A DNA stretch of 64,000 nucleotides from the NCBI RefSeq assembly GCF_001583435.1, contig NZ_CP013251.1, positions 1-64,000 of the forward strand, written 5' to 3'. The notes beneath the pieces are model-generated. The model made no database searches, was not told the origin of the DNA, and saw only the letters and a program-made list of their open reading frames with translations. This document shows, piece after piece, positions 1-64,000 of the stretch. This stretch comes from Endozoicomonas montiporae CL-33 (GTDB lineage Bacteria > Pseudomonadota > Gammaproteobacteria > Pseudomonadales > Endozoicomonadaceae). Within the stretch, counting starts at the first letter, position 1, and each line of letters starts with the position of its first letter. A program made the position numbers and the translations under genes.

Positions 1-1701
1 GTGCCCCTTGAGCTCTGGCAAAAATGCATAGATCTTCTTCAGGATGAGCTGTCATCCCAGCAGTTCAATACATGGATTCGTCCACTAAAAGTGATGGGTG
101 ATGAGCACGACTTATGCTTGCTGGCTCCTAACCGGTTTGTCTCGGACTGGGTAAAAGAGAAGTTTTTACCAAGAGTCGAGGAGATTCTTGATGAATTGAC
201 AGACGGGCAGCCTCCTGCTGTTGCCCTGGCAGTGTCCAATCGTCGGCCACAGTCTCTGAGCCGACGTTCTGGTAGCAGAACTTCAACGCCTGCCAGCAGT
301 TCTCCATCTTTCTCTACTCAGTTTGCTCAGCGTTCAGTTGCACCTGTTCAGGAACCCCCGACACCTGCGGCGGCTTCAAAGCCTGCCTTGCTTAATCCTA
401 TTCAGAATCCTGCAGCCGAAAAGCAGCTGCAGGAGCGGATTGTCACTGAAAAGCTGGTGGATAATCTGGAATTAAACAGGGAATCAGAGCCTCTGTTGAG
501 GCAGGAATCACTGGCTGTTGACCAGCCAGTGGCTGATGAACCTGTCGTTACAAAGCAACGAAAAGTAAACCCTCTTAAAGATCCCCTTAAAGAAACCAGG
601 CTTGCAACGGATGAACCGGACCCTTCCAGAGAAATAATTACCCCGACTCGTCAGGTTGAGGTTGAAGGCTCCATCAAGCACAACAGCTCATTGAATACCC
701 AATTTACCTTCGAAACGTTTGTCGAGGGTAAGTCTAACCAGCTGGCACTGGCGGCTTCCCGTCAGGTGGCTGAGAATCCCGGAGCAGCATATAACCCCCT
801 GTTTCTATATGGTGGTGTTGGTTTGGGTAAAACACACCTGATGCATGCTGTAGGTAACTCTCTGGTGAAACAAAACCCCAATGCCAGAGTGGTTTATCTG
901 CATTCCGAGCGGTTTGTTGCAGATATGGTAAAAGCCCTTCAGCTTAATGCTATTAATGACTTTAAGCGCTACTATCGGTCAGTAGATGCACTGTTGATTG
1001 ATGATATCCAATTTTTTGCGGGTAAAGAACGGTCACAGGAAGAGTTCTTCCATACTTTTAACGCATTGCTGGAAGGCGGGCAACAGATGATCCTGACCTG
1101 TGATCGTTATCCCAAAGAGATCAGTGGTGTCGAAGAGCGATTAAAGTCGCGTTTTGGTTGGGGTCTTACTGTAGCGGTTGAACCTCCGGAGCTGGAAACC
1201 CGGGTGGCTATTTTGATGAAAAAGGCGGAGCAGCATCGGGTTGACTTGCCCCATGAAGCGGCCTTCTTTATTGCCCAGCGAATACGTTCCAATGTACGTG
1301 AGCTGGAAGGGGCTCTCAAACGCGTAATAGCCAGTGCGCACTTTATGGGGCGCAGCATTGATATAGACCTGATCAGGGAATCCCTGAAAGATCTTTTAGC
1401 CTTGCAGGATAAGCAGGTCTCTATAGATAATATTCAGAGAACAGTGGCAGAGTATTACAAAATCAAAGTCGCTGATATCTTATCCAAACGACGCAGTCGT
1501 TCTGTGGCCCGGCCTCGCCAGATAGCCATGGCACTGTCCAAGGAATTAACCAGTCACAGTCTGCCGGAAATTGGCGATGCCTACGGCGGTCGAGATCATA
1601 CTACGGTGCTGCATGCCTGTCGCAAGGTAAAAGAGTTGACGGGTACAGATAGTGAGATCCGGGATGACTACAAGAACCTGTTGAGATCACTGACCAGTTA
1701 A
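1..1701 (+). CDS. dnaA: Chromosomal replication initiator DnaA
   Basis: DnaA binds 9-bp DnaA boxes at oriC and melts the origin to start replication. The reading frame opens with GTG at the first base of the window, and the protein begins PLELWQKC as in gammaproteobacterial DnaA. Domain I covers about residues 1-85. Domain III (AAA+) has Walker [10 protein letters not shown] at residues 271-279 and Walker [10 protein letters not shown]. The C-terminal domain IV carries the DNA-binding signature [15 protein letters not shown]. At 566 aa it is about 100 residues longer than the E. coli protein. The extra length lies in the Pro/Ser/Gln/Glu-rich linker (domain II, about residues 85-230). dnaN follows after 90 bp on the same strand. 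The region upstream of dnaA, where the origin usually lies, is outside the window. Confidence 0.98.
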
Positions 1702-1791
1702 TGACTCTGGTGTGACAGCATCTCCACAGATTTTATTGAATTTGAGAGAAGAGTCTCAGCTCTTTTCCAGCTAGCAAGAGAAAGGAAAGCG

Positions 1792-2895
1792 ATGAAATTT
1801 ACCATTAATCGGGAAGCATTGCTGAAGCCACTGCAACTGGTGGCGGGCGTTGTAGAGCGCAGGCAGACACTACCAGTTTTGTCTAACGTCCTGATGGTGG
1901 TGGACGGTGATCAACTCTCCCTGACAGGTACAGACCTGGAAGTGGAACTGGTTGGCCGCGTTTCTCTGGATGATGTCACTGAAGGCGGCGAGATAACTGT
2001 TCCAGCACGTAAACTGATGGATATCTGTAAGTCTCTTCCTGAGAATGCCATGATTGAATTTTCTCAGGATGATCAAAGGGTTAAGGTGCGTGCCGGACGC
2101 TCACGCTTCACGCTTTCAACTCTGCCAGCCAATGAGTTCCCGAGTATTGAAGAAGAAGCGGGCTCTATGACCTTTACCATTGGTCAGACCCGTCTGCGTC
2201 GCCTTATTGATCGAACAGCCTTCGCGATGGCTCAGCAAGATGTTCGTTATTATCTGAACGGTATGCTGCTTGAAGTTAGTCAGAACCGCTTGCGGGCAGT
2301 AGCAACAGATGGTCATCGTCTGGCTATGTGTGCTGTGGATGCCGATATTAATCAGCAGGACCGGCATCAGGTTATTGTGCCCCGTAAAGGTATTCTGGAA
2401 ATGGCTCGTCTGCTCACAGAAGGTGACGAGATGGTTCATGTCTCTTTGGGGGCAAATCATATTCGTGTCAGGACTGGTGATTTTATCTTCACTTCCAAGC
2501 TGGTCGATGGCAAGTTCCCGGATTATGATCGCGTAGTTCCTCGTGGCGGCGATAAGATTGTAGTTGGTGACCGTCAACAGCTACGTCAGGCTTTTCAGCG
2601 AGCCTCTATTCTTTCCAACGAGAAATACCGTGGCATTCGCCTGATCTTGAATGATGGTCTGCTAAAGGTAATGGCTAATAACCCGGAGCAGGAAGAAGCC
2701 GAAGAAGAACTTAGTCTGAGTTATCATGGCGATGCGATTGAAATTGGTTTCAACGTGAGTTATCTGCTGGACGTACTGTCTGTCATTTCCGGCGATTCAG
2801 TGAAAATTACTCTTTCTGACCCCAATAGCAGTGCACTACTGGAAGAGTCAGAAGGTGGTGACTCCACTTACGTTGTCATGCCGATGCGACTGTAA
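1792..2895 (+). CDS. dnaN: DNA polymerase III beta sliding clamp
   Basis: The beta clamp is a ring-shaped homodimer that tethers DNA polymerase III to DNA and serves as a docking platform for replication and repair proteins. The 367-aa length matches the family. The N-terminus (MKFTINREALLKPLQLV), the internal TDGHRLAM segment and the C-terminal YVVMPMRL, which forms part of the partner-binding pocket, are all recognisable. A clear purine-rich ribosome-binding site (AAAGGAAA) precedes the ATG. It lies between dnaA and recF in the canonical order and is probably co-transcribed with them. Confidence 0.98.
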   Translation: MKFTINREALLKPLQLVAGVVERRQTLPVLSNVLMVVDGDQLSLTGTDLEVELVGRVSLDDVTEGGEITVPARKLMDICKSLPENAMIEFSQDDQRVKVRAGRSRFTLSTLPANEFPSIEEEAGSMTFTIGQTRLRRLIDRTAFAMAQQDVRYYLNGMLLEVSQNRLRAVATDGHRLAMCAVDADINQQDRHQVIVPRKGILEMARLLTEGDEMVHVSLGANHIRVRTGDFIFTSKLVDGKFPDYDRVVPRGGDKIVVGDRQQLRQAFQRASILSNEKYRGIRLILNDGLLKVMANNPEQEEAEEELSLSYHGDAIEIGFNVSYLLDVLSVISGDSVKITLSDPNSSALLEESEGGDSTYVVMPMRL

Positions 2896-2970
2896 TTCAT
2901 TTATGAAGATGCACAATTCTCAACTAACGACAATCGTTGACGAGTCGCTGTTTTCTACTGAGGGTTGTGC

Positions 2971-6565
<3,595 letters not shown>

Positions 6566-6599
6566 TCTACTGCAAAGCTGATTGCCATAAAGGCTGTAA

Positions 6600-6633
6600 A
6601 GCCGGAGACTGGAAAGAGTCTCCGGCTTTTTTT
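6600..6633 (+). terminator. Rho-independent terminator after gyrB
   Basis: An 11-bp perfect stem (AGCCGGAGACT / AGTCTCCGGCT) with a 6-nt loop is followed directly by a run of seven T. It lies 34 bp after the gyrB stop codon. Confidence 0.93.
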
Positions 6634-6690
6634 GTATACTGCCTGTTCATACAACGGCTACTCATTTTACCTCTGACAGCAGGAATCGCT

Positions 6691-7269
6691 ATGTACCAGT
6701 CACTTATTCGACAAGAACTTGAAGAAGCACAACAGGTGTTGGATCGTTTCCTGAACGATGAAAACTGCATTAATGCAATCAATGATGCAGCTAAATTAAT
6801 TGCTGACTCATTTAAGACGCGAGGAAAAGTAATCTCTTGCGGTAACGGTGGTTCTCATTGTGATGCCATGCACTTTGCTGAAGAGTTAACAGGACGCTAC
6901 CGGGATAATCGTCCATCCTATCCTGCCATAGCCATTTCTGATGTCAGTCACCTCTCCTGTGTCTCCAATGACTATGGCTATGACCATGTATTTTCACGCT
7001 ATATCGAAGGCGTTGGCTTTGAAGGCGATGTTCTATTGGGAATCAGTACCAGCGGAAACTCCGGGAACATTATTACCGCCATAGAAGCGGCAAGAAAAAA
7101 AGGAATGAAAGTCGTTCTGTTGAGTGGTAAAGATGGTGGCAAGATGGCGGGTATGGCTGATGTTGAAATTCGTGTGCCGCATTTTGGTTATGCAGATCGA
7201 ATTCAGGAAGTCCATATTAAAGCGATTCACATCATGATTCAGTTGATTGAAAAGCACATGGCGGAATAA
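6691..7269 (+). CDS. gmhA: Phosphoheptose isomerase GmhA
   Basis: GmhA converts sedoheptulose 7-phosphate to D-glycero-D-manno-heptose 7-phosphate, the first step toward ADP-heptose for the lipopolysaccharide inner core. The 192-aa protein is a SIS-domain sugar isomerase. It shows [18 protein letters not shown], the phosphate-binding ISTSGNSGN loop and the C-terminal [14 protein letters not shown], all diagnostic of GmhA rather than of DiaA. The later pathway phosphatase gmhB lies nearby on the opposite strand. It has its own transcription unit after the gyrB terminator. Confidence 0.96.
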
Positions 7270-7278
7270 GTATTTAGA

Positions 7279-7321
7279 GTAAAATGCGGCTTCTTATAAT
7301 GAACAAGAAACCGCATTTTAC
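7279..7321. terminator. Bidirectional terminator between gmhA and plsC
   Basis: An inverted repeat (GTAAAATGCGG ... CCGCATTTTAC) with inner complementary TTCTT/AAGAA lies between two convergent genes. The A/T ends of the arms provide U-tracts on either strand. Confidence 0.7.
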
Positions 7322-7323
7322 AA

Positions 7324-8058
7324 TCAGGCTACATCGCTATTATTCATTTCTTTAAGTGCGCCTTCTATCCACAATCTGGATTCTTCATTTAGCTGGGCAG
7401 GTGTTTTCCCTTCGGGCTTAATTTCATTACCGATGTGTACGGTAATCGTTCCAGGACGCTTTATCCACGAAGTATTTGGCCAGCAGCTGCCCGCATTATG
7501 AGCAATGGGAAGAATATTCTTATCAGTCTTGCGAGCCAGATTTATCCCCCCTCTTGAAAATTTTCCCAGCTGACCATTAGGAATCCGTGTACCTTCGGGG
7601 AAAATTAAAACCCAGACATTGTCTTCCAAAGCCCGCTTACCCTGTTCAACAATCTGTTGCAGGGATCGCCTTGGGTCATCCCGGTCTATGGCAATAGGCT
7701 TGGTCAACCTGAAGGCCCAACCAAAAAAAGGAATATTTAAAAGTGACTTTTTTACTACCTGAGTTTGAGGAGTAAACAGTGTTTGCAGGAAGAAGGTTTC
7801 CCACGAACTCTGGTGGTTACTGACAATAACGCAGGGGTTCTCCGGGATATTTTCCCTGCCTTTAACTTCCCATTTAACTCCGGCAATCCAGCGTGTCAGA
7901 CCAATGGTGACATGTGCCCAGATTTTTACCAGAGCATGTCTTTTTCTGAAAGGAGCCAATGGCAAACCAATCAACATGAATGACGACCAGCCAACTGTCC
8001 ATACAGTCAGGGCCAGATAAAGTAGAATTGTTCTTAAACTATATACGACAGCGGACAT
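7324..8058 (-). CDS. plsC: 1-acyl-sn-glycerol-3-phosphate acyltransferase
   Basis: This membrane enzyme acylates lysophosphatidic acid at the sn-2 position to give phosphatidic acid in phospholipid synthesis. A hydrophobic N-terminal segment (about residues 8-35) should anchor it in the inner membrane. Acyltransferase motif I appears as NHQSSWE, with Glu where many homologues have Asp, a variant typical of one gammaproteobacterial PlsC subgroup. Motif III is FPEGTRIP. It lies downstream of gmhB on the same strand, 42 bp apart, in the conserved glyQ-glyS-gmhB-plsC order. The length of 244 aa is normal. Confidence 0.93.
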   Translation of the reverse strand: MSAVVYSLRTILLYLALTVWTVGWSSFMLIGLPLAPFRKRHALVKIWAHVTIGLTRWIAGVKWEVKGRENIPENPCVIVSNHQSSWETFFLQTLFTPQTQVVKKSLLNIPFFGWAFRLTKPIAIDRDDPRRSLQQIVEQGKRALEDNVWVLIFPEGTRIPNGQLGKFSRGGINLARKTDKNILPIAHNAGSCWPNTSWIKRPGTITVHIGNEIKPEGKTPAQLNEESRLWIEGALKEMNNSDVA

Positions 8059-8100
8059 TTAATACCTTTTTCTATGTTGTCATGCTGATTGTCAGACGGG

Positions 8101-8649
8101 TTAGGTTAGGGGTAGGGTTAATAAGTGGTCTGCAAACTCAGCCAGTGATTCAAAAACCGGTACATCATCCAGTTCTTCCCCTTTTGCCAGAGTTCTCTTT
8201 CCTTTGCCGGTTTTAACCAGAACTGGCTGGCAATGTTTTCTTTCAGCACACTGAAGGTCCTTTAATGAATCTCCCACAAACCACGCACCGCTGGCAGACA
8301 GGTTAAGATCAAGTTCTATCTGTTCCACCAGGCCGGTTTCAGGTTTTCTGCACTGGCAGCCTTCATCGGGTGTGTGAGGACAGTATTTAATGCAAGCTAT
8401 ATGCCCACCCTGTGCCTGAACCAGACGGTTCATTTTATCGTGCATGGCAAATAATTCTGATAGTGGGTAATACCCTCTACCAATTCCAGACTGATTGGTT
8501 GCAACGGCGATGGTGAAACCGGCTTTACTCATTCTGGCAATAGCTTCGATACTGCCAGGCACCGGAATCCATTCATCAACACTTCGAATGTAATCGTCGG
8601 AGTCTTCGTTAATCACTCCGTCGCGATCAAGAATAATAAGTCTGGTCAT
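8101..8649 (-). CDS. gmhB: D,D-heptose 1,7-bisphosphate phosphatase GmhB
   Basis: GmhB removes the C7 phosphate of D-glycero-D-manno-heptose 1,7-bisphosphate in ADP-heptose synthesis. It is a HAD-family phosphatase: the nucleophile motif is LDRDGVIN at the N-terminus, the second motif is ATNQSG, and the zinc site is CPHTPDEGCQC. The C-terminal acidic motif is FVGDSLKDLQCA. The length of 182 aa matches the family. It sits between glyS and plsC on the minus strand, and the glyS terminator separates it from glyS. Confidence 0.95.
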   Translation of the reverse strand: MTRLIILDRDGVINEDSDDYIRSVDEWIPVPGSIEAIARMSKAGFTIAVATNQSGIGRGYYPLSELFAMHDKMNRLVQAQGGHIACIKYCPHTPDEGCQCRKPETGLVEQIELDLNLSASGAWFVGDSLKDLQCAERKHCQPVLVKTGKGKRTLAKGEELDDVPVFESLAEFADHLLTLPLT

Positions 8650-8693
8650 GGGGTAAGTAGCTCTACCAATCCTGCTGGGCGTTTATAATACCT

Positions 8694-8722
8694 AAAAAAA
8701 GAGCGGCTGTTGCCGCTCTTTT
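8694..8722 (-). terminator. Terminator downstream of glyS
   Basis: The stem GAGCGGC / GCCGCTC has a 4-nt loop and is flanked by A and T runs. Read on the minus strand, it ends in seven T just after the glyS stop. Confidence 0.88.
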
Positions 8723-8730
8723 GCTGTTCA

Positions 8731-10821
8731 TCAGGACTTCTGTAACAACGAAATATCGGCAACGTGCAGGAACAGGCTACGAAGTTGCTTCAACAGAGCG
8801 TAACGGTTCAGACGAACCGCTTCATCTTCTGCATTGACCAGAACCTTGTCGAAAAAGTTATCAACAACATCCTTCAGTGGTGCCAGACTTTCCATTGCCT
8901 GACTGTACTGACGCTGTTCCAGCGCAGGCTGAACTTCTTCTTTCTTGTCTGCCAGAGCGGTAGCCAGAGTCTTCTCGGCTTCTTCGCTCATCAGGCCGGC
9001 ATCTACGGAATCCGGAATCACCAGATCGCCCGCTTTGGCCATGATGTTGGAAACACGCTTGTTGGCAGCAGACAGAGCGTCAGCTTCAGCCAGCTGACTA
9101 AAGGCATGAACGGCTTTAACACGCTGGTTGAAGTCGAACGGCTGGGAAGGTTTCAGAGCCATAACGGACAGGAACACTTCCGCAGGAATGTTTTCGTCCT
9201 GATACCAGGCACGGAAACGTTCCAGCATGAATTTAACTACGGTGTCGGTCAGACCTTCACCGGCAGGCAGCTCAACCCCCTGAGCCTTGTAACCTTCGAT
9301 GGAGTGATTGATCAGATCACGCAGATCCAGATCCAGCTTTTTCTCAACGATGATACGCAGAACGCCCAGAGTCGCACGACGGAGTGCAAACGGGTCTTTG
9401 CTACCTGAAGGTGGCTGCTTTATGCCGAAGATACCGGCGATGGTATCGATCTTGTCGGCAATCGCTACAGCGCAACCGGTCAGGTTGGAAGGCAGCTCGT
9501 CGCCTGAAAAGCGAGGCATGTACTGTTCGTTCAGTGCTGCGCAGACTTCTTCCGCTTCACCTTCAAAGGCACCGTAGTACTGACCCATAATGCCCTGCAG
9601 TTCCGGGAATTCCAGAACCATTTCAGAGTTCAGGTCAGACTTGCACAGTTCACCGGCACGCTTGGCCAGATCAGCCTGTCCACCTTCCTGTTCAGCGATG
9701 AACGCTGCGAGGCGGGCAATACGATCGGTTTTGTCGTAAACAGAACCAAGCTGCTGCTGGAATACGACAGGTTTCAGGTTTTCACGGCGGGCTTCCAGCG
9801 TAGTCTTCTTATCGGTATCAAAGAAGAACTTGGCGTCAGCCAGACGAGGGCGGATAACCTTCTCGTTACCTTCCACAACCTGAGTCGGATCTTTACTTTC
9901 AATGTTGGAAACGGTGATGAAGTAAGGCATCAGCTTGCCTTCTGCATCCACCATGTGGAAGTATTTCTGATGCTCTTTCATGGAAGAGATCAGGGCTTCG
10001 GCAGGGACTTCCAGGAATTTTTTATCGAACTGACCGGACAGAGGTACCGGCCATTCGTTCAGAGCGGCTACTTCATCCAGCAGGTCTTCATCAATAACCG
10101 CATTACCGCCAGCGGCTGCCGCGACTTCATTGACTTTGGTTTTGATGGTGTCACGACGTGCTGCAAACTCGGCAACGACTTTACCCTCTTCCAGCAGCAG
10201 GTTTTGATAATCAGCCGCCGCCGTGATGGTCAGTTCTTTATTGGCATGGAAACGATGACCTTTTGTGGTGTTACCACTTTTAAGGCCAAGGATTTCGCAA
10301 TCAACCACTTCAGAACCCATTAACATCACCAGCCAGTGAACCGGGCGAACAAATTCTGCACGGCTTGCACCCCAGCGCATACGCTTAGGAATTGGCAACG
10401 CGTTAAGGGATTTTGAAACGATTTCAGGCAGCAGTTCGCTGGTCTGCAGACCTGGCTGAACAGCACGGAAAACCAGCCATGCACCTTTAGGTGTTTCCAG
10501 CTGTTCCAGTTGATCAACGGTAACACCGTTGGAACGGGCAAAACCTTCAGCGGCACGAGTCGGGTTACCGTCTGCATCGAATGCTGCTTTTACAGCAGGA
10601 CCACGACGTTCCAGATTCTGATCCGGCTGAGCGGTTTCCAGACCTTTAACCAGCAGTGCCAGACGACGTGGTGCAGCGAAAGATTCAAAACCTTCGAAAG
10701 ACAGCTGAGCGTCTTTCAGACCGTCGATGATGTCATTGGTAAACGCATCAGACAGTTTCTTGAGCGCTTTTGGCGGCAGTTCTTCAGTACCCAGCTCAAC
10801 CAGGAAATCTTGTTTACTCAT
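8731..10821 (-). CDS. glyS: Glycyl-tRNA synthetase beta subunit
   Basis: This is the beta subunit of the bacterial alpha2-beta2 glycyl-tRNA synthetase. It contributes tRNA recognition and part of the aminoacylation site. The start [20 protein letters not shown] is characteristic, and the 696-aa length fits. The C-terminal region is the anticodon-binding DALR-type domain (VFLSVMALKPSQPFDFNQRVKAV). Its ATG overlaps the glyQ stop codon by one base (TAATG), so the two subunits are translationally coupled. A terminator follows. Confidence 0.97.
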   Translation of the reverse strand: MSKQDFLVELGTEELPPKALKKLSDAFTNDIIDGLKDAQLSFEGFESFAAPRRLALLVKGLETAQPDQNLERRGPAVKAAFDADGNPTRAAEGFARSNGVTVDQLEQLETPKGAWLVFRAVQPGLQTSELLPEIVSKSLNALPIPKRMRWGASRAEFVRPVHWLVMLMGSEVVDCEILGLKSGNTTKGHRFHANKELTITAAADYQNLLLEEGKVVAEFAARRDTIKTKVNEVAAAAGGNAVIDEDLLDEVAALNEWPVPLSGQFDKKFLEVPAEALISSMKEHQKYFHMVDAEGKLMPYFITVSNIESKDPTQVVEGNEKVIRPRLADAKFFFDTDKKTTLEARRENLKPVVFQQQLGSVYDKTDRIARLAAFIAEQEGGQADLAKRAGELCKSDLNSEMVLEFPELQGIMGQYYGAFEGEAEEVCAALNEQYMPRFSGDELPSNLTGCAVAIADKIDTIAGIFGIKQPPSGSKDPFALRRATLGVLRIIVEKKLDLDLRDLINHSIEGYKAQGVELPAGEGLTDTVVKFMLERFRAWYQDENIPAEVFLSVMALKPSQPFDFNQRVKAVHAFSQLAEADALSAANKRVSNIMAKAGDLVIPDSVDAGLMSEEAEKTLATALADKKEEVQPALEQRQYSQAMESLAPLKDVVDNFFDKVLVNAEDEAVRLNRYALLKQLRSLFLHVADISLLQKS

Positions 10822-11774
10822 TACTTTTCCTCCTGAGCCAGTTGTTTCAGTGTTTCTTCTCTAATCTCGTCACTGGCCATCGGGAAGCCCAGCTTGTGAC
10901 GAGCGTCGAAGTAAGCCTTGGCTACAGCGCGAGCCAGAGTACGAACACGCAGGATGTAACGCTGGCGCTCGGTCACAGAAATTGCGTGACGGGCGTCCAG
11001 CAGGTTGAAGGTGTGAGATGCTTTCAGAACGTATTCGTAAGCAGGCAGAGGCAGACTCAGTTCAACCAGACGGGCGGACTCGCTTTCGAAGAAGTTGAAC
11101 TGATGGAACAGTTCTTTGGTGTCGGCGTGTTCGAAGTTGAACGTGGACATTTCCACTTCCTGCTGCAGGAACACATCACCGTAAGTGACAACACCCTGAG
11201 GGCCTTCTGTCCAGACCAGATCGTAAACGTTATCCACATCCTGAATGTACATGGCCAAACGTTCCAGACCGTAGGTGATTTCGCCGGTTACCGGGAAGCA
11301 CTCAATGCCACCGACTTGCTGGAAGTAAGTGAACTGGGTCACTTCCATGCCGTTCATCCAGACTTCCCAGCCCAGACCCCAGGCGCCCAGAGTCGGGGAT
11401 TCCCAGTTGTCTTCGACAAAACGAATATCGTGAACCAGAGGGTCAATGCCCAGCTCACGCAAAGAGTCCAGATACAACTCCTGAATATTGGCCGGAGAAG
11501 GCTTCATGACGACCTGGAACTGATAGTAGTGCTGCAGGCGGTTCGGGTTTTCACCATAGCGGCCGTCAGTCGGGCGGCGGCTTGGTTGAACGTAAGCGGC
11601 ATTCCAGTTTTCCGGGCCGATGGCACGCAGGAAAGTCGCCGGGTGGAAGGTGCCTGCCCCCACTTCCATATCCAGTGGTTGCTGAATGACGCAACCCTGT
11701 TTGGCCCAGAATTGCTGCAGGGCAAGGATTAGGCCCTGGAATGTTTTGATGTCAGGCGTGCTTTGAGCAGTCAC
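10821..11774 (-). CDS. glyQ: Glycyl-tRNA synthetase alpha subunit
   Basis: This is the catalytic alpha subunit of tetrameric glycyl-tRNA synthetase, a class II enzyme charging tRNA-Gly. Recognisable segments are [20 protein letters not shown] near the N-terminus, [19 protein letters not shown], and [20 protein letters not shown]. The length of 317 aa is standard. It is the first gene of the glyQ-glyS unit. A sigma70-like promoter and two DnaA boxes lie upstream at 11918-11979. A 320-aa open frame on the opposite strand is a codon-bias shadow. Confidence 0.97.
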
Positions 11775-11917
11775 TTTACTACCTCATGGAGGCTTGAATA
11801 CGGTGTATTGTCCCTGGATGCCCTGTTCGAAATTGCGAAATATTCAGTGTGAAAACACTGGAGGGCATGATTCCGGTGAGCCGGAAAGTGGGGATGAATT
11901 ATCGCAAATAGGGGCGG

Positions 11918-11946
11918 ATTATACCGGTTTATGCCGCAGAGTATAA
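11918..11946 (-). promoter_or_regulatory. Predicted glyQ promoter
   Basis: On the minus strand, a perfect TATAAT (-10) lies at 11923-11918. TTATAC, a weak -35, lies 17 bp upstream at 11946-11941. The site is about 140 bp upstream of glyQ and directly next to the DnaA boxes. Confidence 0.5.
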
Positions 11947-11949
11947 GGT

Positions 11950-11979
11950 TGTGGATAAGATGTTAATTGATGTGGATAA
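11950..11979. promoter_or_regulatory. Pair of perfect DnaA boxes
   Basis: The 9-mer TGTGGATAA (complement of the consensus DnaA box TTATCCACA) occurs at 11950-11958 and again at 11971-11979. The two are in the same orientation, 21 bp apart, which is about two helical turns. They lie immediately upstream of the predicted glyQ promoter, about 12 kb from dnaA. They may act in DnaA-dependent regulation or titration. An origin role is less likely without more boxes and an AT-rich unwinding element. Confidence 0.6.
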
Positions 11980-12017
11980 GGTCATCGGGAGCTCTGCTTA
12001 CCTTGAAGCAGAACCAC

Positions 12018-13985
12018 TTAATCAATAGCTCGTCGTTCCCAGTTGCCTTTGGATTTTAGAATCTTTTTCTGGAGATCCTGAAGAATGATATCAGGGAATT
12101 TGTAAAAACCATCGAATTCTCCAGCCGCGTTTCTGCCGCTCTTTCGCCTGGATATATAGTCAAAGGCCTCATGCTTTGAATTAAAGGTTTTCAATCCACC
12201 TTTGCCAGGGTCAGTAAAAAAGTCCGTTTCGTAAGCAAAATTGTGAGGGTCATAGACAACATACTGGTAACGTCCGTTATCTAATTGTTGTCTGAAAACG
12301 CCATAAGCATAAGCACCCTGCCCGACAATAACCGAACTGGCTTTATTAAAATCGTGATTTTCAATTTCACTACGTGAAATGACTTTTGTGTCACTGCGAT
12401 TATAGAGATGACCGTCACCTTCTTCCGTAGGAGAACCTTCTTCAGTACCAATAAGTGTGTAACCATTGTAGGCATCAGCAAAAGGTGGTGACTTGTAACG
12501 GTCAGTATCGCCTAACAGACTTTGAAGAATGATCGTTCCAAACCCGTAGCGCTTTCTGCACAAAGCCTGTCTGATGCGTTTACGCTGTTGTGGACTCTGA
12601 ATATCAATCTGGTCTTCAATCGCATCAACCAGTATTGGAAATGGAACTTTAACGCCTGTTGCCATGAATATAGCCACCTGAAGCGAGTTAAAGCCGCAGG
12701 CCCAAGCTTCTATGTTTCCACCACTCCCGGCTTGAAGGTCCTTATAGGGCATGGTGTTATCAACCACTTTGTTTTTCAGGTAGGCAAAGGCTCTTTTAGC
12801 TCCAACTTCCGAATAGCCCGGGTATCCACCTCCACCGAGGTCTTCACCATCAAACGAACCCGCTCTGACCAGTTTGTGCTGATTGGTTGTCATGTCTTTC
12901 ACAACAAGAATCTCATCACCGGGTAAATAGTCCCGGCTTGATCGTGGTTGCAGCTGTACCCTGAATTTTTTGATGACCTTATGATGACTGTTCGAATAGG
13001 CAATTCGCTCAAAATCGTTTAATTCTGTTTGTTGAATACTCATTGGAATATTTTGCAACCAGCTGGCATCTGCTCTTCTGAAGCCAAGATAAGCTTTTCT
13101 AAGATAACGAAGAGAAGACTCGGAACGACTGTTTAAGTCGTTCGCCACTTCATCAGAGATAAAACGTACTCTGTTGGTGTCAGCTTCATCCAGCTTAAAT
13201 CCCCCTCTGCGATTTGTATCCGTTGGAATACCTGCTCCTTGTCTTTCCTGTTCCAGTGTAAATTCTCCACGAGTGTGGCTGGATGTGGATGAAGTCCCTG
13301 ATGAGTGAGGTGGTCGAGAATCTGGCTTTGGAGCAATCATGGAACGAAGAGGAACCGCAAACTGCCGGTAATCAACAGCCGGTGTAGGAGCCCCTGTTTC
13401 ATGTAAGGTTGCTTCGCAGGTGAGCAGGCGTTTTTCAGCGGAAGTTGCCTCATCAAACAAAGCCTGCTTTTTAACGCCTTTGTACTGATTATCCACTTGC
13501 TCCAGTTTATTGATCAGCTTGCGTTTTATCTCGTTGTACTTCTGTGGGTCCGCTTTTAAGCGTTCGTCGGGCGGAACCACACTGATCAGGGTTCCTTTAT
13601 CGTTGTATGAAATGGAAAAGCCGAGGTCGGCGGGGATGATGCCTGCCGGGTTTTCATCCAGTTTTTTTAATGCGGGGAGATGTTTGATCAGGTTCGCCTG
13701 TGTCTGTAGCACACAGGTTGTGCGGAGCTGTTGTACATAGTTCGCTTTTGCCACCGCTTTAGCATTGATAGTGGGTGCGGGTGCGGAATTGGGATTGGAA
13801 GTGGAAGGGTGAATATTACGGGCTTTTAATGGTGTCTTCTTGAAATCTTGCTCTCTTCTCAGGGGTTGAGGCTGAGCTTCAAATGTCCTTCTTCTTTTTT
13901 TGTCGTAGTGATTTTCCTGTGAATAGGGGCGATATTCTGATGAATAAGGTGTGCTGCCTGATGGCGGCTTATGATCAATGGGCAT
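12018..13985 (-). CDS. Putative effector with papain-like Cys/Asp-Pro-His centre
   Basis: I do not recognise a named family with certainty. The first ~240 residues are basic and Pro/Ser/Thr-rich with no signal peptide, a composition common in secreted effectors. The conserved-looking part is C-terminal. It has a Cys-bearing helix WACGFNSLQVAIFMATG (Cys430) and, about 150 residues on, VVYDPHNF (Asp579-Pro580-His581) after a predicted beta strand. A Cys helix followed by an Asp-x-His strand is the layout of herpesvirus tegument-type deubiquitinases and their bacterial relatives, so a ubiquitin-directed cysteine protease is possible. That is inference from motifs only. The gene stands alone between glyQ and trkH. 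Confidence 0.6.
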   Translation of the reverse strand: MPIDHKPPSGSTPYSSEYRPYSQENHYDKKRRRTFEAQPQPLRREQDFKKTPLKARNIHPSTSNPNSAPAPTINAKAVAKANYVQQLRTTCVLQTQANLIKHLPALKKLDENPAGIIPADLGFSISYNDKGTLISVVPPDERLKADPQKYNEIKRKLINKLEQVDNQYKGVKKQALFDEATSAEKRLLTCEATLHETGAPTPAVDYRQFAVPLRSMIAPKPDSRPPHSSGTSSTSSHTRGEFTLEQERQGAGIPTDTNRRGGFKLDEADTNRVRFISDEVANDLNSRSESSLRYLRKAYLGFRRADASWLQNIPMSIQQTELNDFERIAYSNSHHKVIKKFRVQLQPRSSRDYLPGDEILVVKDMTTNQHKLVRAGSFDGEDLGGGGYPGYSEVGAKRAFAYLKNKVVDNTMPYKDLQAGSGGNIEAWACGFNSLQVAIFMATGVKVPFPILVDAIEDQIDIQSPQQRKRIRQALCRKRYGFGTIILQSLLGDTDRYKSPPFADAYNGYTLIGTEEGSPTEEGDGHLYNRSDTKVISRSEIENHDFNKASSVIVGQGAYAYGVFRQQLDNGRYQYVVYDPHNFAYETDFFTDPGKGGLKTFNSKHEAFDYISRRKSGRNAAGEFDGFYKFPDIILQDLQKKILKSKGNWERRAID

Positions 13986-14098
13986 GTTGTAAGCCGCCTG
14001 ATTGGAGATTTGGTGGTTTTTTCTAAGCTATGTAGATTTATCGGTTAGGCGAAAATTAAAATTAGATTCCACGAGGTTGAAGAGAAAAGGCTGGAGGG

Positions 14099-14123
14099 CG
14101 GCAGCAGCATAAGACTGCTGCCG
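14099..14123 (-). terminator. Hairpin after trkH
   Basis: A perfect 9-bp GC-rich stem (CGGCAGCAG / CTGCTGCCG) with a 7-nt loop lies 8 bp after the trkH stop on the minus strand. The T-tract is weak and displaced. Confidence 0.5.
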
Positions 14124-14130
14124 ATAAACG

Positions 14131-15579
14131 TCAGTAGCGCCAGAACACCGGAGTGAACAACACCAGAAGGGTAAATATTTCCAGCCGTCCCAACAGCATG
14201 GCAAAGGTCAGAATCCATTTGGCAGCATCGGGCAGGGTCTGATAGTTCGAATACGCATCACCGAGTGCCGGGCCCAGATTGTTCAGACAGGAAGCAACGG
14301 TAGTAAAGGCGGTGACAATATCCAGCCCCGTTGCCATCAACAGCAAAAACATCACGACCAGCAGGAAAACATAAGTGGCAAAGAATCCCCACACGGCTTC
14401 ACCGACTCGGCTATTAACAGGTTGGCCGCCCAGTTTGATAGTAAGAATCGCATTGGGGTGAACCAGACGATACAGTTCCCGTACACCCTGTTTAAAAATC
14501 AGCATAATTCGAACCACTTTCATACCGCCTGCTGTTGAGCCGGCACACCCCCCCACAAAGCTGGTAATGAACAGCAACAGTGGTAAAAAGGTGGGCCAGA
14601 CAGAAAAGCCGGTGGTTGAATACCCTGTTGTTGTGGCAATGGAAACCACTTCAAACAGCCCGTACTCGAAAGAGGTCCAGAAGCCATAAGTGTTGGAGGC
14701 GTAGAGTGTAAACACTGTGATTAAGGCGACCGTGGAAAGTATCAGTACATAGCCTTTTACTTCAGAGTCTTTGAAATAATGCGAAGCCGTTTTGTTTCTC
14801 CATGCGAAAAAATGCAGCGCAAAGTTAATGCCCGCAAAGAACATAAAGAATGTGGTCATCGCATTGATCAGAGGCGATTGAAAATACCCGATACTGGCAT
14901 CGTGTGTGGAAAAGCCGCCAATGGCAATGGTCGAGAAACTATGACTTATCGCGTCAAACCAGTCCATACCGGCGAGTTTGTACCCAATGGCACAAGTCAC
15001 TGTTAGAGCAACATAGAGTGTCCAGAGCGCCTTGGCGGTTTCCTTGATTCTTGGCGTCAGCTTTGAGTCTTTAACAGGGCCTGGCGTTTCAGTGCGATAC
15101 AGCTGCATGCCGCCAATACCCAGCATAGGCATAATAGCGACCGCCAGAACAATGATGCCCATCCCGCCAAACCATTGAATCTGCTGACGGTAAAACAGAA
15201 TTGAACGAGGCATGTCGTCCAGCCCGGTCAGAATCGTCGCCCCGGTTGTGGTCAGTCCTGACATTGATTCAAAAATGGCATCGGTTATTGATAATGAGGG
15301 TGCATCCATCATCAGAAAAGGCAAAGAACCCACCAGTCCAAGTACCAGCCAGAACAGGACCGTGATAACAAAACCGTCCCGGGTTTTCATATTCCCCCGA
15401 ACCTTGCGGTACGGCAGCCACATCGACATACCGCCCAGCAGGGTCAGAAAAAACGTGTAGATAAAAAGAGAAATCTCGGCCTCGCCGTAAATCAACCCGA
15501 CAATCATGGGCGGAATATTCGACAGACTGAATACCATTAATAGGAAGCCCAGAACGGGCATGACGACTGAAAGTTGCAT
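14131..15579 (-). CDS. trkH: Trk potassium uptake channel TrkH
   Basis: TrkH is the pore subunit of the Trk K+ uptake system, working with the NAD-binding regulator TrkA at the inner membrane. The protein is highly hydrophobic, with about ten membrane segments. It has repeated pore-loop signatures such as SGLTTTGATILTG, TIAIGGFSTHDAS and GGCAGSTAGGMKVVR. I choose ATG 15579 (MQLSVVMPVLGF) because AGGGG lies just upstream, giving 482 aa, close to the 483 aa of E. coli TrkH. trkA lies upstream on the same strand, separated by about 200 bp rich in hairpins. Confidence 0.95.
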   Translation of the reverse strand: MQLSVVMPVLGFLLMVFSLSNIPPMIVGLIYGEAEISLFIYTFFLTLLGGMSMWLPYRKVRGNMKTRDGFVITVLFWLVLGLVGSLPFLMMDAPSLSITDAIFESMSGLTTTGATILTGLDDMPRSILFYRQQIQWFGGMGIIVLAVAIMPMLGIGGMQLYRTETPGPVKDSKLTPRIKETAKALWTLYVALTVTCAIGYKLAGMDWFDAISHSFSTIAIGGFSTHDASIGYFQSPLINAMTTFFMFFAGINFALHFFAWRNKTASHYFKDSEVKGYVLILSTVALITVFTLYASNTYGFWTSFEYGLFEVVSIATTTGYSTTGFSVWPTFLPLLLFITSFVGGCAGSTAGGMKVVRIMLIFKQGVRELYRLVHPNAILTIKLGGQPVNSRVGEAVWGFFATYVFLLVVMFLLLMATGLDIVTAFTTVASCLNNLGPALGDAYSNYQTLPDAAKWILTFAMLLGRLEIFTLLVLFTPVFWRY

Positions 15580-15615
15580 ACAACCCCTGTTTTTAATTGT
15601 CTTGCTGCCTTGCAA

Positions 15616-15709
15616 GGGTCTGACAGGAACTCGTTACCATTATTCCTTGTTGTCAGACCCGCAGGGCATTGAATATTTCAATGCCCTAATCGGCGCAATC
15701 TATGCGCCG
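15616..15709. repeat. Three consecutive hairpins between trkA and trkH
   Basis: The trkA-trkH gap contains three inverted repeats in a row. GGGTCTGACA/TGTCAGACCC has a 25-nt loop (15616-15660). AGGGCATTGAA/TTCAATGCCCT has a 3-nt loop (15663-15687). CGGCGCA/TGCGCCG has a 5-nt loop (15691-15709). None has a strong T-tract, so RNA processing or attenuation is as likely as termination. Confidence 0.6.
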
Positions 15710-15780
15710 GTATTTTGTTGTAATAAGTATTAATGTCCTATATGGATAATCCGCATATAGCATTCTTGTTTTGGCTCAAA

Positions 15781-17154
15781 TCAAAAGAATCCAAGACCAA
15801 CCTGAAACAGTCGCTCTACTTCATGGATACGCTTCTTGTTGGTCAAAAACAGAATGATATGGTCGCCAGACTCAATACGTGTCGTGTCGTGTGCAATCAA
15901 CACTTCATCGTTACGGACAATCGCTCCAATCGTTGTTCCCGGAGGCAGCTCAACTTCCTGGACAGTGCGACCTACCACCTTTGAGGAACTTTCATCGCCA
16001 TGGGCAATGGCTTCCATGGCTTCGGCAGCTCCACGACGCAAAGAATGTACATTGACCACATCGCCTTTTCGGACATGTTTCAGCAGGCTACCAATAGTGG
16101 CAAGCTGAGGAGAGAGTGCAATATCAATTTCCCCGCCCTGAACCAGATCGACGTAAGCAGGGTTGTTAATAAGCGCCATCACCTTGCGGGCACCAAGACG
16201 TTTGGCGAGCATTGCAGCCATTACGTTAGCTTCGTCGTCATTGGTCAATGCACAGAAAACATCGGTTTCCTCAATATTTTCAGCAATCAGCAATTCTTTG
16301 TCGGAAGCGTTACCGTTAAACACCATGGCTTTGGTCAGGGTTTCTGAGAGGAACTGGCAACGAGACATGCTGCGTTCAATGATTTTAACCTTGAAGTCAT
16401 TCTCGGCCGACTGCGCCAGCCGCAAACCGATATTACCACCACCGGCAATGATGATGCGTTTATAGTCATCATCCAAACGTTGCATCTCACTCATTACATC
16501 GCGAATGTGGCGGCGGTCAGCAATAAAAAAGACTTCATCGTCGGCTTCCAGAACAGTGGTTCCCTTGGGCATAATCGCCTGACCACGACGAAAGATGGCA
16601 GCGACACGGCTTTCGACGTTAGGCATATGCTCTTTCAGATAACGCAGCTCTTGGCCTACCAGAGGACCACCGTAATAGGCTTTCATGGCAACCAACTGTG
16701 CACGACCTCCGGCAAAGTCCAGAACCTGCAACGCGCCCGGACGCTCTAGCAAGCGCCTTATATAGTTGGTAACGACTTGCTCAGGGCTGATCAGTACATC
16801 CACAGGAAGGGCATCGTCGCCAAACAGGTTGTCCCTGCTCAGGTAGGCTGCCTGACGGATTCGGGCAATTTTGGACGGTGTGTGAAACATGGTGTAGGCA
16901 ATCTGGCATGCGACCATATTAACCTCATCACTGTTCGTGACAGCAACCAGCATATCCGCTTCATCGGCCCCGGCCTGCTTGAGCACGGAAGGGAAAGAGG
17001 CCATTCCCTGAATGGTGCGAATATCAATTCTGTCCTGCAGTTCCCGGAGTCGTTCAGCATTGGTATCGACTACGGTAATGTCGTTTTCCTCGCTGGCAAG
17101 ATTCTCAGCGAGAGTACCTCCGACCTGACCTGCCCCAAGAATGATAATCTTCAT
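15781..17154 (-). CDS. trkA: Trk system regulatory subunit TrkA
   Basis: TrkA is the peripheral NAD(H)/nucleotide-binding subunit that gates TrkH/TrkG potassium uptake. It has the family's tandem RCK layout. The first Rossmann motif is [14 protein letters not shown] at the N-terminus and the second, [12 protein letters not shown], is about residue 240. Each is followed by a TrkA-C domain. The length of 457 aa is normal. It lies 20 bp downstream of rsmB, continuing the fmt-rsmB-trkA-trkH order. Confidence 0.96.
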
Positions 17155-17174
17155 GAATCAGTATCCTTGACTGC

Positions 17175-18488
17175 CTATGCCTGTTTCTGTATCAGGCTGT
17201 AAAAGAATCCATCCCCGCTACCGGGGAAAATCTGTCGTCCAAACCCTGTGTCATGGCCCCAGCTGGCTTCAATCGGTTGCAGGGAAGCATCGTGATGATT
17301 ATTCAGAAAAGCTTCAACCTGTTTGCTGTTTTCCGCAGGCATGACTGAACAGGTAGCGTATAACAGAGTGCCGCCCGGTTTAAGCAGTGTCCACATCGTA
17401 TTGAAAATACGTTGCTGCAGATCTGCCAGAGCATCAATGTCTTCTGGTTGACGCAGAAGTTTTATATCCGGGTGACGACGTATAACGCCGGTGGCAGAAC
17501 AGGGAGCGTCCAGCAGGATATGATCATAGAGTTGTTTGTCCCACCATTGTTCAGGCAGGGTGCCATCGCCCTGCATAAGACGAGCGTTTAAACCTATGCG
17601 GTCGAGATTTTCCTGAACCCTTGCCAGACGCTTTTCATCCACATCCAGAGCATCCAGTTCAATACCGTCGTTCAGTTCGAGCAGGTGGCAGGTTTTGCCA
17701 CCCGGCGCGCAACAGGCATCCAGAACCCTGTCGCCGGGTTTTGTCTCGATCAGAACACCTGCCAGCTGTGCAGATTCATCCTGAACACTGACCCAGCCCT
17801 CGGAAAAGCCGGGAAGCAGATCCACAGAAACCGGTTTTGCCAGGGTGATAGCCTGAGGAGCAACAGACGATGGCGATGCCTGAATACAGTGGTCCAGCAG
17901 TTTTTTCAGGTAACGGTCACGGGATAGATGCTTTTCATTGACCCGAATAGTCATGGGAGGCTGTTTATTATTTGCTGTGAGAATGGTTTCCCAATGTTCA
18001 GGCCAGCCTTTTTTCAGCTTTCCGATTAACCATGCAGGATGAGCAGTGGCACAGGTTTCATCGAAACTTTCGCTGTTTGGCACATCCATGCTGTTCAGTT
18101 CATCGGTGTTGCGCTGGGCGTTGCGTAAAACACCGTTTACCAATCCCCTCGCCCAGGCTTTACCCATACTGCGGGTCACCTGAACGGTTTCACCGATGGC
18201 GGCATGGGCTGGAATGCGGGTGTAAAACAACTGGTATAAACCCACCAGAATCAGGCTGTGAACCACCTGTTCTTTCTTTTTCAGCGGTTTGTCCACCAAT
18301 TTGTTCAGCCAGGCGCTGAGACGGAAGTAGTAGCGCAGGGTGCCGTAACTGAGTTCTGCCAACAAAGGCTGATCCTTTTTGGGCAGAGTTTCCTGCAGGT
18401 CAGGCAACACCTGACTCAAGGATTCACCGGAAACTACACGGGTGACAGCCGTAGCAGCTGCCAGCCTTACTGAAGATTGTCTGGCCAT
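17175..18488 (-). CDS. rsmB: 16S rRNA m5C967 methyltransferase RsmB
   Basis: RsmB methylates C967 of 16S rRNA with S-adenosylmethionine. The N-terminal ~140 residues form a NusB-like RNA-binding domain. The methyltransferase domain has the SAM loop LDACCAPGGKTCHLLE, motif IV DAPCSATGVIRRHPDIK and the catalytic-cysteine motif LYATCSVMPAEN. The length of 437 aa fits. Its start codon overlaps the fmt stop (TAATG), so it is translationally coupled to fmt. Confidence 0.95.
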   Translation of the reverse strand: MARQSSVRLAAATAVTRVVSGESLSQVLPDLQETLPKKDQPLLAELSYGTLRYYFRLSAWLNKLVDKPLKKKEQVVHSLILVGLYQLFYTRIPAHAAIGETVQVTRSMGKAWARGLVNGVLRNAQRNTDELNSMDVPNSESFDETCATAHPAWLIGKLKKGWPEHWETILTANNKQPPMTIRVNEKHLSRDRYLKKLLDHCIQASPSSVAPQAITLAKPVSVDLLPGFSEGWVSVQDESAQLAGVLIETKPGDRVLDACCAPGGKTCHLLELNDGIELDALDVDEKRLARVQENLDRIGLNARLMQGDGTLPEQWWDKQLYDHILLDAPCSATGVIRRHPDIKLLRQPEDIDALADLQQRIFNTMWTLLKPGGTLLYATCSVMPAENSKQVEAFLNNHHDASLQPIEASWGHDTGFGRQIFPGSGDGFFYSLIQKQA

Positions 18489-19444
18489 TAGTTGAACCGT
18501 TTTCCGACAGTAAACAGCTCTTTCTTGCTGTTTAGCAGATCACTGACAGCCATGGCTTTACTGCCGGGAAGCTGTACTTTGGTCACTCGAAGGATACCCT
18601 GTTGGCAGGCAATATCCAGCCCTTCCTTATCGGCTTTGAGAAGTGCTCCCGGTTCTTTGTCAGAATGACTCTGCACATCCTCACGGGCTACCGCAGCTTC
18701 CCAGACCCTGATCGTCAGGCCATCAAATTCGGCGGTTGCAACCGGCCAGGGATTAAAGGCGCGAACCAAATTGTGGAGTTCACCGGCTGTTTTGCTCCAG
18801 TCGATTTGTGCTTCTTCCTTGCTCATCTTGTGGGCGTAGCAGGCCAGGTTGTCGTCCTGCTTTTCTGGTTCCAGAGTGCCTTCTGCAATCGCATGAACGG
18901 CTTCAACCAGTGCCGGTTGGCCCACTTCAATAAGGCGATCATGCAGATCTGAAGAAGTATCAGTGGTGTTGATCGGACAATAAGCTTTGATCAGCATATT
19001 ACCGGTATCAAGGCCTGCATCCATTTGCATAATGGTCACACCGGACTCTTCATCGCCTGCGGCAATGGCACGTTGAATCGGCGCGGCACCGCGCCAGCGA
19101 GGCAGGATGGAACCATGAACGTTGATACAACCGTGCTTTGGGGTATCCAGAACGACTTGCGGCAAAATCAGACCATACGCCACAACAATCATCAGATCGG
19201 CACCCAGGTCAGCCAGTTCTTGCTGGACAGTTTCATCACGCAGGGTTTTAGGCTGATAAACAGGGATGCTGTGCTGCAAGGCCAGCTCTTTTACCGGGCT
19301 TGGTTTCAGTTTGCGGCCACGACCCGCCGGACGATCAGGCTGAGTGTAGACAGCAATGACTTCATGATGCGTATCGAGCACTGCTTGCAGATGCGCACTG
19401 GCAAAATCCGGCGTACCGGCAAAGACGATTTTCAGGCTTTTCAT
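18488..19444 (-). CDS. fmt: Methionyl-tRNA formyltransferase
   Basis: Fmt formylates the initiator Met-tRNA using 10-formyltetrahydrofolate, allowing bacterial translation initiation. The start [18 protein letters not shown] and the signature [20 protein letters not shown] (equivalent to [15 protein letters not shown]) are diagnostic. The C-terminal tRNA-binding domain includes FNPWPVA and LPGSKAMAV. The length is 318 aa. It normally follows def directly, but here a 290-bp spacer with a palindromic repeat intervenes. Confidence 0.97.
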
Positions 19445-19461
19445 TTCGATATTCGGGACTT

Positions 19462-19621
19462 ATACCAATTCCCTCTTCTAAACATGAATTGCGCAGCCAT
19501 TTCAAACCACTGGCTCTGCGTCAGAACTCCACGCAATAGCCAGCTATTACTTGTCGTTCTTCCTTGCCCAGCGATTTGAAATGGCTTGCTCATGGTCATA
19601 TTTAGAAAACGGAATTGGTAT
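19462..19621. repeat. 160-bp palindromic MITE-like repeat
   Basis: The outer arms are perfect 11-bp inverted repeats (ATACCAATTCC / GGAATTGGTAT). Inside, the complementarity continues imperfectly: TTTAGAA/TTCTAAA-like stretches, ATGA/TCAT, and AGCCATTTCAAA / TTTGAAATGGCT. No coding capacity is seen. The shape matches the small palindromic repeats scattered in marine gammaproteobacterial genomes. It sits between fmt and def and splits an otherwise tight operon. Confidence 0.7.
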
Positions 19622-19699
19622 TATGAATGGCTCCGCAGTAGCGGAAAGAGTAGAGATGACGGTGAATGATAAGGAAACTGTCGGAGAGAGTAAAATTGT

Positions 19700-19721
19700 G
19701 ACGCCTGTTTATTCAGGCGTC
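19700..19721 (-). terminator. Hairpin downstream of def
   Basis: An 8-bp perfect stem (GACGCCTG / CAGGCGTC) with a 6-nt loop lies 13 bp past the def stop. On the minus strand it is followed by ACAATTTTA. Confidence 0.6.
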
Positions 19722-19734
19722 GGGCTGATAGCTG

Positions 19735-20244
19735 TCAGGCAGTTGTCAGGCGCTTGTGCTTAACCATCTTCTTGCGAATACGATCTTGCTTCAGCTTGGA
19801 AAGGTAATCGACAAACAGTTTGCCATTCAGATGGTCAATTTCATGTTGAACACATACGGACGCCAGACCATCGAAATCCATAGAGTATTCTTTGCCATCG
19901 CGATCCAGAGCAGTCAGACGTACAGACGCAGGACGATCTAATAGTTCAAAAACGCCTGGCACCGACAGACAGCCTTCCGAAATATCAGTCAGCTCTTCAG
20001 TCAGTGACTCAAACGTCGGGTTGATCAGAACCAGTGGCTCACTGTTGTCCCCGGAGAAATCCATTACCACAATACGCTGGTGGATATCGACCTGGGTAGC
20101 TGCCAGACCAACACCTTTGGCGTCATACATAGTTTCCAGCATGTCATCAACGATTTTGCGAATATCGTCGTTTACTTCGGAAACAGGCTTGGCAATGGTG
20201 CGCAGCCTTTCGTCAGGGTATTCCAGAATATCGAGCAGTGCCAT
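19735..20244 (-). CDS. def: Peptide deformylase
   Basis: Peptide deformylase removes the N-formyl group from nascent proteins, using a ferrous or zinc ion. All three motifs are present: [16 protein letters not shown] (metal-binding Cys) and QHEIDHLNG (metal-binding His pair and catalytic Glu). The length of 169 aa matches E. coli Def. It works in the same pathway as the downstream fmt. Confidence 0.97.
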
Positions 20245-20380
20245 GAGGATCTCTGATTAAAGATTTTGATTAGAAGCTAATTTTAAATATCTTTTTGGTA
20301 TATAGGTAGTTTTAAGTACATTAGTACTTCCCTCGGGGTCTGAGAAAGTCTGATAGCAGGAAACTGTGATCAGGTTGGGG

Positions 20381-20803
20381 TTATCGGATAGCAGGCCAGT
20401 CTTTGGCCGACTGCCACAGACTCGCAATACTGCACTGCCCGGTATCACCCGCATGAGAAATCATAAGGTGAACCAGTTTTTCAACGGCATTATCGACATA
20501 GCCTTTTTTCTTAAGCACTGATGCCATAGCGGGGACAGCCTGTTTGGAAATAAAAGTAGACTGCTTTTTGGGATCAAACGAGCTGTTTTGACGGTACGAA
20601 GGTGTGTTGTGTACCCAGCGGATAAACTCCAGCTTTCGGCCCTGAAAATCTTTCAACGCCCTGATAATCGCAGTATTAATAACCCTGTTGGAGTAACCCT
20701 TCGCCTGTAATTCAATGAGTGCCCAGCGGCACAGGTTTTGCTTTACTCTTGTCTGATGAGCCGGTGTGTTTTCAGACAAAACGACCGTTGTTGTTATGTT
20801 CAT
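20381..20803 (-). CDS. Hypothetical protein, 140 aa
   Basis: I do not recognise this protein. It is predicted soluble, basic and largely helical, without a signal peptide. It occupies the space between def and the LysM gene, which are usually direct divergent neighbours. No convincing ribosome-binding site is seen before the ATG at 20803, so expression is uncertain. Confidence 0.45.
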   Translation of the reverse strand: MNITTTVVLSENTPAHQTRVKQNLCRWALIELQAKGYSNRVINTAIIRALKDFQGRKLEFIRWVHNTPSYRQNSSFDPKKQSTFISKQAVPAMASVLKKKGYVDNAVEKLVHLMISHAGDTGQCSIASLWQSAKDWPAIR

Positions 20804-21013
20804 TAGTTGTCAGTAATAGCAAGGATGATTCTAACCCTATCGGCGGTAAAAACAGACCTTGTACCCAATGAAGTTCTGCTGTCAGGAAAACCGTTGAATA
20901 TTCAGAAAGAAGTGCTCTGGTCGAAACTTTAGATAACATTCATTGCTCGTTCTGAGTGCGAATTGGTACACTGCTGGCAATGATAAAAATAATAATTCAG
21001 GGATTTTTCCGCC

Positions 21014-22048
21014 ATGAGAAACTTCATTCTTGGGGTTTTATTAACGTGTATTACAGCATCAGGCTTTGCTATTGACAGCCCGATCAAATCCGATTCCCCA
21101 AGAGAATATGTGGTGACTCAGGGCGATACCCTCTGGGATATATCCAACCGGTTTCTGAAAAGCCCCTGGTTGTGGCCGGAGATATGGCACGCAAATTCAC
21201 AGATCCATAACCCGCATTTGATTTTTCCCGGTGATGTTATCAGCCTTGTCTACATCGATGGACGTCCACGGCTCACTATTGTTCGACGCGGTGAGAGTGG
21301 CCGGACGATAAAGCTGAGCCCTAAAATACGAACGCTTCCGGCAGAATCAGCCATTCCTGCCATTCCGCTTCAGGCAATCGACTCATTTCTGAGAGACAGC
21401 CGGATATTCAACAATATGCAGGAGCTTGAGTCTGCACCTTATATATTCGCTACCAAGCAGCAGAAAATTATTGCCGGTGACGGAGACAAAGTTTATGCAA
21501 GAGGGCGGGTGAATACCCTGCAGGGAAGAACACTTGGTGTTTATCGCTCTGGTGACGTGATTTCCGATCCGACCAGTGGTGAGCTGTTAGGTGTTGTTGC
21601 TATGGATATAGCCAATGCAGCCATGTTGAAAACCGCCAGCGATATTGCAACGCTCAGAGTGCTTAACAGCAATAGAGAAGTCCGTGCCGGTGACCGGGTG
21701 TTGCCAGCAGATACTTTCTCCCAGGCCACCACTTTCTTTCCCCGGGCTCCGGATGCTCCTGTTGAAGGTTCGGTGGTGTCCGTAGTGGATGGCGTTGACA
21801 GGGTTGGACGTTATAGCACGGTGATCATTAACAAAGGTCTGCGCGAAGGATTAAAACAGGGTGATATTCTGACCGTACACAAAAGCCTTCTGGTTAAAGA
21901 TCCGCTTTCCGGACAGAACATTAAGCTGCCTCCGGAAAGGGTGGGAATGATTATGGTTTATCGCCCGTTCGAAAAATTGAGCTATGGTATTGTGCTGTCG
22001 GCTAATGAAGACATTACGATTGGGGATAACATAAAGAGTCCTGAATGA
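21014..22048 (+). CDS. LysM-domain peptidoglycan-binding protein
   Basis: A Sec signal peptide (about residues 1-19, MRNFILGVLLTCITASGFA) is followed by one LysM domain (about residues 31-82). Its core is YVVTQGDTLWDISNRF, ending PHLIFPGDVISLVY. The remaining ~260 residues form a conserved but uncharacterised region. The protein probably sits in the periplasm bound to peptidoglycan. This gene type commonly precedes dprA in gammaproteobacteria. Here its TGA stop overlaps the dprA ATG by 4 bp (ATGA), indicating coupling. Confidence 0.85.
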   Translation: MRNFILGVLLTCITASGFAIDSPIKSDSPREYVVTQGDTLWDISNRFLKSPWLWPEIWHANSQIHNPHLIFPGDVISLVYIDGRPRLTIVRRGESGRTIKLSPKIRTLPAESAIPAIPLQAIDSFLRDSRIFNNMQELESAPYIFATKQQKIIAGDGDKVYARGRVNTLQGRTLGVYRSGDVISDPTSGELLGVVAMDIANAAMLKTASDIATLRVLNSNREVRAGDRVLPADTFSQATTFFPRAPDAPVEGSVVSVVDGVDRVGRYSTVIINKGLREGLKQGDILTVHKSLLVKDPLSGQNIKLPPERVGMIMVYRPFEKLSYGIVLSANEDITIGDNIKSPE

Positions 22049-23208
22049 CCCTTGAACTGACCAGACCGAATACTGAACAAGAAGCTTTACACCAGCAGGA
22101 ATGGCAGGAGCTACGGCAATGGCTTTTACTGTCGTTCATTTCCGGGCTGGGTGCGGTTCGTTACCGGGCACTTCTTAAAGAGTTTGGCCATCCTGAAAGC
22201 ATCCTTAATGCTACCTATGATCAGCTTCGGGCCGGTTTACCCGATAAACTGGCTCGATGCATTGCCGGAAAACCTGAAACGTCTGACATCAGCGAACGAA
22301 TTGAGCACACACGTAACTGGCTTGAATCCAGTGAAGCTCACCATATCATTCCTTTAAGCAGTCCGGCCTATCCGGTTCGGCTGAAAGAAATCTCTGATGC
22401 GCCGCCGCTGATTTATGTGATTGGTAATCCCAAGTTGCTGTCAGAACCTCAACTGGCCATTGTCGGGAGTCGTCGCCCTACCCCACAGGGACGACGGCTG
22501 GCTCATGATCTGGCTCTGGAGCTTGGGAAAAGCGGTCTGGTGATTACCAGTGGACTGGCGCTGGGCATCGATGCGGCAGCCCATCAAGGGGTGCTCAGCA
22601 GTTATGGCAGCACGGTTGCGGTGCTGGGTACAGGTGTTGACCAGATCTATCCACGTAACCATCAGAGCCTTTATTCCCTTATTGCCCAGCAGGGAGCCAT
22701 TGTCAGTGAGTTCCCGCTGGGCACTTCTGCCAGCCCCGGACACTTTCCAAGACGAAATCGCATTATCAGTGGTTTGTCCTTGGGCGTTCTGGTGGTAGAG
22801 GCCGAGCAGAAAAGCGGGTCGTTAATCTCTGCACGACTGGCTGCGGAACAGGGACGTGACGTATTTGCAGTGCCCGGATCTGTTTTGAACCCACTCTCCA
22901 AAGGTTGTCACCAGTTATTGCGTGAAGGCGCTGTTCTGGTTGAAAGCCACGAAGATGTCCTTCTGGAGCTTCAGCCTCAGCTTGAACCCATGCTGGATGA
23001 AACTGATCCGGAACCTGAAATAGTCAGCGATGCCATTAACAGCCAGCACCTGCATGTACTGGATTGTATGGGGTTCGATGTTGCCAGTATGGATCTCCTC
23101 AGTCAGGTGTCTGGTCTGCCTTGTGCCGAGCTGTCAGTGGTGCTTACCGAGCTGGAAATGGAAGGGCTGGTGCAGTCTGTTCCCGGTGGTTTTGTCAGGG
23201 TGCGCTGA
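22045..23208 (+). CDS. dprA: DNA-processing protein DprA (Smf)
   Basis: DprA binds incoming single-stranded DNA and loads RecA during natural transformation. The Rossmann-like core has the diagnostic segments AIVGSRRPTPQGRRLA, SGLALGIDAAAHQGVL, GTGVDQIYPRNHQ, SEFPLGTSASPGHFPRRNRI and VEAEQKSGSL. The C-terminal winged-helix domain (ASMDLLSQVSGL onward) is complete. The length of 387 aa is normal. Normally tsaC or another core gene would follow. Here an 11-kb accessory island separates dprA from purE, and two extra copies of the dprA 3' end lie inside the island. Confidence 0.95.
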   Translation: MTLELTRPNTEQEALHQQEWQELRQWLLLSFISGLGAVRYRALLKEFGHPESILNATYDQLRAGLPDKLARCIAGKPETSDISERIEHTRNWLESSEAHHIIPLSSPAYPVRLKEISDAPPLIYVIGNPKLLSEPQLAIVGSRRPTPQGRRLAHDLALELGKSGLVITSGLALGIDAAAHQGVLSSYGSTVAVLGTGVDQIYPRNHQSLYSLIAQQGAIVSEFPLGTSASPGHFPRRNRIISGLSLGVLVVEAEQKSGSLISARLAAEQGRDVFAVPGSVLNPLSKGCHQLLREGAVLVESHEDVLLELQPQLEPMLDETDPEPEIVSDAINSQHLHVLDCMGFDVASMDLLSQVSGLPCAELSVVLTELEMEGLVQSVPGGFVRVR

Positions 23209-24928
23209 AACCGTCTTATCGATTTATTCTCTTTAGTAATCGTTATTTGGACATTGGTACGGTCCGCACTGGCTAAATAACAGGACATTAAATGTATCAA
23301 TCAACTGCTGTACGCTCATTTCGATGATGCCGGTATTGGCGGGGCTTCTCTCAGAAGTAGACGCGGGGCTTGGAATATCTGAAGGAATTGCGCCTTTGCC
23401 TAAGTCCATTATCTCCGGTTCGGTTTGATTAAGCTTATGGCGTATTAGCTCCTCTGTCAGGCCATAAGCGACTCCGTAGTCAGGGGATTCGGGATTATTC
23501 GTCATAAATTCAAATATTACGCTATTTCCTGAGGAAAGAGACTGTATATGTTGATTAATGGTAAAGCGATTTTTAGCCGCAGCGGACTGACCTTTAGGGT
23601 CACGAATATAAACAATATCTTTTTCTTCGTCATAGCCAATCAGACTATAGGCATGCAGGGACCTGATATTCATGAACGGCCTTAACCCCAGGGGAGCTGC
23701 TACTAAAGGCCTGAACTTCAGGGGAGTTGACAACAATGGGAGAATTGAAAAAATCACTGCTTTTTCTTCATCAACAAAAGAGTTGAGTAGCTCCTTAAAC
23801 TGCTCCCGAGTCTTAAATTGCGGGTTGATTAAGAGGTGGGTGGGGGAGTTCATGAGTGCCTCAGATGCTGATAATGTGTTTACTCCAGCCAGATCTGAAT
23901 ATTGATGATACTTAAATTGTGCCTTGCCATTTCGTTTATTCGCATTGAGGTGTTTTTTCGACAGATGGGCGTAAGCAGCTTCCAGCATGGCCAGCCACTT
24001 GCCGCCATCGCGTGTTTTGGCAAAGAGTGAGTAGCGCTCAACTTCGCTGAATTGAATCGAAACTCCCTTACGAAAACCCGGAAAAACAATGGTAAATGTC
24101 TGTTCATCAATAGTCATATGGAAGTAATTGAATATCAGCCTTTTTCCGGTTTCAGAGCTGGCTATTGAGGCCAGCAAGGCGATCAGGACACAATCTGGAA
24201 AATGATTCTGCAGGAGATTATCCGGGATAACACTGGTCAGGCCATGAGGAAAAAGCCGTTTATAGGCCTCGGCAAAGGGTTGCCGTTCAGGCTGTGCAAG
24301 CCAGGCATTCCAGAACGCGTTATCCTGTTCGTAATGGTACTTTGCGACGAGTCCCGACAGTTCAGCCAGCTCGATACTCTCTCTGCTTAATGAGGCTGTG
24401 ACAGGATTTTGCCATGACTCAAAATTAACAAGGTAAAGCCTGATGGTTTGGTAAAGGTCCTTGTTCAGGTACGGGGCATGGTAACCCTCAATCAGCTCAT
24501 CGTAGGAGAGCAGGTCGTCAAAGTTTTTATCTATTGCGCCTGTCAGTTCTGGAAAATAGCGGTATGCCACCGGGTAGCCGGGTGAGAATTCCGCGCCAAA
24601 AATCTGGATAGAAAAAAAGAACAGACCGGCCAGTAATAGAGTGTATAAACGACCCATAATATTTTACCTCCTTTTAAAAAAACTGCACCTTTGGTATGAG
24701 GCAACACCCACTCCCACTGGTGTGATCAGGGGCTGTGACAAGCCCCATCAACCATTTAGGTGACAGGAAGTTCCAAAAGTTCATATATTGGTTAGTGAAC
24801 TGGACACCTCTGTTAGGCGAAGCAGTGTTCAACATAGTCATAAAGACCTGTTAGAATCCGAATCTTGCTGATCAATCCAAATGGAAGTGTTATGAATAAG
24901 CCATTCGTTGATATTTTAATGGGGTCTG
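23084..24928. repeat. Tandem duplication unit 1 (dprA 3' end to purE 5' end)
   Basis: This 1,845-bp segment runs from the dprA 3' end through the first calpain-like gene to a 99-bp copy of the purE leader and start (24830-24928; original at 34626-34724). It is repeated next door from 24929, where dprA 3' sequence resumes in frame. The second unit is 5,399 bp because mobile elements have entered it. Its end (30327/30328) has the same purE/dprA junction. Confidence 0.85.
23233..24657 (-). CDS. Secreted calpain-like cysteine protease with EF-hand loop (copy A)
   Basis: A signal peptide (about residues 1-21) indicates Sec export. A 12-residue EF-hand loop (DKNFDDLLSYDE, residues 43-54) has Ca-ligand residues at positions 1, 3, 5, 9 and 12. 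A calpain-type catalytic centre follows. Cys156 lies in FPDCVLIALLASIAS, His335 in LHAYSLIGYDEE, and the third residue is Asp353 in IRDPKG, where calpains usually have Asn. The papain-like calcium-dependent protease reading is inference from these motifs. The C-terminal ~60 residues are nearly identical to copy B. It is convergent with dprA. Confidence 0.72.
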   Translation of the reverse strand: MGRLYTLLLAGLFFFSIQIFGAEFSPGYPVAYRYFPELTGAIDKNFDDLLSYDELIEGYHAPYLNKDLYQTIRLYLVNFESWQNPVTASLSRESIELAELSGLVAKYHYEQDNAFWNAWLAQPERQPFAEAYKRLFPHGLTSVIPDNLLQNHFPDCVLIALLASIASSETGKRLIFNYFHMTIDEQTFTIVFPGFRKGVSIQFSEVERYSLFAKTRDGGKWLAMLEAAYAHLSKKHLNANKRNGKAQFKYHQYSDLAGVNTLSASEALMNSPTHLLINPQFKTREQFKELLNSFVDEEKAVIFSILPLLSTPLKFRPLVAAPLGLRPFMNIRSLHAYSLIGYDEEKDIVYIRDPKGQSAAAKNRFTINQHIQSLSSGNSVIFEFMTNNPESPDYGVAYGLTEELIRHKLNQTEPEIMDLGKGAIPSDIPSPASTSERSPANTGIIEMSVQQLIDTFNVLLFSQCGPYQCPNNDY

Positions 24929-25053
24929 CCAGTATGGATCTGCTCAGCCAGGTGTCAGGTCTGCCTTGTGCCGAGTTGTCAGTGGTGCTCACCGAGCTGG
25001 AAATGGAAGGGCTGGTGCAGTCTGTTCCCGGTGGTTTTGTCAGGGTGCGCTGA
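24892..25053 (+). CDS. Chimeric purE-dprA junction ORF (copy 1)
   Basis: A 53-aa frame starts at the ATG of a purE-like leader with its ribosome-binding site (GGAAG). It reads the first ~12 residues of a PurE-like protein (MNKPFVDILMGS), then continues in frame into the C-terminal winged helix of DprA (ASMDLLSQ to VRVR). It is probably a by-product of tandem duplication but is an intact, translatable frame. It may be nonfunctional. Confidence 0.5.
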   Translation: MNKPFVDILMGSASMDLLSQVSGLPCAELSVVLTELEMEGLVQSVPGGFVRVR

Positions 25054-25077
25054 AACAGTCTTATCGATTTATTCTCT

Positions 25078-26466
25078 TTAGTTATCGTTATTTGGACATT
25101 GGTACGGTCCGCACTGGCTAAAGTACAGGACATTAAATGTATCAATCAACTGCTGTACGCTCATTTCGATGATGCCGGTATTGGCGGGGCTTCTCTCAGA
25201 AGTAGGCCTAAGTTCAAAAACATCTGAAGGGATTCTGCCCTTGGTTACTTCCAGAATCCCTGGGAAAGTTTGATTAAGTAAAAAGTTTATTTTCGACACT
25301 GTCAGGTCCATACTAAATCCGTAGTCAGGGGATTCGGGATTACTCGCCATGTATTCAAATATTACGCTATTTCCTGAGGAAAGAGACTGGATGTGCTGAT
25401 TAATGGTAAAGCGGTTTTCAACCGCAGCAGACTGACCATGAGGGTCGCGAATATAAACAATATCTTTTTCTTTGTCATAGCCAATCAGGCTGTAGGCATG
25501 ACCGGATTCGATTTCGCTGAATGACCTTAACCCCAGATGTGCTGAAAATAATGGGTTAATAATAACACCCGCTGCTTTTTCATCATCAACAAAAGAGTTG
25601 AGTAGCTCCTTAAACCGCTCCTGAGTCTCAAGTTGCGGGTTGATGAAGTCGGAGGGGGAGTTCATGAGTGTCTTAGAGACTGTTGACGGGTCTATTGTAG
25701 CCAGATCTGAATATCCATGATACTTAAATTGCAACTTGCCATTTCGTTTATTCGCATTAATGTATTTTTTCGATAGATAGCCGTAACTGGCTTCCAGCAT
25801 GGCCAGCCATTTGCCACCATCGCGTGTTTTGGCAAAGTGTGAGTAGCGCTCAACTTCGCTGAATTGAATGAAGGCCTCTGTACGAAAACCGGGAAAAAAA
25901 ATGGCAAATGTCTGTTCATCAACGGTATAGAAGTAATTGAAGATTAGCCTTTTTCCGGTTTCAGAGCTGGCTATTGAGGCCAGCGAGGCAATCAGGACAC
26001 AATCTGGAAAATATGTCTGCAGGAGATTATCCGGGGTAACACTGGTCAGGCCATGAGGAAAAAGCCGTCTATAGGCCTCGGCAAAGGGTTGCCGTTCAGG
26101 CTGTGCAAGCCAGGCATCCCAGAACGCGTTATCCTGTTCGTAATGGTACTTTGCGACGTGTCCCGACAGTTCAGCCAGCTCGATACTCTCTCTGCTTAAT
26201 GAGGCTGTGACAGGATTTTGCCATGACTCAAAATTAACAAGGTAAAGCCTGATGGTCTGGTAAAGGTCCTTGTTCAGGTACGGGGCATGGTAACCCTCAA
26301 TCAGCTCATCGTAGGAGAGCAGGCCGTCAAAGTTTTTATCTATTGCGCCTGTCAGTTCCGGGAAGTAGCGGTATGCCACCGGGTAGCCGGGTGAGAATTC
26401 CACGCCAAAAATCTGGATAGAAAAAAAGAACAGACCGGCCAGTAATAGAGTGTATAAACGACCCAT
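25078..26466 (-). CDS. Secreted calpain-like cysteine protease with EF-hand loop (copy B)
   Basis: This is a paralogue of the gene at 23233-24657, 462 aa, with the same signal peptide. Its EF-hand loop is closer to consensus (DKNFDGLLSYDE, Gly at position 6). The catalytic Cys is in FPDCVLIASLASIAS and the His in GHAYSLIGYDKE, followed by IRDPHG. The N- and C-terminal thirds are nearly identical to copy A. The middle, between the catalytic Cys and His, differs most, including a deletion. This pattern suggests diversification of the substrate-facing part. Upstream, the region normally next to the start is interrupted by the 129-bp repeats. Confidence 0.72.
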   Translation of the reverse strand: MGRLYTLLLAGLFFFSIQIFGVEFSPGYPVAYRYFPELTGAIDKNFDGLLSYDELIEGYHAPYLNKDLYQTIRLYLVNFESWQNPVTASLSRESIELAELSGHVAKYHYEQDNAFWDAWLAQPERQPFAEAYRRLFPHGLTSVTPDNLLQTYFPDCVLIASLASIASSETGKRLIFNYFYTVDEQTFAIFFPGFRTEAFIQFSEVERYSHFAKTRDGGKWLAMLEASYGYLSKKYINANKRNGKLQFKYHGYSDLATIDPSTVSKTLMNSPSDFINPQLETQERFKELLNSFVDDEKAAGVIINPLFSAHLGLRSFSEIESGHAYSLIGYDKEKDIVYIRDPHGQSAAVENRFTINQHIQSLSSGNSVIFEYMASNPESPDYGFSMDLTVSKINFLLNQTFPGILEVTKGRIPSDVFELRPTSERSPANTGIIEMSVQQLIDTFNVLYFSQCGPYQCPNNDN

Positions 26467-26481
26467 AATATTTTACCTCCT

Positions 26482-26739
26482 TCTGAGTAACTCACTCCAC
26501 AAGCCTTGTTGTCACTGGATTTATATTTTTGATAATAAAGTACAAGAAAGGGCTTATTGGAACGTTAGTTACTCATAGATGTTTGGCCGCGTTCGGCCTG
26601 GGGCGCTTTTTCTGAGTAACTCACTCCACAAGCCTTGTTGTCACTGGATTTATATTTTTGATAATAAAGTACAAGAAAGGGCTTATTGGAACGTTAGTTA
26701 CTCATAGATGTTTGGCCGCGTTCGGCCTGGGGCGCTTTT
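26482..26739. repeat. Two tandem copies of a 129-bp hairpin repeat
   Basis: Copies at 26482-26610 and 26611-26739 are identical as far as I can read. Each has imperfect terminal complementarity (GAGTAACT...AAGCC against GGCTT...AGTTACTC). A separate small hairpin GGCCG-CGTT-CGGCC is followed by GGGCGCTTTT. A third copy is split at 27617-27666 and 30051-30133. The repeat interrupts sequence that is continuous upstream of calpain copy A (CCTCCTTTTAAAAAA at 24667). A non-autonomous MITE-like element is likely. Confidence 0.75.
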
Positions 26740-26831
26740 TCTTTTAAAAAACGGTAGTGGCACAGTTCTGTGATTCTAGCCCTGTCTGCTAAAATACGAC
26801 ATTCGGCAACTTTGAAAAATGCGGTTTAAAA

Positions 26832-27113
26832 ATGTGCCTTACGCAAGTCCTCTGTACAACATGTGGCAGTAACCAAGTTCGGCCTTTCGGATACAGCACT
26901 CATGATGTTCCACGATACTATTGCTGTAATGACAAATGTGAAATCAAAACCTTCATGCTTGAATATCGCTACAAGGCCTGTGAGCCTGGCGTTAAAGAAA
27001 AAATCATCGATATGGCAATAAATGGCAGCGGAATCAGGGATACAAGTAAAGTACTCGGAATAAGCAAGACAACAGTAATAAAGACTCTAAAAAAAAAGAA
27101 AGCGGTCTGGTAA
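26832..27113 (+). CDS. insA: IS1 protein InsA
   Basis: InsA is the 93-aa DNA-binding protein and repressor of IS1, with an N-terminal zinc ribbon (CTTCGSNQ ... YYCCNDKC) and a C-terminal helix-turn-helix (GSGIRDTSKVLGISKTTVI). An A8 run at 27089-27096 near its end is the likely -1 slippage site that produces the InsAB' transposase. Confidence 0.88.
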   Translation: MCLTQVLCTTCGSNQVRPFGYSTHDVPRYYCCNDKCEIKTFMLEYRYKACEPGVKEKIIDMAINGSGIRDTSKVLGISKTTVIKTLKKKKAVW

Positions 27114-27589
27114 AGGTCAACCCAAATATTCAAACTATTGATCTCAAGTCAGATGCAATTATTCATGTAGGGCTTGTCTGCCAAGAGGCTGAGCTAGATG
27201 AGCAGTGGTCGTATGTTCATGATAAATCGAACCAACGCTGGCTTTGGTATGCTGTTGATCACGCTACAAATACCGTGCTTGCTTATGTTTTCGGAAAACG
27301 GAAAGATGAAGTTTTTAAAGAACTCAAAACACTTCTGAAGCCATTTGGTATTAATAAATTTTACACCGATGATTGGGGAGCCTATGAGCGACACCTTGAT
27401 GAAAACATGCATATTATTGGTAAAGCAAACACTCAGAAGATAGAGCGTAAAAACCTTAATTTTCGGACTTGGATTAAACGGTTGGCCAGAAAGACAATTT
27501 GTTTTTCAAAGCTCGAAAAGATGCACGATATTGTTATTGGATTATTGATTAATAAAGTTGAGTTTGGGGTCAATATTCACGCGATATAA
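27089..27589 (+). CDS. insB: IS1 InsB transposase part (by -1 frameshift)
   Basis: This frame is one base back from insA. It reads DEQWSYVHDKSNQRWLWYAVDHA, then FYTDDWGAYERHL and ERKNLNFRTWIKRLARKT, the IS1 DDE transposase. There is no good independent start near its beginning. Expression as an InsA-InsB fusion by slippage on A8 is expected from the family. A GTG at 27275 is internal. Confidence 0.85.
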   Translation, partial: KKKESGLVKVNPNIQTIDLKSDAIIHVGLVCQEAELDEQWSYVHDKSNQRWLWYAVDHATNTVLAYVFGKRKDEVFKELKTLLKPFGINKFYTDDWGAYERHLDENMHIIGKANTQKIERKNLNFRTWIKRLARKTICFSKLEKMHDIVIGLLINKVEFGVNIHAI

Positions 27590-27616
27590 CAGTTCTGGCC
27601 CACTACCTAAAAAACT

Positions 27617-27666
27617 TCTGAGTAACTCACTCCACAAGCCTTGTTGTCACTGGATTTATATTTTTG
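27617..27666. repeat. Left part of the third 129-bp repeat
   Basis: This is the first 50 bp of the 129-bp repeat, cut after ...ATTTTTG by a 2,384-bp insertion. The right part resumes at 30051. 50 plus 83 minus a 4-bp duplication (TTTG) gives exactly 129. Confidence 0.85.
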
Positions 27667-27741
27667 CCGTGAAAATAACCAAATTCAGGACGCAAGTAGC
27701 CACCCCAAACAAAACAAGGAACAATCGTTTCAGAAATAAAA

Positions 27742-27882
27742 TCAGGCTATTTGTTGAGCCTGAGCAAGTAGTCCGTATTCCTCCAGTTTATATAACCAGC
27801 GTGACGCATTTTTCCTGACCATCAGACCCTCATAATCAATGTCAGGATCGACATAAGGCTGTCGTCGCTTTAATGCGAAGCC
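27742..27882 (-). pseudogene. C-terminal remnant of a transposase-like protein
   Basis: An open minus-strand stretch of 46 codons ends in TGA. It reads GFALKRRQPYVDPDIDYEG, then LMVRKNASRWLYKLEEYGLL and AQAQQIA. It has no start and appears to be the tail of a larger protein cut by the neighbouring insertion. The family is not identified. The position at one end of an insertion with a 4-bp target duplication suggests a transposase. Confidence 0.4.
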
Positions 27883-27963
27883 TTGGGTCTAATTCCCCGC
27901 AGCTTGCTGCGAACTACTCAAGAGCTAACTTGATACCCCGGAGCTTGCTCCGGGGTAGTTCAT

Positions 27964-28654
27964 GTGTGCCGAGCATGTTGCACAGCTTGGGGGTGAAAGT
28001 CCCCTGCCCAGCCAGATGAGGGCGAAGGGCTAGCGAAGCACAAGGTTTGTATCGCGAGGTGCAGACTGAAGGCAGTGTGGAGCAAAACTGCGAGCTGACG
28101 AATAGAAATCGGATATGAGGCTGTCTGCGTGAGGACGAGTCAGCATGTGATGACGAAGTCCCATACTCATCCGGACACTCGGACAGTAAATCCGGCAGTT
28201 GTGCAGGGAAGGCGGTGTAACTTACCTCGGGAGGTCTGTCTGGTGTCTGATATTTCAGACTGAGGTCATCGTAAGATGTCCTGATCGCCATACAGAAGTC
28301 AGCAGACGGCATAGTAGCTGGCGAAGTCAGTGAAGGCCTGAACGGTTAGAGCGGTGATTAGTTTCTGTTTCTCGATATATCGGACGCAGACAAAGGCCAG
28401 CAAACACTGGTGCTCATGCCAAGCGGTGACGGCGGAACCGAAAGCTGCAAGGTCATAAGAGCTGAGACTATATCGGCATTACAGGATTACAAAAGCCCGG
28501 CGGGTGGTGTGAGTCATATGTCTTGTATCACTGACCCTTCCATTGTCATGTTTGTGCTGATGGTAGACGCTTAACTAACCGAAACGCCCAGTACGGACCC
28601 GTACGCTGGGTGTTGTGGGAGGAGTGGAGCCGCGAGGCTCCACCCTATCCCGAT
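27964..28654 (+). ncRNA. ORF-less group II intron
   Basis: This is a ribozyme of about 691 nt. The 5' end is GTGTGCC, followed by domain I text typical of bacterial group II introns (GGGGGTGAAAGTCCCC; AAGGCAGTGTGGAGC). The 3' end shows domain V as CGCCCAGTACG-GACC-CGTACGCTGGG. Domain VI follows (GTGGAGCC-GCGA-GGCTCCAC), ending TATCCCGAT. No reverse transcriptase is encoded between them. It lies antisense in the 3' end of an IS110 transposase gene, 7 nt after a stem-loop (ACCCCGGAGC/GCTCCGGGGT). Both this and the CGC-type domain V fit class C introns. Ends were placed by eye. Confidence 0.78.
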
Positions 28655-29749
28655 TAGCGTATAAATGACACGAATAAGCTTGTGGGCTATCGCAATTAAA
28701 CTTCGTTTATGCCCTTTACGAATGACCAGACTTTGATATTTACCCTTGAACTGGCTCTTGGTCTTGATGGCTGCATTAGCCACTTCACAAAGGATTGTCT
28801 TAATCATTTTATTTCCTTTGCGGGTTCGACCACTTTTGCGTTTGCCTGCACTTTCATTATTTCCAGGACAAAGTCCTGCCCATGAAGCAATCTCCTTCAT
28901 GCCTCCGAACTGATCCATATCATCACCAATTTCTGCAATGAGTGTTGCAGCGCTCATCTCACTGACTCCGGGTAGAGTCTGGAGAAGCTGCCAAGCTTCT
29001 TTCCATGGATCAATAGCACTCAGGATAAGGCACTCCAGCTTCTGAAGCTGTTCACTAAGGAAGCTAATGTGTGCCCGAATCTCTTTCAATACGATCAGAT
29101 GAGAGGGAGATAATTTCTCATCCATACTGGCCATCAGTTGTTTTTTGTCTGCCTTTAGTCGCCCATCCGCTTTCTTGATAATATCCTGCAGTGATTCACC
29201 ATCAATCAAAGCATTAATCATACGCTGGCCAGACTTACCATTGATGTCGCTGATCAGGCCTCCAAGACGAATTCCGCTGTCATCGAGAGTTTTATGGAGC
29301 CGGTTCTTCTCAGTGGCTATTTGTTTAACAACAGTGTCTCGGCGTCGAGTCAGTAAGCGCAACTGCTCCTGATCAGGGTGTGGTACAAAGCTCGGACGAA
29401 CCAGACCACAATGAGCAAGCTGGGCTAGCCACTGACTGTCCAGTGTATCTGTTTTACGACCAGGTACATTTTTAACATGCCGGGCATTGACTACCCAGGG
29501 TGTCAAACCAAAGCCAATAATGGATGCATAAATGCTTTTCCAGTAAACCCCCGTGCTTTCCATCACCACAAGATCAATTTGGTGCTGCTGAAGGAACTGG
29601 CACATTAACTCGCGATCTTTGCGGAAAGTACCAAACTCACGGGTAAGCACCTGAGTATCACCCTCAGGCATTTCTTTGCGAACGGCAACCATGACCATCA
29701 TTTTGTGGACATCAATGCCTGCACAGTTTTTCACAATCGTTTGCATCAT
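28571..29749 (-). CDS. IS110-family transposase, C-terminus altered by intron
   Basis: This is a DEDD-type IS110/IS1111 transposase. The N-terminal RuvC-like domain has CAGIDVHK, ESTGVYW and VPGRKTDTLDSQWLAQLA. The Tnp20 domain has LPGVSEMSAATLIAEIGD and GLCPGNNESAGKRKSGRTRK, with the Ser-containing signature. The last native codons are ...VIYTL at 28655. After that the frame runs into the antisense group II intron and ends by chance at 28571. With the intron removed, the frame would continue at 27963 and stop at 27925. Expression of a working transposase is therefore uncertain. Confidence 0.88.
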   Translation of the reverse strand: MMQTIVKNCAGIDVHKMMVMVAVRKEMPEGDTQVLTREFGTFRKDRELMCQFLQQHQIDLVVMESTGVYWKSIYASIIGFGLTPWVVNARHVKNVPGRKTDTLDSQWLAQLAHCGLVRPSFVPHPDQEQLRLLTRRRDTVVKQIATEKNRLHKTLDDSGIRLGGLISDINGKSGQRMINALIDGESLQDIIKKADGRLKADKKQLMASMDEKLSPSHLIVLKEIRAHISFLSEQLQKLECLILSAIDPWKEAWQLLQTLPGVSEMSAATLIAEIGDDMDQFGGMKEIASWAGLCPGNNESAGKRKSGRTRKGNKMIKTILCEVANAAIKTKSQFKGKYQSLVIRKGHKRSLIAIAHKLIRVIYTLIGIGWSLAAPLLPQHPAYGSVLGVSVS

Positions 29750-30050
29750 CTATGCTCCAAACGTTCACGGAGGAACGGCAGAGCCTGACGGACTGAATCG
29801 GATCGCCATAATCTCACTTGGAGAAAAGGGCTGTTTGCCGTGCATTCAATGTTCCAGAGGTGGAACCTGATGGTGCCAGCTCTGAATCATGAGATAAGCG
29901 AGGGTGCGAACGATCCAGCCCAGGTCAATTTGAGTTCAGGGTCTAAAAGCCACTGCAAAAACATCGACCACTGTCAGGCTCTGCTTCAGTTGCATTGTGG
30001 CAGAACATTATTTTCATAGTGCGGGGTGGCCGGAGATGCGGTCATGACGA
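29750..30050. other. Non-coding flank of IS110 and outer insertion boundary
   Basis: No credible gene is seen. The ~200 bp next to the transposase start is the non-coding end of the IS110 element, where family members can encode the guide (bridge) RNA that selects target and donor. I could not fix the element's end. The last ~100 bp up to 30050 belong to the outer insertion whose 4-bp target duplication (TTTG) lies at 27663-27666 and 30051-30054. Confidence 0.4.
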
Positions 30051-30133
30051 TTTGATAATAAAGTACAAGAAAGGGCTTATTGGAACGTTAGTTACTCATA
30101 GATGTTTGGCCGCGTTCGGCCTGGGGCGCTTTT
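30051..30133. repeat. Right part of the third 129-bp repeat
   Basis: This 83-bp segment completes the third 129-bp repeat after the nested insertion and ends GGGGCGCTTTT. It is followed by TAAAAAACTGCAGCTTTGG, which matches the sequence upstream of calpain copy A (24673 onward). Confidence 0.85.
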
Positions 30134-30290
30134 AAAAAACTGCAGCTTTGGTATTAGATGACAGGAAGTTCCAAAGAGTTCCTATATGGGTTAGTGAACT
30201 GGACACCTCTGTTAGGCGAAGCAGTGTTCAATATAGTCATAACGACCTGTTAGAATCCGAATCTTGCTGATCAATCCAAATGGAAGTGTT

Positions 30291-30452
30291 ATGAATAAGC
30301 CATTCGTTGATATTTTAATGGGGTCTGCCAGTATGGATCTGCTCAGCCAGGTGTCAGGTCTGCCTTGTGCCGAGTTGTCAGTGGTGCTCACCGAGCTGGA
30401 AATGGAAGGTCTGGTGCAGTCTGTTCCCGGTGGTTTTGTCAGGGTGCGCTGA
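30291..30452 (+). CDS. Chimeric purE-dprA junction ORF (copy 2)
   Basis: This 53-aa frame encodes the same protein as the one at 24892-25053: a PurE-like start fused in frame to the DprA winged helix. It shares several silent changes with copy 1 against the genuine dprA end and has one more of its own. It marks the end of duplication unit 2. Function is doubtful. Confidence 0.5.
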   Translation: MNKPFVDILMGSASMDLLSQVSGLPCAELSVVLTELEMEGLVQSVPGGFVRVR

Positions 30453-30488
30453 TACTTTTTTATGGAGCGTTAAGGTGCTCTTGCCCCC

Positions 30489-32264
30489 CTATTCTTCATC
30501 TGCTTTATTCAGAATTTCTTTCAGAAGTGACGTTTTGATATTGTCCTTATAGATACGGATATCCTGCATGGCGGCTTCGATTTCGTCTTGACCAGATGAT
30601 TCAGTCAGCTGCTGAAAGGTCTTGTTTATCTGCCTTAGCCAGGCGATATCCTGCCACTTTGGTGGAAGTTCATGAATAGTATTTTGTTCAATAGCCTCGT
30701 CGACCTTGGAGATAGCGAGCCATAATTCACTGCTTCCATCCATTGTTTGCTCGACTAAAGCTCTAAGAATCGGAGAAGCGTTGTAACGGGTAGTCAGTGA
30801 ATTGGTAAATGTTGAGATAGTTGAAGGTTCTTTTAATATCCGTTTAAGTGCACTGGCTTTTTTCCCCGGAGAGAAATAACGGAAATAATCGTGCATGGTT
30901 TCAAGGCCGCTCTCTTTGGCAATGCGGGCAAACTCATCATTAACGAAGCGTTGTAAAATCATCCATTCGTGCAGCGGGAGCTTACCCATGGAAAGCACCC
31001 GAAATAAACTAAGTTCTCCTGTTGTTCCCACCACTGGCTGAGAGAAAAATGCCAGAGATTGAGCCAGAGGTTCTGGTGTTGGAAACACGTTAACCACCCT
31101 GATTTGAAAGCCGTGTTTATCCTGCTGGGCAGGTCTCAGGTCAAACTCTACCTCTCCGGATTTTTCAGACCAGAACTTAACATGGGTAATGTTCACTTTT
31201 CGCAGTGCATCAATAATTGCAGGGTCTTCAAAATCTTCTGCCTTCATTTTCATTATCAGAGTGAGCCTGTTTTTGTTTGTTGCTAAAGACAAAGTCTGAA
31301 TAAACTGAAGGTTGGCAAACAGGGTGTGCATGTATGAGTAGTAGTAATTGCCAGAAACAAAAAAAGCGAGGGCTTTTTTTCTGTTGGTCTGCCCGGTTAA
31401 TGCGAGCAGCTCGTCATCAGATAATACAGACAGGTGTTTAAGATAGTTTGAAGGCTTGTCAGGTTTATTCAGTAACAAACCTATCTTATGACTGCGAAGA
31501 CCAAATTCCCTTGCAATACCTGCCTGCATAGGCTGCCCGGGATAAACAATTTTATGATGAATGGATTTTCCGTAATCAGTCATCGATTCAACATATCCGG
31601 AAAACAGGCTCCTGAAGCTGGTTTCAATATCCAGTCTTTCTTCTGAGAGTAGTTTTAGAGTCAGCTTCTGGTATTCTTCATCCAGACTTTTGACATCATA
31701 CAGGTATTCGCTGTGATGCAGGGTTTCAAAAAAGGAGTAAGGTATCGTGTGTATCTCATTTTCAGGTATCAGTTTGTACAGAACATCATTAACCAGGGCA
31801 ATGGTTTGACGACTGCTTTTTACCCAGCTCCTGGCAATGTCAGTATTGTGAATGTTTTCCTGCGATTCATCATCCATTAGCAGCAACATATCATCTGGAC
31901 CAGAGGGAAAATCGAATATTCTCTTAACCGCTTCAGCCTCTTCAGCTTCGCCATACATGATTCTTTTAAAGGGAATGGGCTTTTTCCGGCCTTCGTTCAC
32001 TACTTCCTGAAACCTGAATACAAAAGCGTAAATACCAAACCCGGTACCACCACTCAGACTCAGCAGAACCAGATTTTTACCCTGCGGTTTTTCAGGTTGC
32101 GTGGCAGTGTAAAGCATAATAGCTGTTTCCTGACCCGGCATGGTAAAAGGAATGCCCAGCAAACTATCCTCTGCGAGTGCAGTTCTGTGCAATAAAAGAC
32201 AGAAAAGAAACAGAACAGGTGCCTTTGGAAAAAAGTTTTTAAATTGTGAGATCAAAAAAATCAT
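30489..32264 (-). CDS. Secreted protein with GT-B-like glycosyltransferase motifs
   Basis: This is a 591-aa protein with a Sec signal peptide (hydrophobic stretch APVLFLFCLLLHRTALA, cleavage near residue 31). No family is firmly recognised. The segment PVVGTTGELSLFRVLSMGK followed by LPLHEW resembles the donor-site loop of GT-B glycosyltransferases, and the preceding LTLIMKMKAEDFEDP / ITHVKFW alternation looks Rossmann-like. It lies 37 bp downstream of the autotransporter gene on the same strand, so the two are probably co-transcribed. A role in modifying the autotransporter is possible but speculative. The C-terminal 150 residues are helical. Confidence 0.6.
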   Translation of the reverse strand: MIFLISQFKNFFPKAPVLFLFCLLLHRTALAEDSLLGIPFTMPGQETAIMLYTATQPEKPQGKNLVLLSLSGGTGFGIYAFVFRFQEVVNEGRKKPIPFKRIMYGEAEEAEAVKRIFDFPSGPDDMLLLMDDESQENIHNTDIARSWVKSSRQTIALVNDVLYKLIPENEIHTIPYSFFETLHHSEYLYDVKSLDEEYQKLTLKLLSEERLDIETSFRSLFSGYVESMTDYGKSIHHKIVYPGQPMQAGIAREFGLRSHKIGLLLNKPDKPSNYLKHLSVLSDDELLALTGQTNRKKALAFFVSGNYYYSYMHTLFANLQFIQTLSLATNKNRLTLIMKMKAEDFEDPAIIDALRKVNITHVKFWSEKSGEVEFDLRPAQQDKHGFQIRVVNVFPTPEPLAQSLAFFSQPVVGTTGELSLFRVLSMGKLPLHEWMILQRFVNDEFARIAKESGLETMHDYFRYFSPGKKASALKRILKEPSTISTFTNSLTTRYNASPILRALVEQTMDGSSELWLAISKVDEAIEQNTIHELPPKWQDIAWLRQINKTFQQLTESSGQDEIEAAMQDIRIYKDNIKTSLLKEILNKADEE

Positions 32265-32301
32265 CTTACAAAACCTTATTTTTATTGTTGTTTATAAAAA
32301 T

Positions 32302-34539
32302 TCAAAAGTTGTATTCCAGACGTAAATAACCAGAATCACTATGCCACCTTTCAGACCCGTTGCGACTGAAGGCCAACTCTATAACCGCCTGTTCTGACAT
32401 TGAGTAGCTTAAGCCAGCTTGAATCTCATAGCGGTTTTTATTAAGGCTTGTGCCTGTGGATGTAAACCAGGAGGGCTTGCTAGTGAAGGCATAAGCTGTT
32501 TTTACCTCATATGCTTTTGCTTTGAAGTCATGCCAGACAGAGCCTGAAAATTGCCATGTCAGCAAATGGCGACCTATTTTCTGAAAGGTTTCTGTAAGGA
32601 TGCCCACACCGGATTCCATCAGTTTGTACTCATTGGATGCATAGTGGTAATTGAGCGAGCCGGTTTCGGTATAATTTGGTGTCGATAAAGTCTGATAATT
32701 CAAGCTGATATGAGGTGAAATAAACCAGTCTGAGTACTGAAGTTTCTTAGCCAGAAGCAATGATAACCCATGATGCCTGCTATCGAACTTGCTTTTGGCT
32801 GAATCAAGTGAGGCAACTTCATAAAATCGCTGATGAGTATTTTTATGGAGGCCGGAACTAAGAACGGCAGTTAAAGACCAGTCTGACCAGCGTTTTTGAC
32901 CGTAAAGACTGATCAGATAACTTTGCAGGTTTAAAAAATCCGGAGAATGATTTTTTTTCGTTTTGCTGTTCCCGTAACTAAAGGCCACACCTGCCATTAA
33001 ATCGTTTGACCATTGTTGATCATAACCAAGAGTTAGTCCGTCGCTGGTTACATCGTAGCCTCTGATCAGTGTGCCATTTTTCTTTCGCTGCTTTTTGTAG
33101 TGGCTGGTAGAGTGATACGTTACCCCCCATAAACGTTTACTGGCTGATTCGCTGGTGTCACCATAATTTAAGGAGTCAAATCGACTGGCAGCTTTTTGCG
33201 TCAGTTGCTGTTGAATCGACCGGGTCATTGTCATTGGCAAAGAGGCAATACTGCCATTAGTCGAAGGCTTGAGCTCTTTTGCAATCTTTGCCAGCTGCTC
33301 GTCGTCCGAAACGGCTGTCAGTGCGGAAAACCAGCTCTCAACTTCACTGGTCGTTGCCAGGCTGATTTCAGGCGTTTCCAGAACGTCAATAACGTTTTCC
33401 AGAGCTTCGCTGTAGGCTTCTTTAGAATCATCAATCAGGCCACTTTCAGCTATCACCTCATCAATGTCTCTGGCTTGAAGGGTAATATCGATTTCCTGAT
33501 GATTTCCGGTGATGGAAATGCTGTCAAAAAACAGAGAACTATCGATGTTTAGCTGGTCCTTTCCAGCAATCGTAGTGTTTGAACGCAAGGCTTTATAGTT
33601 TGAAATGCCTTCTCTGGTCAGTACATAAAAATCAGGCTCCAGCGACAGAGTGCTGCCCGATGAAAAGCTGGCACTACCACTTTCTATCACAGGTTGGGTC
33701 AGGTTTGCTTCAGTCAGTGATACAACCAGAGAACTGTTTGTTTCCTGAATATAATCGGTTCCATCCAGTACCAGACCATCAGTAGAAAGCTCTCCAGAGT
33801 TTCTGAACTGCAGAGTTCCAGTAAATGTGCCGGATACATTGCTCTGGCCGCTGCTTGTTACCTGTTCAACTCCGTTTACAACGCCATTGAACACACCGCT
33901 ATCAAGCTTAAAATTGTCGGTGAGACTTGGAGAACCATAAATATTACCTCGAATCACTCCCTTATTCTCAAGGTTCAGGGCTGAACTCGAGGAGAAATCA
34001 ATCGCAGTTCCAGCACCAGCATTCAATGAGCCGTTATTGATAATGGTGCCGGTGAAAGGCGCATTACTGCGGATGAGATTTTTGCCATTAATCGCTCCGG
34101 TATTGTATATTCTGCCGGAACTGGCTCCCAGGATATCAATGGCAAAGCTGCTGCTGGCAGACTGTATATCACCGTAATTGTTAATAATGAGTGTTCCGCC
34201 ATAAGCCTTTATAACCGATCCTGCGTTAAGGTCTGCAGACAACGTTTTCACATTGTATAAAGTCAGGTTGGTGTTTGCTGACACATTGAAAACCGATTGT
34301 CCCGGCCCGGCAGCTTTGAGAGAAGCGAAATTATCGACTTCATACTTTCCTGCAGGAGAGGGATCAAGCCTGAATATAAATGGTTCAAGCTCTTTACCCG
34401 TTTGATCATTCAAAATAGTGTAATTGTTGTTGATAATTGTCAGAGCAAAAGAGGGCTGAATAAGTAATCCTGTGCACAATTTAATCAATAAATGAATAGA
34501 GTGCTTCTGAAAGCCGCTGCCATGGAAAAGAGATATCAT
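32302..34539 (-). CDS. Classical autotransporter (type Va)
   Basis: A signal peptide lies at about residues 1-32. The passenger (about 33-370) is rich in short Asn/Gly/Ser/Thr beta-helix turns such as GTLIINNYGDIQS, GRIYNTGAING and GTIINNGSLNAG. After a helical linker comes a C-terminal ~280-residue beta-barrel of alternating strands (LWGVTYHSTSHY, GLTLGYDQQW, AGVAFSYG), ending RLEYNF with the terminal Phe typical of outer-membrane barrels. The passenger should be exposed on the cell surface, probably in adhesion. It heads a two-gene unit with the protein at 30489-32264. Confidence 0.88.
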   Translation of the reverse strand: MISLFHGSGFQKHSIHLLIKLCTGLLIQPSFALTIINNNYTILNDQTGKELEPFIFRLDPSPAGKYEVDNFASLKAAGPGQSVFNVSANTNLTLYNVKTLSADLNAGSVIKAYGGTLIINNYGDIQSASSSFAIDILGASSGRIYNTGAINGKNLIRSNAPFTGTIINNGSLNAGAGTAIDFSSSSALNLENKGVIRGNIYGSPSLTDNFKLDSGVFNGVVNGVEQVTSSGQSNVSGTFTGTLQFRNSGELSTDGLVLDGTDYIQETNSSLVVSLTEANLTQPVIESGSASFSSGSTLSLEPDFYVLTREGISNYKALRSNTTIAGKDQLNIDSSLFFDSISITGNHQEIDITLQARDIDEVIAESGLIDDSKEAYSEALENVIDVLETPEISLATTSEVESWFSALTAVSDDEQLAKIAKELKPSTNGSIASLPMTMTRSIQQQLTQKAASRFDSLNYGDTSESASKRLWGVTYHSTSHYKKQRKKNGTLIRGYDVTSDGLTLGYDQQWSNDLMAGVAFSYGNSKTKKNHSPDFLNLQSYLISLYGQKRWSDWSLTAVLSSGLHKNTHQRFYEVASLDSAKSKFDSRHHGLSLLLAKKLQYSDWFISPHISLNYQTLSTPNYTETGSLNYHYASNEYKLMESGVGILTETFQKIGRHLLTWQFSGSVWHDFKAKAYEVKTAYAFTSKPSWFTSTGTSLNKNRYEIQAGLSYSMSEQAVIELAFSRNGSERWHSDSGYLRLEYNF

Positions 34540-34687
34540 CTGAAACCTTTCACGTTGACGGTTTCATAGTGTTGTCGGCCTCGACTGGCTGAAAGAAAGT
34601 GGTTTTAAACAGAGGGTGCAATGCTCAACATAGTTATAAAGACCTGTTAGAATCCGAATCTTGCTGATCAATCCAAATGGAAGTGTT

Positions 34688-35194
34688 ATGACGAAGCCAT
34701 TCGTTGCTATTCTAATGGGGTCTGATTCGGACCTGCCCAAGGTTCAGGCCGCTATCGACGTACTCAAAAAGCTGGATGTTCCAGTTGAAGTTAAAGTGCA
34801 TTCTGCACACCGAACTCCGGAAGCGACTCATCACTATGTCACCGACGCTGACAAGCGTGGCTGCGCAGCCTTTATTGCCTGTGCAGGCATGGCGGCGCAC
34901 CTGGCGGGTGTGGTTGCTTCCCTGACCATCAAACCGGTGATTGGTGTACCGATTGATGCAGGTCCTCTGGACGGTCTGGACGCTCTGCTGTCTACCGTAC
35001 AAATGCCGGGTGGTATTCCGGTAGCGACCGTTGCTATTGGTAAAGCCGGTGCGAAAAACGCAGGCTATCTTGCTGCTCAAATTATTGCCTTGGGTGATAA
35101 AGAGCTGGCTGATCGTCTGCAGATGGAGCGTAAGGCCAATACTGAAGAAGTACTGGCGAAAGACGCTGCCCTGCAACAACAACTGAACGGCTGA
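34688..35194 (+). CDS. purE: N5-CAIR mutase (PurE)
   Basis: PurE interconverts N5-carboxyaminoimidazole ribonucleotide and CAIR in purine synthesis. The 168-aa protein shows MGSDSDLPKV, VHSAHRTPE, AGMAAHLAGVVAS and KPVIGVP. I place the start at ATG 34688 with GGAAG upstream. The same leader occurs in the two chimeric junction copies in the island. No purK is adjacent. tsaC follows after 1 bp. Confidence 0.96.
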   Translation: MTKPFVAILMGSDSDLPKVQAAIDVLKKLDVPVEVKVHSAHRTPEATHHYVTDADKRGCAAFIACAGMAAHLAGVVASLTIKPVIGVPIDAGPLDGLDALLSTVQMPGGIPVATVAIGKAGAKNAGYLAAQIIALGDKELADRLQMERKANTEEVLAKDAALQQQLNG

Positions 35195-35195
35195 T

Positions 35196-35822
35196 ATGAC
35201 TGCGACCCCTGATGTAAATTCCGGGATGACTCTGGAACAGGCAACTCCGGAGACAACTCCGAATAATAACTTGTCCACCGCACAGGCAGCGGTCACGGTG
35301 CATCAGGGGGGCGTTATTGCTTATCCTACCGAAGCAGTATGGGGGCTGGGCTGCGATCCTTGGAACAGGGATGCGGTGTACCGCATTCTGGATATCAAAG
35401 CCCGCCCTGTAGAGAAGGGCATGATTCTGGTGGCGGCCTCTGAAGCCCAGATTGCGCCGCTGCTGGAACCGCTGACGGCAACTCAGCGGCAAGCTCTTTC
35501 CGACTCCTGGCCAGGACCTTTTACCTGGCTGATTCCCGACATCAATCATTGGGTGCCTGACTGGGTAAAAGGTCAGTTTGATACGGTGGCTGTCCGTATC
35601 AGTGATCACCCGGTTGTGCAGGCTTTGTGTGAAGCTGCTGGGCATCCGTTAATTTCCACTTCTGCCAATCGGGCAGGAGAACCGCCCTTGCTCACCGAAC
35701 AGTCGTTGCATCAGCATTTTGGTGCAGAAGTCGATTTGATCGTACCCGGAAAAACCGGTTCACAAAATACGCCTTCTGAAATTCGTGACTTACGAACCGG
35801 GCAGGTCATCCGGTCCGGCTGA
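35196..35822 (+). CDS. tsaC: Threonylcarbamoyl-AMP synthase TsaC
   Basis: TsaC makes threonylcarbamoyl-AMP from threonine, bicarbonate and ATP for the t6A37 modification of ANN-decoding tRNAs. The YrdC fold is seen in GGVIAYPTEAVWGLGCDP, KARPVEKGMILVAA, WPGPFTWLIP, VAVRISDHP and PLISTSANRAGEPP. It is 208 aa with a ~20-residue N-terminal extension against E. coli. An internal ATG at 35226 would give a length nearer the family norm. Confidence 0.94.
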   Translation: MTATPDVNSGMTLEQATPETTPNNNLSTAQAAVTVHQGGVIAYPTEAVWGLGCDPWNRDAVYRILDIKARPVEKGMILVAASEAQIAPLLEPLTATQRQALSDSWPGPFTWLIPDINHWVPDWVKGQFDTVAVRISDHPVVQALCEAAGHPLISTSANRAGEPPLLTEQSLHQHFGAEVDLIVPGKTGSQNTPSEIRDLRTGQVIRSG

Positions 35823-35855
35823 ATGGCCGATATGCGCCTGAAGCGCATGGGATGA

Positions 35856-36787
<932 letters not shown>

Positions 36788-36788
<1 letters not shown>

Positions 36789-37624
36789 TGGCGGGTCCTG
36801 TTGATAAGTATGCCGTTTTGGGCAACCCCGTTGCTCATAGCAAGTCACCCCGGATACACACGATGTTTGCCAGTCAGACTGAACAGCGGCTACAGTATAA
36901 CGCCCGACTGGTACCTGTGGATGGTTTTGATGAAGCCATTAACCACTTTTTCAAGGAAGAGTTTGGAGGGCATGGCCTGAGTATCACCGTTCCGTTTAAG
37001 GAACAGGCCTGGGAATGTGCACAACATCGTACAGCTCGTGCAGAAAAAGCCGGGGCAGTGAATACATTGTGGATAACCAACGATGGCGTAATTCATGGTG
37101 ATAACACCGATGGCTTGGGACTGGTGCGTGATTTATCAGTGAACCATCAGGTAGAACTGGAGAACAAACGTATTCTTATTCTGGGTGCGGGTGGTGCGGT
37201 GCGTGGTGTGCTTGAGCCTTTGTTGGAACAAAAGCCTTCCGAGCTGGTCGTTGCCAATCGCACTGTCAGCAAAGCTGAAGCATTGGTAGAACTGTTTCCC
37301 GAAAAGCCCGTTTCTGCCTGTGGATTTACAGATCTTTCAGGGAATTTTGATCTGATTATTAATGGCACTTCAGCTAGCCTGCAGGGCGACCTCCCTCCCC
37401 TGCCCGTTGAAATAGTGGCTGAACATACCATTTGCTACGACATGATGTACGCCAGTGAAACCACTGTGTTTAATCAGTGGGGACTGGCGCATGGAGCCCG
37501 TCAGGCGTTGGATGGTCTGGGTATGCTGGTGGAACAGGCGGCAGAACAGTTTCTGATTTGGCGTGGTGTTCGTCCGGATACTGCACCCGTGCTGCTGCAT
37601 CTTCGTGAAGACATGTCAGCTTAA
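36788..37624 (+). CDS. aroE: Shikimate dehydrogenase AroE
   Basis: AroE reduces 3-dehydroshikimate with NADPH in chorismate synthesis. Motifs are VLGNPVAHSKSPRIH (shikimate binding), NVTVPFKE-type segment SITVPFKEQAWE, GAVNTLW, DNTDGLGLVRDL, and the NADP loop ILGAGGAVRGVLEPL. The ATG at 36788 overlaps the hemF stop and gives 278 aa, the usual size. An upstream in-frame start at 36758 would be inside hemF and is not needed. Confidence 0.96.
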
Positions 37625-37654
37625 AAAATGGCAGCTTAACAAGAAGGAACCTTG

Positions 37655-38305
37655 ATGGAAATGACCAACCTGAAAAAAGGTGACCTGCTTTTTCAGCTGC
37701 GTTCCGGTGGTGAACTGGAATACGCCATCAGTCGTGTTTTTGCCGGTTATAACGGCATGCTTCTGAACCATGTAGCTATTTATTGTGGCGACAATCATGG
37801 GCAGGGACAGGTTGTTGAGGCCACCATGCCACAGGTTCGATGCATCGATCTGAAGCATTTCCTTGAACGTTCGGTTGTGGACACTTCAGGACGACACTGT
37901 GTTGTGCAGGCCAGACTGCTACCGGAATTTCAGCACCTTACTGACAGTGCCGTCGAGTTTGTCCTGAAACAGCTGAATAAGCCTTACGACAGTGACTATA
38001 ACGGCCGTTGTAAAGGCTGGTATTGCAGTGAACTGGTGCTGGAAGCCTGGCGTCAAGCCAACCATGGTCGCTTTGTTTTTCCACAGACACCTATGGGCTT
38101 CAGAGATATGGAAACCGGCAAACTCCTTCCTTACTGGATTCAGCATTATAAAAAGACGGGTCAACCGATTCCTGAAGGAAAGCCCGGTTCTCATCCGGCG
38201 TTAGTGTCCTGTTCTGAAAAACTGGAAATTCTAAATGTGATAGGTCAACTGCCATCAAGGCTGGAATCGCTCAGTATTTTTAAGCCTCCACTGCAAACGG
38301 TCTGA
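37655..38305 (+). CDS. Permuted papain-like (YiiX/NlpC-P60 type) protein
   Basis: This 216-aa protein has a circularly permuted NlpC/P60-like hydrolase layout. An N-terminal LKKGDLLFQL strand is followed by LLNHVAIYCG with the likely catalytic His39, then VVEATMPQ. The likely nucleophile Cys lies in GWYCSELVLEAW. Such enzymes are thought to be amidases or lipid hydrolases; the substrate is unknown. No signal peptide is seen. ATG 37655 is chosen over TTG 37652, with GAAGGA upstream. It lies 30 bp after aroE and may be co-transcribed. Confidence 0.75.
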   Translation: MEMTNLKKGDLLFQLRSGGELEYAISRVFAGYNGMLLNHVAIYCGDNHGQGQVVEATMPQVRCIDLKHFLERSVVDTSGRHCVVQARLLPEFQHLTDSAVEFVLKQLNKPYDSDYNGRCKGWYCSELVLEAWRQANHGRFVFPQTPMGFRDMETGKLLPYWIQHYKKTGQPIPEGKPGSHPALVSCSEKLEILNVIGQLPSRLESLSIFKPPLQTV

Positions 38306-38498
38306 TTGAAAATCAGCTTCGTTCTGAGCATGACTTTCGAGATGATCAGGCAATACCAAAGGGCATAAATACCCAAAGGCTCGAGGGTCAGCGCAGATAA
38401 AGTGGTTTATTCAAAAAAACAAGGCTATTTTATGACCATCTGGTCAGATTTTGTCTATTATCCTCTCTCTTCGTTATGTGATTACATAGGTTGTACAA

Positions 38499-39923
38499 AT
38501 GAGAGATTACGCTCAAAAAGCTTTACCCGTGTTGCTGGTCGCAGTGTTGGCCTTGCCGAACGGTGCACTGGCAGAGCGAAGTGTGAAGACTATTCTGTTC
38601 CCGGCTGCCGTTGGAGGGTTCTTTATTTTCGCAGCTTATTCTTCTTCACATATATACAATACATTGACAATCACTGAGATTAACAACGAAGTGAAGGCAA
38701 TGCGTCAAATGATGAAGCCTCAGCTGCCAACCTCAGGGTCAATACCTTCTGAAAAAACAGGGGATCAGACACGGAGTATCACCTTCAGCAACGGAGGTTT
38801 CCACTGGGCCTCTCTCAAGCAAATCAGACACTCTGATTTTAAGTTGACTCCCTTCTTTTTTTATTCTCAGACTGGCAATCTGACCAGCTATTGTATGGTA
38901 ACGCAGGAACAAGGTATCCCCCCTACTGCCGGGGCTGGTCAGCTTGTGGGGTATCTGAAAATACCAGACCTGCCGGGGCTTCCGACCGGCTGTGAGGTCG
39001 ATGAAACTGACGTTCAGGGATCAGTATCCGGGAAGAGATTAGAGGAAGAACCGGGCAAATATTTACTCTTGGTGGAAACTCCGGAGAGACATTACAGGTG
39101 GCTGCCAGCCACGCTTGGACGCATCTATACCACTGTAGTGTTTGGTTTTTCTGGTGAGGGAGTTTATGATACCGATGTGCATCTGTGCAAAGGTGTGTTG
39201 AATGGCGCACCAGGCATTCTGACCTTTGATAGCTCACAACCCGCCACTGACTTCATTAACTCTCCATGCACACCAGTGGCAGGTTGGGAAATTACCAAAA
39301 ACAAAGACTATAGTGCATTATCAACTTCGAATAAGAATGATCTTTCACCGGAAAAAAATACCGCTTCGGCTCTATTGGTACCAAGAGCCAGAAAGATGAG
39401 TGCTTCTAACAAAAAGACAACCATTCAATGGCAACAAAAAACGGACACAAATGTCCCATCTATAATTCAATCGGATGCTGACTCCAAAGATATCGCCTCT
39501 ACATATTGCTCACCCAAAACAGAGCTTGGGCAATTTCTTGTGGGTAACAGGCTAGGGAAAGACTGCTGGTATATCAATATCCAGCAAAAAAAGGCTTTTC
39601 GGGCCTTCAATCTGGAAGGCAAGAAGCAGACAAAATATCTGACGCCTTTATTTAACCGGGAACAACCCATTCTCTGGCAGGAGTACCACAAAGATTCAGG
39701 CATCCCGTCCGGGGCTTTGATTGCCGGGTATGATAGTGTTACTGGTCAGCCACTCTATTTTTGCAGTTATTATGATAACGATATTCTGATTCGGCAATTT
39801 GGTGTGTTCGCCAAAGAAACCAAAGAATGTATCTTTTTCCCTGTTAACTTTAATAAAAAAACATATAAGTTGGAGAGCACTTCGACCGGTTTTGATCTTT
39901 TGGTCACAGGCCAGATTCAGTAG
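38499..39923 (+). CDS. Membrane-anchored secreted protein with DM9-like segment
   Basis: A signal-type segment (about residues 1-26, ending GALAERS) is followed by a second hydrophobic stretch (about 30-50), so the protein may be anchored in the inner membrane. The rest is extracytoplasmic and Cys-containing. Near the C-terminus, LWQEYHKDSGIPSGALIAG then TGQPLYFCSYY and FVKETKECIFFP-like text resembles a DM9 (DUF3421) repeat, a lectin-like domain. An earlier GIPPTAGAGQLVGY is weaker. This similarity is my reading of a short pattern. No partner genes are obvious. Confidence 0.55.
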   Translation: MRDYAQKALPVLLVAVLALPNGALAERSVKTILFPAAVGGFFIFAAYSSSHIYNTLTITEINNEVKAMRQMMKPQLPTSGSIPSEKTGDQTRSITFSNGGFHWASLKQIRHSDFKLTPFFFYSQTGNLTSYCMVTQEQGIPPTAGAGQLVGYLKIPDLPGLPTGCEVDETDVQGSVSGKRLEEEPGKYLLLVETPERHYRWLPATLGRIYTTVVFGFSGEGVYDTDVHLCKGVLNGAPGILTFDSSQPATDFINSPCTPVAGWEITKNKDYSALSTSNKNDLSPEKNTASALLVPRARKMSASNKKTTIQWQQKTDTNVPSIIQSDADSKDIASTYCSPKTELGQFLVGNRLGKDCWYINIQQKKAFRAFNLEGKKQTKYLTPLFNREQPILWQEYHKDSGIPSGALIAGYDSVTGQPLYFCSYYDNDILIRQFGVFAKETKECIFFPVNFNKKTYKLESTSTGFDLLVTGQIQ

Positions 39924-39964
39924 TCGTACTATTTTGCATGCCGAAACGGCAAAAACAGCAGTAA

Positions 39965-39988
39965 TGACTGCCTGACAAAAGGCAGTCA
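39965..39988. terminator. Hairpin between convergent genes
   Basis: An 8-bp stem TGACTGCC/GGCAGTCA with an 8-nt loop lies between the DM9-like gene and speB, which converge. There is no long T-tract. Confidence 0.45.
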
Positions 39989-39997
39989 CAATAAGTT

Positions 39998-40915
39998 TCA
40001 CTGACGAAAACTTTGTAAATAAAGCATCTCTAGTGCAATCGTTGCTCCGGCCAGTGCGGTTATATCGCTCTGGTCATAAGCCGGACACACTTCCACCACA
40101 TCCATGCCAACAATATCCAGACCTTTCAAACCGCGAAGAAGTTTAAAAGCCCTGTCTGTAGTCAGTCCGCCACATACGGGTGTGCCTGTGCCGGGGGCAT
40201 AGGCCGGATCAAGACAGTCGATGTCAAAGGTCAGGTAGGCACGACGGTTACCCACTACGCTGCGAATTTTTTCGACCACTTCATCAACAGAAGCGTCATT
40301 AACGTAGTCTGCACCGAGTACGTTGAACGGTGTATTATCGTAGTCGTGTGTCGTACGAATACCTAGCTGAATGGAGGCTGAAGGATCGATCAACCCTTCA
40401 ACCTGGGCGTGATAGAACATGGTGCCGTGATCAAATTTGCCGCCCTGATCGTAATCATCGGTGTGGGCGTCAAAGTGAATCAGTGCCAGTTCGCCATAAT
40501 GTTTGGCGTGAGCACGTAACAACGGCAGAGTTACGTAGTGATCACCACCGAAACTGAGCAGTGTTTTGCCTGCTGCAATCAGGCTGTCGGAATGTTCAAA
40601 CAGGCGGTCGCTCATCTGCCGGGCATCGCCGCAATCAAACACCAGATCACCGCAGTCTTCAATAGAAAGACGTTTGGTAATGTCAAAGTTCCACGGCCAG
40701 CGCTTGCCTTCCCAAGCGATATTGACAGACGCTTTGCGAATACCTTCCGGCCCCTGACGGCAGCCGCCTCGACCCGTGGTGGCAAGGTCAAAAGGAATAC
40801 CGGTGATGATCACGTCAGCATTGCTGTTGACCGGATCAAAATTTAACGGTTGTCGAAGATAGCCAAAAGCATTGGCGTACAGAGAATGATCCTGTCTTTG
40901 CCCGAGAGTATTCAT
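39998..40915 (-). CDS. speB: Agmatinase SpeB
   Basis: SpeB hydrolyses agmatine to putrescine and urea with a binuclear Mn centre. Ureohydrolase metal motifs are [19 protein letters not shown] and [17 protein letters not shown]. The length of 305 aa matches E. coli SpeB. Its ATG overlaps the speD stop by 4 bp (ATGA). It is the last gene of the speE-speA-speD-speB unit. Confidence 0.95.
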
Positions 40916-41835
40916 AATTTTTCAGCCTTTACTGTTGCATGTCCTGAATGCTGATAATGCCTGAAACGCATATCATAGCCACAATTTAAAGGCAGATCAC
41001 AACGGGACATACACAGGTAATCATGCTGTTCTGGTAATACCTGGTTGGCATTAAAGCCAATCAGATCCCAACAGCCCGGGTTCAGGGCTTCCAGCAGAAC
41101 CGGAACCACCGGATTCTTCTGCAGATCCATATTGGTTTCAAAGCTGACGTAAGAGCTGTCTTCCTGCGGAGTAATATGGAAGGTGGCATACCGGTCACCT
41201 TTGATAGCATTCAGTGAATAACCAAAAGGTTCAAACAGCCAGTCACTGATTTCAAAGTCCGGCAGAATGTCATCCAGTCTAAGCAACTTACGAATGCCCT
41301 CAACCGTTTGACCCTCAGCGCGCAGATACTCGGCATTTTCGCCTTTGATGTGGTACATCAACAGCTCGCTGGTGTTGTCATCCGCTTCCGGCTGGTAAGG
41401 CTTATCCAGATGGAAAACGTAATTGTGATGACTGTCCAGATGTCCCAGACGAAAAGCCGGGCCTTCAAGGCGTTTGCTCAGGCGGTCAATGTCTTCTTCA
41501 AAGGTGCTTTTCTGAAGATGTGACTGATACTCGTTTTTACGCTGGAAGCTGGCAAATAGAATGTGATCCAGCGGAAAATGATCCAGAAAATACAGAGTGG
41601 CATCCACCAGAGTGGTGGTACCGCAGGTCAGCATCAGAAAACGGTCATGCCAGACAAACAGGCTGGATTCAGACAGCAGGTAAGCGTCGCAGTGTTCGTT
41701 GCTGATGGTGTCCAGAATCTCTGCCTGGGCTTTGGCGACAACGCCTGCCCAGAAATCCTTGCCCAAAGCACGCAGCGAGCCTGCTTCGGGGGCTGTGACC
41801 ATTTCAACTTTCTTTTCCGAGCCTTCAAAAAACAT
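40912..41835 (-). CDS. speD: S-adenosylmethionine decarboxylase, eukaryotic type
   Basis: This enzyme decarboxylates S-adenosylmethionine to supply the aminopropyl group for spermidine. It is a pyruvoyl enzyme made by self-cleavage. The sequence resembles eukaryotic AdoMetDC rather than E. coli Spe[13 protein letters not shown] at the start, the Glu-Ser cleavage site in [11 protein letters not shown], then [24 protein letters not shown] and [17 protein letters not shown]. The length of 307 aa is also near eukaryotic size. ATG 41835 overlaps the speA stop (TGATG). A GTG one codon earlier is possible. Confidence 0.9.
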
Positions 41836-43847
41836 CACAGCTCATTCCCTCCGACGTATTCGAGGTAGGTGTAACCCCGCAGTCCTGATTCCAGTTCGGC
41901 CAGTGTGGCCTGTTGTTCATTGAGAGGCAGGTTTTCCCTGACCAATTGGCGGAACGTCCGCAAAAAGCTTTCCGGCTGCAGATTGACGTAGCGCAGGACG
42001 TCTTCCACCGTGTCGCCGGGCTGATATTCAGTGACTTCAACCAGCCCCAGATCGGTAATGCGAACGGATGCAGTGTCGGCGTCGCCGAACAGGTTGTGCA
42101 TATCGCCGAGAATTTCCTGATAGGCACCGACCATGAAAATACCCAGCAGATAGGGCTTGTCAGCATGCCAGGTGGGAACCGGCAAGGTGGTTTCAATGCC
42201 CTGACCATCGACATACTGGTTAATCACACCGTCGGAATCGCAGGTGATATCAAGCATCACGGCACGCTTTTCCGGTGGTCGATCCAGTCCGGATAACGGC
42301 AGAACCGGAAACACCTGATCAATGCCCCAGGCATCGGGCAGAGACTGGAACAGCGAAAAGTTCACATAGAACTTGTCAGCCAGTTTTTCACTCAGTTCAT
42401 CAATCAGTGGGCGGTGTGCCCGGTTGCGGGTAGACAGGCGGCTTTTCAAAGTGTGACAGATACGCAGATTAACGTTTTCAGCCCATGCCCGGTGCTGAAG
42501 CCCGAGCAGACCCATTTCAAACTGCGTGTGTGCTTCGGCAAGGTCGGCCTGACTGTCGTGATAGATTTCCACCAGTGCTCGCTGGCTTAAACCACGAGCC
42601 AGGTCCTGCCAGGAACTCCACATGTTGTGCAGCAGTCTGGGTGCATCGTCGGCAGGTGCTTCCAGCAGTTCCGGTTCATAACTTTCCACACCCACCACAT
42701 CGGTAATCAGTACCGCATGGTGAGCCGTCAGGTTACGACCGGACTCGGAAATAACACCCGGCATCGGCAGCTCATACTGTTTACAGAGATCACCAATGGT
42801 ATAGATGATGTTGTTCGCATATTCCTGCAGACTGTAGTTCATGGAGCAATGGCTCTGGCTGCGGGTACCTTCGTAGTCCACTGCCAGTCCGCCACCGACA
42901 TCCAGATACTTCACTGGCGCGCCCATGCGATACAGCTCGGCATAAATCCGCGCACACTCGCTGACACCCTTGCGCACGTCACGAATATTGGCAATCTGTG
43001 AACCGAGATGGAAATGCAGCAGTTGCAGGCAATCAAGCTGATTTTCCTGCTTCAGTCGCTCAATAACATGCAACACCTGACTGGCAGACAGACCAAATTT
43101 GGACTTCTCACCACCACTGGCCTGCCATTTGCCTTTGCCCTGTGAAGCAAGACGAACCCGCAGCCCCAGCCTTGGTTTTACACCCATTTTGGCCGCTTCA
43201 GCCAGAACCATGTCCAGCTCGGTGAGCTTCTCCAGAACAATGTAAACCTGATGTCCCAGCTTCTCACCGGTGAGTGCCAGCCGAACGTATTCACGATCTT
43301 TATAGCCATTGCAAACAATCACGGAACTGGCGCGTTTAGCCAGTGCCAGCACCGCCAGCAGTTCCGGCTTACTGCCTGACTCGAGCCCCAGCTGACGGTT
43401 CTGACGCGCCGACTGACTCTCCAGTATCTCTTCCACCACCGCGCGTTGCTGGTTAACCTTGATCGGGTAAATAGCCAGATACTGGTTATCGTAACTGTAC
43501 TCGTGAATGGCACGGTTAAAGGCATTACACAGTGAATCTACCCGGTCATGAATGATTTCCGGGAAGCGGACCAGAACCGGCAGAGACACACCCTGCCGGG
43601 TCAGCTGATGGGCAATGTTATCCAGATTCACCGGAGGTTTGCCCTTCATGTTCACGGTGACATGGCCATCGTCGTTCAGGTCAAAGTAATCCTGACTCCA
43701 ATAGCGAATATTGTAGGTGGAACGGGCTTCTTCTACGTTCCAGCCATCAGCGACGCAGTGTTCTGTTTTCTGCTCAGACAGAGGTTCGCCCAGCACCGCC
43801 TGTGCCGGGAATGGTCTGCTGTCACTAAAGTCTTCAGTGTTATCCAT
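41835..43847 (-). CDS. speA: Biosynthetic arginine decarboxylase SpeA
   Basis: SpeA is a PLP-dependent enzyme converting arginine to agmatine. Family marks are [10 protein letters not shown] with the PLP lysine, [45 protein letters not shown] and [12 protein letters not shown]. At 670 aa it has the usual biosynthetic ADC size. It lies 44 bp downstream of speE and is coupled to speD, so arginine flows to agmatine, putrescine (SpeB) and spermidine (SpeD plus SpeE) from one operon. Confidence 0.96.
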
Positions 43848-43891
43848 TAAGCTTTTTACTCTGAAAAGACATCGCCTTTTTAACTTATTTC

Positions 43892-44788
43892 TTACGAGGC
43901 ACTTTTTCTCGCGGCTTCTGCTTTCTCAATCGCTTCTTCAACATAGCGCGGCAGTGCAAAAGAGCCATGGTGCAGCGCAGGTGTGTAGTAGCGGGTAGAA
44001 ATGCCACTGGCTGCAAAGCGACGGGTCAGTTCTTCCACGCTGACTTTGCGGGCCTGAGTGTCGTCGGTTCCCCAGGCCAGAGTCATTACGCCACAGGCAT
44101 AAGTCGGGATTGCTGCTGCGTAGAAATGGCAGTCGTTAACGTAGCTGCCCAGGCGCATGGCAGTGGTTTCCACTTCTTCCAGCTGCATCAGGGGCACACC
44201 GTTCTGGGCAACAAAAATGCCTTTCTCGGTCAGCAGGCGCTTGCAGCCACTGTAGAAATCGGAGGAGAACAGAACTTCACCCGGACCAATCGGGTCGGTG
44301 CAGTCGGAGATAATCACATCGAAGCTGTTGTCAGCGGCCTTTTCGACGTTGTTAACAAACTTAACGCCATCGTCGATCACCAGGTTAGCGCGCGGGTCTT
44401 CATAGGAGCCTGCAGAGTGGTTGGGCAGCCATTGTTTGCACATATCCACAACCGCCTGATCGATTTCAACCATGGTCACGTGCTCAACACTCTTATGCTT
44501 CAGCACTTCACGCAGCATACCGCCGTCACCACCACCGATGATCAGAACTCGCTTGGCATTGCCGTGAGCGAGAATGGGTACGTGGCTCAACATTTCGTGG
44601 TAAATGAACTCGTCTTTTTCTGTGGTCTGAATCACACCGTCCAGCGCCATAACCCGGCCAAAGACGGCGTTTTCAAAAATAATCAGGTGTTGATGTTCGG
44701 TCTTGTTTTCGAACAGTACCTTGTCAACGGTGAAACTTTGTCCGTAACCGGAGTACAGGGTTTCCAGATAAGTGTTGTCTTTGTGCAT
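43892..44788 (-). CDS. speE: Spermidine synthase SpeE
   Basis: SpeE transfers an aminopropyl group from decarboxylated S-adenosylmethionine to putrescine. Motifs are [19 protein letters not shown], the cofactor loop [16 protein letters not shown], and the catalytic-Asp segment [21 protein letters not shown] choose ATG 44788 (MHKDNTYLE), 7 nt after AAGGA; ATG 44791 is also possible. The upstream in-frame extension lacks similarity. It is the first gene of the spermidine operon. Confidence 0.95.
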
Positions 44789-44791
44789 CAT

Positions 44792-45362
44792 TGAATCCTT
44801 TAACAGCCCTTTAAAAAAGCCATTGCTGCAAACAGGCAGCCTCGCCAAACCGGAAGATGGAGGTTGCTCTACAGCAATGAAAAATCACAACTCACCCAGC
44901 AGCCTGAGCGCGGGATAAGAGAGTAGACAGTAAAAACGGGAAGCGGTTCTCGCCTGCTTTGTCAGAAAGCAGCGAAATCAGGGGTAGGTGTATAACCAGA
45001 AGCAGAATGAGGACGGGTTACTCTGGCGCGACGAAGCCTTACGAAGTCGGTTGATGACGTTGATCACTGAGTCTGAATGCAGAGATGCATTTCGGGCTGG
45101 CCGGGGAAACAGTGCCAGTATACAGGTTGGATTGTACATCAGAATCACTCCACAATAAGGTCCGCACGTTTGTTACCGGGTATAAAGAAAGCCGGTGGCA
45201 GTCAACGTACGGTTCAGACTTCGAGAACCATAAGTTCCTCAGGTTGCTTGGGGCAAGGTTTAAGCAAGATTTAAGAAAGTGGCGAATTAAACCTTTGAAC
45301 CCATTTAAAGACAAGCAAAAAGTGGAACAAATATAGATGAGCGCCATGCGGATTGCCGCAGT
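44792..45362. other. 570-bp region without a supported gene
   Basis: This lies between speE and oppF, both on the minus strand. Small open frames exist on both strands at 45039-45347, but neither has a ribosome-binding site or recognisable composition. Next to speE, a short stem (GCTGC/GCAGC, 44825-44840) with six T nearby on the minus strand could be a leader attenuator, but it is weak. Confidence 0.4.
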
Positions 45363-46355
45363 TCAGGTTTTTGGGCAGGCAGCCCGGTGATCACCTATCG
45401 CCCTGAAAGCGGGTTCTGATCGGGCACAATCGGCCTCAGCCATCGGGCAGCGGGTTCGAAAGACGCAGCCTGAGGGCGGATTAACAGGGGATGGCAGGTC
45501 ACCATCAAGCAGTTGAATGGAGTGATTTTGCAACTTGCTTCGTTCCAGCTGCGGATCAGGTATTGGTACAGATGCCAGCAAAGCCCGTGTGTAAGGATGT
45601 TTGGGGTGAGTATACAATTGTTGTGAGGTGGCTGATTCCATTTCCCTGCCCAGATACATCACCATGACGCGGTTGCTAATGTGTTTCACCACACTCAGGT
45701 CGTGAGCAATAAACAGCAGTGCCAGCCCCATTTCCTGCTGCAAACTCTGCAAAAGGTTGATGACCTGAGCTTGAATTGATACATCCAGCGCACTGACCGG
45801 CTCATCGCAGATCACCAGTTTTGGCTTCAGCATCAGCGCCCGGGCAATGCCCACCCGCTGGCACTGACCACCGGAGAACTCATGGGGATAACGATTCATA
45901 ACGTTTGGCAGCAGTCCTACCCTGTCCATCATGGCTTTAACCTGTTGCTGAATCGCAGACTCAGCCAGTTCCGGACAGTAATTACGAACGGGTTCGGCAA
46001 TGATGTCACCAATGGTCATGCGAGGATTCAGTGAGGCCAGCGGGTCCTGAAAAATCATCTGAATATGTCGCCGAACTTCCCGGCGTTCATTATTGCTCAA
46101 ACCATTAATTGCTCGTCCCTGCCATATCACTTCGCCAGCCGTGACGGGGGTCAAACCAATAATCGCTCTCGCCAGTGTTGATTTTCCACAGCCGGATTCT
46201 CCAACAATGCCAAGGGTTTCGCCCGCTGCAAGATTGAAGCTAATACCATCAACGGCCTTGAGAGCAGAGGGTTTTTGCCACGGCCACGATCGATGGTTAT
46301 TCACAGGGAAATGTACTTTGAGGTCACGAACACTAAGTAATGTCAGGTTATCCAT
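45363..46355 (-). CDS. oppF: Oligopeptide ABC transporter ATPase OppF
   Basis: This is one of the two cytoplasmic ATPases that power peptide import. It has Walker A GESGCGKSTLARA, signature FSGGQCQRVGIARAL, Walker B LVICDEPVSALD, and the C-terminal Cys-rich oligopeptide domain (GCVFRTRCPMAEADC). ATG 46355 overlaps the oppD stop by 8 bp (ATGGATAA) and has AGGAG upstream, giving 330 aa. The longer frame from 46409 overlaps oppD needlessly. It is the last gene of oppABCDF. Confidence 0.93.
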   Translation of the reverse strand: MDNLTLLSVRDLKVHFPVNNHRSWPWQKPSALKAVDGISFNLAAGETLGIVGESGCGKSTLARAIIGLTPVTAGEVIWQGRAINGLSNNERREVRRHIQMIFQDPLASLNPRMTIGDIIAEPVRNYCPELAESAIQQQVKAMMDRVGLLPNVMNRYPHEFSGGQCQRVGIARALMLKPKLVICDEPVSALDVSIQAQVINLLQSLQQEMGLALLFIAHDLSVVKHISNRVMVMYLGREMESATSQQLYTHPKHPYTRALLASVPIPDPQLERSKLQNHSIQLLDGDLPSPVNPPSGCVFRTRCPMAEADCARSEPAFRAIGDHRAACPKT

Positions 46356-47340
46356 CTGTACTCCTGCTCTCGGGCTGCCAGAAGCAGGCTCTTTGTCGTT
46401 GACCTTCAAAGGTTTGAAGTTCAGGGCGTGAACGTTGGCAATGGCTTAATGTGTGCTGACAACGTTCCTGAAACGGGCAACCCTGAGGTAGATTCAACAG
46501 GTTGGGCGGATTACCGGGAATGGACGTCAGCTCTCTGGCTTCACTGTTAATTCGGGGGATGGAAGTCAGTAATGCCTGTGTGTAAGGGTGAGACGGGCGA
46601 TAAAAAATATCGTCAGTTGCACCGTACTCCATGGTTTGACCGGCGTACATCACCAGTACTTTGTCGCAGAGTCCGGCAATAATGCCCAGATCATGAGAGA
46701 TCAGAATAATAGACGTGCCGAAGTCCTGTTTCAGGTCCTGTAGCAGTGCCATGATCTGCGCCTGAACAGTCACATCCAGAGCCGTTGTTGGTTCATCGGC
46801 AATGAGCAGTTTGGGCTGACAAAGTAACGCCATGGCGATAACAATCCGCTGTCGCATACCTCCGGAAAACTCGTGAGGGTACATGGACATCCGCTTTTGG
46901 GCTTCCGGCATTTTTACTGCATCGAGCATTCTCACAGACTCGGCAAAAGCAGCGCGTTTATCCATACCTTTATGGTATTGCAAAACCTCCATCAGCTGAG
47001 GTCCCACTTTCATATAAGGGTTCAGAGAGGTCATCGGGTCCTGAAAAATCATGGCAATCTGGTTTGCCCTGATTTTATTCATATCCGAATCGGACAAAGC
47101 CAGCAGGTTTTGACCTGAAGAGTATTGACCGGAAAAAAAAGCAGAACCTGACACCGAGCCATTTTTTGCCAGCAACCCCATCAGGGCAAAAGCCGTTTGT
47201 GTTTTGCCTGACCCCGACTCGCCAACCAGCCCCAGAGTCTCGCCCGCTTGCAAAGAAAAATTCAGGCGGTTCACGGCCACCACTTTCCCATCAGGGGTGT
47301 CAAAGCGAACATCCAGATCGTTAACGGTTAACAGGTTCAT
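46348..47340 (-). CDS. oppD: Oligopeptide ABC transporter ATPase OppD
   Basis: This is the second ATPase of the peptide importer. It has Walker A GESGSGKTQTAFA, signature FSGGMRQRIVIAMAL, Walker B LLIADEPTTALDVT and the oligopeptide-type C-terminus (GCPFQERCQHTLSHC). The length is 330 aa. It pairs with OppF on the OppB/OppC pore and lies 15 bp downstream of oppC. Confidence 0.94.
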   Translation of the reverse strand: MNLLTVNDLDVRFDTPDGKVVAVNRLNFSLQAGETLGLVGESGSGKTQTAFALMGLLAKNGSVSGSAFFSGQYSSGQNLLALSDSDMNKIRANQIAMIFQDPMTSLNPYMKVGPQLMEVLQYHKGMDKRAAFAESVRMLDAVKMPEAQKRMSMYPHEFSGGMRQRIVIAMALLCQPKLLIADEPTTALDVTVQAQIMALLQDLKQDFGTSIILISHDLGIIAGLCDKVLVMYAGQTMEYGATDDIFYRPSHPYTQALLTSIPRINSEARELTSIPGNPPNLLNLPQGCPFQERCQHTLSHCQRSRPELQTFEGQRQRACFWQPESRSTDG

Positions 47341-47355
47341 TCCTTACCCCCTGCC

Positions 47356-48300
47356 CTATCGTTCTTTTGGATCCAGGGCATCCCGAAGACCGTCGCCAAT
47401 AAAGTTAAAACAGAACAGCGTTATCACCAGAAATGCGGTTGGAAACATCAGTTGCCAGATAGCGACCTCAATGGTCAGGGCGCCTTCATTCACCAGAGCG
47501 CCCCAGCTGGTCATGGGTTCCTGCACGCCCAGCCCGAGAAAACTCAGGAACGACTCAAACAGAATCATGCCCGGTACCAGCAACGATGCATAAACGACAA
47601 CGATGCCTAACAGGTTGGGAATCAGGTGACGAAACAGAATCTGGCGGGTATTGGCACCACTGATAATGGCAGCTTCCACAAACTCCCGTCGTTTAAGACT
47701 GAGTGTTTGTCCACGCACAATACGCGCCATGTCCAGCCAGGACACAGCACCGATGGCAATAAAGATCAGAAGAATGGAGCGACCGAAAAACGTCACCAGC
47801 AGAATCACCAGAAACATAAACGGAAAAGACTCCATAATCTCGATCATTCGCATCATGACCACATCAACACGTCCACCAAGATAGCCGGCAATGGAACCAT
47901 AAACCGTACCGATAATCACGGCGACCAGTGCGCCAAGAATACCAACCATAAACGAGATTCGTCCGCCTTCCAGAGTGCGAACAAATAAATCGCGTCCAAG
48001 ATGATCGGTGCCGAAGTAATGCCCTGTTTCCAGCGAAGGGGGAGCCGCCATGTACGACCAGTCAATTTCATCAAAGGTGTACTGGCTGACGGAGGAGCCA
48101 AAGAGAACCAGAAGCAAAATCACCAGCAGCGTTGTCATGCTCAGAACCGCTGCACGGTTACTCAGAAAACGACGGCGGGCGTCTTGCCAGAGGCTTCGTC
48201 CGGCCACAGTACTCTGTTCTCCAAGCCTTTCGGAAAACTGCTCTACAGCGGTCTGGCTCTGGCCGCTCAATGGCGTATTAATGGACGTCTTTTTTACCAT
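47356..48300 (-). CDS. oppC: Oligopeptide ABC transporter permease OppC
   Basis: This is an inner-membrane permease, 314 aa. The N-terminal cytoplasmic region precedes a hydrophobic segment (LSMTTLLVILLLVLFG), and the extracytoplasmic GTDHLGRDLFVRTLEGGRIS motif is typical of the DppC/OppC family. The EAA-type loop reads EFVEAAIISGANTRQILFRH. Its start overlaps the oppB stop (TAATG). Confidence 0.94.
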   Translation of the reverse strand: MVKKTSINTPLSGQSQTAVEQFSERLGEQSTVAGRSLWQDARRRFLSNRAAVLSMTTLLVILLLVLFGSSVSQYTFDEIDWSYMAAPPSLETGHYFGTDHLGRDLFVRTLEGGRISFMVGILGALVAVIIGTVYGSIAGYLGGRVDVVMMRMIEIMESFPFMFLVILLVTFFGRSILLIFIAIGAVSWLDMARIVRGQTLSLKRREFVEAAIISGANTRQILFRHLIPNLLGIVVVYASLLVPGMILFESFLSFLGLGVQEPMTSWGALVNEGALTIEVAIWQLMFPTAFLVITLFCFNFIGDGLRDALDPKER

Positions 48301-49226
48301 TAGTGTTTTATTCTGATTTTTGGATCAATCAGCCCATACAGTATATCGACGAGTGTGGTGAACAAAATGGTCAGAGCACCTACGATGACGGTTAAACCCA
48401 GCACCAGCGAGTAGTCACGATTCAGGGCGCCGTTAACAAAATGCTGCCCGATGCCCGGTAGCCCGAAGACTGTTTCGATAACAACCGAGCCGGTAATAAT
48501 GCCGACAAAAGCGGGCCCAAGATAAGAAACCACTGGAAGCAATGAAGGTTTCAGTGCGTGTCGCAGAATAATACGGTGAGTTGGAAGCCCCTTGGCTCTG
48601 GCTGTTCTTATAAATGGACTGTTCAGGGTTTCAATCATGCTCGAACGCATAATGCGGGCAACAGCAGCAATGTACACAATGGTCAGCGACGCTACGGGTA
48701 ACACCATGCTACTCCAGTGGCCATCGTTCCATCCTCCGGCTGGTAGCCAGCCTAGCGTCACCGCAAACAGCAGCACCAGAATTGGCGCAATAACGAACGA
48801 TGGTAGTACGACACCTGTCATTGAAAAACTCATGACCAGATAATCGACCCATGTATTCTGACGGATAGCCGCAAGAGTGCCCAGAGCAACGCCTGCAATC
48901 ACCATGACGATAAATGCCGTTAATCCCAGTTTGATGGACAAGGGCAGACTTTGGGCAACCAGTTCATTGACGGAGTAATCCATATACTTGAATGAAGGAC
49001 CCAGATCGCCCTTTAGCAGGTCAGAGAGGTAATAGAAATATTGGCGGTACAAAGGCTCGTCAAGATGATACTTTGCCTCCAGATTGGCAAGAATCTCCGG
49101 AGGCATATTAAAGTCACCGGTAAACGGGCTGCCCGGTGCGGTCTGGATCAGAAAAAACGACAGTGTCACCAGTATCAACAACGTAGGAATAGCCAGCGCC
49201 AGTCGTTTGAGTATAAATAACAGCAT
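48300..49226 (-). CDS. oppB: Oligopeptide ABC transporter permease OppB
   Basis: This is an inner-membrane permease, 308 aa, with about six membrane segments. The start LLFILKRLALAIPTLLILVT, the conserved QTAPGSPF-type segment and the EAA-type loop FIRTARAKGLPTHRIILRHA mark the DppB/OppB family. Its ATG overlaps the oppA stop (TAATG), showing coupling to the binding protein. Confidence 0.94.
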   Translation of the reverse strand: MLLFILKRLALAIPTLLILVTLSFFLIQTAPGSPFTGDFNMPPEILANLEAKYHLDEPLYRQYFYYLSDLLKGDLGPSFKYMDYSVNELVAQSLPLSIKLGLTAFIVMVIAGVALGTLAAIRQNTWVDYLVMSFSMTGVVLPSFVIAPILVLLFAVTLGWLPAGGWNDGHWSSMVLPVASLTIVYIAAVARIMRSSMIETLNSPFIRTARAKGLPTHRIILRHALKPSLLPVVSYLGPAFVGIITGSVVIETVFGLPGIGQHFVNGALNRDYSLVLGLTVIVGALTILFTTLVDILYGLIDPKIRIKH

Positions 49227-50845
49227 TAATGCGCTTTTATATACATGTCTTTGGTGTAGACAGTGGCTTGAACGTTGTTCACGGGATACCCGCCAACGTA
49301 GGGTTTTATCAGCCTGCTGCTTACGTACTGGTAAATGGGTGCGACCGGCATTTCTTCAGCAAGAATCTGCTCAGCCTCTGAATACAGGCTATTCCGCTCT
49401 TTGTCTGTGGCGGCCGTTCGGGACTTTGCCATCAAAACGTCGTATTGCTTGTTGCTGAACCGACTGTCGTTCTGTCCATGTCTGGTGGTATGCAGGTCCA
49501 GCATACTGGATGCTTCGTTGTAGTCTCCCATCCAGCCACCTCTGGCGATTTCAAAACGGTTATTGCGTTTCAGATCAAGAAAGGTTTTCCACTCCTGATT
49601 TTCCAGCCTGACTTTTACCCCGAGGGGTTTCCACATTTGGGCAATGGCAATGGCTAATTTTTTGTGCCCTTCACTGGTGTTGTAAACAATCGTCACTTCC
49701 AGAGGTTTGTCGGGGCCATAACCGGCCTCACGAATCAGTTTGGCTGCTTTCTGGTTTCGTTCTTTCTGACTCAGCTTACTGTAGTCTGTTTCCGGTGGTG
49801 TGAAGCCGCTGACACTTTCCGGTGTGAACGTATAGGCAGGCTTTTGCCCCTGACCCAGAATGTAATCAGTGATGGCAGACCGGTTAATGGCATACGACAG
49901 TGCTTTGCGAACACGGACATCATTCATGGGAGGCTTGGTGGTATTGAAACTGTAGTAGTAAGTGCCCAGTTCCGGAGACGTAACCACCTCGTCAGGAATT
50001 TTCTGTACCAGCCGTTTGTAATGTTCCAGCGGCACGGTGCCGGTCATATCCAGCTCACCGGTTTTATAACGGTGCAGTTTGGCTGAGTCGGTAGTGATGG
50101 GCAGGTAGGTCACTTGATTGATGACAGTTTCTTTGTCGTTCCAGTATTTCGGGTTGCGCTTGAGAACAATTTTGCCATTCACCACCCACTGATCCAGCAC
50201 ATAAGCACCGTTAGACACCATATTTCCCGGGCGGGTCCATTCATCCCCGTGTTTTTCAATACTGGCGCGATGGGCGGGAAAGGTGGTCGCATTTGCCAGC
50301 ATTTTGATGAAGTAAGGAACCGGTTGTTCCAGTGTTACTTCCAGCCTTTGATCATCTAACGCTTTTACCCCGAGTGTAGAAGGTGGTTTTTCTCCGCGAA
50401 TAATCGCAGCGGCGTTAGCCATTGTGGTGGTTTCAATGTACCAGCTGTAGCGGGAGGCGGTAGCTGGGTCAACTACCCGCTGAAAGCTGTAAACAAAGTC
50501 GTGAGCAGTAACAGGGTTTCCGTCCGACCAGCGGGCACTGTCACGAATCTTGAAGGTGAAAACCTTATTGTCATCTGACACCAGCCAGCTTTCCGCCTGC
50601 CCCGGAACAATGTTGCCATCGGCGTCCTGATTCACCAGTCCTTCAAATAGGTCCCGGATGATGTTCCCTCCGGGAACGCCTTCCACCTTGTGGGGATCCA
50701 GAGAGGCTGGCTCGGCATTGTTGTCTACCGTCAGTTCCTGAACTTCAGCAAGCTTTGTGCTTGCCGGAACGACGGCAGCCTGTGCTGCAGGAACCAGTTG
50801 AGTGGTGATAACGGCAGTTGCCGCAAGTATCGATAAAAACTTCAT
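49226..50845 (-). CDS. oppA: Oligopeptide-binding protein OppA
   Basis: This is the periplasmic solute-binding protein (SBP_bac_5 family) that delivers peptides to OppBCDF. The signal peptide MKFLSILAATAVITTQLVPA lacks a lipobox, so the protein is likely soluble. Family marks are NAEPASLDPHKVEG, FKIRDSARWSDGNPVTAHDF, MSNGAYVLDQW and VRKALSYAINR. I choose ATG 50845 because the signal peptide starts there; the in-frame extension to 50932 shows no leader features. It is first in the operon and divergent from soxR. Confidence 0.92.
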   Translation of the reverse strand: MKFLSILAATAVITTQLVPAAQAAVVPASTKLAEVQELTVDNNAEPASLDPHKVEGVPGGNIIRDLFEGLVNQDADGNIVPGQAESWLVSDDNKVFTFKIRDSARWSDGNPVTAHDFVYSFQRVVDPATASRYSWYIETTTMANAAAIIRGEKPPSTLGVKALDDQRLEVTLEQPVPYFIKMLANATTFPAHRASIEKHGDEWTRPGNMVSNGAYVLDQWVVNGKIVLKRNPKYWNDKETVINQVTYLPITTDSAKLHRYKTGELDMTGTVPLEHYKRLVQKIPDEVVTSPELGTYYYSFNTTKPPMNDVRVRKALSYAINRSAITDYILGQGQKPAYTFTPESVSGFTPPETDYSKLSQKERNQKAAKLIREAGYGPDKPLEVTIVYNTSEGHKKLAIAIAQMWKPLGVKVRLENQEWKTFLDLKRNNRFEIARGGWMGDYNEASSMLDLHTTRHGQNDSRFSNKQYDVLMAKSRTAATDKERNSLYSEAEQILAEEMPVAPIYQYVSSRLIKPYVGGYPVNNVQATVYTKDMYIKAH

Positions 50846-51026
50846 TATTATTCTATTCCTCTTAACCTGCATTGCATTACGGCTCAGGCAAGTCTTACTG
50901 CCTATGTAACTAGATGTCTGAAGATGGATCAAGTATCGGTTTATGCAAGTAAAAAAGAGTCGTATGGGAAAATAACCGTTTGAATTGTAGTAACCTTGCT
51001 TTTTCTTAGATTGAGTCGTTAACCCG

Positions 51027-51524
51027 ATGCGCCGTAATGATAAGTTTCTGACAATTAGTGAAGTGGCCGAGCGGACAGGCGTTGCGCCTTCAGCCCTGCG
51101 GTTCTACGAGACGAAACAGCTTATTCGTTCAATACGGACGGCGGGTAATCAGCGACGGTATCACCCCTCCATGTTACGGCAGATTTCTGTTATTCAGATT
51201 GCCCAGAAGCTGGGTGTAACGCTCGAAGAAATTGCCAAAGCTTTTGCTGACCTGCCTGAGAACCGCACGCCGAACAAAAAGGACTGGGACAAACTGGCAC
51301 GACACTGGGGCAAACAGCTGGATGAACGCATTGCTGTTATGCAGCGTTTACGCTCGCAACTCAACGGTTGTATTGGTTGTGGCTGCCTTTCCATGAAGCA
51401 TTGCGAGCTGGTGAACCCGGATGATGCCGTTGCGTCTCATGGTTCCGGTGCACGGTATGTGATGGAGGAGCCGGAAGAGTTGTTTGCCGAGATCAGCTCC
51501 GGTGGTAAAACCCGTAAAAAATAA
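51027..51524 (+). CDS. soxR: Redox-sensing transcriptional activator SoxR
   Basis: SoxR is a MerR-family activator with a [2Fe-2S] cluster that is oxidised by redox-cycling compounds. The N-terminal winged helix reads LTISEVAERTGVAPSALRFYE, with the family's GNQRRYHPSMLR. The cluster motif CIGCGCLSMKHC supplies the four cysteines. The length of 165 aa is usual. There is no soxS next to it. Instead, an arylamine N-acetyltransferase follows, with a SoxR-box-like promoter between the two genes. Confidence 0.95.
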   Translation: MRRNDKFLTISEVAERTGVAPSALRFYETKQLIRSIRTAGNQRRYHPSMLRQISVIQIAQKLGVTLEEIAKAFADLPENRTPNKKDWDKLARHWGKQLDERIAVMQRLRSQLNGCIGCGCLSMKHCELVNPDDAVASHGSGARYVMEEPEELFAEISSGGKTRKK

Positions 51525-51539
51525 CAAAGTCCGTTAAGC

Positions 51540-51570
51540 TTGACTTAAAGTTAACTTTAATTTGTATGAT
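51540..51570 (+). promoter_or_regulatory. SoxR-type promoter of the N-acetyltransferase gene
   Basis: TTGACT (-35, 51540-51545) and TATGAT (-10, 51565-51570) are separated by 19 bp, the long spacer typical of MerR-family-activated promoters. The perfect 16-bp palindrome TTAAAGTTAACTTTAA (51545-51560) sits in the spacer and shares the AAGTTAACTT core with the known SoxR box CCTCAAGTTAACTTGAGG. soxR is the adjacent upstream gene. Confidence 0.78.
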
Positions 51571-51590
51571 CGCCCTCGAATTACATCACT

Positions 51591-51599
51591 CCCCCCCCC
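51591..51599 (+). repeat. C9 homopolymer in the 5' leader of the N-acetyltransferase gene
   Basis: A run of nine C lies about 20 nt after the predicted -10 and 30 nt before the start codon. Length changes by slippage could alter leader structure or translation. Confidence 0.6.
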
Positions 51600-51628
51600 T
51601 TGTGTCAGCATAGTTGTCGAGGTTGATT

Positions 51629-52450
51629 ATGGATCTTAATGCTTTTTTCAAACGTATACAGTTTCAAGGTGACGTCAGTATTAATCTGCAAACCCTGAAT
51701 GCATTGCAAACCGCTTTTGTGCATACCGTCCCTTTCGAGAATCTGGTAATACATCTTGGGCAGGGCATAAATTATGAATCCGATGCTGTATTCGACAAAA
51801 TTGTTACTCGTGGTTTGGGAGGGGTGTGCTACGAAAACAATACCTTGTTTTATGATGCCCTGATGGCAATGGGATTTGATGCACAGTTGATTGCGTCAGA
51901 AATGAATCCTGATCCGGAAAAAGAATTGTCGGTGTTCACGCACGCTGCAGTACTCGTTACTTTTAGTGATGGGCAATATCTGGTTGATGTGGGTAATGGC
52001 AGAAACTTTGGTGGTGCTCTGGCTATTGATGGCTCAGTAAACACTTTCGCAGAAGGCTATGAGTACAAGATAGCGCCTTATGATGAGCGGCATCTGGGTT
52101 TGTTCGCTCGGGATCTTAATCAAGGCAAAGGTCAGAAGCCTGGTGAATGGGAAAGCCCGAATGCTGATCAGCCTGGTGGTTGGATAATCCGATATGCGAT
52201 TCAGCCTGCTTTGCCAGCCCAAACCCGCAGCTATTTTAAGGATGCCTGCGACAACATTCAGAATTCACCGGATTCAATTTTTCGTCAGAAGCGTCTGGCG
52301 ACTTTACCAAAAGCCTGTAGTCGTATAACGTTTTCCGATTACTTCTGGATTGAAAAAAGTGATGACGGGCAACGCATTGATAAGGACATTCCTGAATCGG
52401 AATATTTGTCTGTTCTAAAGCGTGATTTTGGGCTGAATTATTCGTTGTAA
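51629..52450 (+). CDS. nat: Arylamine N-acetyltransferase
   Basis: NAT transfers acetyl from acetyl-CoA to aromatic amines and hydrazines through a Cys-His-Asp triad. The Cys is in RGLGGVCYENN, the His in FTHAAVLV and the Asp in YLVDVGNGRNFG. The length of 273 aa from ATG 51629 (with GAGG upstream) matches the family. An in-frame ATG at 51614 is less well placed. The SoxR-like promoter upstream suggests induction by redox-active aromatic compounds, which NAT might detoxify. Confidence 0.9.
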   Translation: MDLNAFFKRIQFQGDVSINLQTLNALQTAFVHTVPFENLVIHLGQGINYESDAVFDKIVTRGLGGVCYENNTLFYDALMAMGFDAQLIASEMNPDPEKELSVFTHAAVLVTFSDGQYLVDVGNGRNFGGALAIDGSVNTFAEGYEYKIAPYDERHLGLFARDLNQGKGQKPGEWESPNADQPGGWIIRYAIQPALPAQTRSYFKDACDNIQNSPDSIFRQKRLATLPKACSRITFSDYFWIEKSDDGQRIDKDIPESEYLSVLKRDFGLNYSL

Positions 52451-52461
52451 AAGTTACCTCC

Positions 52462-52494
52462 AACCCTGATGATTCAGCAAGAATCATCAGGGTT
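52462..52494. terminator. Bidirectional terminator hairpin
   Basis: A perfect 13-bp stem (AACCCTGATGATT / AATCATCAGGGTT) with a 7-nt loop lies between the convergent N-acetyltransferase and ATPase genes and overlaps the ATPase stop codon. Confidence 0.75.
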
Positions 52495-53920
52495 GAAGAG
52501 CATATGACATATCGATAATGTGGTTGAAATAATTCTCTTCTACAACAGAGTTCACCACGCCATTCGCATGGATGAGAACTGGGCATACTGCCAAACTGCT
52601 ATCGTGGGTTAGCCTTGCTATTTTTTGCTTAATATCTTTAATGATGCTTTTCTGAACTTTGCCAGCCAGCATCTTGCATTCACAAACATACAGACGATGT
52701 TTGGTTTGAATCAGTAAGTCTATCTGGCAACCTTTCTGACGCTGGGTTTGATTCTGGAAATAGCCACCGACAAATATGGGGTCTGTGATGCGTAATTTCT
52801 CTAAAACGAAGTAAGTGTTGTTGTAAACAAGATTCTCAAACTGTAGCCCTAAAATGCTGGCTAGATTATCTGGAACGGTTTCTCGCCCTGTCCTTTTTGC
52901 TAACTCATTCTGCTTTGAAATAGAGCGGAAGAAAAACGCTGTATAGTTATCAGCGATCTTGAATTTTGCCGCTCGTCCGGATTTTGTCGTTCGGGTATTC
53001 CAAGTGTGTTCTTGTTTAAGAAAGCCTACCTCGCATAAGTCTGACAATGCCTGATTTACCCGACCTGTGTAGTGTTTCTCAATTTTTTCTGCTACTTCTC
53101 TCGCAGTCAACGCAGATGCACTGTTGCCGACGGCTTCGAGTATGGCGCGATAGGTTTTATTTTCATTAGAAAACAACTCATTGAACATCTGATTAAACTC
53201 ATTGTTAAAAGCGCCTGTGCTCTTATAGGCAAGCTTCAATAAGTTATCCTCAGCCGTCAGGTTTGGGTCAATATGATTGAGGTATAGCGGGACTCCACCA
53301 AAAGCGCAGAGCAACTTTATGATGTCCCGTTTTGGAAGCTTTTTGTGCGCTGAACCAAACAATTCAAGCACGTTATTCAGCGGCAATTCGCGCAATACCA
53401 TATTGACTGAGATACGCCCTACAAAGCCTTCACTCGCGATGATGTTTTTCTCCATCCAGGAAGCCAGAGAGCCGGACAGGATCATCATAAAATTGGCTTT
53501 ATGGGCGCACTCGCGCTCCCAGACTTCCCATAGAACGTGCTCAATGGGTGTCGGAGATTTTCTGGCTAACCAGTTCACTTCATCAATTGCCAGAATGGTA
53601 TGGGAGTGAGAACACTGGCTGACTATAAAATAGATCAGTGCAGACCATGATTCATGGGGTGGTTTATAGGGCAGATCAAACTCGCGTTTTACCTGTTCAG
53701 CGTAGGCAGCTCTCTCCTGTTCATCAGTCAACGTCTTTTTTGGTGGAGGCGATGTCAGATAGCGCAGGGTGACTCTGGAGTCTCGGGCGGGCAGCTCTTT
53801 TATCAAAGTGCTTTTGCCTATTCGGCGACGGCCTTTGATGACATTCAATGTGCCTTTGTGAGCATTGAATGACTGCAGTAGTGTTTCAATTTCTTCTGTC
53901 CGACCCACGAAGCGGTTCAT
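52487..53920 (-). CDS. AAA ATPase with DUF234 nuclease-like C-terminus
   Basis: This is an archaeal-type P-loop ATPase of the DUF234 group. The N-terminus FVGRTEEIETLLQSF leads to Walker A IKGRRRIGKSTLIKEL and Walker B ILAIDEVNWL. A winged-helix middle follows (ALTAREVAEKIEKHY...). The C-terminus has QIDLLIQTKHRLYVCECK, a PD-(D/E)xK-like core. The molecular role is unknown; members are often found in accessory regions. The upstream region carries three copies of a TTATGTTCATG-type site, probably its operator. Confidence 0.82.
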   Translation of the reverse strand: MNRFVGRTEEIETLLQSFNAHKGTLNVIKGRRRIGKSTLIKELPARDSRVTLRYLTSPPPKKTLTDEQERAAYAEQVKREFDLPYKPPHESWSALIYFIVSQCSHSHTILAIDEVNWLARKSPTPIEHVLWEVWERECAHKANFMMILSGSLASWMEKNIIASEGFVGRISVNMVLRELPLNNVLELFGSAHKKLPKRDIIKLLCAFGGVPLYLNHIDPNLTAEDNLLKLAYKSTGAFNNEFNQMFNELFSNENKTYRAILEAVGNSASALTAREVAEKIEKHYTGRVNQALSDLCEVGFLKQEHTWNTRTTKSGRAAKFKIADNYTAFFFRSISKQNELAKRTGRETVPDNLASILGLQFENLVYNNTYFVLEKLRITDPIFVGGYFQNQTQRQKGCQIDLLIQTKHRLYVCECKMLAGKVQKSIIKDIKQKIARLTHDSSLAVCPVLIHANGVVNSVVEENYFNHIIDMSYALQP

Positions 53921-53932
53921 TGTGATGCCTTT

Positions 53933-54001
53933 TTATGTTCATGGATTAAGCGGTATGTCGATTTCATGAACATAAGGATAGTCTAATATTTTGTTCATGA
54001 A
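53933..54001. promoter_or_regulatory. Inverted operator-like repeats upstream of the AAA ATPase
   Basis: TTATGTTCATG (53933-53943) is repeated as its exact complement CATGAACATAA (53965-53975), with arms 32 bp apart centre to centre, about three helical turns. A third site TGTTCATGAA lies at 53992-54001. They lie 13-80 bp upstream of the ATPase start. Confidence 0.6.
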
Positions 54002-54077
54002 AATGACGTTTTGTTAATTTCATAAACATTCATAAATAAAGAGAAACGGGCGTCCCTCTTCATTTATCGCGGAAATG

Positions 54078-54366
54078 TCAGGCGATGTAGCTTGATATAC
54101 CATTAATCAGCATCTGCACAGACAGCATGATCAGGATCATACCCATCAGACGCTCAATGGCGAATACGCCACGATTACCCAGCAGCTTCATAATACGGTT
54201 TGAACACACCAGAATGGCTGCACTCACCAGCCATGCCCCAAACACGGCAGTGATCAGGGCAACTTCTTCACCGGGATTCTGATTACCCAAAAGGATCAGT
54301 GTGGCAAGAATGGATGGCCCGGCAATGAGTGGTGTTGCCATAGGCACAAAAAGGCTCGCCGTCTGT
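54078..54366 (-). pseudogene. Truncated marC (3' part only)
   Basis: The sequence is nearly identical to the last ~290 bp of the intact marC at 57567-58157 and encodes only its C-terminal ~89 residues (PMATPLIAGPSI to the end). The N-terminal ~105 residues are missing. The similarity begins just beyond the stop (near 54072) and ends abruptly near 54366. It marks the left edge of an accessory segment. Confidence 0.88.
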
Positions 54367-54514
54367 CAGAAGGAAATAGCGGAATAGAGTGTGCACTTGT
54401 CTGCTTTATGGCCAATTATAAGCAATAACATCAGAAATCATTGTTGCTAAGTCAATGAAAAAAAACTGGTGCTTTATTACGATGTAATGCATGAGTCAGT
54501 AAATAACATATCGG

Positions 54515-54537
54515 AAGCGTCTTTTCGTAAGACGCTT
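54515..54537 (+). terminator. Hairpin upstream of the lipoprotein gene
   Basis: A perfect 9-bp stem (AAGCGTCTT / AAGACGCTT) with a 5-nt loop is followed by GATTTTAAT. It may terminate transcription entering from the left or act as a leader structure. Confidence 0.45.
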
Positions 54538-54602
54538 GATTTTAATACTGCTCAAAATAAGCACAGCAAAATCAAAAATTTATATTTTTTCAGGGAAGTA
54601 AA

Positions 54603-55208
54603 ATGAAAAAATTGTTTAGTATTGTCCTTGCCGGGCTGGTTCTTACTGGTTGCGATAGTGATAGTGACAAAGATTCTGAGGCTCGCCCTCATAACCCTAG
54701 CGTATCTGAAATAAGAAATTTACTGGCTTCTGCCAACACGGCCTATCCAACTGAATTCGGATTTGAGTGCGATGGCGATGGAGAAAACATACGCGGCTGC
54801 TACATCATTCCTTCTTGCCGCCGGTCTTCTGATTACTTTTCAACCCGAACTGTTTATGGCTTTGGAAGCGATAAAATCACAGCTTATATGATTAGTTATG
54901 ATTCAAGTAACTGCTCTGGTTCTCCAACCATGAGCTATTCAAGTGCCGGAATTTGGGAATACACAGCAGACTACGACGAAAATTTAGCTCAGGGTGAACT
55001 CAGTGTAGAGCTGGTGTATTACGGAGATGGTTATTTGTTTGACCCAAATAAACCTCAGAAAGGGATTACCTACAAAGCAAATTATAATACCGACAATAAC
55101 GCTAAACTGTGCTTAAGTGATTTGCTCATTGATCCTACACGGCCACTTAAGTTTATGAGCACAAAAGCTGACCCAATTGACTACAGTAATTGCGCCGTTG
55201 CTTTTTAG
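54603..55208 (+). CDS. Hypothetical lipoprotein
   Basis: A type II signal peptide (MKKLFSIVLAGLVLTGC) has the lipobox LTGC with Cys17. Ser/Asp-rich residues follow (DSDSDKDSE). The mature part is about 185 residues, with several further cysteines suggesting disulfides and mostly beta content. No family is recognised. A good ribosome-binding site (AGGGAAG) precedes the ATG. Asp at position +2 after Cys would favour inner-membrane retention under the E. coli rule. Confidence 0.75.
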   Translation: MKKLFSIVLAGLVLTGCDSDSDKDSEARPHNPSVSEIRNLLASANTAYPTEFGFECDGDGENIRGCYIIPSCRRSSDYFSTRTVYGFGSDKITAYMISYDSSNCSGSPTMSYSSAGIWEYTADYDENLAQGELSVELVYYGDGYLFDPNKPQKGITYKANYNTDNNAKLCLSDLLIDPTRPLKFMSTKADPIDYSNCAVAF

Positions 55209-55220
55209 AGGTAATTTAAC

Positions 55221-55249
55221 GTGATAAGCCTGAGAATCAGGCTTATCAC
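55221..55249 (+). terminator. Terminator after the lipoprotein gene
   Basis: A perfect 12-bp stem (GTGATAAGCCTG / CAGGCTTATCAC) with a 5-nt loop is followed by TTCTTT. Confidence 0.8.
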
Positions 55250-55528
55250 TTCTTTGGGATTCTACATTTATACTTTATCTGTCGTGCTTCGTGCTTCACT
55301 AAAAACCACTCTTCAGATTCTAGGTGGGAGCCAATATAAAAATAGTTATCTATATTTATGAGCATCAACAAATTAAGTCCGCAAGTGCTAAAAAGGCTTC
55401 CGGTCAAAATACCCATAGATACTCTATTGTAGGGATATTTGAATTATCCGGTAGTGGCACAGTTCTGTGATTCTAGCCCTGTCTGCTAAAATACGACATT
55501 CGGCAACTTTGAAAAATGCGGTTTAAAA

Positions 55529-55810
55529 ATGTGCCTTACGCAAGTCCTCTGTACAACATGTGGCAGTAACCAAGTTCGGCCTTTCGGATACAGCACTCAT
55601 GATGTTCCACGATACTATTGCTGTAATGACAAATGTGAAATCAAAACCTTCATGCTTGAATATCGCTACAAGGCCTGTGAGCCTGGCGTTAAAGAAAAAA
55701 TCATCGATATGGCAATAAATGGCAGCGGAATCAGGGATACAAGTAAAGTACTCGGAATAAGCAAGACAACAGTAATAAAGACTCTAAAAAAAAAGAAAGC
55801 GGTCTGGTAA
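55529..55810 (+). CDS. insA: IS1 protein InsA (copy 2)
   Basis: Same 93-aa protein as in copy 1: zinc-ribbon N-terminus and helix-turn-helix C-terminus. Confidence 0.88.
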   Translation: MCLTQVLCTTCGSNQVRPFGYSTHDVPRYYCCNDKCEIKTFMLEYRYKACEPGVKEKIIDMAINGSGIRDTSKVLGISKTTVIKTLKKKKAVW

Positions 55811-56286
55811 AGGTCAACCCAAATATTCAAACTATTGATCTCAAGTCAGATGCAATTATTCATGTAGGGCTTGTCTGCCAAGAGGCTGAGCTAGATGAGC
55901 AGTGGTCGTATGTTCATGATAAATCGAACCAACGCTGGCTTTGGTATGCTGTTGATCACGCTACAAATACCGTGCTTGCTTATGTTTTCGGAAAACGGAA
56001 AGATGAAGTTTTTAAAGAACTCAAAACACTTCTGAAGCCATTTGGTATTAATAAATTTTACACCGATGATTGGGGAGCCTATGAGCGACACCTTGATGAA
56101 AACATGCATATTATTGGTAAAGCAAACACTCAGAAGATAGAGCGTAAAAACCTTAATTTTCGGACTTGGATTAAACGGTTGGCCAGAAAGACAATTTGTT
56201 TTTCAAAGCTCGAAAAGATGCACGATATTGTTATTGGATTATTGATTAATAAAGTTGAGTTTGGGGTCAATATTCACGCGATATAA
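55786..56286 (+). CDS. insB: IS1 InsB transposase part (copy 2)
   Basis: The -1 frame relative to insA is identical to copy 1. It carries the DDE-type YTDDWGAYERHL and ERKNLNFRTWIKR segments and is expected to be made by slippage on A8. Confidence 0.85.
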   Translation, partial: KKKESGLVKVNPNIQTIDLKSDAIIHVGLVCQEAELDEQWSYVHDKSNQRWLWYAVDHATNTVLAYVFGKRKDEVFKELKTLLKPFGINKFYTDDWGAYERHLDENMHIIGKANTQKIERKNLNFRTWIKRLARKTICFSKLEKMHDIVIGLLINKVEFGVNIHAI

Positions 56287-56350
56287 CAGTTCTGGCCCAC
56301 TACCGAATTATCCTATAGAGCCTTCCAGAGTAACCCGTTTCTTCAATGCC

Positions 56351-57409
56351 CTACTCTTCCTCTTTGCTTTCTTCCCTAAGCCATATCAGACGCTCCCGCT
56401 GCAACTGTTCCTGCAACTCTTTTTCGCTGGGGAGGTAGGTTAGATATTTCGAGGCAAACAGCTGCTTACTGTCAGTCAGAATTGAATACTTTGCCACCGC
56501 TTCGCTTTTTTCGCTGCACAGGATTAAACCGACAGTGGGGTTATCATCACGATCCTTACGATGCTGATCATAGATGCGGACATAGGTATCCATTTGCCCT
56601 ACGTCTTGATGGCAGAGCTTGCCAATTTTCAGGTCGATCAGCATAAAACATTTGAGCTTGAAGTGGTAAAACACCAGATCAATATAAAAGTCCTGATCTT
56701 CTGTACTGATTCGTTGCTGGCGCTCGACAAAGGCAAATCCTTTACCCAGTTCCAGCAGAAAAGTTTGAAGGTTATCGATTAGCGCCTGCTCCAGTTTGCT
56801 TTCCAGAATCGGGCCACAGGGCAGATTCAGAAAGTCGAGCACATAAGGATCGCGCAAGTAATCCTGAGGGGGAGTAGCCAGAGCTGAGGTTTTTTCCAGA
56901 GCTTCATCCTGAACCGGTCTGATATCCTGCTGATTGTTTTGTGTTGCCAGAAGGCGCTCGTAATAGAGTTTACCCACTTGCCGATCCAGGGCTCTTGCAC
57001 TCCAGTTTTGTTCAATGGCCTCTTGCATATACCACTCTCGTGCCTGAGCATTATCAATGCGGATCAGGCGGCGATAGTGAGTCCAGCTTAATTCGGTACG
57101 CAGTGCGTTCCGTTTTGGGAAAGTCAGGTAAAATGCGCGCATATTACGCAGGTTGCGAACATCAAAGCCCCTACCAAACTCTGAAGTTAGCTGACGGGAC
57201 AGGCTTTCCATTTGTTTTTTGCCATAGGAAGCCCGTTCAGCTCCGTTTTGTTCCTCCTCAACAATCAGCCGTCCCACGTTCCAGTAAGCCTGCACCATTG
57301 TGTGATTGATAGTCTTTTGCAGCTGAGCCCGTGACTGATTCAAAACGTCACGGATGGCCTGTAATAGTTCTGAACGTTCACAATGCTGAGTAGGCGGTTG
57401 ATTGGTCAT
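56351..57409 (-). CDS. DUF1016 (YhcG-type) PDDEXK nuclease-domain protein
   Basis: This is a 352-aa protein of the YhcG family. The N-terminal DUF1016 domain reads MVQAYWNVGRLIVEEEQ, then SRQLTSEFGRGFDVRNLRNMRAFY and SWTHYRRLIRI. The C-terminal PDDEXK-like nuclease core is DFYIDLVFYHFKLKCFMLIDLKIG. Members are linked to mobile regions and RM-like loci; the exact role is unknown. It lies between IS1 copy 2 and marC in the accessory patch. Confidence 0.88.
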   Translation of the reverse strand: MTNQPPTQHCERSELLQAIRDVLNQSRAQLQKTINHTMVQAYWNVGRLIVEEEQNGAERASYGKKQMESLSRQLTSEFGRGFDVRNLRNMRAFYLTFPKRNALRTELSWTHYRRLIRIDNAQAREWYMQEAIEQNWSARALDRQVGKLYYERLLATQNNQQDIRPVQDEALEKTSALATPPQDYLRDPYVLDFLNLPCGPILESKLEQALIDNLQTFLLELGKGFAFVERQQRISTEDQDFYIDLVFYHFKLKCFMLIDLKIGKLCHQDVGQMDTYVRIYDQHRKDRDDNPTVGLILCSEKSEAVAKYSILTDSKQLFASKYLTYLPSEKELQEQLQRERLIWLREESKEEE

Positions 57410-57566
57410 GGGGCACCTTTCGTGAATTACAGCTCTTTGAGGAAAGGTATCTTAGCCGGAAGGCATCTGTCGTTCAGGTGGAGTTGGCTGATAATTTTCA
57501 ATCAGAAGCCGTTTCGAGTGGAAAGTGAAGAGAGGCGAATACCTCTCTTCATAAACAGAGTAAATG

Positions 57567-58157
57567 TCAGGCGATGTAACTGGAGATACCATTAATCAGC
57601 ATCTGCACAGACAGCATGATCAGGATCATACCCATCAGACGCTCAATGGCGAATACGCCACGATTACCCAGCAGCTTCATAATACGGTTTGAGCAGACGA
57701 GAATGGCTGCACTCACCAGCCATGCCGCAAACACGGCAGTGATCAGGGCAACTTCTTCACCGGGATTCTGATTACCCAAAAGGATCAGTGTGGCAAGAAT
57801 GGATGGCCCGGCAATGAGTGGTGTTGCCATAGGCACAATGAAAGGCTCGCCATCTGGCGTATCACCCATAATGCCGCCGCCACGGGCAGGAGGAAAAATC
57901 ATCTTTAACGCGATCAGGAAAAGTATAATGCCGCCCGCAATACTCACAGCTTCCTGTTCAAGGCTTAATAGTGACAGCATGTTATCGCCTATGAAAAGGA
58001 AGATAATCAGTATCACTAAAGCGATCAGAAGCTCTCGAACCAAAACCTTTGTTCGTCGTTCTTCAGGAACGTGCTTTAGCGCTGAGATGAAAATAGGCAT
58101 ATTGCCCAGCGGATCCATGATCAGGAACAGCAGAACCGCAGTAGAGAAAATATCCAT
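57567..58157 (-). CDS. MarC-family membrane protein
   Basis: This is an integral membrane protein of the MarC/YhgN family, 196 aa, with about six hydrophobic segments. Marks are LFLIMDPLGNMPIF near the N-terminus, and PLIAGPSILATLILLG and ERLMGMILIMLSVQMLINGI in the C-terminal half. The function is unresolved; the original link to multiple antibiotic resistance is not supported for this family. A truncated copy of its 3' half lies 3.2 kb to the left. Confidence 0.9.
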   Translation of the reverse strand: MDIFSTAVLLFLIMDPLGNMPIFISALKHVPEERRTKVLVRELLIALVILIIFLFIGDNMLSLLSLEQEAVSIAGGIILFLIALKMIFPPARGGGIMGDTPDGEPFIVPMATPLIAGPSILATLILLGNQNPGEEVALITAVFAAWLVSAAILVCSNRIMKLLGNRGVFAIERLMGMILIMLSVQMLINGISSYIA

Positions 58158-58252
58158 TTAGAACAACCAATGACAAGTTACGAATTTTGGTCAGGCTTAT
58201 ATCACTGGCGTTTTGAAAATCCAAGATAGGGGATATTCAGGAAGGCGTAGCG

Positions 58253-58492
58253 TCAGGAAGTTAGATGACCAGGTTCTGTCGGCTCACTAACAAGGCAAGC
58301 CTTGCTTTTTTTGTCTTTGACCGAGCCCTGATCGAATTCGGAAGTATTGCTGGCTTGTTGCACACGGGGCTTGTCAGCCTGCTGTCCGGCATTGGCTGCC
58401 TCAGACGTTTCTGGTTTCTGCTCGGCGACGATCAGCGAATTTTGGTGTATTTCGCTGCCAGATGCTGACGTTGACGTGATTGACTGGCTCAT
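58253..58492 (-). CDS. Small hypothetical protein, low complexity
   Basis: This 79-aa protein is rich in Ser, Glu, Gln, Lys and Ala, with no hydrophobic segment; it is predicted disordered. GGAGAGAGG just before the ATG supports translation. No family is recognised. The overlapping plus-strand frame (58265-58468) has no such site and is taken as a shadow. Confidence 0.5.
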   Translation of the reverse strand: MSQSITSTSASGSEIHQNSLIVAEQKPETSEAANAGQQADKPRVQQASNTSEFDQGSVKDKKSKACLVSEPTEPGHLTS

Positions 58493-58610
58493 GCCCTCTC
58501 TCCAAAATCTTCCTTGATGTGGAAAGAATAGGGAGCCATTCTCAGAGCGTCTGTAAGACTATGGGCTAATCCAAATCTGATGGAATATAAGGCTATTTTT
58601 AATTCTTTTT

Positions 58611-59144
58611 TTAGATAATGTATTCATCCTTCAGTTTCACGTAATTGGCAGCACTGTAGGAAAAGAAACTGACTTCCTGGTCGGTCAGGGGGCGCACCAT
58701 TTTGGCCGGATTGCCTTTATAGAGAAAGCCTTTTTGCAAACGCTTGCCCGGAGGCACCAGACACCCGGCTGCGACAATCACCTCTTCTTCAACGACAGCG
58801 CCGTCCATCACAATCGCTCCAATGCCAATAAGCACCCGGTCATGAATGGTGCATCCGTGTAGAGTGGCACTGTGACCCACTGTCACATCACTGCCAATGC
58901 TCAGGGCGTGACCTTTGGGGTTGTAATCGCTGGCATGGGTAATGTGCAGAATGGAACCATCCTGAATGCTGGTGCGTTCACCAATGCGAATGCTGTTCAT
59001 ATCGCCCCGAACCACCGTCATTGGCCAGATAGAACTGTCTTTGCCAATCACTACATCGCCAATGACCACTGCTGTTGGATCAATAAACACTTTTTTTCCG
59101 ATAACCGGAGTTTTCCCTCTGAAGGTTCTTATGGCGGTGTTCAT
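58611..59144 (-). CDS. yrdA: Gamma-carbonic-anhydrase-like protein (YrdA type)
   Basis: This is a left-handed beta-helix hexapeptide-repeat protein, 177 aa. It shows VIGDVVIGKDSSIWPMTVVR, GDMNSIRIGERTSIQDG, HITHASDY, and VGHSATLHGCTIHD. The His residues sit where the metal is bound in gamma-carbonic anhydrases. Enzyme activity in this subgroup is uncertain. It is divergent from prlC. Confidence 0.9.
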   Translation of the reverse strand: MNTAIRTFRGKTPVIGKKVFIDPTAVVIGDVVIGKDSSIWPMTVVRGDMNSIRIGERTSIQDGSILHITHASDYNPKGHALSIGSDVTVGHSATLHGCTIHDRVLIGIGAIVMDGAVVEEEVIVAAGCLVPPGKRLQKGFLYKGNPAKMVRPLTDQEVSFFSYSAANYVKLKDEYII

Positions 59145-59319
59145 GGTGCTCTCGCATTAGAATTTGGTTTTTAAATTATTCTATCAGGCTCTCTGTTATT
59201 TGTTTGTCCAAAGACGTATAAACAGCTTTGCGAGAGTTGAAAATGCTGCACAGCATGCTTGAAATAGCCATCTGCTGTACCCATTGTGATTAATAAGAAC
59301 AGACCTGAGAACATTACAC

Positions 59320-61356
59320 ATGAACAACCCGCTGCTTCAGCCTTCCGAACTGCCTCCATTTTCCAAGATCAACCCTGAGCATGTTCAGCCAGCGGTTGAA
59401 ACCATCATTAAAGAGAGTGAGCAGGCTATTGAGTCGTTGTTGTCGAAAACAGCCCACTTCAGCTGGCAGTCCTTGCAGGAACCTATGGATGATCTGGGTG
59501 ATCGCCTCAGTCAGGCGTGGTCACCGGTCGGGCATATGAATGCCGTGGTGAACAGCGATGAGCTGCGTGATGCTTACAACGCCTGTTTGCCGATTCTTTC
59601 CGAGTTTTCAACACGTCTGGGACAAAATCAGGGATTGTATGAAGCTTACCGGGATATTGCCGGTTCTGAGGAGTTTGCTCAGCTCGATAAAGCCCAGCAA
59701 AAAGTCATCAATGATAACCTGAGAGATTTTAAACTGGCCGGTGTTGCCCTGCCGGAAGACAAAAAAGCCCGTTACGGTGAAATCAAAAAAACACTGTCCG
59801 AGCTGACCAGCAAATTCTCCGACAATGTTCTCGATGCCACCATGGCCTGGTCAAAACTGGTTACCGACGAAAACGAATTGAAAGGTCTGCCGGAATCGGC
59901 ACTGGCCGGTGCTCGTCAGCTGGCAGAAGCAAAAGGCCATGATCAGGGCTGGATGTTAACCCTCGACTTTCCAAGCTTTTTCCCGGTCATGACATACTGT
60001 GACAACCGGGCGCTACGTGAAGAAATCTATACTGCATTTTCTACACGGGCTTCCGATCAGGGACCCAATGCCGGTGAGTTTGATAACAGTGAGAACATCA
60101 AACAGATTCTGAAGCTGCGTCATGAACTGGCTCAGTTGCTGGACTTCAGCGATTATGCAGAATACTCGCTGGCGACCAAAATGGCGGAAACGCCTGATCA
60201 TGTGGTGTCGTTTCTTGAAGATCTCGCCAAGCGCAGCAAGCCTCAGGCCGAAAAAGAGCTGGCTGAACTGAAAGCCTTTGCCAAAGATGAATACGGTGCT
60301 GATGATCTTCAGGCATGGGACATTGGTTACTACGGAGAAAAGCTGCGTCAGAAGCGCTATGCCATTTCTCAGGAAGAGCTGCGCCCGTGGTTCCCTGCTG
60401 AAAAAAGCATTAACGGTATGTTTGCCGTGGTGGAAAAGCTGTTCGGCATTACCTTTGAAACCGCAACCGATGTGGATGTCTGGCATAAAGATGTTCGCTT
60501 TTACAACATCAAACGCAACGACACAGTGATTGGCCGTTTCTATCTGGACTTATACGCCCGTGAACACAAACGCGGCGGTGCCTGGATGGATGAGTGTCGT
60601 GTGCGTCGCAAGCTCAGCGCACAGAATAATGTGCAATTGCCAGTGGCTTACCTGACTTGTAACTTCACCCCGCCAGTGGGTGATAAGCCTGCGCTGCTGA
60701 CTCACGATGAAGTGGTCACGCTGTTCCATGAGTTTGGTCATGGTTTGCATCATATGCTGACAAAGGTGGATTACTCTGCGGTGTCCGGTATCAATGGTGT
60801 CGCGTGGGATGCTGTGGAACTGCCGAGTCAGTTCATGGAAAACTGGTGCTGGGAAGAGGAAGGTCTGGCACTGATTTCCGGTCATCACGAGACCGGTGGA
60901 CCGTTGCCCAAGGAAATGCTGGATAAGCTGCTGGCGGCGAAGAATTTCCAGTCTGCCATGATGATGGTTCGTCAGCTGGAGTTTTCCCTGTTTGATTTTA
61001 AACTGCACAAGAATTATGCAGAAAGCAAAGATGTTCAGGAAGTATTGAACGAGGTCAGACAGCAGGTGTCTGTTGTGATTCCTCCGGCCTTCAATCGTTT
61101 CCAGAACAGCTTCAGCCATATTTTTGCCGGTGGCTATGCTGCGGGTTACTACAGCTACAAGTGGGCTGAAGTGCTGTCTGCCGATGCGTTTTCCCGTTTT
61201 GAGGAAGAAGGCATCTTTAACAATGAAACCGGTGAGTCTTTCCTGAAAGAAATTCTGGAGAAAGGCGGTTCAGCGGAACCTATGGAATTGTTCGTCAACT
61301 TCCGTGGTCGTGAACCCAAGATTGACGCGTTGCTGCGTCACAGCGGTATTGCCTGA
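59320..61356 (+). CDS. prlC: Oligopeptidase A
   Basis: This is a cytoplasmic M3 zinc metallopeptidase that degrades signal peptides and other short peptides. The zinc motif HEFGH lies at residues 470-474 within LFHEFGHGLHHML, with the third ligand Glu in the following VELPSQFMENWCWEEE. The length of 678 aa matches E. coli PrlC (680 aa). A terminator hairpin and yheV follow. Confidence 0.96.
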   Translation: MNNPLLQPSELPPFSKINPEHVQPAVETIIKESEQAIESLLSKTAHFSWQSLQEPMDDLGDRLSQAWSPVGHMNAVVNSDELRDAYNACLPILSEFSTRLGQNQGLYEAYRDIAGSEEFAQLDKAQQKVINDNLRDFKLAGVALPEDKKARYGEIKKTLSELTSKFSDNVLDATMAWSKLVTDENELKGLPESALAGARQLAEAKGHDQGWMLTLDFPSFFPVMTYCDNRALREEIYTAFSTRASDQGPNAGEFDNSENIKQILKLRHELAQLLDFSDYAEYSLATKMAETPDHVVSFLEDLAKRSKPQAEKELAELKAFAKDEYGADDLQAWDIGYYGEKLRQKRYAISQEELRPWFPAEKSINGMFAVVEKLFGITFETATDVDVWHKDVRFYNIKRNDTVIGRFYLDLYAREHKRGGAWMDECRVRRKLSAQNNVQLPVAYLTCNFTPPVGDKPALLTHDEVVTLFHEFGHGLHHMLTKVDYSAVSGINGVAWDAVELPSQFMENWCWEEEGLALISGHHETGGPLPKEMLDKLLAAKNFQSAMMMVRQLEFSLFDFKLHKNYAESKDVQEVLNEVRQQVSVVIPPAFNRFQNSFSHIFAGGYAAGYYSYKWAEVLSADAFSRFEEEGIFNNETGESFLKEILEKGGSAEPMELFVNFRGREPKIDALLRHSGIA

Positions 61357-61366
61357 TCAACCAGAT

Positions 61367-61392
61367 ACGGTTCCCGAAACGGGAACCGTTTT
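61367..61392 (+). terminator. Terminator between prlC and yheV
   Basis: A perfect 10-bp stem (ACGGTTCCCG / CGGGAACCGT) with a 3-nt loop is followed by TTT. Given the close spacing it may only attenuate yheV. Confidence 0.7.
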
Positions 61393-61406
61393 AGCGGTAG
61401 TTAACG

Positions 61407-61658
61407 ATGACAATAAAAAGGTTTATAGCCGGTGCGGTATGCCCTTCCTGCGGCGTTCAGGATTCTGTCCGTGTCTTCCAGAAAAAAGGTCGGGATGTCC
61501 GCGAGTGTGTGGATTGCGGCTTTTCGGACGAGGTTCAGGAAAAGCCTGCACTGGTGGGAGAGCTTCCGGAAACCAGAATCTCCCACGGCGATGAAGACAA
61601 GCTTGAGAATGTAACTGAAGACCAGATTGTCCAGGTGGTTCGCATACTGGACAGCTAG
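61407..61658 (+). CDS. yheV: YheV-family zinc-ribbon protein
   Basis: This small 83-aa protein has two CxxC pairs (VCPSCG and CVDCG) forming a likely zinc ribbon, followed by FSDEVQ, and a C-terminus ending VVRILDS. It belongs to the DUF2387/YheV family, function unknown, and is commonly next to prlC in this lineage. Confidence 0.85.
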   Translation: MTIKRFIAGAVCPSCGVQDSVRVFQKKGRDVRECVDCGFSDEVQEKPALVGELPETRISHGDEDKLENVTEDQIVQVVRILDS

Positions 61659-61729
61659 TTTCCGGGCAAACCCTTTTATGGTCTGTTATCCCGATAATTA
61701 CATTGGCTTTTCATGCAACGGCTGAGACA

Positions 61730-62380
61730 TCAGGCTGCGGAAGTGAATTTAAGATCTATGCCCAGCTGGTGTGACATGCAATTCCATTTGGACCAGATGT
61801 TGACCCATTCCTCAGGGTCTCTGCAGTTGATTAACTGCTTGAATTTTTCAGGGCTGAAAACGGTTTTGGAACGCATCATGTGCTGCACAGTCTGTTCAAC
61901 AATGGAGTCCAGCTCATTGCCGAATTCATCACCCAGAATGGCGTGAATAATCAGGTTCGGCCAGGTCATGTTCATGGGGATCAGTGTGCTGCCGGTTTTT
62001 ATCAGCCAGGTGTCGTTAACTTCTTCAATCAGCCGGTGTGCAAAGTAGGATTTTTCCAGCAGCTCATACATATCAATATCTGATCGGGACTGGAGAACCG
62101 GAGCCATAAAATTTTCATCGATGATATCCAGAAAGGGATAGATGAACTCTTCAATATTCAGCTCTTCGGATGCTTTTTCCAGAGCCTTCAGAAAGTCTGG
62201 AACATGGTCTATGTATTCAGCGACGAACTTCAGCAACGTTTCGCAAGCATTTTCTTCTGGTAGCTCGATGGTGTGGTGCAGCTGGTTAAGCTGTTTTTCC
62301 ACCAGGGAACTTAAATGCATGCTTTGTGCTTCGTGCGCTCTTGCGTGATCAATAAGATCAACGATCGCCTGCACGTCCAT
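61730..62380 (-). CDS. Hypothetical protein
   Basis: This is a 216-aa predicted soluble, mostly helical, acidic protein with no recognised domain. I choose ATG 62380 (MDVQAIVDLIDHARAHEAQ) because GGAGG lies 5 nt upstream; the in-frame extension to 62443 is unlikely. It is convergent with yheV. Confidence 0.7.
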   Translation of the reverse strand: MDVQAIVDLIDHARAHEAQSMHLSSLVEKQLNQLHHTIELPEENACETLLKFVAEYIDHVPDFLKALEKASEELNIEEFIYPFLDIIDENFMAPVLQSRSDIDMYELLEKSYFAHRLIEEVNDTWLIKTGSTLIPMNMTWPNLIIHAILGDEFGNELDSIVEQTVQHMMRSKTVFSPEKFKQLINCRDPEEWVNIWSKWNCMSHQLGIDLKFTSAA

Positions 62381-63471
62381 ATGTGCCTCCATTGACAGTG
62401 GCGGATACTGACTAATGATGATGAGGTGTTTGTTCCATTCCAATGAACCATTGATTTCCTGAGTTTCGGTTGAGCGTTAAACTTCAGAAAAAGTCCAATT
62501 GGAACGAGACATAATTGACCATAGTGCCAGCTTTGGTACAAGTTATTTTAAATACCCCTTTTTCATAAAAATCACATCTTTTAGAATTAAATAAGAAATA
62601 TAAAAAAGCCTTGATTTGCAGGCTATTTCGTGATCTTTCCAGTACTTGTGCAGTCAAAAAAATGACACACAAAATATGCCAGTGAAGCCCGCTGTTTCAA
62701 CGTTTTATTGATGGTTGCCAGAACGATTTGTTCCTTCAGCAAAACATGAATGGGAAATCATTTAATTTCCAAAAAAAGGGGGAGTGGAATTGAAATCATT
62801 TTGCTGTGAGTGATTAAAACTACCTGTGTCGTTTGTTTTTGTGCTGGGTTTTTCTGCATAAATCTATTTTTTAACGTGTATTTTTTGGACAAAAAACACA
62901 AGAATAATTTCCTTTTTTTTATCCATGTTGTTTAATGAAGTTCTGGGACTATACTTCTTGGATCATTATTGTCAGATCCTTGGGGTATGTATTGCAGGGT
63001 GTTCCTGCGATTTGGGTTTAGCAAGCCGACGTGCAGATTTTATCTGTCCGGTCGGATACTCAGGCACAACATTCCGGCAGTGATCAGTTGCTGGCCGGTA
63101 AGCAGCTAACTAGGTGTAGTTAATTTGCAGTGTCCAGGTAGTGTGACTTTGTCTTCTATTTTTAGGCATGATGATAAATGGTCGCTCTTGCATAGAATTT
63201 TACCCTTTACCATGTTGATAGTGTTCTGCCAGATCATTCTCTGCTGAACAATAGTCTGCTGGTAGATGTTTGGGAAAGCTTTTTTCAGGCAAGATGCTGT
63301 ACTGACCAGGGCAGGTCAACAGGACAATAATAAAACCAGCTTAATGACAGTAGTTCATTAGCCGGTTAACACCTCTGAATGCAGGGCTCTGGGTCTGCTC
63401 AATAATAATAAGAAGTTTCCGCCACCAATCTTTTAGACACAGGGCGGATCGTCAGGGGATGTAAGGGAATG
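62381..63471. other. 1.1-kb region upstream of coxB
   Basis: No supported gene is seen. The left 550 bp is very AT-rich. A possible sigma70 promoter (TTGTTT at 62928-62933, TATACT at 62950-62955, 16-bp spacer) is followed by an 8-bp-stem hairpin (ATTGCAGG/CCTGCGAT, 62991-63011). The rest, up to coxB, is an apparent ~500-nt leader. Confidence 0.4.
62928..62955 (+). promoter_or_regulatory. Possible coxB promoter
   Basis: TTGTTT and TATACT are separated by 16 bp. This is the best -35/-10 pair seen in the AT-rich upstream region, about 510 bp before coxB. Confidence 0.35.
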
Positions 63472-64000
63472 ATGCAGCAAATGCGAGCACTTTTTCTTCT
63501 TGCTACCGGTTTTCTTGGTAGCTTGTTGCCTGTGCGCCTGATGGCGGACTGGCAGGTCAATATGACTGAGGGGGTGACGGCTATCAGCCGTTCCATCTAC
63601 GGTCTTCACATGACCATATTCATCATTTGCGTTGTTATCGGCGTGTTGGTGTTTGGTGTCATGTTCTATTCAATCATCATGCACCGGAAATCCCGTGGCG
63701 TTAAACCGCAGCACTTTCACGAAAGTACTTTGGTTGAAATTGCCTGGACCACTATTCCGTTTCTCATTCTGGTTGTCATGGCAATCCCTGCCACCAAAAC
63801 CCTCATCGATATTTACAACACTGATGAAGCGGAAGTGGACATAAAAATCACCGGCTATCAGTGGAAATGGCAGTATGAATATCTTGGGGAAGGTGTTTCG
63901 TTCTTCAGTAATCTCTCCACACCTAAAGAACAGATTTATAATGTCCGCGACAAGCAGGATAACTACCTGCTGGAAGTCGATGAACCTTTAGTCCTGCCTG
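63472..64000 (+). CDS. coxB: Cytochrome c oxidase subunit II (partial)
   Basis: CoxB carries the CuA centre that passes electrons from cytochrome c to subunit I of the aa3-type oxidase. The visible ~176 residues comprise a signal peptide, two membrane helices (TIFIICVVIGVLVFGVMFYS and IPFLILVVMAIPATK) and the conserved ITGYQWKWQYEYLG, the aromatic patch for electron entry. The CuA site lies beyond the window. ATG 63472 is used because AAGGG sits 5 nt upstream; neighbouring in-frame ATGs are at 63469 and 63484. Confidence 0.93.
   Translation, partial: MQQMRALFLLATGFLGSLLPVRLMADWQVNMTEGVTAISRSIYGLHMTIFIICVVIGVLVFGVMFYSIIMHRKSRGVKPQHFHESTLVEIAWTTIPFLILVVMAIPATKTLIDIYNTDEAEVDIKITGYQWKWQYEYLGEGVSFFSNLSTPKEQIYNVRDKQDNYLLEVDEPLVLP

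Follow-up and report, generated by a model that had tools for sequence, protein, structure and literature searches.

Each of two neighbouring genes in the 64,000-nucleotide stretch of DNA that was analysed (the window), which comes from a bacterium associated with marine animals and presumably of the genus Endozoicomonas, probably encodes an exported, active calpain with an EF-hand domain. Each product would be exported through Sec and act as a cysteine endopeptidase of family C2, the calpains, with an EF-hand pair at its N-terminus. The two paralogous open reading frames that a sequence-only reading had placed here were recovered on the minus strand with 474 and 462 aa, and in both the ATG is closely preceded by GGAGG. 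Since other Endozoicomonas genomes carry full-length homologues, both frames are taken to be real genes. Several of the neighbouring genes are housekeeping genes. The genes and the features next to them are as follows.

22045..23208, plus: dprA, intact, its 3′ end co-duplicated (Pfam and repeat analysis)
23233..24657, minus: copy 1, paralogue of copy 2, 474 aa, 81% identity (open reading frame, own-genome search, alignment)
24667..24671, minus: GGAGG 5′ of copy 1
24927..25053, plus: dprA 3′ remnant adjoining copy 2, mark of duplication (repeat family D2 and bases)
25078..26466, minus: copy 2, export-type EF-hand calpain-family protein, 462 aa (open reading frame, homologues, fold)
26476..26480, minus: GGAGG 5′ of copy 2

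An N-terminal EF-hand domain on an export-type bacterial calpain is unreported in the accessible parts of two surveys. The first, from 2015, gives no bacterial calpain homologue as having an EF-hand and describes bacterial calpains as mostly not calcium-dependent and in some cases predicted to be secreted; Tpr of Porphyromonas gingivalis, which is inhibited by EDTA, is there the sole bacterial homologue with biochemical characterisation (PMC4631099, in the parts accessible). According to the accessible parts of the second, from 2022, bacterial calpains share just the catalytic domain with other calpains, and an EF-hand is not reported for them (PMC9380684). A literature search gave no paper linking Endozoicomonas with calpain or with 'C2 family cysteine protease'.

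Calpain core and catalytic residues

The positions assigned to the catalytic residues are listed below.

23599..23601, minus: copy 1 Asp353 codon, at the calpain catalytic Asn position (alignment)
23653..23655, minus: copy 1 His335 codon (motif position and bases)
24190..24192, minus: copy 1 Cys156 codon (alignment)
25444..25446, minus: copy 2 Asp341 codon, at the calpain catalytic Asn position (alignments)
25498..25500, minus: copy 2 His323 codon, invariant in alignments
25999..26001, minus: copy 2 Cys156 codon, putative nucleophile, invariant in alignments

A calpain-like Cys/His pair with Asp in place of Asn had been proposed from the letters alone, and this was borne out by an alignment of 17 sequences, in which no sequence departs from Gln150, Cys156 or the His of HAYSLIGY, and RDPxG carries Asp. 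The Gln precedes the Cys by six residues, and Cys, His and the oxyanion Gln stand at calpain spacing. The third catalytic position is Asp in 17 and Asn in 8 of 25 EF-type proteins, so that the copies belong to family C2 at this residue if Asp is tolerated, as in PalB, and fall outside it under a strict demand for Asn. Gln-Cys in P0021 and Trp-Glu in P0005 and P0021 were read from alignments and not by motif search.

A two-lobed papain-like fold of the calpain type, as expected for family C2, was predicted, and calpains came first in the fold searches of both structure models, a check that the sequence-only reading had suggested; the input alignment of the second model included three canonical calpains, which may have aided its calpain fold. 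The diverged profile matches the calpain segment as far as DG.F.M near its end. Solved structures searched by single sequence gave three chance-like matches, the best at E 0.33. The suggested match to calpain family profiles failed for the copies themselves and succeeded for a number of relatives. For PF00648 (C2), copy 2 scored 15.0 against a cut-off of 23.8 bits and copy 1 was not listed, while the cut-off was exceeded by 10 of 10 relatives in one Pfam run, of which three share 62-67% identity with copy 2. Among 57 relatives 13 match at 0.01 and 11 are above the cut-off; the C2 entry is absent in 7 of the 18 proteins of the homologue search. The own-genome search with PF00648 (E ≤ 1) missed both copies, its single match lying elsewhere and being chance-like, and in NCBIfam each copy has a single match far below cut-off.

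The core shares Cys, His and the oxyanion Gln with the non-classical bacterial C2 calpains such as Tpr, but the copies differ from these in the N-terminal EF-hand pair, the Asp at the Asn position, a second-lobe insert and the weak or sub-cut-off PF00648 scores. Classical calpains (1, 2, 3, 8 and 9) have a C-terminal penta-EF-hand, whereas in the copies the EF-hands form a pair at the N-terminus, of which one loop is good, and the N-terminus is of the export type. The last core motif (TFN) ends at residue 445 of 462 in copy 2; 17 residues remain, and the copies lack room for a beta-sandwich domain or a C-terminal penta-EF-hand. Three residues of the calpain core calcium sites, as listed in the accessible part of PMC4631099, could be placed by alignment and all three are absent in both copies, unlike in classical calpains: at site 1 the Asp three before Gln is Asn and the Glu two before Trp is Gly, and at site 2 the Glu six after Asn is Ala.

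It is highly improbable that the genes belong to another papain-like family (C39-like, GtgE-like or BtrH-like) instead of the calpains. Among Pfam families Peptidase_C39_2 matches both copies best (E 0.019 and 0.0036), and it also stands in the precomputed Pfam entries of P0012 and P0017, and some relatives have weak BtrH_N and GtgE matches, but all of these are below cut-offs in the tabulated Pfam results, and both the fold searches and the reach of the diverged profile speak for calpains. A C39/BtrH/GtgE-type peptidase was thus rejected. The idea that the calpain fold was kept while Asp for Asn ended proteolysis, leaving a pseudo-enzyme or binding protein, is also improbable, if less so. It would agree with the frequency of Asp among the EF-type proteins and with the 29 of 267 calpain homologues counted as non-peptidases in the accessible part of the 2015 survey (PMC4631099). 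Against it stand the invariance of Gln, Cys and His and a dN/dS between the copies of 0.15 in the region around His and Asp, and Asp for Asn may remain functional, PalB being the example given in the same source.

The EF-hand domain, export and calcium

The N-terminal parts of the two proteins are marked as follows.

24496..24531, minus: EF-hand loop of copy 1, residues 43-54, with Asp in loop position 6 (alignment)
24595..24657, minus: copy 1 hydrophobic export-type segment, residues 1-21 (hydrophobicity; putative cleavage site)
26137..26403, minus: EF-hand-pair domain at the N-terminus of copy 2, about residues 22-110, with a degenerate second loop (model, conservation)
26305..26340, minus: copy 2 EF-hand loop, residues 43-54 (alignment; helix-loop-helix in models)
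26404..26466, minus: copy 2 hydrophobic export-type segment, residues 1-21 (hydrophobicity; putative cleavage site)

As the sequence-only reading had it, residues 43-54 form in both copies what appears from the letters to be a near-canonical 12-residue EF-hand loop (DKNFDGLLSYDE in copy 2, DKNFDDLLSYDE in copy 1), with D43, N45, D47 and E54 at ligand positions 1, 3, 5 and 12. D43, D47, L50, S51 and E54 are invariant among the 17 sequences; at loop position 6, where Gly is usual, copy 1 has Asp. Neither loop fits the PROSITE pattern PS00018, the obstacle being Phe in the fourth loop position. The same pattern was passed by 16 of 25 aligned EF-type proteins, a set which excludes P0001 (a fragment of copy 2), P0017 (partial) and some genes of the genus (in L041, L042 and others). 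As a control, it had one match among 249 other ATG-started open reading frames of at least 100 aa (74,752 aa, both strands) from the 64-kb window and 16 fetched regions.

In the predicted model the domain is a helix-loop-helix pair, as in EF-hands; in mature numbering its helices span 6-20, 30-37, 44-55 and 70-78, and both loops contain strand residues. Block pLDDT is 78-95, and at least 89 in 7 of 9 blocks. Conservation within the family is highest in the EF-hand region, and the diverged profile matches EF-hand structures at 2.1e-6. The Pfam EF-hand cut-off was exceeded by none of the copies and relatives in the tabulated searches (copy 2 at 12.3 against 25.9 bits, the best relative at 21.5 against 25.4). 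The domain is thus assigned to the EF-hand type by its loop and predicted fold and not by Pfam, and only one of the two loops looks, from its residues, capable of binding calcium. The sequence-only interpretation of a calcium-activated protease acting outside the cytoplasm is backed in part.

The N-terminus is hydrophobic, with a mean Kyte-Doolittle value of 2.33 in the best 12-residue window, starting at residue 6. The same holds for 22 of 23 Endozoicomonas proteins (mean 1.96-2.95), the exception being P0015 (1.45). In the proposed mechanism the protein would exit the cytoplasm through Sec and meet millimolar calcium outside, which the EF-hand would then bind, and the N-terminal domain would stabilise the active arrangement of the two lobes or lock them in it. 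In this scheme calcium would serve as an export switch which keeps the enzyme quiet inside the cell, and not as a graded signal; this switch, taken alone, falls somewhat short of an even chance. Judged from genomic context, the likeliest further steps would be release past the periplasm, with type II secretion as a candidate route, and cleavage of extracellular or host proteins. Two GspD matches above cut-off in the genome make type II secretion possible.

Sea water contains about 10 mM calcium. As calcium is millimolar outside the cell, the site would never stand empty and might be structural only, and the same enzyme with the EF-hand as a constantly occupied calcium site or fold element, without regulation, is a serious possibility although not the probable one. 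A single near-canonical loop beside a degenerate one and the absence of the three core calcium-site residues fit this account. It is opposed by the conservation of the EF region and by the recurrence of the loop in P0022 and P0023, which lack a hydrophobic N-terminus and would face low calcium if cytosolic. Apart from the switch, this account overlaps with the preferred reading. It is rather unlikely that the protein is a housekeeping or maturation protease of the periplasm which plays no part extracellularly or towards a host. The visible features end at an export-type N-terminus, Pfam found no cell-binding domain in the copies and housekeeping genes lie nearby, but a housekeeping gene would not be expected to be patchily present, in up to 6 copies per genome and at several chromosomal places that differ between genomes, as these genes are.

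Distribution and divergence of the copies

Calpains with an N-terminal EF-hand were found in a single bacterial genus, one distant MAG (P0022, Candidatus Sericytochromatia) and P0023. The protein searches scored the best 7997 and 7993 candidates by shared words, and absence elsewhere is not implied. P0022 and P0023 are 17% and 21% identical to copy 2 and share with the copies a calpain core, an EF loop that precedes the catalytic Cys by 98-116 residues (by 113 in copy 2) and a Gly two residues ahead of the conserved Trp, but besides lacking the hydrophobic N-terminus they have Asn in the triad. Cyanobacterial PPC calpains likewise have a C-terminal core and an extra N-terminal domain, but PPC is not an EF-hand and Asn is retained (PMC9380684, in the parts accessible). 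The Gloeobacter violaceus homologue has N-terminal calcium-binding repeats and is possibly secreted, as the copies may be, but its eight repeats are RTX-type HemolysinCaBind and not EF-hands (PMC4631099, in the parts accessible). In a phylum draw of 398 genomes PF00648 was found at 1e-6 in 3, and the diverged profile at 1e-5 in this genome and in two with short core-only matches. A scan of genome contigs gave two loci, both in Endozoicomonas sp. ISHI1. Copy 2 had no match in plasmid and phage collections, and a plasmid or phage gene was rejected. In the tree the copies pair at 92/93, below the starred level; long branches make the deep placements unsure, and the row G021_L029, with its core not cut out, has an uninformative position.

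It is a tentative and rather doubtful proposal that bacteria have EF-hand-controlled calpains of their own, in which an N-terminal pair replaced the lost core sites, with an exported Endozoicomonas branch that has calcium as its export switch, diversifies by duplication and exchange and targets proteins of its marine animal host. Such calpains would be distinct from the C-terminal penta-EF-hand type and would offer a simple single-chain system in which to test a repeated origin of EF-hand control. The Endozoicomonas proteins would be candidate secreted enzymes in the interaction with marine animals.

The two copies had been described as almost identical at their ends and different in the middle, and the profile agrees. 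Nucleotide identity is 95.6-98.9% in the five 30-codon blocks of residues 1-150 and is 95.8% across the final 24 residues, against 66.7% in block 299-318 and 64.4% in block 379-408. The ends have synonymous change at about 8 of 144 sites, the middle at 38 of 166 (Fisher p 1.2e-5; counts rounded, regions picked after inspecting the profile). Selection alone was rejected as the source of the diverging middle since synonymous change is uneven as well, which makes exchange or conversion between the copies likely on the evidence of their sequences; no donor was found. Local duplication and exchange would then diversify the middle and the second-lobe insert, which may shape substrate choice, with the EF-hand domain kept most constant. 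The insert is located as follows.

25192..25350, minus: copy 2 second-lobe variable insert, residues 373-425, mostly missing in short relatives, e.g. P0021

Between the copies this insert has a dN/dS of 1.5, a value given without a significance test.

A predicted EF-hand ahead of a calpain-family core

The paired paralogous genes, copy 1 and copy 2, lie on the minus strand of the window in the following setting (residue numbers below are those of copy 2).

Features at the locus, window coordinates
22045-23208: dprA, flanking the pair on one side
23233-24657, minus strand: copy 1, ORF of 474 aa
24927-25053: dprA 3' remnant between the copies, repeating the last 127 bases
25078-26466, minus strand: copy 2, ORF of 462 aa
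26832-27113: IS1-type gene, flanking the pair on the other side

The EF loop DKNFDGLLSYDE begins 22 residues past the presumed cleavage site, and its D43, D47, L50, S51 and E54 are invariant in A1, the 17-sequence alignment of the copies and their relatives. In the predicted structures this loop is flanked by helices and followed by a second helix-loop-helix, the loop of which is without the usual acidic ligands; helices are predicted at 6-20, 30-37, 44-55 and 70-78 in mature numbering, and the two models are similar. The N-terminal part of a diverged profile matched a kinase with EF-hands (2.1e-6) and also PDCD6 (1.4e-4), and the Pfam EF-hand cut-offs were reached by no protein tabulated among the copies and relatives. 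The PROSITE EF-hand pattern was passed by 16 of the 25 EF-type proteins (23 from the genus, P0022 from a Candidatus Sericytochromatia MAG, and P0023), and a looser pattern, devised post hoc, by all 25. Three canonical calpains matched neither pattern, and in a background of 249 other ORFs (74,752 aa), taken from the window together with 16 fetched regions, the PROSITE pattern was found once and the looser one not at all. Mean pairwise identity among the 15 close members, being A1 minus P0016 and P0018, peaks in the EF region at 0.85; the other values are 0.55 for residues 1-21, 0.83 for 111-175, 0.59 for 176-322, 0.71 for 323-372, 0.45 for 373-425 and 0.71 for 426-462.

Gln150, Cys156 and His323 of the active site are invariant in the 17-sequence alignment and in a set of 25. 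The position of the calpain Asn is occupied by Asp in 17 and by Asn in 8 of the 25 EF-type proteins counted, and where calpains have a Trp after Asn-Pro the window family has His or Lys.

Bacterial calpains as such are already known. A 2015 survey gives signal peptides in 3 of 66 bacterial homologues, an EF-hand domain in none, and calcium-binding repeats other than EF-hand in a Gloeobacter homologue (PMC4631099). According to a 2022 survey, bacterial calpains have only the catalytic domain in common with others, and PPC domains are found in cyanobacterial ones (PMC9380684). The literature searched, which covered subscription journals thinly, contained neither a description of bacterial calpains with an EF-hand nor one of a calpain in Endozoicomonas. 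Parts of the architecture have already been flagged automatically, since P0016 is named 'EF-hand domain-containing protein' and P0011 and P0019 'C2 family cysteine protease' in the database.

Calcium sites and export

Site 1 of the calpain core includes an Asp three residues ahead of the Gln and a Glu two residues ahead of the conserved Trp (PMC4631099). Two site-1 positions and one site-2 position from that list were placed by our own alignment. P0024 and P0025 have both site-1 residues, and P0026 has the Asp but not the Glu; copies 1 and 2 have Asn and Gly there. The residue two before the Trp is Gly in 24 and Ala in one of the 25 EF-type proteins, and both copies have Ala in place of the site-2 Glu that lies six residues after the Asn. 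With the placed site-1 residues replaced and an EF loop present, it appears from the sequences that site 1 was lost in the EF-type proteins and that an N-terminal EF-hand was acquired or retained.

Both copies have a hydrophobic N-terminal stretch (mean Kyte-Doolittle 2.33), and the mean is at least 1.96 in 22 of the 23 genus proteins, the exception being P0015 (1.45), whose N-terminus does not align. No such stretch was found by Kyte-Doolittle in P0022 and P0023. Two GspD matches over the cut-off in the genome make release by type II secretion possible.

Sequence and model together are consistent with Sec export, after which the EF loop, judging by the loop itself, would bind calcium outside the cell. 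Sequence and model likewise point to a thiol protease that has two lobes and carries the EF-hand pair in front of them; it would presumably cleave extracellular proteins. The main rival explanation is that the role of calcium is purely structural. Outside the cell calcium is at a high, constant level, and for this reason calcium acting as a switch on export is favoured.

Origin and divergence of the pair

Copies 1 and 2 are 81% identical in alignment, each with GGAGG 5' of its ATG, and are the only family members found in a search of the 5.43 Mb single-contig genome. The second dprA 3' end between them shows a tandem duplication of a segment reaching from within dprA to a point slightly 5' of the calpain gene. 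The wider gene order is a LysM protein, dprA, the two copies, IS elements, a 591-aa protein and an autotransporter, followed by purE-like, tsaC-like, hemF-like and aroE-like genes, and we infer that the pair is part of an insertion in a stretch otherwise of housekeeping genes.

Point estimates of dN/dS between the copies were 0.71 overall, with 0.21 in residues 22-110, 0.57 in 111-175, 0.76 in 176-322, 0.15 in 323-372 and 1.5 in 373-425. Synonymous change is likewise uneven, and this mosaic suggests recombination between the copies, beyond selection alone.

Directly 5' of copy 2 a 129-base unit occurs as two identical tandem copies (26481-26738). The IS1-type gene and an IS110-family transposase adjoin the pair (26832-29749), and the 591-aa protein, without a Pfam match, adjoins the 745-aa autotransporter (30489-34539).

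Distribution among relatives

Three protein searches gave 18, at least 19 and at least 7 proteins, the second and third scoring a capped set of candidates. In the first, the named close relatives were all Endozoicomonas, a genus occurring with many marine invertebrates (PMC6955870), to which the window presumably belongs. Five of the proteins found, P0022-P0026, are without placement in the genus, and an EF loop precedes the core in P0022 and P0023. Among 57 relatives, A1 used as a profile matched at 0.001 in 8 of 10 genus genomes (own included) and in none of the 47 others. A second profile, A2, matched in 14 of 37 family genomes; its long matches were confined to the same 8 genus genomes, some of them by construction, since three of these genomes supplied the sequences for A2. 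Matches in the remaining six, two in the genus and four in other genera, were short and weak. Plasmid and phage collections gave no match.

The 8 genomes hold 22 family genes (2, 3, 2, 6, 5, 1, 2 and 1), the richest having five of its six copies in a single cluster interrupted by two other ORFs. Chromosomal places differ: two genomes have the genes close to rpoD- and dnaG-like genes, and elsewhere they lie by a priA-like gene, an nth-like gene, or dnaJ- and dapB-like genes, names assigned by eye from translations.

Partial calpain-type matches were also seen in related genomes at L038:1120-2655, L044:2609-4030 and a minus-strand 479-aa ORF of locus L035. These proteins are about 470-510 aa long, carry a DPYG motif, show by eye no hydrophobic N-terminus and may form a second, diverged calpain-like group. 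At locus L031 (genome G020), which belongs to another genus of the family, a very long open frame of 2914 aa contains a calpain core that scores above the Pfam cut-off. Loci L029 and L030, also from another genus of the family, encode 593-aa calpain-core proteins that contain RNPWG and in which no hydrophobic N-terminus is seen by eye.
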